A DNA stretch of 64,000 nt from Ulota crispa (lineage: Eukaryota > Streptophyta > Bryopsida > Orthotrichales > Orthotrichaceae), in assembly GCA_963920765.1 (NCBI GenBank), contig OY987249.1, positions 6,926,188 through 6,990,187 of the forward strand. Reading direction: 5' to 3'. Positions 1-64,000 of this stretch are shown in pieces. The translations under genes and the position numbers were made by a program. The notes under the pieces were generated by a model. That model saw nothing but the letters and a program-made list of their open reading frames with translations. It was not told where the DNA came from and did not search any database. The stretch's first letter is position 1; each line of letters opens with the position of its first letter.

Positions 1-402
1 GGCTTGGTTGACATTGAGGACAAGAATGAGATATAAAAAATGCAAGATCAATAAAACCCAATTGATCTCAATTTCAAACCATAACATGACAGGACTTGTA
101 ATTGAAAAACAAAGGGCAACAAACTTTTTTCAAGGCCATTGTACACTTCTTCAATGGCATTGAGGCACCCAAAATGCACCTTGCTTATATGGGGTATTGT
201 GACATTGGGAAAAGAAAAGTTGCAATTAAAATTTCCCTAATGTGAAAAGAGTGAATTTCACTATTTTTGATAGTTTTCACAATTGTCAAAGGCATTATCA
301 CATTTGCAAGCAATTCCTTGTGACAAAAAAAATGTAATGGTGTGACTACAAAACAATATTGGTGTAAAAACAAAGCATGTGACATTAGAGGGGTATAATT
401 AA
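1..402. other. AT-rich intergenic, no gene seen
   Basis: No coding stretch with recognisable domains. The longest open frames are short and of low-complexity composition. The last nine bases (394-402) are the left target-site copy of the foldback element that follows. Confidence 0.5.
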
Positions 403-727
403 GGGAAAGTTTCTTGGATACCCCTAAAGTTTGCAATACTTACATAGATATCCTTATTTTTTCAGAAATTATACAAATATCTTTGGACCAAATTTTTTAG
501 ACGTTTGTTTTGTTGTACATGTCACTTCCCTTCTTTCTTAGTGCAAATGTTACTTCTTTTTTATTTCATTACATTCCTTTCTTCAACATTGGTCATGAAG
601 AAAATACTAACATAACAAATAAATGCCCAAAAAATCATGGTCCAAGGGTATTTGTATAATTTCTGAAATAACTGAGGTATCTATATAAATATTTGCAAAC
701 TTCAGGGTTATCCATGAAATATTTCCC
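403..727. mobile_element. Foldback MITE, Mutator-like 9-bp target site
   Basis: The two ends are inverted copies of about 110 bp each, starting GGGAAAGTTTC on the left and ending ATATTTCCC on the right, around a short unique centre. The flanks are TATAATTAA (394-402) and TATAATTAG (728-736), a 9-bp direct repeat with one mismatch. Long terminal inverted repeats with a 9-bp target duplication are typical of non-autonomous Mutator-like (MULE) elements. No transposase is encoded. The GGG start and 9-bp duplication match the larger element at 14412-15048, so they may be related. Confidence 0.7.
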
Positions 728-1005
728 TATAATTAGAGAGGGATGGTGCAGATAGATGGATAGATGAATAGAACATTCGCACCAAAATCATTCATCCAAG
801 CCTTTGAGAAAGACCCTGTTCAGCATGTTTCCACCAGATTTGCCCGACCTGAAACATTACAGAGTTTCTCGTGTTTCTGGAGCTGTGGCGCCCCGTTGAA
901 TTTGCAGTAACTACAATAGAACGACGAGAGTGCTACAGAGAGATGAACACATTCAACCGTGACGATAAGCCCTAACCTCCTGCGTCCGATTTTCACAAAA
1001 ATTCT
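728..1005. other. Non-coding region upstream of the B3 gene
   Basis: GC content rises here relative to the flanking DNA, which fits a promoter or leader of the B3 gene downstream. I see no convincing TATA box or open reading frame. Confidence 0.35.
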
Positions 1006-1470
1006 GCACTAGAATAATCTCATCACGATCATTTAACATATATATTTTAATTTAAACCAGCAGAGGATTGCGATGGACACTTTGATAGTTTGATTGATCT
1101 TTGACGTTAGTAGTAGAACATTGATAAGTCGACGATTAATTTTGATTTCCATCAATTATGCAGGAAATTCAATAAATTCTGATCCTCATCCTGTCACTTC
1201 GTCTTTTCGATTACTCAAGATCTGGTGAACACTGCTGCAGAAAGAGTAAGGTACAAAGTTTTAATTCGAGCTCAGTTCTCTTGTTTTTCTTGAGGTTTTG
1301 GATAGTCGTACATGTTTGAGTTTAGCTTTTGTAAGAGTTTTGGAGTTAATTATATCTTGTGTTTTATCATTGCATCACGAATTTCATGGCGTGTCCAGTC
1401 ACAGAAATTATTCGATCAGTATTGTGTGGAAATTTGAACGAAGTGCTGGATGAATTGCAGGGGAGCGTCT
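1006..1470 (+). repeat. Tandem duplication, copy 1 (B3 5' region)
   Basis: This block is repeated directly downstream at 1471-1949 with many substitutions and small indels. Both copies carry a leader-like sequence, a TATGCAGGAA stretch and an ATG-initiated coding segment beginning MACP and containing LNEVLDELQGSV. In this copy the frame (1386-1505) runs into the start of copy 2 and stops after 39 codons, so the duplication cut off its natural continuation. Confidence 0.8.
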
Positions 1471-1949
1471 GCATTAGAATAATTTCATCACGATCAGTTA
1501 CATAAACTTAATTCGAACCAGCTAGAGGATTGCGCATTAGAATGCGATCGACACTTCGATAGTTTGATTGATCTCTGACGTAGTAGAACATTAATAAGTC
1601 GAAGATTATTTTGATCTCCATCAATTATGCAGGAATTCAATGTCGAATTCTGATCTTCATCCTGTCACTTCGACTTTGCGGTTACATTAATCAAGATTCG
1701 GTGGACACTGCTGCAGAACGAGTAAGGTAATACAAAGACTTGGTTCGAGCTCAGCATTCTTGTTTTTCTTGAGAGTTTGGATGGTCATACAATTTCGAGT
1801 GTGGCTTTTGCAAAAGTTTTGTAGTGAAACAGATCTTGTGTTTTATCATCGCATCACGAGTTTCATGGCGTGTCCAGGCACAGAAATTGTTCGATCAATA
1901 CCGTGTGGAGATTTGAACGAAGTGCTGGATGAATTGCAGGGGAGCGTCT
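1471..1949 (+). repeat. Tandem duplication, copy 2 (B3 5' region)
   Basis: Second unit of the roughly 470-bp direct duplication. Its coding segment (ATG at 1865) reads MACPGTEIVRSIPCGDLNEV onward and stays open past the repeat end to 2026. This copy keeps the original continuation, so it is the better candidate for the first exon of the B3 gene. It is also possible that both copies act as alternative first exons. Confidence 0.8.
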
Positions 1950-2026
1950 ATTTTGAAAAAAAACTGAGCGCAACAAATGCGCAACGTCCATCCTTAACCA
2001 ATCGTCACGCTCAGCTGGTGCGTTGA
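1865..2026 (+). CDS. Candidate first exon of the B3 gene
   Basis: An ATG-started frame of 53 codons, MACP...LNEVLDELQGSV..., conserved in the partial duplicate at 1386. Conservation of the peptide despite nucleotide changes suggests it is or was translated. To join the downstream B3 exons it must splice in phase 0 into the exon starting at 2415. The only phase-0 donor I see near the end is the weak CTG/GTGCGT at 2018, so the link is not demonstrated. It could instead be an upstream ORF in the leader. Confidence 0.35.
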   Translation: MACPGTEIVRSIPCGDLNEVLDELQGSVYFEKKLSATNAQRPSLTNRHAQLVR

Positions 2027-2414
2027 TTCCACGACCAATTTGCTCTCAAATTCAAATTCTCTACATGATCAAGTTGGCTCTTACAAGCTATCTGTGCAAT
2101 TTGGCATGCAAAGTGACTTTTCGATTAGGTGTAAACATTTCCGATGTTCGTATATTAGGTAAATTGGGAAAAAGAGTACATTCTGGGACTTTCACTATTT
2201 CTGTCATTATGTAAAATTCAGCATATTACAAAAAAAAATGAAAAAAGCATGCAGTTTCTTCTACGATATTGAAGTCTCAGTGATTTCCTGCAAGAATTTC
2301 AAATAATTTTCAAGTTTGAGCTATAGCTATGTATGTAAGATTAAGGTGGAGTACAAAATGGTACTTCCGTTTTTCCCAATTGATATAATATGGTGTTCTG
2401 TGGATTTCGTGCAG

Positions 2415-3727
2415 TCTATGCCCAAACGATTCGTCGTTGAACATGGAAACAAGTTTCGAAGGGCAGTGGAGTTGCGATCAGACCTCAGCGGCAACAAACC
2501 ATGGCCACAGCGGCTTTCCTTTTGCACTTCGAGGATTACGCCAGAAGTAATCTTTGCTGGTGCGCGATGGGAAAGGTTTGTGACCGCTCATGACCTCGTC
2601 CAAGGCGACAACCTCATCTTCTCCCTGACGGCCATGTCCCAGTTTCAAGTCTACGTGTTCGATGCATTTGGAAATCCCAAAGGACCTCAAACGCTACACA
2701 TGCCAATGAAATGGTCAGAAGCGATCAAACGGCCTCACGAGCGTCTTGCACTTGGCAAATCTGTGAAAAAAACGAGTGAAACCGCGATCTGTACAAGAAA
2801 CAAGGTAAAGTTTGAATTTGAGGACTTTGCTGGCTGTGATTCAATGATACTGCTAGCTAAACCTTATCTTTTGATAACATATTTTCAAAGTTTATAAGTT
2901 TCTAACTTCTTTGTTGTAAAGAATAAGCTTCTCCAATCGCTAGATTTAGCTCATTCATATGTTTCTTGTCATATGGTGCAGCAGAATTTTCTCTTAAATG
3001 GCGGTATACCATGCCTTCCAAGCTTCTCAAGGACACTGGAAGCCATCAACGTTCACCGTCTGGTGAGCTCCGAGGAAAACTCTGATTTGTGCTTCACCTG
3101 CAACATAAGAAAAGCATAATTGGCATGCTCAAAGAAGAATTGTCTAGGTCAAAAAAAGTAGATCGAAAAGCTGTCGAAATACTGATGTTATTTTTTATTA
3201 GAAACTTCATTTTATTCATATGATTGACTCAAGTAGATTGATGTTGTCTGTGAAGTAACGAGATTTTAGTTGTCTAGGTCAGAAATTTTCTGATCCAGTA
3301 TTTGACGTATACTTTTGAGTTAAATCTTTAGATACTACTCCGTAAATGCTTGTGCAACACTGATCTGTGAATGTAGGAAATTCCTAAACGCTTCGTGGCA
3401 GCATACGGGAGTCAGCTGCATGATCCTGTTCAACTTCAAGGAATTTATGACGAATCTCCAACACTGAACAATGTCCGATGCTTTTCCTACATATCCGAGG
3501 GACGTGACAGGATCCTACTGAAATGGGAAGATTTCGTGAGGAAGAACAAGCTTTGCGTTGGGCAAGAACTTCTTTTCACGCTCACTGCTGATTCATGCTT
3601 CACAGTTAGAGAGCAGATCTCTTGGAGCCCTCAAACCGGCTTGAATCTGTGTTCTCATGTATCAATGTCAGTCCAAAAATCAGGTGCTCAATCGTTGTCA
3701 ACTGGTTGTGCTCAATCAAAGAAGTAG
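2415..3727 (+). CDS. B3-domain transcription factor, two B3 domains
   Basis: A plant-specific B3 DNA-binding protein, probably nuclear and REM-like. Three exons fit with phase-0 junctions: 2415-2804, 2982-3062 and 3377-3727, giving at least 273 residues plus an unresolved N-terminus. B3 domain 1 is at residues 2-83, with MPKRFVVEHG, WERFVTAHDLVQGDNLIFSL and a closing VYVFD strand. A 75-residue linker follows. B3 domain 2 is at about 158-237, beginning EIPKRFVAAYG and containing LLKWEDFVRKNKLCVGQELL. The WxxF...L..G..L.F core is the B3 family signature. The acceptors at 2414, 2981 and 3376 and the donors at 2805 and 3063 are canonical. The start lies in an upstream exon, perhaps at 1865; ATG 2418 is a fallback. 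Family members usually bind DNA in development, but no target can be read here. Confidence 0.8.
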
Positions 3728-4119
3728 CTCCATCGGACAGAAGCTTTGAAGACCAATGCAATCCAACCTAGATCTCAAACAGGAATATGGCTGTATTTTT
3801 GTCAAAACGGTTGAATTTTGACCGCCAATTGTTTTGATGGTTAAAACTCTGAAGTCTAGTACTTTCAAGTGCTTAGATGGATGTTCAGATTGTCAGCTGA
3901 AACATTTAACTTTGAGACCTAAGATCTGTATAGATATGAGGTTCAACTTGGCTCCAGGTTTGCTTTAAGGATCTCAGATACAGCTCCAGTTTTTTTTGGG
4001 CGACTCTGAAGAGGTTCGGAACATCAAAACTCAACCTTTACCGTTCCTGCCAATTTCGTGAAATTAGACTGTATTTTAACATATATGGGGTTTAATAGAC
4101 TCGATCTATCTTGTGATTT
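3728..4119. other. 3' flank of the B3 gene
   Basis: Non-coding sequence after the TAG at 3725-3727, presumably the 3' UTR and then spacer up to the TTAA-flanked element. I picked out no polyadenylation signal with confidence. Confidence 0.4.
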
Positions 4120-4123
4120 TTAA

Positions 4124-5046
4124 CCCTAAAGGACCATTGTCCATTCAGGGGACAAATGAGATTTTGTTCAGGTACCTACGGTCTTAAATTTTGTCTTGAT
4201 TTTTTGAAATTTTTCTAGAAGATAGGAAAACACATTAGCTTTTGGGGAATATAATTTTTATTACAATCAATGTCAAGGAGCAAAAGTTATGTCCAAATAA
4301 GCAAAAATTTGGGGGTCTAGGCAGCAAAAAAAATTTACAAAAACTTGATTTTTTTTTAAAAATTCTTGTCCCTTGTAGATTATATCTTCATGTACATCTT
4401 AAGCATTGATTCATTCCATTTGGACTAGTTATGAGAAAGTTATGGACAATCTTGTTTTTTGGGCACCTCAAGCATCCTCTTGAAAAAAATAACTTATAAA
4501 CTCCATCTTTGAATGCAAATTTAACTTTTTTGCAAAAAACACTATTGGAAAGGGTAAAGATTGCCTGCTAGAACAATCTCACCATTGGGATTATTGTGTT
4601 TCAATTCCATTGCAAGGTTACTAACAATGTAAGATTTTGATCAATCTCATACCTTCTTTTATTTAATGTTTTTTTTAAGAATGAAAATTAAGTCTTTTTT
4701 ATTTTGGTTTTTTGCCAAAGATTCTCAACTCAATTCCCCTCCATAAAAAAATAAACCTCAAAACTTGATGGTGCAAAAAATTTAAGTTAAAAAAGTTCAA
4801 AGTCAAATAATCTATTTGTGCAAGGTACAAAAAAAGCTTGTTCTTTACACTTTAAATGAAAGTATCTTGCAATCGGTGTGGTCAAAGTTTTTAAGTTTTA
4901 AATGACACATTCTCATACAAGTCTAGTACAGGATCCTATGGTTAGATATGCAAAAAGACCAAGTTTCAAACTTTTTTACTCTTTGCCACAGAAGTGGCAG
5001 TTTTGAGTGTCTTTTTGACAAAATAAAGGCCATGATTCTTTAGGGG
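4124..5046. mobile_element. TTAA-flanked non-autonomous element
   Basis: The ends are inverted: CCCTAAAGGACCA on the left and TTCTTTAGGGG on the right, with TTAA on both sides (4120-4123 and 5047-5050). The interior (923 bp) is AT-rich with no long open frame. It shares patches with the elements at 9249-10323 and 46919-47826, for example around the GAAAGTTATG stretch. A TTAA target with CCC...GGG ends is the hallmark of piggyBac-type transposition. No transposase is present, so the assignment rests on the ends alone. Confidence 0.6.
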
Positions 5047-5050
5047 TTAA

Positions 5051-6949
5051 TATTTTGTGCTTGTGGCCAGAGTTGTCAGCTTGAACTGCACTCCAGAGGT
5101 AGGATTTCCTCCCCAATTAAGTCTATAGAGTTCGTCATCTGATTTTGTTGTGGACATTGTTTCTTTTATCTTGAGAAGGGTCAATTCCAAATGCAATTGG
5201 AGTTGTAAGATACAATTGAATATCAATACTTGGGGTAATAAAATAATTGAGTTTAATTTTTGGAATTTACTAGCAGAGAAGTCATGATTATTATAGTTTG
5301 ATAGAACTAGAAACTAGAGCTCTACCAATTCTAATTTTACAAGCTTGTGAACCTTTGGAGGATCAAAGGTTTATGCCAAAAGAACTAAATTGATTGATCA
5401 TATTACAAAATTTTTGTTTCAGATGGGGCAAAATTCATAGTGTCGTCCAAAATTGATCTCAGGTCTGGATGTTTGAACTTTGAATACCTGACAAATGTGA
5501 TTACGTGCATTGGAATTTTTCCAGCTCCAATTCTATTTGGAGTTGAGATTCTAAGAAAGTTTTTAATACATGTCAATGCATTTGTGTGCACAAATCCTTT
5601 GTCAATAGTCAATTTGATACTTGATCAATATTGAACCACCCATGAGAAGCACAAGAGTGTGAGAAACACTATATTTGTTAATTTAAGAAAATAATGTAAT
5701 TTTGAGGCTTTGGGGTTTTATGTTTTGAAAGATCTGTAGTGATTTATAGTGAATTTTAAGATTATTTCTTCAAGACCTTACATCAATGGTGAAATAACTT
5801 GAAGGAATTATCAAAAATTCTTTAAAATCACCAAAATTTTCTCACAAATGCAAAATTTTAATATTCCCAAAATTGATTTTGGGAAAGACTTTTTCTCATA
5901 TTTACAAGTATTGTATTGAGAGCTACTATGTAAAAGATTTAAAAAGAACGTCCCCTAATACTTGCAAATAAGTTTGATGTACGTTATTTGTAGCTTGTGT
6001 GCAATTATTTCCTTTATTTAGGCTTTACTCCTCTTGTGCTTCAAGGTTCAAAAATGCATCATCAAAGCATGAGAATCAATAGTTCATTTTCCAAATGTTG
6101 CATACAACATTTTTGTACCAGTATGCAATGATAAAAAGCAAGATGATACAACACAGCAAGCATATAGTCATGTATTACATCTTTACTCTTAAGGCAATTA
6201 ATGGGTTGTATGGAGATTTGCAATGTTTCAACTAGAATAACAATTTGATCCTTTATCTCATACCTTACCAAGTACGTATAATAAGAGATACTTCAAACAA
6301 AAACAAGCTCAATATTTAAAACAAATCATTTAATTTAATTGTAGCAAAAACTGCGCATGAGAAAATACTGAAGTATTAAGATTTAACAATGAGGCTAAAT
6401 GATATATATAAACAACCCTGCATTTCTATTGTTGATTACTTTTGTACCATGATTGACAACTCAAGTTCAATAATTGTGAGGATTAGGATGTTCTTGTTAA
6501 GAGCAGTACTTCTAATCACCGCCATTTCCTTTGTGGATGTCAATGTTCCTTACAATAAACCTTAGTTGAAGAATTCTCATGATTTGAATACAATGAGTGT
6601 ACACTCAAAACCAAAAAGGATTGTCATACAAAGAAATAGCAAGATTTAAGTGTGAAAATTGTGTATACACTTCATAAGAACATGTTTCCATTGCAAAACA
6701 ATTGACTAGCAATAGGCCAAAAACAATGAACAAAATTGAGAAACAAAACAAGGTACAAGAAATAGACAATGAAAGCGTGCATACTACAGCAATCGCAAAG
6801 ATGGTAAATGCAACTAGTGTAAGAGATGCCTTGAATGTGTTGATTTTCTTCATTCATAGAAGGAGAATACCTATGTCTTCCTTTTTCAAATGTGAAGGCG
6901 CATTTAAAGTATGCTAGATTTACCTTAAACAAAACAACAATGATGGAGT
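5051..6949. other. AT-rich intergenic, nothing recognised
   Basis: About 1.9 kb with only short, low-complexity open frames on either strand. No domains, structured repeats or RNA genes were recognised. Confidence 0.45.
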
Positions 6950-6953
6950 TTAA

Positions 6954-8215
6954 CCCCTAAAGGCCCAAGTGTCTGTTCAATAGCCACTTGAGAACTTGGG
7001 TAGGGTCATATGGAGTTAATTTTTATTGGATCATTGGATGTTCTCAAAATTGTTATTCAAGGTGTAATTATATATCCCCCAAGTGGAAATATAAATTTTT
7101 CCTCAATTGGATGCTCAATTCAAAAGTTATGCTACCCAAAAGAATTTGTGCAATTTGGGCATTTTTGAAGAATCTTATGCTAAAACTCTCATCATCTTTT
7201 GAAATTTGGCAAGTATGCAACTAAAAAGACATGGTGTACAATTGTCAAAAAACTAAACAAACTAAGGTTTTACATCACATACTAGGAGTCAAACTTTATT
7301 AACTATGTTTGGGTAGTTTCAAGAAAACATGTTTTCCTCTAACTTCAAGGCATGTTATCTTTCAATCTATAAATTCAAAGCTCTTGATATTTATTTTCAA
7401 ACATTCCAAATGTTTATCTCCAACTTTTTTCCATTCCAACTTTAAATAAAAGATTTCATCATTGCACAAGAAATCATGAAAGAATGACTAATATATTGCC
7501 AGTTTACTTAACCTCCTTAAGGTAGGAGCACCAATAAGCATCAGTTTATGGGTTTTGAACATGATGAGTATTAATAAACATCTAGAAAATGATAGGATCC
7601 TATTAGCAACAAAAAAACTAATGAATTTGCACTTAAAAATGTATTATTTGGATATTGTGAGAATAAATTGTGAATTTTTAAAGAGCAAACTACCATTGCA
7701 CTCATAACCAACACTAAGGCTTCATGTTCACATGTTGTACATCCTTGTAATTACATCTACTCATTTCCAAAAAAATTCCAATATTTTAGAGGTGACGGTT
7801 ATGGGGACACCAACACATATGGGTGCTCCTACCTTATACTGCAAGGCAATTTAGAGTAAGCTAGATTCATAATTTGCTCTTAAAACTTTTCATGAGTGTA
7901 TCTAACAAGATTTAGATATTAGTGCAAAAAAAAATTCATGCCAACCAAAAATTTGACTCAAAAGAGGCTCAAAATCTGCTAACCCATTTGGGCAGGGACA
8001 AAAAAAACTTATTTATAAATTTTGAATGCTATAATCTTTCAATCCTTGTGGTCAAATGGGCTGAAATTCATTGCACTCAATACTAAAATATTTCACTACA
8101 AATTTCTATGGTTAAAGTTTCAAAAATAATTTTCAAATTAAAATTCACATCAACATTTTGAAAAAACACAAATTTTGGTAGTTTCTAGTGAAAATACCCC
8201 TTGGGCCATTAGGGG
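6954..8215. mobile_element. TTAA-flanked element carrying a nested MITE
   Basis: The left end is CCCCTAAAGGCCCAAG after TTAA (6950-6953). The right end is CTTGGGCCATTAGGGG followed by TTGA (8216-8219), one base off TTAA. The inverted match extends over about 16 bp. At 1262 bp it is the longest of its kind here, because a 313-bp MITE (7521-7833) has inserted into it. Without that insert the element is about 0.95 kb, close to its relatives. Confidence 0.65.
7521..7833 (+). mobile_element. GGTAGGAGCACC MITE, copy 1
   Basis: A 313-bp element with inverted ends GGTAGGAGCACC and GGTGCTCCTACC, inside the larger TTAA element. It is TTAA on the left and TTAT on the right, so the target site is either TTAA or a TAA/TTA triplet. 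The interior, including the GGGTTTTGAACATGATGA segment, is closely matched at 15088-15400 (inverted) and 36314-36624 (direct). No coding capacity. Confidence 0.75.
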
Positions 8216-8219
8216 TTGA

Positions 8220-9244
8220 GTTATCTTTTGGTCAAGAGAGAAATTAACCAATATTTTATTGGATTGATTGGCTTGAAGCTGAACACAAGAAGAGGAGCGT
8301 TCAATGAAAGTTGTCAATTAGATAATAAAATGTGGTGGTAAAAGACTTGTAGTTTGGAGGTGCAGGTGTATTCATGAACCTAGATTGATAAGCAAGGTAG
8401 AGGTATTCCTAAATATGCAATTTGGCTAATAAATCATTTTGGAGAAAAACATTCGCATGACAATCTTGATGTATAATTTTGGTCCTTTTAGTCTCAAGTT
8501 TTAGCAAATTATACTCTTATGCACAAATCAAAAGATTTTCAAAGATTTTTTTTTCAAGACACCACTCTACTTTTCTACCTTGACTAAATCAAATGTAAAA
8601 TTTAAACTCTATGGTCAATTTTGGCGGCCTCTTCGTATTTTGGTAACTAATAATATTCCAAGAACATAATTCAATATTACCTCAACCTATTGCATTAACC
8701 CAATTGAAAAGCGCTTGTTATCTAGGTTCTTGTGACCGAGATTGTGACATGTTAAAAAATGCTCATACTTAAAAATACTCATGTTCCCAATACGACATTA
8801 TTGTCAAATTCTCCATTCGTATTGTCCTTGCAACTGAGATTTTGGACTCAAAAATATTATTATTTACGAGCACTTCAATTACATCAAATGCTTTGGACAA
8901 ACATTTCGAAACTTTGAATGCATTGATCCCGGGGGCTTGGAAACCTCCCCGAACGCTGGAATCTTTATTTAAGAAAATTGCAATGAGTGCAAAAGCATTA
9001 CGAATATGACACGTGGAAATAACTCATCACCGGCGGAGCAATTTCGTGGCTCTTGTGTAACTTAGCTTAACATCGATTGAACCCTTTCCTCCAAGTCGGG
9101 AGGGGTCTCTCATTCGTGGCAGTTCTCCTTTTAATTGTGTCGGGCTGACGTGGCGCATTGTTATTGGGAAAGTCCGTACTAATGAGTAATAATCTATTGT
9201 CAACCTGAGAGCCATTGGATTTCTAACCGCATGTTTCTTATTGA
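8220..9244. other. AT-rich intergenic, nothing recognised
   Basis: About 1 kb with no recognised gene. A somewhat GC-richer patch near 9000-9240 contains only short frames without domains. Confidence 0.45.
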
Positions 9245-9248
9245 TTAA

Positions 9249-10323
9249 CCCCTAGCACTAAGCTCAAATTTCCACCAAAACCGCTCCAAAACTGCCACTC
9301 CTAGCACAAGTATCAAATTTTAGTAAAAAATACTTTTTTTGATAAATGTAGCCATAAGATATTGTATTACACTAGTATCAAAAGATGTAGAAAGAAGTTC
9401 AGAAATTTTCACCATGTAAATTGTAAGATATTTGAGTTTGAATTGACAAAAAGTCATTTTTTGTCTCGGCAAAAATCCGGGCAGCTACACTTCACAAGGT
9501 CATATTTGTATGAAAAAAAATCCAAAATGGTTGTAATTTTTTGGATTTGTTCTTCAAAGCAATTTTGATACACACTTGAAAGTTTTCAAATCATTTGGAA
9601 TTGTAAACCACATGGAAAAAAAATAGTAAGTAAAAAAAAGTAGAGAATGATTCAAAACACAAAATTGTTAAGAACTTAATTATAGAAATGAAAAATTCCA
9701 ATCCCAATGGTTGTAGTGTTGTGATAAACAATCTACATCATCAAGTTTTGTTTTTATTCTAAAATATTAAAATTTACTGTAAGTAAATTAATGGAATTCA
9801 AAGTTTTCTAGAGTAGAGAATCCATAGTTGCCTGCAAACAAAATCTCCTCATAAATTTCATCTCATTGATAAAAATGGAATAATTCAAAGCTTCCCAAGT
9901 ACATAAAAATCCAAAGAACCAATTTTAAAAAACAAAATTCAAAAAATGGAATTTTTATAGAAGTTTTTTGACTGCTCTTTGAGAAAAGAAAACTACATAT
10001 TATGCAATAACACTACAAAAGAAACTATTCAAAATGACAAAAATATGTCCATATCAGCATGGCTAAATTTGCAGAAATTGTCCAATTTGATAGTCTTTTT
10101 GTCATTTTGGACACATTTAGTCAATTTGGACATGTCAATTAGGACACAATTTCTTGTATAACTTTTGAACCATGAAGTCAAAAGTTATGAAAATTGTTGA
10201 GCCTTAAAGCTACTCCTTAGACACATCATGTGTGAAAATTTCAAACAAAAATGAAAACCCCATTGGTAATGAGCTACCCAAAATTGCTATATTACCAAAA
10301 AAAGGTGTTTAGGGCTTTAGGGG
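9249..10323. mobile_element. TTAA-flanked non-autonomous element
   Basis: Bounded by TTAA at 9245-9248 and 10324-10327. The ends are CCCCTAGCACTAAG and GGGCTTTAGGGG. The 1075-bp interior shares segments with the element at 46919-47826 in the opposite orientation, for example the TTTTACTTACTAATTTTTTC-like stretch. No transposase frame. Confidence 0.6.
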
Positions 10324-10327
10324 TTAA

Positions 10328-10872
10328 CGCTACAAAGGGTTATGCCTCACCGCATTGTGGCTCAATTGGTTATAAAATACTCCGTACATAACTAGCTCAA
10401 GTGATTGAAATATTGCTAAATATGACTCAGGGAGTGCACTGTATAGTCTTTGTAGGTAACGTGCGTGCAAGGTCCTGTAAGAGGGGGGCTATGTAAGTAA
10501 ATTATTTGGATTTTCATAGGGCTATCTTTACCTAAATTTCTAAACTAAAGGCATTTTATATACCCAATACTTCATTTTTTTTAAATCATGTTTTTTTGTA
10601 TTGTATGTTTACTATAAATACATAAGGACATGTGAACAAATTTATCCACTAGTTGTAGAATCAATGACATTCATTGTTAGGGTATAGGCATGCAAAAATT
10701 GAACCCTGCACTTACAGTGACTTATGGCTTGCACTTGTAAACACAGAGTTCCCTTGATTCATCATGAACTCATTTACAACACTTGTCAATTAGCCATTGA
10801 GCAATGTGGCTAAGAAGTAACCTAAATGTACTAATTGTGCCTACATAGGAAGATAACATCAACTAAGGTAGG
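10328..10872. other. AT-rich intergenic, nothing recognised
   Basis: Short spacer between a TTAA-flanked element and a long hairpin. No gene or repeat recognised. Confidence 0.4.
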
Positions 10873-11097
10873 AGGCTCTAATTTGGTCTAGGGCTCTAAT
10901 TTGGTTCAACTCTAGGAAGGGCTCACATGTTACTTCAAATATCTATTCTTGTCATTGATGAGTTAGGTAGGCTTAGCAAATTAGGTTAACTTGCTAAGCC
11001 CACCTAACTCATCAATGACAGTAATGGATATTTGAAGTAACATGTCAGCCCTTCCTAGAGCTGAATCAAATTAGAACCCTAGACCAAATTAGAGCCT
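10873..11097. repeat. Long hairpin, two ~107-bp arms
   Basis: The left arm (10873-10979) and right arm (about 10991-11097) are inverted copies with only a few mismatches, separated by an 11-bp loop. The ends read AGGCTCTAATTTGGTC and GACCAAATTAGAGCCT. Transcribed RNA would form a nearly perfect stem. It could be a foldback MITE or a young small-RNA precursor. I found no target-site duplication. Confidence 0.75.
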
Positions 11098-13326
11098 TTG
11101 AACAATAAAGCTTGCATCAATTAATTCCAATCTTACCCCATTATTGTATCTCTAAACTGCATGCTTGAACAACACATAGCGTGTCTTGATTGCCCATAAA
11201 TAACCATGAAGAAGCTGCTTAACAGAGGGAATTGGATCCTGCTTCAGATACTTGCAAGAGTAATAACCATGAAAAAAAACCTAAACCTATAGCTAAGAAA
11301 GGTATTGGTTTTTTATATATTATTTTAACAACCCTATTGTAGAACTAAAAAATATGTAATACTGATTAATAAACACTACCCTTCATTACTTATAAAAACC
11401 CAAAGCCTATTAAAGTGTAGCTTTTTTATTTCCATGCCATGTCAAAATTTTAGGACCAAGGTAATTAAAATAACCCTTCATTTGATTGCACGTGTTCCAA
11501 AAGAAAACGGGGAGTGCACTCCCCGAAAAATATGACTGTCATATTTAATTAAATATGAATATCCAAAGTCCATAAGTAAAAATGTAAAAAAAAAATGGTT
11601 TGCAAAAGATCCAAAAATTATTTGCAAAACATCGAGAGATACTTGTAAAATAATGGACAACAAATTTAAATGAAGAAACACATGGCAAACACCAAAAAAC
11701 ATATGCAAACTCTAGAGAGATCTCTCGATGTTTTAGTGACATAGAAAGCTTATAATTATATGAATAGTCCATAAGCAATTACACATGTTACGTGTGCTTA
11801 AACCCAATACTCAACAATGAGGTGTTTGTATCATTCCTATCTATTTTGGTGGAATTTTTGGTAAATTTATCCACATTTGTGGATATTGCTTATAAGCGGA
11901 TATTGAGCTTTCTTAGACCCTGTGCATGCCATAGGTGGGGAGTGCTTTTTTTTTTCCATGCCTCGAAAGAGAGGTAGAATGGCAAAAACATATATTATGG
12001 TGAAGCCCTGTAGTTGTGCATTTATACACAAATTTTGAATATGTAAAAAAACTCAAATTTCAATAAAGAATTTGTGGTCTATGCAACACAGCCCTTCACG
12101 TGTTGTAAAAAGAGATACAATACTAAATAGAATTATATGATAAGATGAGTTTACATATATAGACTAAGATGCTGAGCAAGTATTTGGGAAAGTGGTAGCA
12201 ATTTGGAATTGACAAAGTGACTTTGCCAATAATTTTCTTGCATTTTGGAACCATTCATGCAGATCAAGATTTCTGTACGTCAGTATACAAAAAAACTACA
12301 ATTATTTTCATGTTGTGTGAAGATCTATTGTCCTACAATGAAAACTCGGGTTGATTATAGTTCAGGCATACATCTTGAATACTAACGTTTGTGTTCAAAT
12401 ACAGTTAATACTTAATAGGGCAATGAGCAAGATGGACAGCGGACCACTTCTGGATTAATGCTAGAACAGTTGGATGAAATAATAAAAGAAATCACCAAAT
12501 TTGTCTTGAAGGTATATTGAAAGTCTGAAATAACTGAATGAAAATATCTTATATTTCTTGATTTTTGGTGAACATACACATGTGTATAGTTTTGTCATTT
12601 GTTTCTTCTATGTGTGCATTATAATATGCGAGTCTTTGGACCTATGGAATACCAAAAAATACTTGAAACCTTGCACTTACAAGTTATATGAAAAGATTAT
12701 ATGAATAGATTCCGTCCAACACAATAAAAGACAAAGGCTATAAAAAAAAATTCATTCACATACTAGTTGCCAGCTCTTTGAAGGGTTGGCTTCAACACGT
12801 GCACCAAGTGGGTAGCTTTTAGGTGAACCCAATTATAATCCAATGAAAATTCCAAAAGAAAATCATTACTGCTACAAGTTTTTTTTTTCCCTGTTGCTAG
12901 TTGCTACTTGATTTCATTTCAAAGCCTTGCCCAAAAATCACGAAGCATCAACCAATCAAGCTAATCACATAGTTGAAGGATATAAAAATATCTGAACATG
13001 CTTGGATGTATTTCATCCATTTCATAGAGCTCTTACAACAAACTTTCAAAATTATTCATTCATCACATTCTTGGACATTAGCTCTCTCATGTCGTAAATG
13101 TAAAAGCAAAAGTAGCTGGTTTGGAACAAATGAAGAAGTAAAATGTATTTTTGAAGTATTGAAGAACAAATGCAATGTCAAAAATTTCGTGCGTTGCTTT
13201 CCTCAAGATAAACTCTTCATCATTCAAGGATAACACTTTGGAAACAACAACTCTTACATAAAATTAAGAACCTCACATGAAACAAAACAAAAGGATGAGT
13301 GTAAAAATATAAGGGATCTGTGGTAC
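11098..13326. other. AT-rich intergenic, nothing recognised
   Basis: About 2.2 kb with several short frames lacking domains on both strands. No supported gene. Confidence 0.4.
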
Positions 13327-13468
13327 TAGTAAAAAAATGGGTCCACAATGACTAAGTGACAATGATTGCAATGACTAAACAACAATTACAAAATGACTAT
13401 AAAATGACTATATAGTCATGGTTTAGTCATTGTCACTTAGTTATTGTGAACTCGCTTTTTTACATGTG
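13327..13468. repeat. Imperfect hairpin with ~45-bp arms
   Basis: The segment from about 13341 (GTCCACAATGACTAAGTGAC) is inverted at about 13410-13452, and the match extends outward through an A-rich run. The centre holds repeats of AATGACTA. It is probably a small foldback element or MITE remnant. Confidence 0.55.
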
Positions 13469-13604
13469 TACTTACATGTTTGACATAAAGAAATAAGTGC
13501 CATCATTTATCTTTTACAAATTGCCAACTTGGAAAGTCATTTCTTTTTTTGTTTTTAAATATGGGTATGGTGACACTTCAGGGAGATTGGTCCATTTGGC
13601 TCAT

Positions 13605-13933
13605 TAGGGGGCTTCAAACATAAAATCTTGCCTTTGAACTTCTCACCCCACAGGATCTCCGCTCGCTAGTGAAATGTTTTCATTCCCTAGCAGGCGCAAA
13701 GTTTGAGACACCTGTGAGTTTGCGGAAATTTCTGCAAATTTTTTTTTAGGGTTTAATAACGCAGGTGCATGAGCCCCAAGAAACCACAAAAGTGAGTATT
13801 TGAAATTCACTCCTCAGGTGAATCACGTTAGGAGTGAAGTCCAAAAGTGAGTCACGTCAACATTCACTAATGAATTCACAGAGGTGAATCGCTACATGAG
13901 TCACCGAAAAAAATTGATATTTAAAGCCCCCTA
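13605..13933. mobile_element. GGGGG-ended foldback MITE with TTCAC/GTGAA motifs
   Basis: The ends are TAGGGGGCTTCAAA and TTTAAAGCCCCCTA. The right half is dense in short GTGAA or TTCAC motifs in both orientations. Ends of TAGGGGG type and the same motif crowding recur in the cluster at 31626-32847. No coding frame. The superfamily is unclear. Confidence 0.55.
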
Positions 13934-14402
13934 TTGATGAAGAGGACCTTAATTCAAACCAACATTTGGGAAGAAATTTTGATTTCACCAGCTAAAATTT
14001 GGCATCACCCATTTTCAACCGGTCTTCCACTCAATCGCATTGGAAATACTGTGTTTATAATGTAATATATTATAATGAACTTTTCATTTGCAAAATCTGA
14101 CCGGTCTATGGCCGGTAGTTTCACAATTTGAACCGGCTACTTCGCAATTTGAACCGGCAGATAATTCACTAAATACCGGTTCGTCCCGGACATTGCTGCA
14201 AATGACGTCCACGTGGCTCGCCATCTGTCACGCAGCTGCGCATGGCCAAGCACAACCTGACTACGTGAGTACCTGACTGCTCCGCGTCGGTAGACTCGGT
14301 ACACGTATTTGTAAGAAGACTAAATGCACACAACAATTGAGTACTGCATCGAATGTTTAAGCTTATTCATTGGTATCAACGACATCCGTACAAAGCTTGT
14401 AG
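13934..14402. other. Short intergenic stretch with a small direct repeat
   Basis: A short direct duplication (CAATTTGAACCGGC, twice around 14124-14158) is the only structure seen. The longest frame here lacks domains. Confidence 0.4.
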
Positions 14403-14411
14403 TTACATATA

Positions 14412-15048
14412 GGGCAAATATCGAAAGTAGGCCTGACAATTGGCCGTATTTCAAAAATAGTCCTGACAATTAAAAAATATCGAAAATAAGCCTCATCAAC
14501 TAAGGTGACCAAATTTTTATCCATGTTTTTTTATGGGGTTTGAGTTTGATATATGCATACTGGAGGGAGATAAATATTAGATATTTATCATTAAAAAGTT
14601 TGATCTAGAAATTCAAGTTTGGACTTAGAGACCTTTATATAGTTTAGAACTTGGTCTAAAACCACAACAAAGGTTACAATTGAACAATGCCCAATGGAAA
14701 AACTTAGTGAGGGGGCAAATTATTACTTTTTCTCCCTTGTTTGTAAAAAAAACTAAGCTTTTCCATTGCGCATTATTCAGTTGTAAGTTGTAACCTCCAT
14801 TGTGGTTCTAGACAAAATTAAGGTCTCTAAATCTAAATTTGAATTCAAATTTTACAAATTCAGCTTTTTGATGATAAATATCTAATATTACCTCCTTCCG
14901 GTGTGCATATATCAAACTCAAACCCCTTAAGAGACATGGACAAAAATTTGGTCACCTTAGTTGATGAGACCTATTTTTTATATTTTTTAATTGTGAGGCC
15001 TATTTTTGAAATACGGCCAATTGTCATGCCTATTTTTGATATTTTCCC
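14412..15048. mobile_element. Full-length palindromic MULE-type MITE, 9-bp target site
   Basis: The whole 637-bp element folds on itself: it starts GGGCAAATATCGAAAGTAGG and ends CTATTTTTGATATTTTCCC, with inverted arms of about 300 bp meeting near 14730. It is flanked by a perfect 9-bp direct repeat, TTACATATA (14403-14411 and 15049-15057). That is the signature of a Mutator-like insertion. Its middle (GGACTTAGAGAC..., GAACAATGCCCAATGG) is related to the middles of 15558-15966 and 46208-46619. No transposase. Confidence 0.85.
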
Positions 15049-15087
15049 TTACATATACTGTAGTTACATATATTGCCTGCCATATAA

Positions 15088-15400
15088 GTGTAGGAGCACC
15101 CATAAGCGTCAATGTCCCCATAACCGTCACTTCTCAAATCTTGGAAAATCTGTGGAAGTGAATAGATGTAGTGACAAGAATGTACAACATGTAAACATGA
15201 ATTTTTAAAAGTGGTTATGGGTGTAATGGCAGTTTGCTCTTTAAAAATTCATAATTTATTCTCACAATATCCAAATAATACATTTAAAAGTGCAAACTTA
15301 TTATTTTTCTGTTCCTAATAGGATCCTATAATTTGCTAGTTGTTTGTGAATAGTCATCATGTTCAAAACCCTTAGTTTGATGTTTATGGGTGATCCTATC
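15088..15400 (-). mobile_element. GGTAGGAGCACC MITE, copy 2 (inverted)
   Basis: An inverted relative of 7521-7833, more diverged. Its left end TGTAGGAGCACCCATAAGCG and right end GGTGATCCTATC correspond to the terminal repeats of copy 1. It lies only 30 bp from the target site of the preceding palindromic element. Confidence 0.7.
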
Positions 15401-15557
15401 TTAGTGATACAGGCACTCTACAGACATGCACCTGTGAGGTGATCAGGTGACTATAGACAATGTATATACTTTCCGCTCAATGGGACTACATATGCGTACA
15501 ACTTCAGACCAACTACACTAATTAGTGCATTTAGGTTGCAACCCCTGTTTTTGTTAT

Positions 15558-15966
15558 GGGGATTGATATGTCTACCACACCCTTTCAAGTATTGTACCAC
15601 ACCCCCGGGGTAAGTTTTAGATTTTTACCTTCAAATAATTGAATTTGAGAAATTGGAATTCAGATTTGGACTTAGAGACTGTGATTTAGTCTAGAATCAT
15701 AAAAAGGTTCTAACTAAACAGCACCCAATCAAAAATTTATCTTTTTTATAAACAAAAGTAAAAGTAATACTTTTCTCCCGAGCTAAGCTTTTTCATTGGG
15801 TGTTGTTCAATTACAATTTTTTTATGGTTCTAAACAAAATCACAGTCTCTAAGTCCAAATTTGAATTCCAAATTTTCAAATTCAACTTTTTGATGGTAGA
15901 AATCTAAAATTTACCCCAAGGGTGTGGTACAATACTTGAAAGGGTGTGGTAGACATATCAATCCCC
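15558..15966. mobile_element. Foldback MITE, GGGGATTGATATGTCTACC ends
   Basis: A 409-bp palindromic element. The left arm starts GGGGATTGATATGTCTACCA and the right arm ends with the inverse. The flanking 9-mers TTTTGTTAT and TTTGTTTAT are similar but shifted, a probable aged 9-bp target duplication. A close relative lies at 46208-46619. The central part is shared with 14412-15048. Confidence 0.75.
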
Positions 15967-16179
15967 TTTGTTTATTTGGGATGAAACATCCATTTTGGGA
16001 ATAAATTAGGTTTAAGATTATCACTTTAAATCAAGCTTTAGGTTTCAGCAGCATTTTTTTGGGTACACCTGCCTTCACCTAAGGGGAGGAATTTGTGAGG
16101 GACAAAACCTCAATGGCTCAAACTAAATCTAATACCTTTGAATCTAACGTTTAAACAGTTTAAGGAGAAACATTGGGTT

Positions 16180-16475
16180 TAAAGTGAAGTACAACTTGGG
16201 AATTTGGTTTTCCCAATTTAATGAATATGGCGTTTTGCCCAATACTAATTTTTTGACATTGTATATATATTTAATGATACTACAATAATTTTCACCAATA
16301 ATTAGTGCAATGAATAGTTTTTGGAGGGCATGGCAACAACAATGTCGCAAAAAGATAAACTAGCAATGTACAAGCCGTAAACCATGTGAAGTAAAACCCT
16401 AATATTTGGAAAGTTGTCTGCTCTTCTAGGTGGCCAAACAATGAGTCATGGGGTAACTTTCCAAGGAAAGGCAAC
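16180..16475. repeat. Dispersed repeat, copy 1
   Basis: About 290 bp related to 35330-35615. Shared stretches include CTAATTTTTTGACATT, GTCGCAAAAAGATAAACTAG-like and ATGAGTCATG. The copies are clearly diverged. No ends or target site could be defined, so the type of element is unknown. Confidence 0.6.
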
Positions 16476-16591
16476 CAAATTGTTGAGGCAACTTAATTGC
16501 ACTATTTACTGTAACAACTAACTAATTACTTTCAATAGTTTGGTTGTAAGGGACAAAGTAGTGCCTTTAAAATTGACTTTTTTTTTAGCAT

Positions 16592-17048
16592 TAGAAAAAA
16601 TATGAACCCTCTACAAGGCCCTTAAGAATGGTCACTCTTAACATTTATTGGGCCTAAACTGGGTACATTAAAAGCGTGTGTGAAGTGTCTCTACCTTGTA
16701 TGACTTTCCTATTTGTACATCACTAAAACTATGAATGGAAAATAGCAATCTAGTACTATGTCACAATTTCTTAATTATTCTCCTACTATTGTACACAATC
16801 ATAACTAATGTTACCCTCACAAGTACTAGGTTAAAGATTTTAATATAGAGAAGAAGCACCATGGTAATATGTACATGTAATTGTGACGCCCAATGAAAAT
16901 TGGACATGCCAAAGTGAGCCATGATTGTAGTCAAAGGTATAATAGGGTGTAAGGAATTTATTTTGTCCAAAAGTACAAATAAAAACAATTAAGGAGACCC
17001 TTTGAAAGGGGTTCTTATGGGCCTTGTGGAGGGCTCATATTTTCTCTA
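16592..17048. mobile_element. MITE-like element with ~45-bp inverted ends
   Basis: The left end reads TAGAAAAAATATGAACCCTC and continues through CTACAAGGCCC. The right end is the inverse (GGGCCTTGTGGAGGGCTCAT then ATTTTCTCTA). At 457 bp it has no coding frame, and I could not define a clear target duplication. Confidence 0.6.
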
Positions 17049-17321
17049 ATATTGCGCAATAGTTATAGGCACCATCAAGGCAAAGCAGGAAAGGAAAATT
17101 TGGATAGAAATTCATAGAACCTATCAAGTGCACATGTTCATCCAATACTATTCATCCAAATTCTGGCAAAGCTGGTGTTACCTTAGGGAAGAGTCTGGCT
17201 ATTTCATCCATTATATCACCCGGTTTGTTTAGTGTTACGGTAGCCAATCCCAATTCAAAGGAAAGATTTTGGTCAAAATTAATTTGCCAATTTTTTTGGA
17301 AAAAATTGGCCAACTTTTTAA

Positions 17322-18263
17322 CCCTTAAATGCCCAAGGCTTTTTTGAGCTTTTAGGAATTTGTTCTAAATTGAACAAAAAGCCAACATTTTGATAAGTTG
17401 TGTTAGTTTAAAAAAAATTGTAATTGTACAAATTCAAACTAGATATATTATACATCATATAAGAAAAGAAAACATAACAATACCACATATGGATTGAAAG
17501 GTTATATTGTTTGATCAAGAGGGTGTTAAAACTTAAAACTGCAAAAATGACTTCAAGTCTTTCAATCCTCTTTTCACATGTCAAACATTCATAAAAAATG
17601 CATGAGGTTAAAGGACATAACATACATAACTCTAGTCCATTACTCCATTTACGGTTTTTCAAAATCTCTTTTACAAATTTTTAAAATAAATTTCTAGTGT
17701 GCATTTCTCTCCAAGATCTAGTATATTTGAGGCTCATTTTCATGAGCAATGTGTTATTCATTAATTTGGGAAAACAATGGGTGCCATTTGTACCTGACCT
17801 TAATCCAAAATTGCCACCTTAATTCAAATTAAGGAGGTCACTTGAAACCTAGTTAATGAACTTTTTGTCCAAAATGAGCGTATTTCTAGATGATATATCG
17901 TCTCATTGGAAAATAATCAACAAATTCCCATTCAATGAATATGACGTTTTCTAGAAGAAAAAAAAGCTAGAAATCCCACTTTGTACGCATTTTCCCAAAT
18001 TAACTAATAACACGTTGAGCTCTCAATACTAAAAAAAATCAAGATTGCAATGGACACTCTTACACAAAATTTTGAATTAAAAATTCTCAATCAATAATTT
18101 TCAAAATCAAGTTTTTGATGCTAAAACTAGACTTCAAAAACAATCTTTTAAAATACTGAATACTAAAAATAACAGCTTAGGTAGGTTTTATTGAAATTGG
18201 AAATATTGTCGGCACCAAAATGTGGTGCATTGGACATTGAGTGGTGCATTGGACATTGAGCGG
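17322..18263. mobile_element. TTAA-flanked non-autonomous element
   Basis: Bounded by TTAA at 17318-17321 and 18264-18267. The left end is CCCTTAAATGCCCAAGG and the right end GGACATTGAGCGG. The interior matches 34463-35102 (opposite orientation) and 47850-48609, notably TCAAACTAGATAT and a segment on either side of TTTCAATCCTCTTTTCACA. Near the right end a 20-bp unit, GTGGTGCATTGGACATTGAG, is present twice in tandem. Confidence 0.6.
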
Positions 18264-18267
18264 TTAA

Positions 18268-19254
18268 AGACTGCCGACAAACCCCGATATCTGGGTGGCT
18301 GTGTCTAGTAGCACCCGAATCGAAGGTGCAAGGAGCATTCCAAGACGGGACCCGGTTCCTCTCAGAACCCGCACTGCGAGTTCCCTCATCACAAAATGCA
18401 AATCTCTGTCACCTGCCAAGTTTGTCTGCAATCAACACCAATCCTGCCAATCCAACAAAAGCCCATAAAAAGACCGCGTTGCAGTGTAATAAGATCCCTC
18501 GACCTGCCTTCCTTAATGGCGAATTCCCCTTGGCCTCAAAAGTCTCTGCATCCACGTAACTGCATAATAAGTCGGTAGCGAACTCATAACCATCACGTAT
18601 CTATCGACAGGCGGCTCACTCTCTACTACATCCAGGTTTTATATATAGTCTACACAAACTGAGTCTCATCCTTCTCATATTGTTCTCATCGAATCAGCCT
18701 TGCCCATTTCCCCAATCTCGTCATTCTGCACTTCCATGTCAAGTTGTTGCGTCTGTTCAGTTGGCGTTTCAGAATCTCGTCTCAAAAGTTCACGATTGTC
18801 GCTGCCTACTTTCAAGTTTCAGCACGTTCACGAAAGTCGGTATCGTGTTACCAGATCCAATACAATCTTGAGTTTTTGAATTGCTGTGACAGAAGCTAGC
18901 TACCAACTTTCGATACCGACACCTCGTAGTTATGGCGACACCAGCGGTTCTGCAATGTTCTGCATTCTACTAAGATTGATTCTGGGCATGGTAGTTTGAG
19001 AAGCTCTATTAGCAACTTGTCGGTGAACATTCGGAGGCTCATAGTGTTGCAAATTGCGAGAAGTTAAGACCGTTGTCAGGGTTATCGGTGATCCGCTTTT
19101 GTAAAACCAAGTCAAGGAATGATAGTGAGGCGAGGTGAAAGAAATAATTTCGCTTGCATCGAGCCAAGTTCATCCTTACTACCAGTAGTGACTCACGAGT
19201 CACGATAATTCCAACAACTTGGAAACTTGGAGGAATACGAGTACTACGTCCTTA
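18268..19254 (+). promoter_or_regulatory. Promoter and leader of the zinc finger-ERF gene
   Basis: A GC-richer stretch between a transposon and the coding start. A TATATATAG box at about 18640-18648 could place transcription start near 18670, leaving a leader of almost 600 bp. Several short upstream frames occur in it. There is an in-frame TGA at 19189-19191 before the coding ATG. Confidence 0.45.
18640..18648 (+). promoter_or_regulatory. Candidate TATA box
   Basis: TATATATAG on the coding strand, in a GC-richer context about 610 bp upstream of the ATG. It is inferred by motif only; a long or intron-bearing leader would be required. Confidence 0.35.
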
Positions 19255-20919
19255 ATGGCGTATTATAAGAGCGGCAGCGACAGTGGCGGCGGGAGCCCCG
19301 GAGGTTCACCACCCGGGAGATCCACCTCTCGCACATACATGTGCAAAATCTGCGGCAACCTCTTCACCTCCGGTCAATCTCTCGGCGGCCACATGAACGT
19401 CCACCGGAAGAACCACTCGCCCCAGTCCTCCGCTCCGCAATCCTATGAAAACTACTACTCTTCCGGTGGAGACAACAATCAGTGGCAATCATCGTCATCG
19501 TTGTCGACTCAAGCGTACAAAGGAGTCCGGTTCCGCAAGGAGCAGAACAAGTGGGTTGCAGAGATCCGACCTCCGAAAGCGACGAATACGTGGTGGCTGG
19601 GCACGTACTCCACCCCGGAAGAAGCCGCTTATGCTTACGACGTGGCCATCACGTACTTCGGCAGTGAGTCCTCGCTCAACTTCGCTGGACACCCGACTTA
19701 TGAGCAGATTCCGCGGATCTCGACGGACTTGCAGCGACAGGACTACGCCGCCGAGCTGCGGAACGTGGTGAAGAAGTACGGGAAGCTCGCCATGGAGGCG
19801 GGCTCTACTGGTAAGGCAACCCATCGCTATAACCAGCAGAAGCTGTACATAGATTCATAATTTGCACAAATCTAAGGAAATACTTGCTAAGTTACTACCT
19901 CTATGTGTCCGTCTAAAAAAACGTCCAAAAAAGCTTCCTTGCTAAGGAGTCTTTGTGCATTCTCCATATACCATATGTATGCAAAATCTGCAATTTTGAT
20001 GTTGTCGTTTGGGCACCCGAATTCTACAGAAAAAAGTACCACATTTGTTGTGCATAGTTTGTGAATGCTGCCAACTCTTCGTTATTTTAATCTTTGTGTG
20101 ATAGTGACACAATTCTAGAGTCAATATACATACCATCTACCAAATGTATGCAAAATCTCTAGTTTTGATGTTGTTGTTTGGGCACCCAAAATTCATGCAA
20201 AAAACTTTAAAAAGTACCATATTTGTGTACATAGTTTGTATATGTTACTAGCTCCTTGTTATTTTAGTCTTTGCGAGCTAGTGTGACACATGCATTCTAG
20301 AGTCAATAAACCATCTACCAAATGTATGCAAAATTTCTTGCTTTGATGTTACTGTTTGGGCACCCAAATTCCATGCAAAAAGTACCCAGATTTGTGCATG
20401 CTACCAACTCATCATTGATGACTTAAAGACTAATAGCAACAGTGATACCGGGCCATATGGGGGCAAAGGCCAAGCTTGACAGGATAGAAATGCTCTGTAA
20501 TTGCTTAACTTGCACCCCATGAGATCATTGAACAATGGGAAATGCATTCTTAGCGTTTGAAATCAGGAAAATGGAAATTTTTTTAGTGGTACAAGAAATG
20601 TGTCTGATGATTTGGAGCTTTTTTTAGAGGGACAGAGGGAGTAACTGTTTGCTTCGGTGGTGGTGCAGGTGGAGCGTCAACTCCAGCGACGGGTGAAGCG
20701 CAGGAGGAGCTCGGGTGGGAGGATTTTCATCCGCCTCCGGAGAATTCTGCTTGCGCTGCGACAGATTACAGTCCGTTTGATTTCGAAGAGACGACTGGCA
20801 CCACGCAGCCTCCGGAGTCCAGTTATCAAGTTTCAGATTACGATCAGACGAACTCGTACTACGGCCACGGGTACCAGCAGCATTATGGTTGGCCTCCTTA
20901 TGATCCTAAAGATTATTAA
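19255..20919 (+). CDS. SUPERMAN-type C2H2 zinc finger fused to AP2/ERF domain
   Basis: A predicted nuclear transcription factor of 268 residues from two exons, 19255-19810 and 20669-20919 (donor G/GTAAGG, acceptor GTGCAG, phase 1). The order is: Gly/Ser-rich start; one C2H2 finger at 28-54 (C30, C33, H46, H50, with SGQSLGGHMNVH, a variant of the plant QALGGH core); a Ser-rich linker; an AP2/ERF domain at 88-145 (YKGVRFRKEQNKWVAEIRPP, then WLGTYSTPEEAAYAYD and LNF); a helical patch around 164-180; and an acidic, Tyr/Pro-rich tail with WEDF and FDFEE, a plausible activation region. Both DNA-binding domains lie in exon 1, so the fusion does not depend on splicing. The start is ATG 19255, with Kozak-like ATGG and an upstream in-frame stop. 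Each family is common in plants; I do not recall this combination as a standard class. Confidence 0.85.
19895..20641. mobile_element. Stowaway/mariner-like element inside the intron
   Basis: The left end CTACCTCTATGTGTCCGTCT and right end AGAGGGACAGAGGGAG are inverted relatives of the CTCCCTCTGTCC end typical of plant Tc1/mariner (Stowaway) MITEs, each followed inward by an A- or T-run. TA lies on both sides (19893-19894 and 20642-20643), the expected target site. It fills most of the 858-bp intron and contains tandem repeats. No transposase. Confidence 0.65.
19966..20420. repeat. Tandem repeat, about 2.7 units of 165-176 bp
   Basis: Three successive blocks begin near 19966, 20131 and 20307 with an ATGTATGCAAAATCTC-like motif. 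They continue with TTTGATGTT, TTTGGGCACCC and AGTACC segments in the same order. The units differ by substitutions and small indels, so the array is not recent. It lies inside the Stowaway-like element. Confidence 0.75.
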
Positions 20920-22815
20920 CAGATTTAAGACTCTTTTTCTGACCAAGTTGATGTCCTGAATTGTGCCAGTTTGGAGAGCCAAAGTGGATTTTTTAACGTG
21001 GATTCTTCAATTCATCTCAACCATGGCCAAGGGGCAAGTTCACGTGCTCTTTGTGTGACGTGGATTTTAGCTTATTTGGAAAAAATCGAGGGACTAGGAC
21101 AGAGCTGAGTATATTTTGTTGATACAGAGGAATAGAGGACGGGTAGTGACTGTCCCTGATGTATTCATGTTATAAAGTTAAGTTAGCTACTGCAATGGGT
21201 TCAATGTCGTTTTAGGTGTATCGCAGTTATCAGATGTATTGTGCTGTGAGTCTCACCCAATCTTACCTGGGGAGGTAGACTTTTCAAATCCACTACTGTA
21301 GCCGATTAGCTTAATTTTCCGTGGTAGTGCTAGAAGAGGTGATATCTAAAACTCTATTATTTTAGATTTTTATGGAAGTGTAAATCCGACAACAAGGCTC
21401 GATTTTTGTACGGAGTATACACTAAATTAGACGCAAATGCCCACGACTACCTAGTTGGACCATTTTTTGGCCCTAAAACCAAACTTCTTGTTATCGACTT
21501 TTATTTCAATCCCAATCTTTTTTGTACTGTCATAGAGAAGATCGATTTACTACGTGAACACTTTGAAGCTGAATGAATAACATTCTGATAGTGAAGGTTC
21601 TAACTTCTAATAGAGAAGTGAGTAAATTTGCAAGTGAGGTGGTAGAGTTTAATTCATTGAAAGTATGTATGTGAAACAGCGGTCATAATTTGGGGCACAT
21701 CTTGCAGTAAAATACGAAGTGGTCGAGGCATTGTACTAATATACGCAGGCAAGTATATGGTTGTATTGTTCAAAAGAAATGAGTTACAGCAGAGGAAGAG
21801 GCTTCAAATTCACTGTAAGAAACTACTAACTTATCGATGGAACATGACACTCTAGACGTTCAGTTGACGTAGCTCTGTTTACAAAAGAATTTGAGTTAAT
21901 TGGATCAAAAAAAGACATATCACTGCCACTCTAAGGGCACAATCTCAAGACACTTGTGCTTCTAAATGTATTGACACATGCATTCACAACAATGCTGGCA
22001 AAGTTCCAACGAGTACCATAAGAGTTGTTGGGATATAATGCCCATTTTGCAAATTCAAATTCGAATGTCTAAAAAAACTAATTGAACTTAAGAATGCAAT
22101 ATCTTCGTAGAAAAAGATAGACAATATAATAGAGAGATATCAATAACAACTGGTTCACTGCGGATATGACAAGAAAGACACCATTATCTTCAAGCGTTTC
22201 ACGGAGGACGTTGCCCAATCAATTTCGTTCACAACATGAGAGACATCTCTGGAGTATATAAAGAGCGAAAAATTTACAGTGTGTGCAATTTAGGACAGTT
22301 GAAAGAATGTTACAACTCCAATTATCTGATGCAGACTCTAGGCAGAAAGAACAAGAGAACGTCATAAAAACCACAAATTAGCCAACTTCATCATCTATTC
22401 ATAGGAGATGGTCAACACAGTACGAGAGATTTACATTATGTAGGATATCAAGGGATATACTTTATAATGGCCAGCGTAACAGTAGCTGGTACTCAACATT
22501 TCGATTGACGAACGTCAACGCAAAATCTACAAGCTAATTCTACCTCGCAAGGGTATTTGCTAGTTAGTGTACACAAAGACGGTACTCAGGAACAAAAAAG
22601 CATGTACAATCAATTCAGATTGTCGTCTCAAAAAAGCACTGCGAGAGACATAGTTGCGCCAGTGTCTAAATGCACAACAAGAGTACCTGATAGCTGACCG
22701 TCTCAGTATTCCCAGGGATAGTGGTAACTTCAAAAAAATGATCGACAGATAACGCCTTCTATTTACCCAATTCTCGGACGTCATCAAGCTCTTCTAAAAC
22801 CCAATCCCGCGGTCT
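20920..22815. other. Spacer between ERF and Hsf genes, with their 3' regions
   Basis: The two genes converge here, so both 3' UTRs should lie in this stretch. No other gene or repeat was recognised; short frames lack domains. Confidence 0.4.
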
Positions 22816-25432
22816 TCACCCAGGTGCAAGCTGCCCCATTCTAACAGATAGCTGGTCGACACTAGGCTTCTTCGACCACCGGTTTTTCGCATCCCCACCA
22901 TCTTCATCATGTAAAACCTCCACATAATTCTCCAACGCCTCATCTCCATCCGCTTCACTGCTGTCCGCGCCTAACCCTAACTCCTGCTCTAGTTCCTGAC
23001 CTAACTCCTGGTCTGCTGCTGATGGAGTCTCGCTTAAGAACTGCTCCCAGAATATATCATTCGCACTTGACACACCTGGGCTGCCCATGTTTGATATCCC
23101 TTCCTCTCCATCAGATACAAGCCTGCCCCCATCAATATGAAACTCCATCGGCTCTCCAGAAAGATCCTCTAATTTCACTTCCCCGGAATGGTACTTACTC
23201 CCATTCTCCATACTAAGCGCACCTGATCCCAAACCTTCCGAAAGTCAGATAAAAAGAAGCATTTCTTTCAATCCAATCTCACTTGATCATGAAAGCAGCA
23301 AAAACCATCATCGTTACGAAGCACAGACATCCAAATAGCATCTGATACCAACAGACTAGTCCAAATCCAGTTGGTGCAACAAAAACCATATCTCCAACAA
23401 AATATATTATAACTCAAAAAGGCAATCGACAAATCAAGGAATTAAAGTGACAAGGCAGGGTTTCCCAGAAGACAGAACCATCCTACTTAGGGTATGTTCA
23501 CACTCAGTGTTAAGAGTGGTAGTAGCCAAGGACAATTAGATGCATTTAAACACACTTCTAGACTGCTAATATCCCTCCTAACACCAAGTGTGAACATACC
23601 CTTAGTCATACAGCAACATACCTTCTAGCCTAGGGATTCGCGCTGCCAGATGTGGAGGCATTGGCAGATCCGAATGTGAGTGTTCCATTGACCCATCCAT
23701 CACCACGGGACTGCCATATCCCTCCTCCATCCCTCCCGCGTTCATCTCAGTCAGCGTCACGCCTGACTGCCGGTTCAGTGCACCCACGTCCGGCCCCGAA
23801 GGCGCCGACCCCAGGTCCCTGAACAGCGCCTCCAGAGGCCCGCTGTCCAGCCCGGGAGCCGATGCGTCCTGCGACGAGTTGAAGAACTGCATTATCAACG
23901 ACCGAGCCGCGTTCGACTCCGCTGCCGCGCTCGACTGGAAAGCCACGATCTGGTTGTTCGCCGTCGTGTCCCCCGAGCTCATCGAATCGTCCGCGCTCAT
24001 CGAGTCTTGCTTCGGCAGCCGCCGCTTCTTTCGCACGCTCGCTGCCAGCCTCTTGCTCTCCGACTGCTGCATCAGCTGCGCCAGAAAGCTCGGGTTCTGC
24101 ATCGCTTTCGCCAGAAACGACATCATGTGCTGCTGTCGGCTCTCCGTTTTCAGCAGCCGTTGGCCCATCCCCTGAACACAAGGTTTCGCATTCCTCAGCA
24201 AGCACGTCAACAAAGACATCTCGAGTACCTTGCTCAGACCTCCACATACATAACACAATCCAGTGAGGCAATTGCCGCATGCACTATCGTAACATAAGCA
24301 ACGACTCTGCAGACCACATGAAGACAGATGCTCAATAAACAATCTGCCTCTTGTTACCACATTCTCGTACCTGCATCTCCCGGTCCGTGTTCTGCTGCTG
24401 CTGCCTCAGTCGAACCAGCTCCGCCATCAGCACGTTCTTGTCCCTCTTCAGCATCTCGATCTCCCCTTCCAGCCCGAACTTCCCCACCTCCACGCACGCC
24501 CCCATCGGCCCCTGCTCGCTCAGCAGCTGCTGGTGCTGATGCTGGTGCTGGTGCTGCGGCTGTGTCGATGGCTGCGAATGCGTCGCCGGTTTCCGCCGAT
24601 GGATGCTCCGCAGCAGATCGCGTCTCCCCCGCAAAAACCCCTCGTTCGCAAACTCCCACCGATCCGGATCCACCTTCCGGAAGCCCTGCACCCATTTCCA
24701 TCAACCGCGTGCCATCAACATCAGCCTCCAAGTCAAGAACTCTCCAATTTCCAGCACAAACTACCTCCACGCCCTCGACCTGCTCCAAGGCGCATGCCAA
24801 CTGGATACACGAAAAAAAGCATGACAACGCCCCTCCTCCCCTGCTCAAAATTCAGCACCAAAACGCCACTGCTCTCGTCGGCCATCGGCCGACTCTGCGT
24901 CCACTATCACACAGCCTAACATGTTTCACTAGCTAGGGTTTGCCACCTCCAATTCACACCCTCCGCTCTCAAAACAGGACCGTGCCACGATTCTGACACC
25001 GCCACCTCATGCCTCTACTGCGCTCTCGCTACATCGACCATGCCTCATCGTCCTCTCTCGGACCTCCACACCACCACCAGCACCCCGACTTACATAGGTG
25101 TTCAGTTGCCGCACGAAGCTCGAAAAGTTGTTGTGCTTGAAATACTTCGGCAGCAGCTCCTGGGCGAAATCCGGCGGGTTCCACACGATGAAGCTGTTGT
25201 TGCCGCTGCTCCACGACACCACCATGTCCGTCGCCGGGTCGTCCACCATGTCGTACGTCTTCGTCAGAAACGGCGGGGGCGCCGTGCTCTGCAACCCGTC
25301 CATGGGCTGCGGCGCCTGCCCGCCCACCACGCCGGACAACGTCGGCACCACATCCGAACTCATCCGGTCCTGCCCCATGCTCTCTTCCAAGGAAGGCCAA
25401 TGCGGATCCGCCTTCACCACCTGCGACACCAT
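22816..25432 (-). CDS. Heat-shock transcription factor, class A1 (copy 1)
   Basis: Activates heat-stress genes as a trimer bound to heat-shock elements; shuttles between cytosol and nucleus. Four exons on the minus strand: 25432-25094, 24685-24371, 24171-23622 and 23222-22816, giving 536 residues. The DNA-binding domain is at 53-147 ([35 protein letters not shown]), with the first intron after NTY, the site conserved in Hsf genes. The HR-A/B coiled coil is at 184-252 ([45 protein letters not shown]) with the class A-type extended spacing. The nuclear localisation signal is VRKKRRL at 264-270. The aromatic-acidic AHA activation motif is [11 protein letters not shown] leucine-containing C-terminus ([11 protein letters not shown]) fits an export signal. 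The last exon lacks four residues (QELE unit) found in copy 2. Start ATG 25432 has a good context. All junction phases agree. Confidence 0.9.
23490..23601. mobile_element. Small Tourist-like MITE in Hsf copy 1 intron 3
   Basis: A 112-bp element with inverted ends GGGTATGTTCACACT and AGTGTGAACATACCC and a perfect TTA on each side (23487-23489, 23602-23604), the target site of PIF/Harbinger (Tourist) MITEs. A relative is at 40926-41048 in the corresponding intron of copy 2 but at a different distance from the exon. Confidence 0.75.
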
Positions 25433-25509
25433 GGTTCTCCCTGCCACGGATCACTCCCGCGACCCCTCCATGCCCTCAATTCCCGACAAACCCCTCGGAA
25501 AGAAACAGA
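23608..25509 (-). repeat. Large inverted repeat, left arm (Hsf)
   Basis: Inverted copy of 38649-40550 (paired positions sum to 64158). Over 1902 bp I found no difference, including introns 1 and 2 and the untranslated bases before the ATG. Beyond 25509 similarity drops to scattered matches with a roughly 12-bp indel, and beyond 23608 it ends abruptly next to a MITE. Confidence 0.9.
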
Positions 25510-26022
25510 CGTCCCGCAGTGCCCTGCGGCAGCTGAGTCCAGTACACCAATCAATTCTCGTCAAAGAACCGACTCCCATCAAAACATTCCCGACCAAATT
25601 CTTCCTCAATCCAACATCAAATTGCTCCTGCCTGGTTTTGCACTTCAACAGCGTTCCGACACTATCATCCGGCAACAAGAGCAATTCCGTGACAACCACC
25701 AGTTCGGACACGTCGGCTGCAACCCTAGCTACACCGACACGGCAGGAAATCGGTAGAAAAGCGGATTCCGACACTCGCAACGGCCACGGGGACGTAGAGA
25801 TTGGGAGGAGATGGTGGAGAGATTGGGAGATTGGGCATGTGCGTGAAACCCTAAGGAAATGCAGAGCAATGAGTCTGTCGTCGAGAATATATCAAGGGAA
25901 CTGCAGTTTATCGAGTGTGACGGTTCTCGGGCCGCCACCTGTGCGTTGTCTATTCGGTGGGCTTTTCCGACGGGGCCGGGAGGCTCTTTATATTTATACT
26001 ACAGTATAAGGAGAACCGGTAT
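25510..26022 (-). promoter_or_regulatory. Promoter and leader of Hsf copy 1
   Basis: A GC-rich leader upstream of the ATG, with diverged similarity to the leader of copy 2 up to and including a CCCTAGCTACACCGACA patch. A TATAAATA box lies on the minus strand at 25991-25998. I saw no clear array of heat-shock elements. Confidence 0.5.
25991..25998 (-). promoter_or_regulatory. Candidate TATA box of Hsf copy 1
   Basis: TATAAATA on the minus strand (TATTTATA as written), 560 bp upstream of the start codon, at the edge where GC-rich leader changes to AT-rich intergenic DNA. A transcription start near 25965 is inferred. Confidence 0.5.
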
Positions 26023-26132
26023 TTAGAGCATCCCCACTGATGCCTGTAAATCGCTTACACACCAAAGTGCATGAAAAGTAATCTCCTTGCAGGAGTTGTT
26101 CAAGTCAATCCGTCGCATCTTGTAAATGTAGT

Positions 26133-26690
26133 GAGTCTTCAACCTACCTTCCAAGACGAAAGGCTTGTTTCCACTTGCTTGTAATAAATTGTTATGATTT
26201 TTGTTAAGAATAACAAAGTAGGTGCACTTGCAGATGTTGTTAACTTTATTTGGCAAGAATGAATAGTGTTTTTGGTACTTGTCATTCACACTACTAGCAA
26301 AGTTATCAAGTTAACTATATTGGTGTTAGTTTATTCACCATTTTCATCAATTTTACATAATATTATGGTTAATACTATCAAATCTTTGTTTTCCTTAATT
26401 ATGGACTTTTGAGTCTTCAAACCATTATCCAAGACTAAAGGCTTGCTTCCACTTACTTGTAGTAAATTGTTATGATTTTTGTTAAGAATAACAAAGTAGG
26501 TGCACTTGCAGATGTTGTTAGCTTTGTTTAGTAAGGATGAATAATACTTTTAGTACTTGTCATTCACACAACTAGCAAAGTAAACAAGTTAACGCTACTA
26601 TTGTTAATTAATTCACCATCCTCATCAACTTTACATAATATCATGGTTAGTTCTATCACATCTTTGTTTTTCTTGATTCTAGACTTTAAG
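26133..26690. repeat. Tandem duplication, two ~278-bp units
   Basis: Unit 1 (26133-26410) and unit 2 (26411 to about 26690) both begin GAGTCTTCAA and contain TTGTTAAGAATAACAAAGTA followed by GGTGCACTTGCAGATGTTGT. The copies differ at many positions. They lie directly upstream of the Hsf copy 1 promoter. Confidence 0.8.
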
Positions 26691-29600
26691 AATTTTAGCA
26701 AAGTATTATTTGTGTGGCCATAGTTTTTTACAATTTCTACATACTAAAAGCAATACTATTTACTACCACCAGCCTGGCCAACTAGGTTTGGTTCTTAATT
26801 ACTAACTTAAGTGAGGATGCCAATTAAAATCAACCATCTAATACGCACATAACACTACTCATAGAGCAAGTGGAAACAAGCCTTAAGCTCATATGAATTC
26901 CTATACATGTTTTCTCATTTTGATGTAATCTCCCTAAGCTCAAAATAAGATGATTCTTGACTAGTCCTTTGCATATTTATTAGGTGATTTAGGGGGTCGA
27001 TATTTGGAGAGAATTGACATTCAAGAGTATACAAAGCAAGTTGGAATTGCAAGATTTTAAATTCTTAGATAGAAATCACCTAGATTTTTCTAAAAAGTAA
27101 TAATAATGTATAATAGAGTTTAATTATAGGAAATGTAAAGGCCGTATTCTTGAAAAAATGTTCAAAAATAGGAAATGTTAGATTATCAGTGCTAAAACTA
27201 ATGTTTTTCTTCAAATTATAGTGAGGGTGATTGGATTCCTTGAAAATAAAAGTGGGATGAATGTGTACTATGGGAAGGGCATGTAACTAATTGCATTGGA
27301 GATGCTTTTGTGATAAGTTGCTTGATTACTATAACAAGCCTATTAATTTGACCAAGCATGCACTAAGCAAAAATTTCTGAATTTGTTAGTTAACAAAACC
27401 CATAGAAAAAGATGCATTCAAATTAAGAAGAGAAATATTTGCTGGAGGTCTCTATTACAAGGTTTCAAAAATGGTTGAAGACTTTGTCTGTCAAGTTATC
27501 ATGATAAATCAAGGTCTCCTCATGCAAACCAGCAAGTCTTTTCATGAGAGTTCAAAGAATTTTGTACACCTAACAAATTGTAGAAAAGTTTAAGCATGAG
27601 TTTTTTAATTTGAAAAAATAGGACACCACTATGAAATATCAAGTTTTTTCTCTCAGGGTTTTTAGAGAAAATGCAAAAGTATTAAATTTTGAAACCCCAA
27701 GTTGGGTGGATATTGACTTACCCAATTCCTCCCAAAGGTCCATATGGTATTGTGAATTTTGACTTGGTAGGTAAATAATGTGCCAATGGGAATTGATTTT
27801 GAGCACCTCTCTCTAAAAATTTGACATTTTTAAGGGGATATTAATAAAACAATTGAAGAACTTTAAGAATACCTAAACTGTTTCATACGAGTCACATGTG
27901 GCATTGTAAAGTAATTGCATTCATCTTATTGACTTTGGAGGACATGTAGAAATTGTTATTGGTTTTTTGGTTGTTAAAACTGGCATGCATGTGATAACTT
28001 CAATTAGTTAAATGTTTGTGTTAACAACCAAAACTTGTCTTCAAGTCACATTGTTTTTGTGAGATGGTTGATAAATTATAATTTGGATAGAAAAAATAGG
28101 AATGTCTGGCAATGACGTCACACAATCTTGTATACATATGCTCAATTCTTGCACATTGACTTTTGCTTGTCTTTCTAACAATTGTGTGCCAACATCTAGG
28201 CTTGTACCTCCATAAAACTAAATTTTCTCTTTACTTTCAAAGAATCTATTATTTTTTGCAACAGTGCTCCTCACTTGCTAAGCCACCTCCTAGAATGTCT
28301 CTTCTTGCTTCACACTCATTTTTTTTTGTTCACTTCATCTTGTTTAATTTCTTATCTCTTCCTAATAGTACAAATCTATTGTTGATAATTTTACTCTAGC
28401 TATGCGCTTTCTAAAAACAACCACCTCATTTAGAGAATGTGTGTTCACAACATTTTAAGCACATTTCATTGTTATGTATTTTATATTGATATTAAATAAT
28501 AAAAAGTGATTTAGTTCAACTAGGAATTTTTGCCTTCCAACAATGTAGGTGATGTGAGGGCTGATGTATATAGAATTGAAGACTTCAATTCTTACTTTTA
28601 TTTTGGTTTCATTTCAACATCTTTCTTTATATGTTAAAAGACCAGTAATGAATAACCGTTATTGAAAAAAGGTTTTGAACAGAAAATGTTAGTTTTTGGA
28701 TTGAAACACACTAGTACTTTTTGAATTGTAGAACATTTCAAGAAAAAACTCAAAAGATTTGTGCTTGAAAAATATTAGGATATCAATATGGTACCTAGCA
28801 ACATATAGATGAATGAAAACAATCAAATTTTTGTATGCATGGAACCCATGTAAATCCATTCATTTTTTTAAAGTCAAATTTTAGGCCCTACGTGATTAAG
28901 CCTCAAGTAAAGCCACTGCTGCATGACAAATAAACAATGACACTGTGGTCTTTCTTATTAGCCTAGCATTTTTGTCTTCATTATCGGAATTGTTTCATTG
29001 GATTTGAGTAAAGAGAAAATGTAAGGTTTTTAAGCTTGATGAATTTCTTAGCTTAATTTGCTTTTCTCTCTCGCATTTTTGGTAAATTTTATTTTTAATT
29101 TTGTACAATGGTTTCAATGTCAATTCCTTGTTGTTTCATCATTTTCTCACGGACTAAAACCCAAATTTGCACATTTTTGCACCTCAGTAGGTGTGCAAAA
29201 CTTTTTGGTCTTTCACATGAAAAAGTACAATTTTGTGTAAAAGTACTTCCAAGTTTTCCTACGAATACGCTTCAAGAAATCTTTTCTTTTCTAAATCTCC
29301 AATACACCTAATACTTAGTAGAAGAATTAATTTTGCCTTTGCCAATAAAAAACCACCTATCATTTCTACTTTGTATGATGTCAAACCAAGACCTCAGCCA
29401 ATTAAGTATGAATGACGCATAAAAAGATTTCTCCTTCTTTTGTATTCGCATCATCGTACTGTAGCAACAAATCCTAAAACTTGAGCTCCTTAGACATGGA
29501 TTTGATGAATTTTCAATCCCTTTTCAATGCCTGTCAAAATTAAATACCAATTCACATCTGAGACATGCTAAAAAAATGCTAAAAACATTAAAATGATAAG

Positions 29601-29842
29601 AATTATTAAAGGATTACATGTATACATATACACAAATACTCAAGTATAGTTGTGCATTTATCACCATATTTGTTGAACTGGGAAAAAGGGAGGTACCATT
29701 TTTTACTCCACCTTAAACTTAAAAAATTACCTTAGACCAGATTTGAAGGTATCAAATTCAGTTTGAGCCACTAAGATTTTTTCCCTCCAAAATTTCTCCT
29801 CTCAGGTGAGGGCACAAGTACCCAAAAAAATGCTGTGAGCTT
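26691..29842. other. AT-rich intergenic, nothing recognised
   Basis: About 3.1 kb. Open frames are short and lack domains. No transposon ends were identified. Confidence 0.4.
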
Positions 29843-29866
29843 GGTTTTAGGTGATCACCTAAAACC
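29843..29866. repeat. Perfect 24-bp palindrome
   Basis: GGTTTTAGGTGA followed directly by its exact inverse. This could be the fused ends of an excised or rearranged element, or chance. No context supports a regulatory role. Confidence 0.5.
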
Positions 29867-31625
29867 TTCAGAAGTCCCAAAATGTACTCTTTTTTCCAAT
29901 TTAACTAATATGGTGTTATTTATACATATTTGTGTTTATTAACAAAATTACAAACAAAAATCTGAAACAACATTGAAAACAAATGGAACCGATTCTTAGA
30001 AAGGGTGCATTGCTTTATGGTAATGAAAGTGCGCTCATGTTAGCACTACTGTGATGTGTTTTGCTATAATGGAAACTTGTCTTGTAGCAATTTGCTAGTG
30101 GAGTATTAATGTTTGTAGTAACAATGTTTCAATGAATTTTTAGCAATCCAAAACACAATGCTAGCATTCAAACACCATATTTGACTATTTTCAGTTGTTT
30201 CGTGTTTCTTGTTATTATGAACGTGTTGCAATGAGATTTTGCTTGGCGTGACCACATTGTTATTGGAATGTTAAAGATGTTGCTATCAATGTTGGAGTTG
30301 AACTACCAACACTTTTTCAATGTGGCCAAACCTTAACAGGCCTTTGCTTTGTTGACTCTAAACTGCAAGGAAGTAGGCTTTGCATCAAGAGAAGTTACCT
30401 TGAGGATATTTAATCTTAGGGCATTTGCATTGTGAGTTCACAAAAATTCACTCCATCCAGTTATAATGTGACATGTACAAAGGAAGCTTTGTCACTTCCT
30501 CACCTTGTCCGTATTAAAGTGAGAGTCAACAAAACTAAAAATTTCCACTTTATGGTTGAGGATGTCACCTTCCTCCATGTATGCAGATTCAAACTTTGCT
30601 TAATCATAGTAGAAGCATCTTGGAAACAAGTGAAAAAGAACTAAAAAAATGTATGAGTTGTTAATGAGAATTTCAAAAAAAATTGAGCTCAATCAAATTC
30701 TATAATTTCTTATAACTTCTTCATCCCAAGGATGCTATCTTGCAATGAGAACTAGGTTGGAACAAGACAAATTAGGGCATCCTTCCATGTTGCATTGATG
30801 ATTGGAAAAGGTGCTAAATGATAAAGTTTGCCCAATTGATGCTCATAGAATTGACTTTAGCATCAAGTATGTTTAGTGACCCAATGTATTGGTTAATTTT
30901 GAGTTTCAGTTTGCTAATTTTTTGTTTTTACTAATCATTAATTAGGGCCTAGTCCTATTTTTACAAAACCACCCGCATCGCTCACAAGGAAGGACACCCT
31001 AAGTACTTGGAAATACGGTGTGGAAGAATAAAAAATGCAAGTCAAAATGACCCTATTCTAGACTAATGTGGGTTAATTTATTGAGACACATGCAATGTGG
31101 ATGCTCACTCAATAACAAGTCACTATTTTATAGACAAAGCCATTAAAGTAGACATACCCATTGTCAAACACCTCCCAATGCCGCACTCTACATTTGAGGT
31201 GTTCTTCACACACTCTTGAACCCAAAATGGAGCAATGAATGCCACTTGCAGAAGCAAGACCTGCCACAAGTCAGCTTAGGAGTTAGTTTGGGAGGGTTGG
31301 AATTGCTACCGTCAAGTACATGTATAGGAACACATCCAAGTAGTTTCAAGGTTATCTACACTTGTTTTTAGGGTCCTATGAGCTGTAACTTTGCCCTATG
31401 ATATAAAATATTCTACAATCCTTTTCTCCACAAAAATGATGTTCCATGATAGCTTGTTGAAAGGCTAGTCCTACAGATGTTTTTCAAGAAATTTCCTAAA
31501 CCTTATGGTACTCCATTTGACCCTTAAATGGTTAGGTATGGGTATACCTACCTTAGTAGCACAGCTGCTTGTTGCCATTACAAAGATCTCCATTCAATAA
31601 GGGGCTCAATATCTTAAATAAACAA
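29867..31625. other. AT-rich intergenic, nothing recognised
   Basis: About 1.75 kb with no supported gene or repeat. Confidence 0.4.
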
Positions 31626-32210
31626 TAGGGAGTTTCAGATATGTTGTTTAGATGCAATTTTGTTCACATGAATGAAATTGGTGAACAAGTTAGTCAAGCC
31701 ACTGTTCATGTTCTCGCGATCACCCATTCAAATATCCGAATTGTAGTGAACAACTCACCACCCTTTCAACTCTGCCCACAATCACTAATTCCGTACGGAT
31801 CCCTTGAACTCCACTATCATTGCTTTTAATCTAGAACCCTTAGTCTCCACAATTGTCCGCTTCTAATCAAGATCTCTTCAGCTCCACCATTGTCGCTTCT
31901 TGCACATTGCAATTCCTTGAATGACCTTGACCTGACAATCAACTCTGCATCCAAATTGTCTAGAGGTGCGGAGCGAGAGCCAAAGGCCCGAAGCAAGAGC
32001 TTAGAGGCGGGCATCAACACAAACAGGCACGGTGCGGGTGCGGACACAAGCGCCAAAGCTAGAGCAACAAGAACACAATTGGAGCTAGCGGGATGGGCAA
32101 GGAGAGAGAGGCTTCACGTTGTTCACTTTCATGACTTCACTTTCACCATGAACAAAAACTCGTTCACGACCATTTGTTCACCATTTTTTTGAGATATCTA
32201 AAACCCCCTA
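31626..32210. mobile_element. GGGGGTTTCA element, diverged copy
   Basis: The left end (ATAGGGAGTTTCAG) and right end (AAAACCCCCTAA) are the degenerate inverted ends of the family. The order of internal blocks matches 32374-32847: a GAAATTGGTGAACAA segment, CACCCATTCAAATATCC, a TCCCTTGA segment, then a purine-rich middle and GTTCACGACCA near the right end. The Arg-rich frames in the purine-rich part follow from base composition and are not a gene. Confidence 0.6.
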
Positions 32211-32373
32211 ATGAACAAATGGTCGTGAACAAGTTTTTGTTCATCGGTGAATATGCTATCACAACCTCAAGTGGTCGTCATGGCTTGTTCTTGGAGCAAG
32301 TTGGCTGAATTATTCACCAATTTCATTGACGTGAACGAAATTGATGGTGAATGGCATATTTGAAACCCCCTAA
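32211..32373. mobile_element. Short GGGGGTTTCA-family fragment
   Basis: It sits between two relatives and ends GAAACCCCCTAA at the centre of a palindrome. Its right half is the mirror image of the start of the next element. It contains GTCGTGAACAAG and several other GTGAA motifs. Confidence 0.5.
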
Positions 32374-32434
32374 TTAGGGGGTTTCAATTATGCCATTCAT
32401 CACCAATTTCGTTCACGTCAATGAAATTGGTGAA
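32313..32434. repeat. Near-perfect 122-bp palindrome
   Basis: Two 61-bp arms meet exactly at 32373/32374 in CCTAATTAGG, with one mismatched pair noted. It is formed by two element ends abutting head to head. Outer ends are TTCACCAATTTCATTGACGT and the inverse. Confidence 0.85.
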
Positions 32435-32847
32435 CAACTTAGTGAAGCCACCGTTCATGTCCTCTTGTTCACCCATTCAAATATCCATATTTTAATGAAC
32501 TATAGACCACCCCTTCAACTTTGCCTAGAATCACTAATCTTGTAAGCTAATTCGGATCCCTTGAGCTCCACCATTGCAGCTTCTAATTCAAGTCCCCTCA
32601 GCATGAACCTTCAAGTACTTGTAACTTGGCAGCGTAGAGTTAGAGCAAGAGGCTGGAAGCAAGAACAAGAGCTAGAGGTGGGGGAGCAACAAGGACGGGT
32701 GCGGGAACGGAGATCGGAACAAGAGCAAGAGGGAGAGGCTCCACGCCTTCAAGTGGTTCACTTTGATGACTTCATGTTCACCTGTGAACAAAAACTTGTT
32801 CACGACCACTTGTTCACCGTTTTCTTGAGATATATGAAACCCCCTAA
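32374..32847. mobile_element. GGGGGTTTCA element with GTGAAC-rich subterminal regions
   Basis: The left end TTAGGGGGTTTCA and right end TGAAACCCCCTAA are inverted. Both subterminal regions are crowded with GTGAAC or GTTCAC motifs, as expected for transposase-binding sites in hAT or CACTA-like elements. The middle is purine-rich and shared with 31626-32210. Superfamily not determined. Confidence 0.6.
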
Positions 32848-34458
32848 TCTCTTATGCATAAGTTTCAGTGACCTTGGCTTGGTCCTCAAGGCAAAGACAA
32901 CTTAAACTAGGCAACCATTCTGATTGGACGAGAACTTCAAAAGCAGCGCCAAAAAGCAAGCGCCACGTCACCACTGTGACGTCAAAAGTACTGCCTAGTC
33001 ACCAATTACAAAAAGCGGCACTCATGCCCGCGGGCAGCTGTATATGAAAAAGTTTTGAGCCATTTACAGCTCTAGTTTGGTGCGGTGCTTTGGTGACATT
33101 TATCATCTATTGAAGGGCGATGAAATGATAGTACGATTCACCAGTTTAAAGTTCAATGCATTGGTATGTCCCATCGAACTACTGGTCAGTGTCCCAATAG
33201 AACCGGCATTCAGTCATTTAGTGTATTGTTAGCCCAGTTGAAATTGCAAAAAATATATTTGAAATTGAAAATCACCTTATACAAATGCTGATCAAATTAT
33301 TTAAAATGAAATTCATCATGATATTACAATTTAGATATAGTAACTTTACAAAAAATAATTGATGCATGCTCGTGAAAATTTGGTTGAATTGGAAAATGCT
33401 AGACGTTAAAATTTCTCAATAAACTTTGTTATTGATAGTTTTCAATACTAGAATTTCACAGTGATAGTAGTAAAGAGCATATGTTAGCATTCTAAATGTG
33501 GTCAAATTTAGTACAAGCTTATACCAATTTCTTTTCTAGTTGGAGAAACATGTGACTTTTCTAGTTGGAGAAACATGTGAATACCACAATGTTGGAATTT
33601 GTTTGTTTAACATGTTTAGCAAGGTTTTCGCTCACTTGAGAGAATCACAAAGCGAATGTTTGGGACCATTGGTGTTGCTAGACCTAAAAGCTTCCAAACA
33701 TGCTTATCAGATTGGTTACTAATATTTATGGCTAAAAATAAAATAAAATAAAATAAACAGTGGTTTGAGAAACAGGCGAGAATGAAGTGTACGAGAACCA
33801 ACATGTAAGCTAGTATGCTTGAATGCGATCCTTGTCACTTAAAGCGTCCCATAAGTTGTTAGGAATGGTAATGTAGTGGTCCTTGAATAGACCCCTTCAA
33901 GTCATAAAAGAAAATGTGCATTCTATTGCAGGAGCCAATCATACTTCTTGCATTCACCTCATCTTTACATAAGCTGCAAGGGAACTGTTTATGGGAGACC
34001 TAAAGTCACAAATAGGTTTCTACTACAAAAACTTTGAAAATTTGTCAACAATTCAATATTGCTTCAAAAAACATGAAAAAATTGAGTTAGATTTAGCATC
34101 TATTTCTCTTTGATTGAAAATTAGACAAAAAATCTTCTTGTCTTAAAAAAGCCCATGAAAAATTAGACTAACTCTTAAAGCAATGGTTTTAGAGCATACT
34201 ACTTTACTTTCTTTCAAGAAATTCTCATGTTCCTTCTTCCAAAAAAAATCATATTCCTTCCTCCCAAGTCCTCATGTTACAACAAGACCATTTGACCCCG
34301 CATTATAATGGTGTTTAGATAAGGTCAGCTTTTGTCAAAGAAAGGTTTGGATAGTGTCAAGGTCCGCACTCTTTTTTTTATATTGTAGGTTAGTTGAATG
34401 GAGGTTTCTTTGAATTAAATGCTTGAATATGATCAATAGTTTTTCCTCTCCCATAACA
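32848..34458. other. Intergenic, nothing recognised
   Basis: Contains a short direct duplication around 33535-33585 (CTAGTTGGAGAAACATGTGA, twice) and an AAAAT microsatellite near 33735-33757. No gene supported. Confidence 0.4.
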
Positions 34459-34462
34459 TTAA

Positions 34463-35102
34463 CCCCTCACTGCCCAAAGGGACCAAAACTCCACTTTGCA
34501 TTTAGTTTGGAATTTTTTGACTTTTCCTAAAGATTAATTTTAGTAGTCATTTTTCTCAATTATTCTTATTGAAGTTTTGTTTTAGTATCAAAAATCCAAT
34601 TTTGAAAATGAATGATTATGATTTGTCTATTCAAGATATTGTGCAAGGGTGTCCATTGCAAATCTTCACTTTCTAGTGTTGAAAGCTCTTGGAATTGACC
34701 CTCAAGTATATTAGAACTTGGAGAAATAATTATATTAGAAACTTAATTTGAAAAGTTGTAGAGTAGATTTTAAGAGGCTGTAAATTGATTATGGTTACAC
34801 ATGTTGTACTTTACATACTGATTTTTTTTATCCTTGTTTTTAAATTTGAGATGTGAAAAGAGGATTGAAAAACTTTAAATCAGTTTCACAGTTTTAACAC
34901 CCACATGATCAAATGTTATAATCTTTCAATCCATAAGTGATATTGCTGGGTTATCTTTTCCTATGTGATCTTTAACATATCTAGTTTGAATTTGTGTAAA
35001 TACAGTTTAAAAAAAAACAATACAACTTATCAAAATGTTGCCATTCTGTTCATCCAAAAGCAAATTCGGAGATACTCAGGAACGTTCGTGGGCAATGAGG
35101 GG
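34463..35102. mobile_element. TTAA-flanked non-autonomous element
   Basis: Perfect TTAA at 34459-34462 and 35103-35106. The ends are CCCCTCACTGCCCAAAGG and GGGCAATGAGGGG. The 640-bp interior is an inverted relative of 17322-18263 and also resembles 47850-48609. Confidence 0.65.
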
Positions 35103-35329
35103 TTAACTTTAACCAAGCACCACTATAGTTAGGTGTAATATGATGGTAAACACCAAGCCCATGCCGATGTTTGAACTCATGTTTGCTACATTGGCCGTAC
35201 CAAGTCCAAAGCCACTACACCATGATATGCTTTTGGTGTAATGATTTAGTACTCTGGACTAACATGTAAGTGCAAACTTAATTTCATGATTTTATTATTT
35301 TAGCGTTCTTTATTTAAATTTCACCAAAG

Positions 35330-35615
35330 TGCATTTACGACTGGGAACTACACTGAATATTGCGTTTAGGTTGTCCCACGCTAATTTTTTGACATTTCAC
35401 ACTATATAAACATTTATTGCTGTTACAATATTTTTTATTAAAAATTATTGTAATAAACCATTTTTAGAGGGCCTATAAATAACAACGAAGTTGCAAAAAG
35501 ATAAACTAGTGACTTTCAAGGCATAAATCATGTGAAAATCTAAATATATAATGAGTTGCGAGGACCTCCAAGTGACCAAGTGATGAGTCATGAAATAACT
35601 TACCAAAGTAAGGCA
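35330..35615. repeat. Dispersed repeat, copy 2
   Basis: Relative of 16180-16475 in the same orientation, sharing CTAATTTTTTGACATT, TTGCAAAAAGATAAACTAG and TGATGAGTCATG. The two copies are substantially diverged. Confidence 0.6.
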
Positions 35616-36309
35616 ACCTAAATGCAATATTCAATGTACATTGCAAAATAAAAATACTGTTTTGAAGGCCATTGAATACTTTATTTTGAAAACGTCAAAA
35701 AATTTGGGTTTGTAAATTGGTTGATTTAAATACCTCTCATCAAATGCTAGCTGACTTCCAAGTAATTGAGGGGGCTCTTAAAATCAAGTCCAAAAAAAAA
35801 ACTCAACAAAAGGACGGCGATCTTGATAAAAAATTTGATGCCTTTCATATGATAATATTTCCACGTCACACTTTTTTTTGTATATTAGAAGATCAAGATC
35901 AAACTTGGTATTCCAGGCCTTTTCCGGGATGCATTGAGAATGCTCTTAGAGCATACCCAATCCAGCCATAACAAAGGCATGGAAAAAGTTGTTAGATGGT
36001 GCCTAACTATAGGAAAATTAGAGGGCAGGGGCTCTTCCCATCGTGCCATCCGCAATGCACATAGAGTTCTAACACTTTGTGAACACAATTATTTGTTATC
36101 TATGTCTTTTTTAAGTGTTAATGTGAGGAAATTCATATAAAAGTATCTAAAATTGCATCAAAGTAAAGGAATTAGACACTTTTGAGTGTTACTCAAGACT
36201 CTCCAAAGAGAGCAAATATGTAAGGGAGGGGCTCTCATGTGAAGAGCCTTGAAACATGCAATTGCAAATAATTGCTACATTGGAGCATTGATTTTCACTC
36301 AAGCCCGGT
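35616..36309. other. Intergenic, nothing recognised
   Basis: Contains one ATGCTCTTAGAGCAT palindrome near 35940, which also occurs in the repeat at 37608-37726. No gene supported. Confidence 0.4.
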
Positions 36310-36313
36310 TTAA

Positions 36314-36624
36314 AGTAGGAACACCCATAAGCGTGAGTCCAAGGGTTTTGAACATGATGATTATTAATAAACATCTAGAAAATTATAGGATTCTATTAGC
36401 AACAAAAAAATAATGAGTTTGCACTTTTGAATGAATTATTTGGATATTGTGAGAATATGTTGTGAATTTTTTAAGGGCAAACTGCCATTGTACCCACAAC
36501 CAACACTAAGGTTTCATGTTCACATGTTGTACATCCTTGTCATTACATCTATTTACTTCCAAAGATTTTCCAAGATTTAGAGGTGATGGTTATGGGGATC
36601 CTCACGTGGATGGGTGCTCCTACC
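36314..36624 (+). mobile_element. GGTAGGAGCACC MITE, copy 3
   Basis: About 311 bp, the same orientation as 7521-7833 and very similar across the interior. TTAA lies on both sides (36310-36313 and 36625-36628). It is separated by only a few bases from the TTAA-flanked element that follows. Confidence 0.75.
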
Positions 36625-36636
36625 TTAACCCTTTAA

Positions 36637-37170
36637 CCCCTAAAAGCCCAAGAGGGTAAGGGCAAAACATAGATGTGTTATAAAATGGTACTTTTGTAAC
36701 TTTGATGAAGTTTGCTTCAAAAGAGAAAATAAGAATCATAATGTTTAGTATTATCCATACAGTCAAACACTCAAAAAAAAGGTTTGGGTTTTCATGTAAT
36801 GAATTTAGAAGCACTTACCATTTGATATTCACCAAAATTACAAATTTTACTCATAGATTTCAAAATTTGGTATGATTGGTTAAAAATAGACATTCTATCA
36901 TAAACTTCAAAAATGCAATCTTTTGAAAGGACAGAACATCCTTAGTTTCCCAAAATAGTAAATTTAACAACACTAGCAAATATTGAAGTGTTTGTCTTTG
37001 AAAATTTCTCCTTGGTGGAGTTTAACTTGGATTGACATGATTCAAGTTAAGTTGGAAAGTAAACTTGATTTTCTTTTACAAAAAAATATTTTTTTGAATA
37101 TGTTTTTCATCTTGGGCTATCCAAAAAAAACGGGTAGCGACCAAAAAATGGTCGATTGGGCGCTTAGGGG
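36637..37170. mobile_element. TTAA-flanked non-autonomous element, short
   Basis: The left end is CCCCTAAAAGCCCAAG after TTAA (36633-36636). The right end is TTGGGCGCTTAGGGG followed by TGAA, one base from TTAA. At 534 bp it is the shortest of the group. Confidence 0.55.
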
Positions 37171-37607
37171 TGAACAACCACTCAACCACTTTGTGGTCAC
37201 TTTGGCCCCTTTTCCCCAGTGTAGGAAGAGAATGGCAATGAATTTAGTGATTAGCCAAAGGGGACGTGCTTGGAGAATTGGGAAGTGAAGAGTTTAGGAC
37301 AATAACCAGACCAATCTGAGGTGGCATGTGGCTAGAGGGTTGAAAAACTAAAAGAGTACCGACTGAAAATACACTGATGAATGCAAAAAGATGGCCATAA
37401 ACACAATAGAATGAGCATAATTCATGATGCATAACACTAAACCTTGCAAGATACTTCCATCTATATGGTCAAATCTGTAGTAGACATCTGTATCAATAGT
37501 TTTAAAATTTCCCCCTAATGACCATACAAAGGATTGCCCACCCCTAGAATTGACCACAGTTGTTAAAGGGTTAGCTCTCTATACAAGCTTTTCCGCGCCT
37601 CTATTTT

Positions 37608-37726
37608 GGTTGGTTTAAGATGCTCTTAGAGCATCCCATGCAGCACGTTTAAAAAAGCGCCTGGGTTCTGGTTGGTTTAAGATGCTCTTAGAGCATCCCA
37701 TGCAGCACGTTTAAAAAAGCGCCTGG
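37608..37726. repeat. Tandem duplication, 62-bp unit
   Basis: Two copies (37608-37669 and 37670-37726, the second slightly shorter), essentially identical. Each contains the palindrome GATGCTCTTAGAGCATC. The near identity points to a recent event. Confidence 0.85.
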
Positions 37727-38648
37727 AAACTAGGTTTGCAGGGGACGAGAGCAGCAAGTAGCGCAACAGGGCGTGAAGTTCCCCTGCAACCCGAAAGGTT
37801 TGAGGGCTTGCACTTGCATTGCAACAAATCACAAGGGTACATTTGGCGTTGCAGTGTGAACAATGTTTGACATGGATCATGAAGGGGGTAAGGAGAAAGC
37901 TTAAATTTGACGTGAAAGTGGCCAAGCATGAAAAGCCTCGCTCCTGCACATGGACAAGTATAGTGCTCTTGGAGACTCAAATCGCAAAAGCCCTTATGGG
38001 TGGAACTCAAAGGGCTGTGTGTGCAGGACATGCTGCTACTGGGAATTAGGATCCCGTGGCCGGTAATTTGCAGGGCCACCGAGAAGGAAAAATGATGTAA
38101 AATAATTTCATCCATCCACACGAAACATCATTATGGCCCGTAAGGCCGTAAAGAGGACCACTATTGTACAAACCTTTTTTCGCCGCCGAAGGGGCCGGCG
38201 TCGACGCGTCCGACGGGCCCACACGATGTCACCGTCATCACAGCCCACCACAAACGCCCTGCACGTACAAACGCAAACAACATGCACTCCTCAGCACAAA
38301 TTAGGGTTTCACGCATTCAGCCAATTCCCAATTCTTTCCGTGCTACCCCGGCCAATCCCCAACTCCGTTACATATCCACGTCGTTGCTGCTTCTGGCGAA
38401 ATTCCGTCCCCTACCGATTGGGAGGCATGTCGGTGTAGCTAGGGCGAAAGTCGTGCTGTCCACGGTGGTGTAGTGCTTGCCACGGCATCGCTCTCGGAAT
38501 CGCTAGTCATCGAGACAAGTGATGGTGGTCAGCATTGTCAGAGCAATTTGATGTCGGATTGAAGGAGGATTTGGTCGGGAATGTTTTGATGGGAGTCGGT
38601 TCTTTGACGAGAATTGATTGCTGTACTGGACTTAGCTGCTGCGGGACT
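37727..38648 (+). promoter_or_regulatory. Upstream region and leader of Hsf copy 2
   Basis: GC content rises sharply from about 38130 (CGCCGCCGAAGGGGCCGGCG). Scattered matches to the leader of copy 1 appear from roughly 38420 onward. No clear TATA box or heat-shock-element array was identified. Short frames here have no domains. Confidence 0.4.
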
Positions 38649-40550
38649 TCTGTTTCTTTCCGAGGGGTTTGTCGGGAATTGAGGGCATGGAGGGGTCGCG
38701 GGAGTGATCCGTGGCAGGGAGAACCATGGTGTCGCAGGTGGTGAAGGCGGATCCGCATTGGCCTTCCTTGGAAGAGAGCATGGGGCAGGACCGGATGAGT
38801 TCGGATGTGGTGCCGACGTTGTCCGGCGTGGTGGGCGGGCAGGCGCCGCAGCCCATGGACGGGTTGCAGAGCACGGCGCCCCCGCCGTTTCTGACGAAGA
38901 CGTACGACATGGTGGACGACCCGGCGACGGACATGGTGGTGTCGTGGAGCAGCGGCAACAACAGCTTCATCGTGTGGAACCCGCCGGATTTCGCCCAGGA
39001 GCTGCTGCCGAAGTATTTCAAGCACAACAACTTTTCGAGCTTCGTGCGGCAACTGAACACCTATGTAAGTCGGGGTGCTGGTGGTGGTGTGGAGGTCCGA
39101 GAGAGGACGATGAGGCATGGTCGATGTAGCGAGAGCGCAGTAGAGGCATGAGGTGGCGGTGTCAGAATCGTGGCACGGTCCTGTTTTGAGAGCGGAGGGT
39201 GTGAATTGGAGGTGGCAAACCCTAGCTAGTGAAACATGTTAGGCTGTGTGATAGTGGACGCAGAGTCGGCCGATGGCCGACGAGAGCAGTGGCGTTTTGG
39301 TGCTGAATTTTGAGCAGGGGAGGAGGGGCGTTGTCATGCTTTTTTTCGTGTATCCAGTTGGCATGCGCCTTGGAGCAGGTCGAGGGCGTGGAGGTAGTTT
39401 GTGCTGGAAATTGGAGAGTTCTTGACTTGGAGGCTGATGTTGATGGCACGCGGTTGATGGAAATGGGTGCAGGGCTTCCGGAAGGTGGATCCGGATCGGT
39501 GGGAGTTTGCGAACGAGGGGTTTTTGCGGGGGAGACGCGATCTGCTGCGGAGCATCCATCGGCGGAAACCGGCGACGCATTCGCAGCCATCGACACAGCC
39601 GCAGCACCAGCACCAGCATCAGCACCAGCAGCTGCTGAGCGAGCAGGGGCCGATGGGGGCGTGCGTGGAGGTGGGGAAGTTCGGGCTGGAAGGGGAGATC
39701 GAGATGCTGAAGAGGGACAAGAACGTGCTGATGGCGGAGCTGGTTCGACTGAGGCAGCAGCAGCAGAACACGGACCGGGAGATGCAGGTACGAGAATGTG
39801 GTAACAAGAGGCAGATTGTTTATTGAGCATCTGTCTTCATGTGGTCTGCAGAGTCGTTGCTTATGTTACGATAGTGCATGCGGCAATTGCCTCACTGGAT
39901 TGTGTTATGTATGTGGAGGTCTGAGCAAGGTACTCGAGATGTCTTTGTTGACGTGCTTGCTGAGGAATGCGAAACCTTGTGTTCAGGGGATGGGCCAACG
40001 GCTGCTGAAAACGGAGAGCCGACAGCAGCACATGATGTCGTTTCTGGCGAAAGCGATGCAGAACCCGAGCTTTCTGGCGCAGCTGATGCAGCAGTCGGAG
40101 AGCAAGAGGCTGGCAGCGAGCGTGCGAAAGAAGCGGCGGCTGCCGAAGCAAGACTCGATGAGCGCGGACGATTCGATGAGCTCGGGGGACACGACGGCGA
40201 ACAACCAGATCGTGGCTTTCCAGTCGAGCGCGGCAGCGGAGTCGAACGCGGCTCGGTCGTTGATAATGCAGTTCTTCAACTCGTCGCAGGACGCATCGGC
40301 TCCCGGGCTGGACAGCGGGCCTCTGGAGGCGCTGTTCAGGGACCTGGGGTCGGCGCCTTCGGGGCCGGACGTGGGTGCACTGAACCGGCAGTCAGGCGTG
40401 ACGCTGACTGAGATGAACGCGGGAGGGATGGAGGAGGGATATGGCAGTCCCGTGGTGATGGATGGGTCAATGGAACACTCACATTCGGATCTGCCAATGC
40501 CTCCACATCTGGCAGCGCGAATCCCTAGGCTAGAAGGTATGTTGCTGTAT
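38649..40550 (+). repeat. Large inverted repeat, right arm (Hsf)
   Basis: Inverted copy of 23608-25509, 1902 bp without a visible difference. It covers the last 77 bases of the leader, exons 1-3, introns 1-2 and the first 14 bases of intron 3. Confidence 0.9.
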
Positions 40551-41858
40551 TGTAGTCAGTGAAAATATTTTGGATGAAGTGGCCTTAGCTTTTTTTCTAG
40601 GCGTAAAATGGTTGAGTAGCAAGGATGGCTATATTTTGTTTACAAATGTAAAGTTGGATGCTTTCAACCTTTCATCAAAGTTAAATCTCATGATGGTTTT
40701 GTGAGAAAGTAGAATATTGCACTAGTAGGATGAGGCGACATCAAGTGGAACCCTAAAATCCGGGGCCTTTACTCCCAAACCCGTATATAAAAGTTGGCTA
40801 AATATTTTACGTTTTTTCAAAAAGTACTATAGAACAGTTAGCCACACCAATTTTGGTGTAGCAAAAAAGCGATAATTAGCACAAAACATTTTCACTGATT
40901 GTAGTTGTGTTATCTGCTTAGCTTGGGGTATGTTCACACTCGGTGTTAAGAGTGATAATAATGAAGGAAAATTAGATGCATTTGGACACACCTTCAGACT
41001 GCATTGATATTGCTAATACCCCTGCTTATACCAAGTGTGGACATATCCTTAGTTTGAAGTAGTGTGCTTAGGCCCACTAGTGCTGGACTCACTTTATGAG
41101 GGCTGATTCTCTGCTTCATCGGTTTCCTTGATTTCTTTTCAGGGTAGTTTGTTTCTTGATTGTGGAAGTTCATGTTAGCGATGTGGTTATTGGGTGTTTT
41201 CTACTGCACCTGCTATTAAAATGACTAGTGTGAAGGATATTGTTAGTTTCTTATGGGTTTCCGAGCTGCACATTATGAAAGTAGTTGTGGATGAACGCCG
41301 GTGAGGTTTAGATATAGTGAAGATGAATTCTGGTAAGGTAATTTGGGGTTAGTTTTTGGGAAAGGATGACCTCTTGTGGAATATGGACCTTGTTTTTTAC
41401 CAGGACGATTTACTGATCGTTGGGCTCTGTTTGGACCAGGTGTGCTCAGTAAGGAGAACAGTGGCAAATACTTGAGCGGGGAAGTTAAACCCGAGGATCT
41501 CTTTGGAGAACCGATGGAGTTTCATGCCGATGGAGGCAGATTTATATCCGATGGCGAGGAAGGGATTTCAAACATGGGTAGCCCAGGTATGTCAGGTGCG
41601 AATGATATATTTTGGGAGCAGTTCTTAAGCGAGACTCCATCAGCAGCAGATCAGGAAGTAGATCAGGAATTAGAGCAGGAACTGGAGCAGGAGTTAGGGT
41701 TAGGCGCTGACAGCAGTGAAGCAGATGGAGACGAAGAATTGGAGAATTCCGTGGAGATCTTAGGTGATGAAGATGGTGGAGAAGCGAAAGACTGGTGGTC
41801 GAAGAAGCCACTTGTTGACCAGCTGTCTGTTAGAATGGGGCAGCTTGCACCTGGGTAG
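38726..41858 (+). CDS. Heat-shock transcription factor, class A1 (copy 2)
   Basis: Paralogue of the minus-strand Hsf at 22816-25432. Exons 38726-39064, 39473-39787, 39987-40536 and 41440-41858 give 540 residues. Residues 1-401 are identical to copy 1: DNA-binding domain 53-147, HR-A/B 184-252, nuclear signal 264-270. The last exon is only about 84% identical. The AHA motif [10 protein letters not shown] is at 457-466, and the C-terminus [11 protein letters not shown] is kept. The QELE repeat has one extra four-residue unit here. Intron 3 (903 bp) is longer than in copy 1 (399 bp) and I could not align it. Both copies keep every functional region, so both look active; divergence in activation-domain surroundings and promoters could give different regulation. 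Confidence 0.9.
40926..41048. mobile_element. Small Tourist-like MITE in Hsf copy 2 intron 3
   Basis: Ends GGGTATGTTCACACTCGGTG and AGTGTGGACATATCC, relatives of the MITE at 23490-23601 but diverged. The flanks are TTG and TTA. It lies 390 bp after exon 3, against 20 bp in copy 1, so either the intron was remodelled or the two insertions are independent. Confidence 0.7.
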
Positions 41859-42305
41859 AGACAATTTGGAATGGGTGCGGAAGAGTATGCTGTATGACAT
41901 ATGCAGGGGATTAGAGGGGCTAATTCTATTCGTCTCATTGATTTTGCTGCCTTTAGGGTAAAGCACCGTTTTGTTCCGTATATTTTTGTGACGATGACTG
42001 GAAGGGACTGTTTGTGCATTTCCATCTTGGGAGTCGGCGCAGTGTATACTAACTAGTAAATACCTTGTCCAGGTACAGTAGAATTAGGTTAGAGGTTTTA
42101 CTTCGGTATTCATGAATTGAAATGATGAATACCGGTTTTGTATCAGTAGAGTGGGCTGTGACCATTCATAAGGATTTCCTTTCACTTGTCGTGACTTACA
42201 CAGATTGAAGTCTGTACCATTCTTGGTATTAGTGATAATTTTTTGAAATTTGAAATTCGATATTCCATGTTTATCCTCAACAATTTGTCATCGTCTGCAC
42301 ATATC
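41859..42305. other. 3' region of Hsf copy 2
   Basis: Non-coding sequence after the stop, presumably the 3' UTR and spacer up to the next transposon. Confidence 0.4.
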
Positions 42306-42309
42306 TTAA

Positions 42310-43053
42310 CCCCTAAGTGACGGCCTAAGTGACGGACCTATGATCATTGCTTTTCATCTTTAGTGCCTATGACTTAATTCGTTGTCATTTGGCAACTAGA
42401 TTTGAATGAAAAAATTTAAATTTATTTTTTAGGGATGAAATTACATGTCTTTTATACTTCACAAAAAAGATAGCTTTAATTTGTGCAATGTTGTTTTTTT
42501 GAGAATTTTTGAAGAAAAAGTGAAGAAAAATCACATCAAATAGAGAATCATTTCAAAATGTCTGAAGATTTCACCATGTGTGTGTATCACAATGAAAAAC
42601 ATCATGGTGTAAACTCAATTTCTGTGTCATTTTATAATTAGAAAATAATAGATGTTGAAAATACATTTAAAGTTCAAATTGCAACAAAATATTAAATATT
42701 AGGAAAGTTTCTGAAATTCAAATTGGAGTAGAAACTAGAGTACATGTCCTTCATTTTGTTAGTGGGGCTCAAATTCAAGAAATATCATTTTTGTGGAGAA
42801 ATTTCAGATTTAGAGCAAGGAGCAACAACTTCCCAAAATACACTAAAATATCATATTTTGTGATTTTTTTTTTTTACTAACTTCTCATTAACAAAGAAAG
42901 AAACACTAACAAAACTACAAAATCAAGTGGATAGATCAACAACTCCTCATAACCCAAAATCAACAAAATATGGATGAAAATGGTTTCATACTCTCTCTAG
43001 TGCACTTTCCATTCGTTCAAGCGCCACTGAGTGGCGCCCGCAGCGTTCCTGGG
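42310..43053. mobile_element. TTAA-flanked non-autonomous element
   Basis: TTAA at 42306-42309 and 43054-43057. The left end is CCCCTAAGTGACGG and the right end GCGTTCCTGGG, a weak inverted match. The 744-bp interior is a clear relative of 56567-57301, for example GTGAAGAAAAATCACATC and a tract of T before ACTAACTTCTCAT. Confidence 0.6.
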
Positions 43054-43057
43054 TTAA

Positions 43058-45354
43058 TATAGGATAGCCTCTACTTTTCAGGTTGTGACTGTGGGCACCT
43101 TCCGCGTGTCAAGTTGTGACCTCATATGATCTGCATGAAGAAGCTCTTTTGTCCTCAAAAGGCTTGCTAGGGGAAGCATCATTATTGAGTGTTGGGTGGG
43201 TGTCTTTTTCAAGTTGGTTTGGTCTAACCCCTAAAGCCTAAATTGTCAACTTACTTAACAATTCAAAATTCTTAATTATAAAAAGGATAGCTTAAGAAAA
43301 AAAAATTGCTTAGCCCTTATAAATAATTAAAGGGTGCCCTAAAATTGGCCATTTGACCCAATTATATAATTATAGAGACCCTTTTATTTGGCCCAAGGAA
43401 TTAAATAGCCCCTTATAAATTATCCTATTGCCGCACGTGGGGTACACAACATACAAAGAGTAATTCACCCAAGCATTCAATTCGATTTTATCAACATGTT
43501 TACAAAATCTATGGTGGTTTTCTTTTTGTTGTTGCTCTAATTTTTTTTCAACAATTCTACATGGACTTTGGCTACTTTAAGCAAACAATTTTTTTATTCT
43601 CAAATAACCCAAAAGTTTGAACAAGATTATTTTGACGGTTATAGGTATTTAACATCTCAGTTTTAGTTTTTTTTTTTTTGAAAATCAAAGCTCTCTACTC
43701 ACGGCTCACGGTTTTGTACTCACAAAATAGCAATCCCTGGTCGATTTGGAAAGGTTTTTGACCTACAATTGAAAGGTTTGAGGCCAATTCAGCTTGATTC
43801 GAGTTAAATGGTCAAATTCATACTCTTGTTTTAGTGAAAATTCTCATTTAATGGAAATTGGTGAACTTTGACCTAAATCAACATGGTTATTTTTAGAGGT
43901 TTTCATTGCCTCATTTTAATGAATATGAGGGTTCCTTTTTGTCTATACTTAAACTATAGTAGTGAGAAGAGGTGCTACAAGTATAAGGTCAAAGAAATGA
44001 CCAAATTTTTGAATAGAACTGCACTACACACAATCATCAAGATAGGAGAGCATCTTCTTTACGCAAAACATCCAATCCAATCAAGAAACTCAGAAAAAAA
44101 GTTTATAGACCAAAGTCTAGAACAAGAGGTATGGAGCAAGTAATAGAATGCTTGAAGATGACAATTTCTCCAAGACAATATGAGCCTCACCTGTGCCCAT
44201 CTCAAAAACACAACAATCCAATGTTAGGTTAGGGAGGATGCAACAGGTGTCTATTGCTCATGTTGCGTGTTATAGCCTTCACAATGATACAAGCCAATAA
44301 AAAATGTGAAGCAAACTACTAGCAAAATAAAAAAAACTCCATTGAGTAACAAGATACAACACCTGTAATGCACTGGTCTGAGAAGCAGTCATGTTGCAAA
44401 ATGTATGACCAGTGACTCTGTTCCAAAAGTGTGAGAAATTAAGCCATGACTCCTAGTCTAGCAACAAAACGTGCAACTTGAGATTTAGGCAGCAAGCCTT
44501 GGTATGTGAATATTGAGTGAGAGAGCACTAAGTGGAAGACATAGCTAGGATAATTCAGAGTATGTCTGATATCCAACAATCAAAATGAGGGCAAGTAATT
44601 TGAACAAGTCATTTTTTGAGAAACTTTGGTTGTATGTAATCCCATTTGGTAAACCAACCACAGCCTTATAACAAAGTTTGTGTATACTCTATTATTGTTT
44701 TTTCCACTACCTTGATTTTGGAGATCATGTAATTACTTAGTCCAAGTAATTAAGGTTAATCATTTCATAGGTCTAATTTAAAACACCCATCCACTATTAA
44801 GTGTATATAGCCGTGTAATTATAGCGCTGCATATCTTGTATAGAAACTAGTCTGTATGTGCTAAATTTGAATATGCTAATTTTTTGAAAAAAAATCAACA
44901 TCAAATCACACATGGCACATTAGATTCTATGTCTCTGCTTAATAAAGTGCATACTAATCATAAATCCATGGTATAAAAACTCATGGCATCTGCATCTCAC
45001 TCTTTTGTAACAAAAATAGTACTAATAATAGTAACATACTAATCATAGAAGATTAATTATGTTATAGATTTTTTCAATGTATGGTATAGGAACCATTAAG
45101 TACATATCTCACTTCACCACTTTTTAATCATTTGTATATCATGATTCTAGTAACTAACCAAGGATATAGATTAGAACTAGTAAATGAACATCAAAATTTA
45201 AGTCATCCAAGGTAATGACATTATTTCAAAAAATAACAAAATTATATTAGTGGCTTTATAAGAGTCTCAAAAGTAAATCCCAAGAGCAATGCCTATTGTC
45301 ATATTCCTTTTGTTTGCAAAGTATCTAGTGGCAAATACTTGCATAGGAATAATA
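43058..45354. other. AT-rich intergenic, nothing recognised
   Basis: About 2.3 kb. A lone CTAACCCCTAAAGCCTAAA near 43224 resembles a TTAA-element end, but I found no partner. The frame at 43883-44143 shows no domain. Confidence 0.4.
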
Positions 45355-45386
45355 AATTATTATTATTATTATTATTATTATTATTT
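45355..45386. repeat. ATT microsatellite
   Basis: About ten consecutive ATT triplets. Confidence 0.95.
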
Positions 45387-45388
45387 TA

Positions 45389-45560
45389 AAAGCCTTTTTG
45401 GATCCCAAAAGGGCTCTTTACAATACTTAGACTGAGCATAAATAGGGTTGTTGGGTTCCAAATAGGGTTCCATGACTCAAAAATCAAAATTAGAAAAATA
45501 AAAATAAAAATAAAAATAAAAATTGGTGAAAAAAAAACAAAAAAGTAATTGAAAAAAGTT

Positions 45561-45596
<36 letters not shown>

Positions 45597-45710
45597 TGAA
45601 GAACCATCTAGGAATCCTAGAGAGCTTTTTACAAAGCTTGGAATGAGCACAAATAGGATTCTTGGGTTCAGAATAGGGCTATTTGACACAACATCCAAAT
45701 TTATAGAAAA
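45389..45710. repeat. Two imperfect direct repeats around a TA microsatellite
   Basis: A block at about 45389-45500 and another at 45594-45710 share GGATCC/GGAATCCT, AGGGCTCTTTACAA-like, GAGCATAAATAGG-like and TGGGTTC segments in the same order. Between them is a pure AT dinucleotide run (45565-45592). Confidence 0.6.
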
Positions 45711-46198
45711 CAAAACAAAGAATTTGAATTAAAAGAAAAAAACAAAAATAAAAAATAAATTGTGCTTCTACAACAAATGAAAATGGAACTTTGATCAAAA
45801 CACAAATTAGTTGAACCCCTATATTCCCCATCTAGGTTCCGAGTTGGTCTGTAAAGGCCACTGCATAATTTTGCAAAACAAACAAGACCGCTTCAAATAT
45901 GCTCAATGTAAAAAGTTTTATGTTGCAAAAGCATACGAAAACCAATATTTTTTAAGATTCTGCTCAATCTATTTTAGCATATGTTTGTCAAAATAATAAT
46001 TGTTAAAAAAAAGTTATTTTTTAAATAATTATGACCAAAACCAATGACATAATTTGGAGAGGTTTTTGCACCAATTGACTTTATTCTTTTGATTGTAATA
46101 TTTTAGTTTAACGTGGATATTAGACTTGGTCTTATGCTATGTATTAGACTTGGTCTTGTGCCTAAAAAATGTCATAACATTTTGAATTGTGAAATATA
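45711..46198. other. Intergenic, nothing recognised
   Basis: No supported gene. A short phrase, ATTAGACTTGGTCTT, occurs twice near 46119-46160. Confidence 0.4.
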
Positions 46199-46207
46199 TA
46201 CTAAGAA

Positions 46208-46619
46208 GGGGGACTAATATGTCTACCACACCCTTTCAGCTATTCTACCACATCTTTTGGGTAAATTTTAAATTTCTACCATTAAAGAGCTGAATTTGAG
46301 AATTTGGAATTTAGATTTGGACTTAGAGACCGTGCTTTAGTCTAAAATCATAAAAAGGTCCTAATTGGATAACACCAATGAAAAAGCTTATCTTTTTTAT
46401 GAACAAAACTAAAAGTAAATTTTTTCTCTTGAGCTAAGCTTTTTCATTGTGTGTTGTCCAATTACAACTTTTTTTTGTGGCTCTATACAAAATCAAGGTT
46501 TTAAAGTCCAAATCTAAATCCCAAATTCTCAAAGTCAATTAATTTCAGGTAGAGATCTAAAATTTACCCCGGGGGTGTGGTAGAATAGTTGAAAGGGTAG
46601 GGTAGACAAATCAAATACC
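46208..46619. mobile_element. Foldback MITE, MULE-type 9-bp target site
   Basis: A 412-bp relative of 15558-15966 in the same orientation, folding on itself. The flanking 9-mers are TACTAAGAA (46199-46207) and TACTAAAAA (46620-46628), 8 of 9 identical. This supports a Mutator-like origin for the family. No transposase. Confidence 0.8.
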
Positions 46620-46628
46620 TACTAAAAA

Positions 46629-46914
46629 TTTAGAATGAGAAATTACTTTCAAGAATTTTTTTATATAGAGCCATTGATTTATTAATTTTTATCTTCTATA
46701 TTCAAAGAAAATTTCAAAATGTTAATTGTGGAGCTTTAGACTTTTGCTAACTTTACAAAGAAGAAAAAGAGAATTGACCTAAAATTATGGATTTGACAAT
46801 CTTGATTAATATAGGACCACTTTTAGCAAAAATGAAAAGACTGTAGTATGCAATAGTGCATTGGCAACATTTGTCATAGCATCATGAATCTCTCAAAATG
46901 TTTGGATTTAAACT
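46629..46914. other. Intergenic, nothing recognised
   Basis: Short AT-rich spacer between two elements. Confidence 0.4.
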
Positions 46915-46918
46915 TTAA

Positions 46919-47826
46919 TCCCTAAAGGACCAAATCCCTTTTTTAGAAACATAGCAACAAAGGGCAGGTACATGTGATTGGAGCTTTTCATATTTTAGGT
47001 TAAAATTTTAAAAGAATGTGGGGACAAGGTTTATCTTTCACATGCACTAAGTTTCATGACATTTGAAATTATGAGTAAAAAGTTATGGCCTAATATGTTG
47101 ATTTTTACGTTCGTTGGGCAATATGGACAGATTTTTTAAAATCACTTTTTTCAAAAATAATTTTTTAAAATTGGGTTAGGAGATTTATGTGAATGTTGGA
47201 AGCTTTCAATTGTTCCATTTGGAAGAACAAGATGAAAGTTATGAGGATTTTTAGTTTGCGGGCACGTATGGATTCTCTACTCCAAAATACACTTTGAAGT
47301 CCTTTATTTTACTCAATTTTCAACATTTTGGAAAAAAAAAAAAACCAAAGGATAAATATTGTTTATGAAAACATTATGACCATCGGGATTGGCTTTTTTC
47401 ATTTCCATAATGAAATTATTAACAATTTAGTGTTTTGAATCATTCTCTACTTTTTACTTACTAATTTTTTCCATATGTTATACAACTCCAAATGATTTGA
47501 AACTTTTTTGACATGTACTTTACTTAGGTGGAATAAGGAATTTAGAGAAGCACCACCTACATGGCCTTTTTTCCTTAGGAATTTCACCTTTTGACGAGTA
47601 GTTGCCCGGTTTTCACAAGACGTTTTTGAATATTCAAACCATTTTAACTTCCAATCCACGTGGTGGAAAACTCTGAAATTTTTTCCGCATCTTCTAAAAC
47701 CATTCTTCTACAAAATCCTATGGTCACATGTGCATAAAAATGTTTTTATTTTCAAATTTGGTTGATGCTCTAAAAATGGCGATTTTGAAGAGTTTTTGGT
47801 GAAAACTTTGCTTGGTCCTTTAGGGG
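46919..47826. mobile_element. TTAA-flanked non-autonomous element
   Basis: Perfect TTAA at 46915-46918 and 47827-47830. The ends are TCCCTAAAGGACC and GGTCCTTTAGGGG, a 13-bp inverted match with one mismatch. The interior is related to 9249-10323 and 4124-5046. Only 23 bp (47827-47849) separate it from the next element. Confidence 0.7.
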
Positions 47827-47849
47827 TTAATCCATTCTTCATGATTTAA

Positions 47850-48609
47850 CCCCTCATTGCCCAAGGGGCTTGAATCAAGCCCCGCCCCTCTGAATTTCAT
47901 TTAGAGTTGTGTGACTTTTTTTGAAGATTTATTTAGTGATTATTATTATTTTTAAATTCTAATAGAAGTCCAGTTTCAGTATTAGGAGTTTGATTTTGAA
48001 AATGAATCAAAGTGATTTGTTTATTCATGTGCAAGGGTGTCCATTGTAAATTTTCACTTTCTAGTGTTGAAGGCTCTTGGAAATGAATCTCAAGTACACT
48101 AGAACTTAGAGAAAAATTCACATTAAAAATTTAATTTAAAAAAGATTGTAACATTTGAACATGAGGGTGTTAATACTGCAAAAGTGACTTGAAGTTTTCT
48201 AATCCTCATTTCACAAGTCAAATCTAAAAAGTTGGTCATCAAAAAAATATGAGGTTTAATGTCATTACATGTTTAACCTCAACCAATTTACGGTTTTCAA
48301 AATCTAGTTCCCTATTTTTTTAAATGGATTTCTAATGCGGATTTTTCTCCAAGCTCTAGTGTATTTGAGGATCATTTTCAAGATCTTCCAACACTAGAAA
48401 ACTCAAGATTACAGTGGACACCCTTGTACAAAATCTTGAATAGAAAAATCATGGATATTCATTTTCAAAATCAAATTTTTGATGTTGAAAATAGACTTCA
48501 AAACAAACTTGTGTTCAAAAGAAAATACCAAAAATAGTGATTTGATAAGATTTTATGTGTCTTCAAAGTTTTGCAAACACCCAAATTGGGCGCCTTGGGC
48601 ATTTAGAGG
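47850..48609. mobile_element. TTAA-flanked non-autonomous element
   Basis: TTAA at 47846-47849 and 48610-48613. The ends are CCCCTCATTGCCCAAGG and CCTTGGGCATTTAGAGG. The 760-bp interior is of the same subgroup as 17322-18263 and 34463-35102. Confidence 0.65.
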
Positions 48610-48613
48610 TTAA

Positions 48614-48967
48614 TAGCCTCAGTTACTGTTACTTGAGAACACTAAAAGGAAAATGGCTCCTAGTTGATATAAAATCGGCTTGAAAATGTTCAAAGTGACA
48701 CAATTAAAGTTTTAGTTCCTTCGTTATGTCAATTTGTAAGTTTTCAAAAAGCTTGTGTCAATTGACACAGGGAAGTGGGCCCTAATCAACGCAAAGTTGA
48801 CATAGAAATGTCAAAATTGACATGAGGACACATGTGGTTCACTCATTGTGTCAATTTTTTGAGATTTTCACAAAATGTTGTGACTTTTTTTTGTTGATTA
48901 CCTCAATGATTACATCCGTTTGTATTTGACAAAATTTTTATTATACCAACAATGTGACTTCAAATTA
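48614..48967. other. Intergenic, nothing recognised
   Basis: Non-coding. A repeated word around TTGACA and TGTCAATTT recurs several times without a clear unit. Confidence 0.35.
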
Positions 48968-49215
48968 GAATCTTTTAGAATCTTTTTAGAACCTTTGAGA
49001 TTCTTCTAAAATCTGTAAGAATCTTTGAGAATCTATGAAAATCTTTGGAAATCTTTGAAAATATTTTTGAAATATTTTTGAAATATTTTTTAAATCTTTG
49101 AAAATCATTGAAAATCTTGGAGATTCTTCTTGAATCTTTGAGAATCTATTTAGAATCTTTGAGAATGTTTGAAAATCTTTTAGAATCTTCTTGGAATCTT
49201 TTGAAATATTTATAG
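48968..49215. repeat. Degenerate minisatellite of GAATCTTT units
   Basis: About 250 bp built from variants of GAATCTTTGA and GAAAATCTTT. The long frame on the opposite strand is a by-product of the repeat. Confidence 0.75.
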
Positions 49216-50878
49216 AATTCATTAAAATACTTCAACATTTTATATATACATATAATCTTTTACAATATTTTTAGAGTGTTCAAAAACCCTTAAAATAATA
49301 TATAATATTTTTTAATCTTTTGGATATTTTAAAAGGTTGATTGTATAATTGTAGGATTTTATTTCCACAACTTTTTACAACTTGGTGTTTTTTTAAAAGC
49401 TAGCAAACTAAGAAGGCTATTTTAACCTATTAAAGGGGTTTTCTCCAAAAAAATTAGAACAAAAAAACTCAAAAATGAAATTAAATTTCATTTTCATTAG
49501 TATTTTAGAGATTTATGTGTTCCAATCAAAATTTATAAACAAAAATAAAAAGGGTAAAAATAAATGGTTTTCTTAAAATTTATGTGTATCTTCTTTGATT
49601 TTTGCTCATAATCTCTAATTAAGAAAATAAAATTAGAATTTTTTTGTTGAAGGTGAAAATAGACTAAATTATCTAATTTTTTATGATTATAAGTTTTTTG
49701 AAAAAAAATGATTTAATATGTCAAAATAGCCTCCAAAATCTACTAACTTTGTAAAGTACTGAAAATAAATTGTACAAATATGTTTTTACTTCTATCATGT
49801 TTATGTGACTATGTGAGTATTATGGTGGTGAGAGGTTAACAAATTTGAGTGTTTTACTACAAAGGTTGGGAGTTCAATTTCCTAAGCCAATTCCACCGTG
49901 CTGCCATGGCAATTGGTCCGTCGCGCTGTCGGGCCCGAGTAGCTGGCTAGATTTTTTACCTTGCCCAACTCATTTTTTGGCTAATATTTTTTAAATAAAT
50001 GAAACTTAAAATTGTTTTATGCTTACACTACTAAAATATATAATGAACTCAATTTTTTTGTGAAAGTTGACATAATTTATGTAAAAAAAACGTTATAATC
50101 ACCACATCCTAAACAACACAACAATTGACATAATCATGTCAATTTTTTGTCAATTATGACGACATTCTTCATATAGTGGAGGATGAAACCTCAATACATA
50201 TTCACCATTATTTATTTAATTAGCATTTGACTTCATGATTGCCAACAAATAGAAGCTGGTGTTTTCCGTTTAGTTGTTGAACAACTTCTACGATAAAGGT
50301 ATAAAAATTGTTGTCTGCGCTTTATAATTTTTTTGCAAAATAAATCCAGATGACAGCTCTAATAAAATTTGAGTTTCAATTGCTACCAGATTGCGGTCAT
50401 GTTTCATACAAGGCTTAAGCACATGACTTTGTTTTGTGGGGATAGATTCATGCGCGTTGTTGAATAGAATTGGGAATTAATATGTATTGATATAAGGTGT
50501 AAAATTTTGGCAGATTTTGTTGAGAAGTTTTGTTTATTGAAGTTGTTGGTTTTTTAGATTGTCAATGTTATTGGTGTTTTGGTGGACAAACCTTGCATTA
50601 GATCAATTTTGCTCAATTTTTATAAAGTTCTATATGTTTTCTTGTGCGGCAAGAAGAAAACAATTATTTTGTAAATTGTAAAAACTTATAACGCAGATGA
50701 TTCATGCATGTGATTGGACATTACATAAAAATTCCAATTGCTGAGTGGTTTAATGCATGATTTTCATTTAATATAGTGGTTCAATATTGTTCCTCAACAA
50801 TGCAAGGAAATTGTACATTCAAAATACCGTGGCCTCTGAGTTAAATCGATCATATTACATATTTTATTTGTAAGTACC
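49216..50878. other. AT-rich intergenic, nothing recognised
   Basis: About 1.7 kb with no gene supported. I looked here on the minus strand for kinesin exons 4 onward and did not find them. Confidence 0.4.
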
Positions 50879-51702
50879 ATGTCGATGTTCTTAAAAACCT
50901 CCTGGACGGCCAAGGGAATGATGTTGGGTTTACTTGAAGACCCCCGCATGGTGTAAGTCTTGTCACTTGCAATTTTTCCATAAGCAAAAACAGTGCCTGA
51001 TACATATAATAGAAATTATAATATACATGCTACAAACAATCTAAAGACATAAGAATTTGAAGAAGTTTAGGGTTTTGAAAAATAAAAAGAAACAACCAGT
51101 GGACAGCCTAGAGAACTTGTAACTAACTCCACATCTTAATGAAAAGTGACAAGACTAAACTTAAGGCAAGAACTTTCATAAGTTGTAAAAAGCCTAGGGA
51201 TGTAGTAGACTAAGACTAAGATTTAACATGGGAATAGGAAACTAACCATTGAACCCAATGATTGCCGATGTGATGATATCCTTGATGTGAGTTTCATAAA
51301 TTTTCAAGGTTGATGACTCCGGGTCAAATACTTTGTCTGCAATATTACAACATTAGCCAAATTCTTGCAATCAGAACCTTGCATTCCTTGTAAAATCTAG
51401 TGAAAAGACTACCAAGGAACCATGACCTATGCCGTAGAGGCCTCATGTAAAGTCTCATATGCAAAGACATTTATGAGAACCTCCTCACTTTCTTCAAGGC
51501 ACTAAGAATTGAAAAATCTTACATAGGAGGCTATGATTGTAAGAGAGAAATGCTTACCAAACATGTAAGATTGACCAAGAATAGGTGCTCCTATGGAATC
51601 ACAGAGACAGATAGAATTTGAACCAAGCTTCCATGGTATGCCTACGGTTACTTCCGCTTCACTTAGAGGCCGCACTTTTAAATATACAAAAATATTCTCC
51701 AT
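50879..51702 (-). pseudogene. Kinesin-7 5' fragment, exons 1-3 only
   Basis: Minus-strand exons 51702-51558, 51336-51247 and 50996-50879 mirror exons 1-3 of the kinesin at 57673. They encode MENIFVYLKVRPLSEAEV, then DKVFDPESSTLKIYETHIKD, then GTVFAYGKIASDKTYTM. Homology stops at the end of exon 3; no later motor exons follow. As a third of a motor domain it cannot work as a kinesin. Confidence 0.8.
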
Positions 51703-52802
51703 GTTACCTGTCCCCTCTGCCCCTCTTACACTCCGATTACAAACATTCACTCCCTCTCCCACTGCCTCTTGTGCTCCCAACCACAAAAAGTTGCTTTCTC
51801 TCTTATTCACTCCTACACTTCAACTTTGGCAATGGCACCCGCCCATCCCCCTCCTTCCTACACTCCTACTTCATACTTTGGCAATGGCGCCCACCCATCA
51901 AGGTGGATGCCAGCGTTCCTCTGCCCATTGAGGTAGATGCTGACGCTTCTTAGTCCATTGAGGTGAATGCCGGCGCTCCATTCTTAACAGAAACATCTAC
52001 CGATGACGCTCCAAGAGTTCAAGGATTAAACAGTAAATTTCTGACAATGAAATTTTTGAAATTGCTCCCTTAACCAAGTACTACCGGCAAAGCCAATTCA
52101 TAGCTTTTGGATGGAAAGCTAACAATGTGGTTGAAGAGAAAAAGCATTTCTTCATCCATTTTTTCTCTAGTTGACCTTTCATGGTGGACTATGAAGAGTA
52201 CCCAAGTAAATTTGTGACCTTATTAGTTATTGTCTTCACATAAATGAGAAGTTAGTCAAAAAAAACAAATTACAAACTACGCTATCTTTAGTGTATTGGG
52301 GGAAGTTGCTACTCCTTACTCTAAATCTAAAATATCTCTACAAAATTGATATTGTGAATTTGAGTCCAACTAACAAAATGAAGGTCCTCTACTCTAGGTT
52401 CTACTCCAATTGGAATTTTCAAAAACTTAATAATATTAAACATTTAATTACAATTTGAACTTTGGATGTATTTCAATGTCTTCTACATTCTAATTATAGA
52501 ATGACATGGAAATTAAGTTTGTACCCTAATGTTTGTTACTACAACGTATACACACAATGAAATTTTCAGATTTTTTTAATGAATTTTCTATTAGATGTGA
52601 TTTTTCTTCACTTTTTTTTTTCAAAAACTCTAATAATAATTGATTTGTGTCAAAAAAATCCAAATTTTTTGTAAAGCAAAGAAAATATGTTATTTCATTT
52701 CTACAAAATAATTTTAAAAAATTTCATGTAAATCCAGTTCCAAATGGTATGAAGTTGAGCAATGTCAGTAAGCCTTAAATCAATGGTTATAGGTCCATCC
52801 TT
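50879..52802 (-). repeat. Large inverted repeat, left arm (kinesin 5' end)
   Basis: Inverted copy of 56573-58496 (paired positions sum to 109375), 1924 bp. I noticed one difference, a C in an A-run near 52269. The arm holds three kinesin exons with introns, the upstream region, and a TTAA-flanked element at its inner end. Confidence 0.9.
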
Positions 52803-53158
52803 CAAGTGTAATTTTGGTGATTTTTTTATAGACTCTCAGCTCAATTTTTCAATACAAAAAATAGGTAGATTCAAAGTTTATAGTACAAAAAATCACCACA
52901 AATGGTGGTCAAAGTCATTTGGAATTGCAAACAAGAATTCAAAAATTCTTTCTTTCAATTTGTAAATGCTCATTATTTCCATTCTACATTATCAAAATTC
53001 ATGGACTTTTTGCCCCATGATTTCATACAAGTTATCTATAGGACTTTGCAATTGGATCCAATAAAAATGTTTTTACTTGTTTTTTTTGGGTTGAGCACAA
53101 TAAGAATGGCAAATTTGAGTGTTTTTTGGCTCTAAAATTGGCCTTAGTCATTTAAAGT
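52074..53158. mobile_element. Hybrid TTAA-type element at the repeat boundary
   Basis: 52074-52802 is the inverted copy of the element at 56567-57301, flanked by TTAA (52070-52073) on its left. At 52803 the match ends, and the sequence runs on into a segment (to about 53158) resembling the right end of the element at 46919-47826. The combination looks like two related elements joined, with the junction exactly at the inverted-repeat breakpoint. Confidence 0.5.
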
Positions 53159-53354
53159 TAGAATTATAAAAAGATGAAAACAACAAAAAAAAATCATATT
53201 CAGTAAGAAAAATAGTTTTAAATTCACTTCATGCATTAGTTTAATATTCTCAAAATAGTAAGGTATATCTTTAATATGGTTTGAAAATACAAAATTAAAT
53301 GTTCTAAACAATGGTTAATGCTCTGTACATATTCCAATTCAATGGTAAATGTTC

Positions 53355-53463
53355 TATTATTATTATTATCATTATTATTATTATTATCATTCTTATTATT
53401 ATTATTATCATTTTTATTATCATTTTTATTATCATTTTTATTATCATTTTTATTATCATTTTT
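53355..53463. repeat. ATT microsatellite grading into a 12-bp minisatellite
   Basis: TTATTA-type triplets pass into about five units of ATCATTTTTATT. The Ile-rich and Asn-rich frames on the two strands are artefacts of this repeat. Confidence 0.95.
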
Positions 53464-53911
53464 AGGTTTGTTATGATATTTGTAAATCACCATATTGACT
53501 CATTTATTGTAATTGAAGGAAACAGATTAGTTATGATAAAACTGATTGTAAATTCTACATGGTGAATGTGACATAAGATTTTGAGACAGGATCAAGTTCA
53601 ATTAACTTGGTCCTCTCTGTTTATTCTTGTACTTATCACGGTTTATCCAACTTCTTTGAGGTAACATGTGTTTTGAAACGTACCTTTCTCAAATGAAGCA
53701 GAGCACGTCATCCATTTTGAAATTGAATCAAGGCAACTAGGTAACTGGGCAACTGAAGGTTTGCACTGTACGGACAATATTGTTGGGGCGTAGCTTGTAT
53801 TGTGTTCATACATGATGATCTCATCCAACATTACAATCATCACTTTGAAGCTAATTGTCCTACTTTGACCTATCTGGTCGAGACCATGCTGGGACCTATT
53901 TCTAGACCAAA

Positions 53912-53987
53912 AGAGGGGGGAGGGTGAGGGAAAAAGGAGGAGGAGGAATTAGAAAAAAAAAAAAAAGAGGAAAAAGATGAAAGGAGC
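53912..53987. repeat. Polypurine tract
   Basis: About 75 bp almost entirely of A and G (GGGGGGAGGGTGAGGG, then A-rich). Such tracts can form triplex DNA; no function is implied. Confidence 0.7.
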
Positions 53988-54943
53988 TTTTAAACCAATT
54001 ACAAAACAAAAATTTGACATCAATACCTTAACCCTTTAATGATGTGCAAGCCATTTTGTGCAAGCCATTTTAATGAATGAGAGGGAATCCCTTAGTGTTG
54101 GACACAAATTAACTACTTCATCTTTGGAATTAGGAGTGGAAAGGGGAGATCCTCTATAGTGCTCCAACTTTTAATGCTACTTTTTGGGTTCTTTTATTTC
54201 AATTCATTCCATGGTCTTAGAAAAGCATGATTTTGAGGGTCAACTCCATTGGATAAAAGGGTTAAAAGAGAGTGCTTGAATTTTTTATTCATTATCAATT
54301 AAGAGTGTGGAGACTGTACCCTATATTTACTTGTAATATATGCAAAATAGAAGTTGAAAAATAAGTAAAAGTAAAATTACAATAGTATCTTAAACTATGT
54401 AATCTCCCATTATTCTCTTTATACCATTAGAAAACTTGACTTGATAAGAGTTGCACCAAAGTTGTATCCTTGCTTTTGAACCTAAATTGGATACATGAGC
54501 AATTTTTACCACTATACATTGAATTAGACAATGAAGAATGGAATATAGAAGTTTTTGAAGTCATTTTTAGCATTGCCCAAGAGTATTCAATGAATAAACA
54601 TGTAGCAAAGTGGTTTTGCACATTTGGTTTTCAAGTGTGAAAGTTATGGTTTTTCAATTGAATATGATGATAGATATGCTATATTAAAGATTGAAAATTG
54701 AAAATTAAAAAAATGCTTAAGTAAATTACAAATAAACACTTGGAAAAGTATATGAGGCAACTTAAGTGTTTGATAAGTCTAAGTTTAAGAGATTTCATTG
54801 ATCTCAAAATCTTTTTTAAAAAATGACAATAATACAAAAAAAAACTTATATATACAAGAAAAGATTTACATTCACTCCATGAAGTGCTTTATTATTTATA
54901 AAACAATTAGATAAATCTTTAATATGACTTTAAAATATGGGCA

Positions 54944-54997
54944 TTAAATACTCTCAACAATATTCAATGCTTAAATACTCTCAACAATATTCAATGC
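54944..54997. repeat. Tandem duplication, 27-bp unit
   Basis: Two identical copies of a unit beginning TTAAATACTCTCAACAATAT. Recent slippage or local duplication. Confidence 0.9.
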
Positions 54998-56566
54998 ACT
55001 ATACCCATTTCAATTTCATGCTAAATGTTAGTTTTTTATCATTGTTATCATCATTATTATTCAGTAGGATATTTTCAAACTAAACCAAAATAAAAGATAT
55101 TCATTTAGTGTTATCAAAGAACAAAATTAACAATGAATGATTAATTAATTATAGAATCTATATAGAAAATGAAATTATCTAAAATATCATGAAACTAAAT
55201 AAAACCATATAGTAGAGGGAAGGGAATATAAAATGATTGCAATAAAAGTTGTTATTTTATTTTGTATACTAAAAAAACATGTATTTAGATAAGAGGATTC
55301 ATAAACAAAGACCAACGCTTTCTAAAATGCATCAATATGGCAACCAAAGTTTTTAATGTTAAACAAAATCATTTTCGTTTTACTTGTGTAAAAAACTCCA
55401 CATTTTTATTTATCTACACATAAATTCCAATGAGTGCATATAATATCTACAACAATTTTTGTTTTCTTCTTGTCTTCAAATTTTAATTTTATTTATTTTA
55501 ATTTTAATTTAATTTAATTTAATTTTTTGTTTCAATTGAAATTGATCTTAGATAAAAAAAAGTAGAATTTCTACTTCACAATTTTCTACTTAACACTAAT
55601 ATTTCTATTGTATTACAAACATTTTCCAAACAACCATAGCATAATTGTTTGGTTTGATATCTTTCTTAATTTTGATGATATAGTGAATATGAGAAAAGTT
55701 GAGTCTTATTTTTAGAAAGTGGAGCATCTTTTGTTGCAAATAGTACAATGTTTCTATAAGACTTTGCACTACTTGAATAGGGGGATCAAATCAAAAACAA
55801 ATTGGTAAATTTTTTTTTTGTCCATTTGGGTTTTTTAATGACTATCCTCTACAACTCTTAGTTTTTTGATAAAGTCAACTTTAGAACTTTATTAATTTTT
55901 CCTTAAATTTGATAGTGTATACTTTCTTAGACATCATCATTATTATATTACAATTAGATTCTTCATTGAGCATGTAAAATGCCTATTTATATAAGTACTC
56001 AAAATTGTAAAGTTACATTTACTTGTCGCTTACTAATTTCTTTATATTTGATGCTATATAAACATTATCAAAATTTGTATTAGAATGCAATACTTTTGAA
56101 TTAGGTAATGTTGTAATTGAGACTTACCAACCTTCATGTATAGTACAGATACAAAACAATTTGAAATATACTTTGTTGACTGTATTGAATTGAAATGTAT
56201 TTTTCTTGATGTGAGGACACCTAATTTTACTATATTGTGCAGATTTCAATGTTTACTAAATAGTAAAATTAGGTTGCCTTTATAATTAGATTGCCTTATC
56301 CTAAAAAACTTACTCTTTTAGCCATTAAAGTCAATTCTTTTTTTCTAAAATTTGTTCATTTCATACACATAATGGTTAATAAGTTTCTACTACACTAGAA
56401 ATTATTTGAAAAGTAGCGCTTATTTTTCAAAAATTGTAAATATTTAGTTAGTATAAAATGTTAAAAAATTAGTCAGGAGCAACTTGATTTTATTGTTTTG
56501 TATAGCTTACATTACACTAAACGTAGAAGTGAAGAGTAGCTATTGTTAAGTTGTAATGTACCTTAA

Positions 56567-57301
56567 TCCTAAAAGGATGGACCTATAACCATTGATTTAA
56601 GGCTTACTGACATTGCTCAACTTCATACCATTTGGAACTGGATTTACATGAAATTTTTTAAAATTATTTTGTAGAAATGAAATAACATATTTTCTTTGCT
56701 TTACAAAAAATTTGGATTTTTTTGACACAAATCAATTATTATTAGAGTTTTTGAAAAAAAAAAGTGAAGAAAAATCACATCTAATAGAAAATTCATTAAA
56801 AAAATCTGAAAATTTCATTGTGTGTATACATTGTAGTAACAAACATTAGGGTACAAACTTAATTTCCATGTCATTCTATAATTAGAATGTAGAAGACATT
56901 GAAATACATCCAAAGTTCAAATTGTAATTAAATGTTTAATATTATTAAGTTTTTGAAAATTCCAATTGGAGTAGAACCTAGAGTAGAGGACCTTCATTTT
57001 GTTAGTTGGACTCAAATTCACAATATCAATTTTGTAGAGATATTTTAGATTTAGAGTAAGGAGTAGCAACTTCCCCCAATACACTAAAGATAGCGTAGTT
57101 TGTAATTTTTTTTTTTTGACTAACTTCTCATTTATGTGAAGACAATAACTAATAAGGTCACAAATTTACTTGGGTACTCTTCATAGTCCACCATGAAAGG
57201 TCAACTAGAGAAAAAATGGATGAAGAAATGCTTTTTCTCTTCAACCACATTGTTAGCTTTCCATCCAAAAGCTATGAATTGGCTTTGCCGGTAGTACTTG
57301 G
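56567..57301. mobile_element. TTAA-flanked element upstream of the kinesin
   Basis: TTAA at 56563-56566 and 57302-57305. The 735-bp interior matches 42310-43053 along its length. The ends are weakly inverted (TCCTAAAAGGATGG and GGTAGTACTTGG). The inverted repeat begins at 56573, seven bases inside it. Confidence 0.6.
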
Positions 57302-58496
57302 TTAAGGGAGCAATTTCAAAAATTTCATTGTCAGAAATTTACTGTTTAATCCTTGAACTCTTGGAGCGTCATCGGTAGATGTTTCTGTTAAGAATGGAGC
57401 GCCGGCATTCACCTCAATGGACTAAGAAGCGTCAGCATCTACCTCAATGGGCAGAGGAACGCTGGCATCCACCTTGATGGGTGGGCGCCATTGCCAAAGT
57501 ATGAAGTAGGAGTGTAGGAAGGAGGGGGATGGGCGGGTGCCATTGCCAAAGTTGAAGTGTAGGAGTGAATAAGAGAGAAAGCAACTTTTTGTGGTTGGGA
57601 GCACAAGAGGCAGTGGGAGAGGGAGTGAATGTTTGTAATCGGAGTGTAAGAGGGGCAGAGGGGACAGGTAACATGGAGAATATTTTTGTATATTTAAAAG
57701 TGCGGCCTCTAAGTGAAGCGGAAGTAACCGTAGGCATACCATGGAAGCTTGGTTCAAATTCTATCTGTCTCTGTGATTCCATAGGAGCACCTATTCTTGG
57801 TCAATCTTACATGTTTGGTAAGCATTTCTCTCTTACAATCATAGCCTCCTATGTAAGATTTTTCAATTCTTAGTGCCTTGAAGAAAGTGAGGAGGTTCTC
57901 ATAAATGTCTTTGCATATGAGACTTTACATGAGGCCTCTACGGCATAGGTCATGGTTCCTTGGTAGTCTTTTCACTAGATTTTACAAGGAATGCAAGGTT
58001 CTGATTGCAAGAATTTGGCTAATGTTGTAATATTGCAGACAAAGTATTTGACCCGGAGTCATCAACCTTGAAAATTTATGAAACTCACATCAAGGATATC
58101 ATCACATCGGCAATCATTGGGTTCAATGGTTAGTTTCCTATTCCCATGTTAAATCTTAGTCTTAGTCTACTACATCCCTAGGCTTTTTACAACTTATGAA
58201 AGTTCTTGCCTTAAGTTTAGTCTTGTCACTTTTCATTAAGATGTGGAGTTAGTTACAAGTTCTCTAGGCTGTCCACTGGTTGTTTCTTTTTATTTTTCAA
58301 AACCCTAAACTTCTTCAAATTCTTATGTCTTTAGATTGTTTGTAGCATGTATATTATAATTTCTATTATATGTATCAGGCACTGTTTTTGCTTATGGAAA
58401 AATTGCAAGTGACAAGACTTACACCATGCGGGGGTCTTCAAGTAAACCCAACATCATTCCCTTGGCCGTCCAGGAGGTTTTTAAGAACATCGACAT
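56573..58496 (+). repeat. Large inverted repeat, right arm (kinesin 5' end)
   Basis: Partner of 50879-52802. It ends two bases before the donor of kinesin exon 3, after which this side continues through the rest of the motor domain. The right side is therefore the parental gene and the left side the derived copy. Confidence 0.9.
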
Positions 58497-60602
58497 AGTA
58501 TGTGTCCTTTATTATATCTATGGATGCAAATGTTCTTAATAGCATATCCTCTTGTTTAAAGGATTGAGGTTACCTCCCTTGACCACTAAGATTTACGAAT
58601 GTAGGCTATGGAACTTGAATTTCTTTTGCAGATATTCTACATGGAAATTTTTAATAAAGAGATATACGACCCGTTGGCTTCTAGGAATCAGAAACTGCAA
58701 ATTCATGACAACATCAAGGTTTGTCTAAATAGCCTTAAATAAATTGTATAGTATTAATTTAAATCCATTGTGAAAAGGTACAACTATGGTCAAATGTAAT
58801 CATAATATAACACTGTTGAAGCCATTGTAGTGCTTATTCTTTCTTTCAACTCGTATTTTCATTTGGTAAGATAGCATTTTGAATATCATGTATTGCTTAC
58901 TTGCAGAAAGGGACATTTGTTTTGGATTTGAAGGAGGCAATGGTAGCAAGCTTTGAGCAAGTGCTTGAATTGATGACAGCAGGTGAGAGTGTGAACACCG
59001 ACCAATTCTTGTTTAACATCTCAATCTTTGTTTGAGAGTAATAGTCAAATGAAATAAAGAGTAGAAATATCAAAATAGGGTTGAAAGCTTTAAACAAGTG
59101 CTCATATTACTCTTTTATTTGATGCAGCGCATCGTCATGTTGGGGTGACAAACATGAATGTTCATAGCAGCAGGTCTCATTTGATCTTTCATATGGTAGG
59201 CCCTTGTTACATTCTAATTCATTGAAATTGAATTCACTTTGTATCAAATTTTTGGTTATTGTAGTGCAGGCCAGAATTTTTCTAGAAATTTGTAATACCT
59301 GAATGGTACAGATTTGTGGATCAAAATTCTAATGCATTGTACCTTTGCTTTGATAGTCTCTAAAATCCATTTGGTTGGTGCACGTGATAGAGAGTAATGA
59401 ACGGAGCCATGATGTCCCTGCTGGCGCTGCATCGAAGCAGTCTTCTGATGTCGTTAGGATGTCCGTCCTTGTAAGGGCATTGTCTAATTACTTGCCTTCT
59501 TTTTGAGTGTCCTTTCTTAAAATAGCCATTAAAATTCCTTTTTCTTGTTTGCCAGTAGCATGGTTTTCTTGAAATTCTTGAACCGTGGATTTTTTTTCTA
59601 AAGGATTTTGTTCATTATATTCAGATTCTTGCCCTTCATATCAACTGACTTTGATTGTGTTTCTAGAACTGGTTGAGTAGAATCTGGTGGGTCTTGCTAG
59701 TTCAGAGCGTATAGCAAAGATAGAAGCCAAAGGGCCCCAATTGAAGGAGGGCATTCATATTAATAATAGTTTAATGGCTCTTTGGATGGTCATCAACAAA
59801 TTGAGTGAAGGGGTTGAAAAACAAGGGTCAAAATGAACATCTTTATTTAGTGCATAATACAATCATTCCTGTGAAATCATATTTGTTGCTTTTGGTCATT
59901 GTACATGCCATAGAGACATCATGTCTTGATTTTATGTATTTGTCTAGTATCTAGAGTAATGATCATTAAAAAAGGCACTAAGATCTTACTTAGCTAGAAA
60001 GCGACTTTGGTTGTTTGTATCCTCCCTATTATTTTGATAAGAGCATCTTATGCACAAGGGTCACATACCATATTGTACGAGTAAGTTGACAAGAATTCTT
60101 CAACCGGCCTTAGGTGGCAATGTGAAGATTGTTGTCATTTGTAACATATCCCCTTCTCAAGTTTGAAAATTGAGCTTAATATATGCCTAGAAGATTTCTC
60201 CTAATAGTTATAGGCTTTTCCCATTTGATATTGAGCTTCCTCTATTTCCCCTTTATTGTGGTGATTATTGTATTTATTATTGGCACCCTCTCTTTGATAA
60301 CTTCATCACTTATTGATTAGATCCATGTTAAGGAAACAAAAGGAACACTACTCTTTGCTAGCAAAGCTAATCATGTGACAAACCATCCACAAGTCAATGA
60401 GGTAAGTTACATGGTTTCAATTCAATTAGTTTTCCATTTGTTAAGAATCAAATTTATCTTTTTAGGGCCCTTTTCTTAAGCATTCTTACCATGCAACATT
60501 GCCATCACTAATTCATTTATATGGATTGGCTCAAATTATGACAAATGCTATTTTGCTGACAAGTCAAAAGAAGGAAATCCAGAGACTCCACAATAAATTA
60601 TA
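57673..60602 (+). pseudogene. Kinesin-7 (CENP-E-like) motor, decayed
   Basis: A microtubule motor gene of the plant KIN-7 type, probably no longer functional. Exons with agreeing phases: 57673-57817, 58039-58128, 58379-58497, 58632-58718, 58907-58982, 59128-59195, 59384-59470, 59681-59826, then about 60061-60170, 60321-60401 and about 60540-60602. In order they give the N-terminal strand (IFVYLKVRPL), P-loop, FYMEIFNKEIYDPL, the VTNMNVHSSRSHLIF switch I, switch [29 protein letters not shown] and ETKGTLLFASKA, ending soon after SQKKEIQRLHNKL. Decay signs: the P-loop is GKIASDKT instead of GQTxSGKT; switch II is GLASSER instead of DLAGSER; exon 7 would need an AC acceptor at 59382-59383; exon 8 to 9 does not join cleanly. 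No stalk follows. Confidence 0.8.
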
Positions 60603-61325
60603 GGTTTGTAAAGCTCACCTTGCCCAGTAGTGGATGGTCACCCATTTTATTTAGCGTATGTTTCATAGCCAACATTTTTTAAGATATTGTACATTTAAAA
60701 TGGATGTTGTTTTTTTCTACTTTTAAAGCTAATTTATGCTAAACATGTGCATACACATAAACAATGCTTTGTTGAGTGTTTGTTTGTATGTTCACTTATA
60801 ACTTTGTAAATATAAAAGTTCAAAGAATCACTTTAGTCACATTCATATATGTATTCATCCTTTCATCTTTGCAAGCTTGCTTCTCCCCTCATTAAGATTG
60901 GTTTATAATTGTTTAATAATGTTTTTGTAAAGCCTTTCTAAAAAGCTTAAGAACTATAGCAACTCCCACCAATGAAAATGCTAAGCTAAGATAAACAAAT
61001 CCACTATCATCCTTATGTCTACTCTTGCACAATAAACTTCTATAAAGTACCTTCTAAAAGTATCATTGAACCATCCTTACACTACATCATAGTTAGTTAA
61101 TTGCTAACATTCTTAGATTTTGGTTTTGGAATAAAAACAAATTTTCTAGAATGGTATTCAAGAGGCTGTAGGAGTTTCTACTTTGACAAATTTATTGAAA
61201 TTATACACCTTGTCCCACAACCCTAATTCCATCTTCTCATCCACAATAGAATGGTTAGACAATGCCTCCATGAAATTTCTAGCTTTGACTGAGAATTAGT
61301 TCCCCAAATGAATTCCACCTCCCTT
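60603..61325. other. AT-rich, nothing recognised
   Basis: Downstream of the kinesin motor, where a coiled-coil stalk would be expected in an intact gene. None was found. Confidence 0.4.
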
Positions 61326-63050
61326 TGCTAATTTGGTCCTACGCTGGTACCCTTGTCCAAAACTGCTATTCTTCTCATCATCCAAATTGCCAGTTCCTCA
61401 ATCCCAATGCCCACTCCGCCCTTTGGTAACCTGGACCTTTCCACAACCGGCTGATTCAGTCCACACTTGGATTCCAATTACAAGAAAAAGCCCCCTCTTG
61501 TCCCCCTTGTCGGTCATAACTCAACAACTTCAGATCAACAATAGCGTTGAAGAAGCTCGCACTTTGATTTGTCTTCTTCTAATGCCATTGCTACCATCCC
61601 TTGCTCCATTAGTGGCATAGCCAAGCACTCCCCATCCTACTCTTCTACTCAAAACCTCGTCACAATTCCTTATGCAGTTCCATTCCAAATCCACTCTCAG
61701 GGACAAGGATAGTGGCCTTATTTGATCCCCCCTAGCATTGTCCAGCAACTCCCTTGGAAGCCTCGTCAAGACTCAAAAGATGCCTGGCACAATTTTTGTA
61801 TCATTGCAAAATCGCTAATCACGTGCTGGAAGGACCTCAGCAGGACACTATGTTGGCGTTGGTGGAGCAACTAGTAGATCGCCTGGGGGCAGAGGTCTTT
61901 TGGATTTTGTAGGGAGTTTGTAGTAGCGGCTAATAAGTCTATGGATTGGGGCATACATGACTGGGAGGCAAGAACAATAGAGAGCATTGTGGGAGCAAAG
62001 ATGGAGTTAGGGTTTAGGGCTCTTCTATAGATCAACTGCATGGGATTTGAATGGGTCATGTAGACATGAGTTGATAGGTTCGAAGTTGGAAGAGTACAAC
62101 CACAAACTAGCATGCTGCCATACACGGGTACGCAATCACTGCACTTGGGAAATTCTCCTGCCTTGGTTTTTTTTTTTGGTCTGTTGTTTTTGATTAATTG
62201 TTAGCATTTAACAAGTTGGATTAGGGAGTCGTTGTGATGGAGGATTATTTCTTAGTTTTTGGTTTGAAGCTAGATATTTACTTTTTTGAATGATCGCTCT
62301 CTTTTGCAAAATCCAGCCACACTGGGGTTTCCTATAGTAACGACTGGGTATGATTGAGAGGCTTGTAGTTGCAACAGTGTGATCATTTTTGCCGTGGAAG
62401 TGGTCGTCTTTTTCAAATTGTAGGAGGACATGTGGAATTGATGAAGGAGCTGGTAGTCTCCGGAAAGGAACTTGGGGTTTAGGATTTAGACTCCTCTGGA
62501 CTTGAGGGTTACAATTAGGAACCCCCTTTTGAGTTGATTTTGAGCGTTTCTTTTCAACTATCTTGTGTTTGTGATTTTGATGCGTTCATTGGTGAAATCA
62601 AGCATTGATAGATGAACTGGAGCAAAATTGAACTATTGAATTTGGCCGACCTAGTGGTTTCACAGGGATGAGTGCTGCTTAGGTTACTCGGGGCTTAGGG
62701 TAGTGTATGCTCTTGGTACGTTTGCTCCTGAGTAGCGCTCTACCTTCTGAGATGAGAACTTTGGGACCTTGCAAGTTTCGAGAAATAAAATTTATTGTTA
62801 ATATATATATCATTTTTGGAAATCAACTGTGTAGATGAATCCACGCCAGTCACATCATCAGGAAAGATGATGAGGCGCAGCTTTACCACATCCACAAGTT
62901 GCTGTGTGAGGATGTCGGGCCAATTCCAAGGACAATCCCAACTGCTTTTGTTGCCTTGTTTTGCCACTAAACGGTGTCCGGAAGCACGGATTGTGGAAAA
63001 AGGTGTTTGACATCGTCTCGGAGCTTGGATTTGACCTGGGCTAGGCATTG
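61326..63050. other. GC-richer region, possible decayed coding or repeat sequence
   Basis: Composition is less AT-rich than the surroundings. Frames at 61333-61620 (plus) and 62740-63048 (minus, with WNWPDILTQQLVDVVKLRL) are open but show no domain I know. They could be exons of an unrecognised gene or remains of a transposable element. Confidence 0.25.
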
Positions 63051-64000
63051 CAGCTAGCTCAAGACTTCCCCTTGGGGCTTACTAGCCTTAGAGCCACGTG
63101 CTATGTGAATAGCATTCTGTAATGCAACTAGGTATTCCGTAGATGATCAGTCTTGGTTTTCAATCTTACATCATGTTCATGTATGAATGGTTTTGTTCTT
63201 GTTAGAGAACACTATATGCGTTATTTTTAAGCATTGTAAGAGGAGTTTTGGAGGGAAGATCATTGTAGAGCTGTAAATGATCACCTTGGATAGAAGAATC
63301 AAATCTGTTGATATTGAATTCTTGTTATTGCTTTTGAAAACCATGTTCATGTATGAATGGTATATGCTTAATGTCTAAGCAAGGTGCAATGTCTTCTTGT
63401 AGGTAGCTAGAGGTTGAAGTAATGATTGTCTATAGTGTAGGTTCAATTGTAGAATCCTTCATTTATTGAATTAATATTTGTGTATGTTAAATGAAGAAAT
63501 ACTTCCAACCACCATTGTATAAGTTGAATTTTACTTTGAATTAGTAAGCTTGATGATGATAGTTTGCCAAAAAAAATCGGCCTTAACATCTTTCATGCTT
63601 GTGTTTTGGTTAACATGCTTTCTATTGCACTTTAGTCAATGCCATAGATATTGATGGATTTGATGGACCTTGAGTCAAATTTTAGCCCTTCATACCATTA
63701 TTGCTTTGCAAAAATTATTTTTGGATTTGGTAGCCTATTGCTGTAAATCTTAATTTGCTATTGGTCATATTTTTTTTTGTGAAATTTCAATTTCTAAGTA
63801 GCTAAAATGTTTGGATTTCTTAGCATATGTACTAATGGATATAATAAAATAATAGAAGGGACCTATAACTATGTTGAAATCCAACTCAACTTGCAATTGC
63901 AGAGGGACATTACAAAATAATCCAAACATCTTAAAAATTTTCTACTCACATGCCATAAACAATAGATGAAAATCCCTAATTCTAAAGATTTTACAAGGGT
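63051..64000. other. AT-rich intergenic, nothing recognised
   Basis: No supported gene or repeat. The phrase CATGTTCATGTATGAATGGT occurs twice (about 63173 and 63342). Confidence 0.4.

Follow-up and report, generated by a model that had tools for sequence, protein, structure and literature searches.

A C2H2 finger and an AP2 domain in one moss protein of Ulota crispa and in its paralog

The locus and its gene model

The analyzed window, a stretch of 64,000 nucleotides from the moss Ulota crispa, carries at 19255-20919 on the forward strand a gene whose 268-codon frame, closed by a stop, encodes a C2H2 finger and an AP2 domain; it is located on C8 of the 274.8-Mb assembly. The LEAFY DNA-binding exon of this genome matches PDB 4bhk, from Physcomitrium, at 104 of 106 residues (E 9e-73), ahead of the next entry at 7.4e-51 and of the Arabidopsis entry 2vy1 (PROTEIN LEAFY) at 2.6e-49, which bears out a moss origin. 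Exon 1 (19255-19810; residues 1-185) is an open frame that runs to an in-frame GT donor at 19811 and holds the N-terminus, the finger, a linker, the AP2 domain, and the post-AP2 region. The finger (residues 28-52, 19336-19410; CKICGNLFTSGQSLGGHMNVH) matches Pfam zf-C2H2_6 (PF13912) at 33.1 bits (E 5.1e-8; cut-off 25 bits). A Ser/Gln/Tyr-rich linker (residues 53-87, 19411-19515) leads to the AP2 domain (residues 88-145, 19516-19689; RFRKEQNKWVAEIRPP), which includes WWLG and YAYD and is matched by PF00847 over residues 88-132 (profile positions 3-48 of 54; 45.3 bits, E 1.1e-11; cut-off 33.3 bits), an alignment with AtERF1 extending it to residue 144; a conserved extension (residues 146-182, 19690-19800) follows. 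The initial annotation had placed both domains in one uninterrupted exon, with finger residues C30, C33, H46, and H50 and an AP2 domain starting at residue 88, and translation bears this out: the coordinates and residue numbers are correct, no stop intervenes, and each domain scores above its Pfam cut-off.

The 858-bp intron proposed in the same annotation (19811-20668) has GT-AG borders and yields the 268-residue protein, and to that extent it stands; the choice of acceptor is uncertain because other AG sites also keep the frame. With the 19811 donor, eight such sites lie in 20617-20698, the chosen 20668 included, and an alternative donor at 19845 can be joined to 20627 without loss of frame. 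Where exon 2 begins is thus not certain, the 20668 acceptor requiring RNA for its proof; as modeled, exon 2 (20669-20919) encodes an acidic-aromatic tail of 83 residues and the stop. If the intron were retained, the exon 1 frame would end at 19858-19860, and the product, a possible dominant-negative, would keep both DNA-binding domains but not the acidic tail. Residues 48-87 contain no in-frame Met, and a start at Met47 would halve the finger; a late-start product with the AP2 domain alone, if made, would begin within the finger.

Elsewhere in the window, a frame with a B3 DNA-binding domain occupies 2316-2897 (+), and two heat-shock-factor (HSF) genes, at 23608-25519 (-) and 38639-40550 (+), stand in mirror orientation. 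They are 100% identical over 1912 nt, whereas the blocks that flank them (22812-23232 and 41430-41862) are only 83-86% alike, which points to a recent duplication of the core or to gene conversion. Matching frames at 51505-51950 and 57425-57870 form a second mirror pair, and one of them resembles the start of a kinesin motor. AP2 genes on C3 also form mirror pairs of equal score (20924352/20943048 and 20927658/20939733); genes paired as palindromes may be frequent in the U. crispa genome. An Rfam search of the window returned no match.

A paralog with the same arrangement

When the genome is searched with the window protein, a single further match covers the finger as well as the AP2 domain; it lies at C5:15659163-15659720 (60% identity, E 1.8e-64). 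This paralog, on another contig, is an uninterrupted frame of 367 residues in which both Pfam domains score above cut-off and which reads straight through the position of the window-gene intron. Since a second gene has the identical arrangement, the C2H2-AP2 combination is not due to chance. The paralog keeps 21 of 25 residues in the finger, 47 of 58 in the AP2 domain, and 23 of 37 in the post-AP2 extension, against 5 of 32 aligned residues in the linker and 25 of 83 in the tail. Measured as the fraction of sites that changed (NG86, custom script), the divergence of the finger (pS 0.701, pN 0.168) resembles that of the AP2 domain with the region following it (pS 0.598, pN 0.146), while nonsynonymous change is far higher in the linker (pS 0.864, pN 0.648) and in the tail (pS 0.887, pN 0.47); synonymous change approaches saturation, which makes the duplication an old one and the ratios rough. 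These values indicate that the finger and the AP2 domain are held alike by selection while the linker drifted.

Between the window and the paralog locus, only two coding blocks align at E <1e-10; two non-coding matches of 18-23 bp have E values of 0.1 and 0.3. Of the window genes, the HSF pair was compared across the genome, and none of its five matches lies near C5:15.66 Mb. In the 9.5 kb at L042, further short frames match as well. An alignment of the two proteins against virus and prokaryote contigs, a comparison uninformative on other mosses, produced no relative.

How unusual is this arrangement within the genome? Profile searches give at least 64 AP2 matches, on the order of other mosses, for which parts of two surveys report 75 AP2/ERF genes in Syntrichia (PMC10094499) and 83 in Bryum (PMC6275083). 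In all, 85 distinct AP2 places were found and 78 were read; the seven omitted, on C3 and C5, are duplicates in mirror or tandem arrangement. A loose C2H2 pattern occurs in 2 of 79 AP2 reading frames, those of the window gene and its paralog, although 54 of the frames were read from short stretches and 18 of those are cut off at their N-terminal side; the other members of the AP2 clade described below show no finger in the frames scanned. Genome-wide, zf-C2H2_6 has 10 matches, of which two, in the same pair of genes, lie within 300 bp of an AP2 domain and the next nearest is 198 kb off; strongly altered fingers may escape both searches. The part of the literature searched contains neither a description of this architecture nor a match to the QSLGGH finger sequence. 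It likewise names no class for it, in agreement with the initial annotation, whose suggestion of a lineage-specific protein we rate as plausible; the combination may already be listed somewhere as a domain architecture. Judged by the two sequences, the presence of both DNA-binding domains in one moss protein is real and maintained.

Affinities of the two domains and the tail

The finger had been called SUPERMAN-type, and the likeness holds: in a phmmer search, PDB 1njq, the SUPERMAN finger, matches residues 25-54 (E 8.1e-6). The assignment weakens at closer range, since the single finger is not a close copy and reads QSLGGH where SUPERMAN-type fingers read QALGGH, a change at the Ala that passages of PMC11117814 number as helix position 3, among the positions contacting DNA bases. 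It has 13 of 22 positions in common with the SUPERMAN-type fingers of L036 and L037 and 12 of 22 with L040 and L039, and also 13 of 22 with one finger of the two-finger, ZAT-like L038, so no single donor of the finger stands out. By comparison, the window and paralog fingers have 20 of 22 positions in common, which fits a single fusion preceding the duplication; the paralog keeps all four zinc ligands and GGHMNVHR as in L036 and L037. Few basic residues stand behind the finger in either protein (RKNH in the window protein, RGGDARR in the paralog), whereas L036, L037, and L040 carry RRERA there.

The absence of an EAR repression motif, also claimed at the outset, is confirmed in that neither LxLxL nor DLNxxP occurs in the window protein or the paralog. 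LxLxL is found in the finger frame at five of the six other Q-type finger loci (L036, L037, L038, L040, and L041), three of which (L036, L037, and L040) finish in a DLELRL-type motif; the sixth, L039, is a short frame of 82 residues that has none. The single-domain AP2 relatives nearest to the fusion carry DLN motifs (DLNMP in L012, DLNKVP in L013). True membership in the SUPERMAN group was rejected because of QSLGGH in place of QALGGH and the missing C-terminal EAR motif; a weak basic flank and the added AP2 domain are further differences, although the protein shares with SUPERMAN-type proteins one N-terminal finger ending in GGHMNVHR.

The AP2 domain belongs to the AP2/ERF superfamily, the paralog scoring 44.1 bits against the same cut-off, but it is not a standard ERF. 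The RxRxWGK/R that marks the YRG element of ERF and DREB proteins (RxRxWG is present at 45 of 78 AP2 loci) gives way to RKEQNKW, an extra acidic residue is present, and EIRPP stands in place of the ERF/DREB ending. An ordinary ERF or DREB was rejected on these grounds, and the suggestion that the fusion aims the finger at “ERF targets” becomes doubtful. The wider idea in the initial annotation, that a repression-linked finger was redirected by the fusion, is a conjecture with partial support. Passages of PMC9520294 describe a moss-specific AP2/ERF clade (PpERF24 and relatives), in many members of which an additional E appears (RxRPELG/NK/R) and EIRP stands for EIREP/EIRVP. The window domain shows both features in its YRG element and so carries published moss-specific signatures as far as that source defines them; by type it is no ordinary ERF or DREB. 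What the window gene and its paralog have beyond this clade is the N-terminal C2H2 finger and motifs of their own, WWLG and YAYD, each present at 2 of 78 AP2 loci, these two.

A tree built from this genome only (65 of 79 domain rows, with AtERF1 added and with L075 and all rows shorter than 52 residues left out) pairs the window and paralog domains at 100/98 and places them within a 25-row clade at 97/85; it rests on few columns, and 24 of its 62 inner branches are left open. Every locus in the tree that has the acidic insertion (16 loci) or EIRP (10 loci) falls in this clade, 6 of whose 25 rows have neither signature. At C3:13.02-13.09 Mb, long frames carry a series of diverged AP2 domains (FNGVR...VYFG), and the two copies read from this array, L089 and L092, fall in the same clade. 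TEM1, a named AP2/ERF and B3 protein, is among the matches of the window protein. RAV proteins join AP2 to an unrelated second DNA-binding domain, B3, placed after it; here the second domain is a C2H2 finger and precedes AP2, and with no B3 match in the window protein a RAV identity was rejected.

The tail is acidic and aromatic, as first described: its 83 residues include 15 acidic, 1 basic, and 14 F/W/Y. In pairwise alignment, ELGWEDF (20707-20727) faces EIDWDDI of the paralog and SPFDFEE (20770-20790) faces TPFDFEM, so that W-(E/D)-D-(F/I) and PFDFE recur in identical order in both copies. The tail alignment score was equaled by 41 of 2000 shuffles, and that of the linker by 52 of 2000; evidence for homology of the tails is modest. 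From its composition, an activating role of the tail is plausible.

Possible function and the relation to IBSH1

We think it fairly probable that this is a nuclear gene of a moss for a transcription factor with two DNA-binding parts. An ancestral fusion would have set a Q-type (SUPERMAN-like) C2H2 finger before an AP2 domain of the moss-specific kind, and the fused gene would have been duplicated afterwards, with the finger and AP2 retained in both copies. In AtERF1, the Trp of RxRxWG contacts DNA; its replacement here suggests an altered specificity, and the AP2 domain would dock on an element unlike the GCC box or the DRE. The finger, held on a flexible linker, would read a few adjacent bases and make binding more specific or tighter; activation of transcription would fall to the acidic-aromatic tail. 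A lone finger, as work on SUPERMAN indicates, requires a basic flank; a second reading head would excuse the weak flank seen here. The same reading takes the two genes as the probable counterparts of IBSH1 and its partner in Physcomitrium patens.

Passages of PMC9520294 name the YAYD motif for two P. patens proteins, Pp3c1_32440 and Pp3c17_13620, given as examples and not as the sole carriers, and count both among five proteins outside the clades of that study. Window gene and paralog have this motif, which is only four residues long. Pp3c1_32440 is IBSH1 (ISSUNBOSHI1), a regulator of the hypergravity response and of chloroplast size, and in PMC12266102 all eight hypergravity-induced AP2/ERFs, both YAYD genes included, fall together in a cluster of moss proteins only, marked by an Asp/Glu insertion; the two sources thus place the YAYD type differently. 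Like the window gene, the two P. patens proteins have a single AP2 domain, YAYD, and the acidic insertion (PMC9520294; PMC12266102), and IBSH1 behaves like an activator: its overexpression phenocopies 10g, reproducing chloroplast size and gametophore number, and a fusion to the SRDX repressor has opposite effects and suppresses the response, as an activator would predict; the protein is nuclear and cytosolic (PMC12266102). By description they differ in the finger, since neither the passages of PMC9520294 nor the main text of PMC12266102 mentions one, “zinc finger” and “C2H2” having 0 occurrences in the latter, and IBSH1 may accordingly be without it. With two named YAYD genes in P. patens and two here, orthology is likely, not proved, and on sequence the window gene and its paralog probably correspond to Pp3c1_32440 and Pp3c17_13620.

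If the finger is conserved, must it bind DNA? It could instead be a surface for dimerization or other protein-protein contacts that recruits a partner, leaving AP2 alone to pick the targets. Ser in place of Ala at helix position 3, a determinant of DNA recognition in passages of PMC11117814, and the few basic residues behind the finger speak for such a surface, while the retention of the four zinc ligands and most other finger residues, including the GGHMNVHR shared with L036 and L037, speaks against it; we regard this as unlikely, though it is the strongest of the alternatives. That the protein represses, either because the finger keeps SUPERMAN-type repression through an unrecognized motif or through competition with activators for common sites, is in our view improbable: the LxLxL of five of the six other Q-type finger loci and the DLN motifs of L012 and L013 speak for it, but both fusion proteins lack LxLxL and DLNxxP and have the acidic-aromatic tail, and if IBSH1 is the ortholog, the added SRDX reverses its effect (PMC12266102).

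Two further explanations deny the finger a function or the gene its integrity. The protein might be an ordinary moss AP2/ERF in which the finger is a passenger of the fusion without a role, as the fingerless relatives in its clade would allow; this is very improbable, given that nonsynonymous change in the finger is as restrained as in AP2 and the linker between them is barely conserved. An error of the gene model, in which two genes or a pseudogene were taken as one, draws on the uncertain start of exon 2 and is scarcely credible: a single stop-free exon holds both domains in two genes on different contigs, with a purifying pattern, and pseudogene and model error were rejected for this reason.

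A bolder extension of the reading favored above, which we advance tentatively and hold somewhat doubtful, is that the IBSH1 group as a whole forms an unrecognized class of composite factors, in which a SUPERMAN-like finger and a moss-specific AP2 domain would bind a two-part DNA site and activate the genes behind chloroplast size and shoot formation, the finger having been overlooked because the proteins were classified by AP2 only. In plants, most transcription-factor families are recognized by one type of DNA-binding domain; few proteins join two types, and RAV is the textbook case. If mosses maintain a C2H2-AP2 fusion, it would add to these few two-domain plant factors and, if it belongs to the IBSH1 group, the finger would offer a molecular handle on target choice in the control of chloroplast size, photosynthesis, and the response to gravity.
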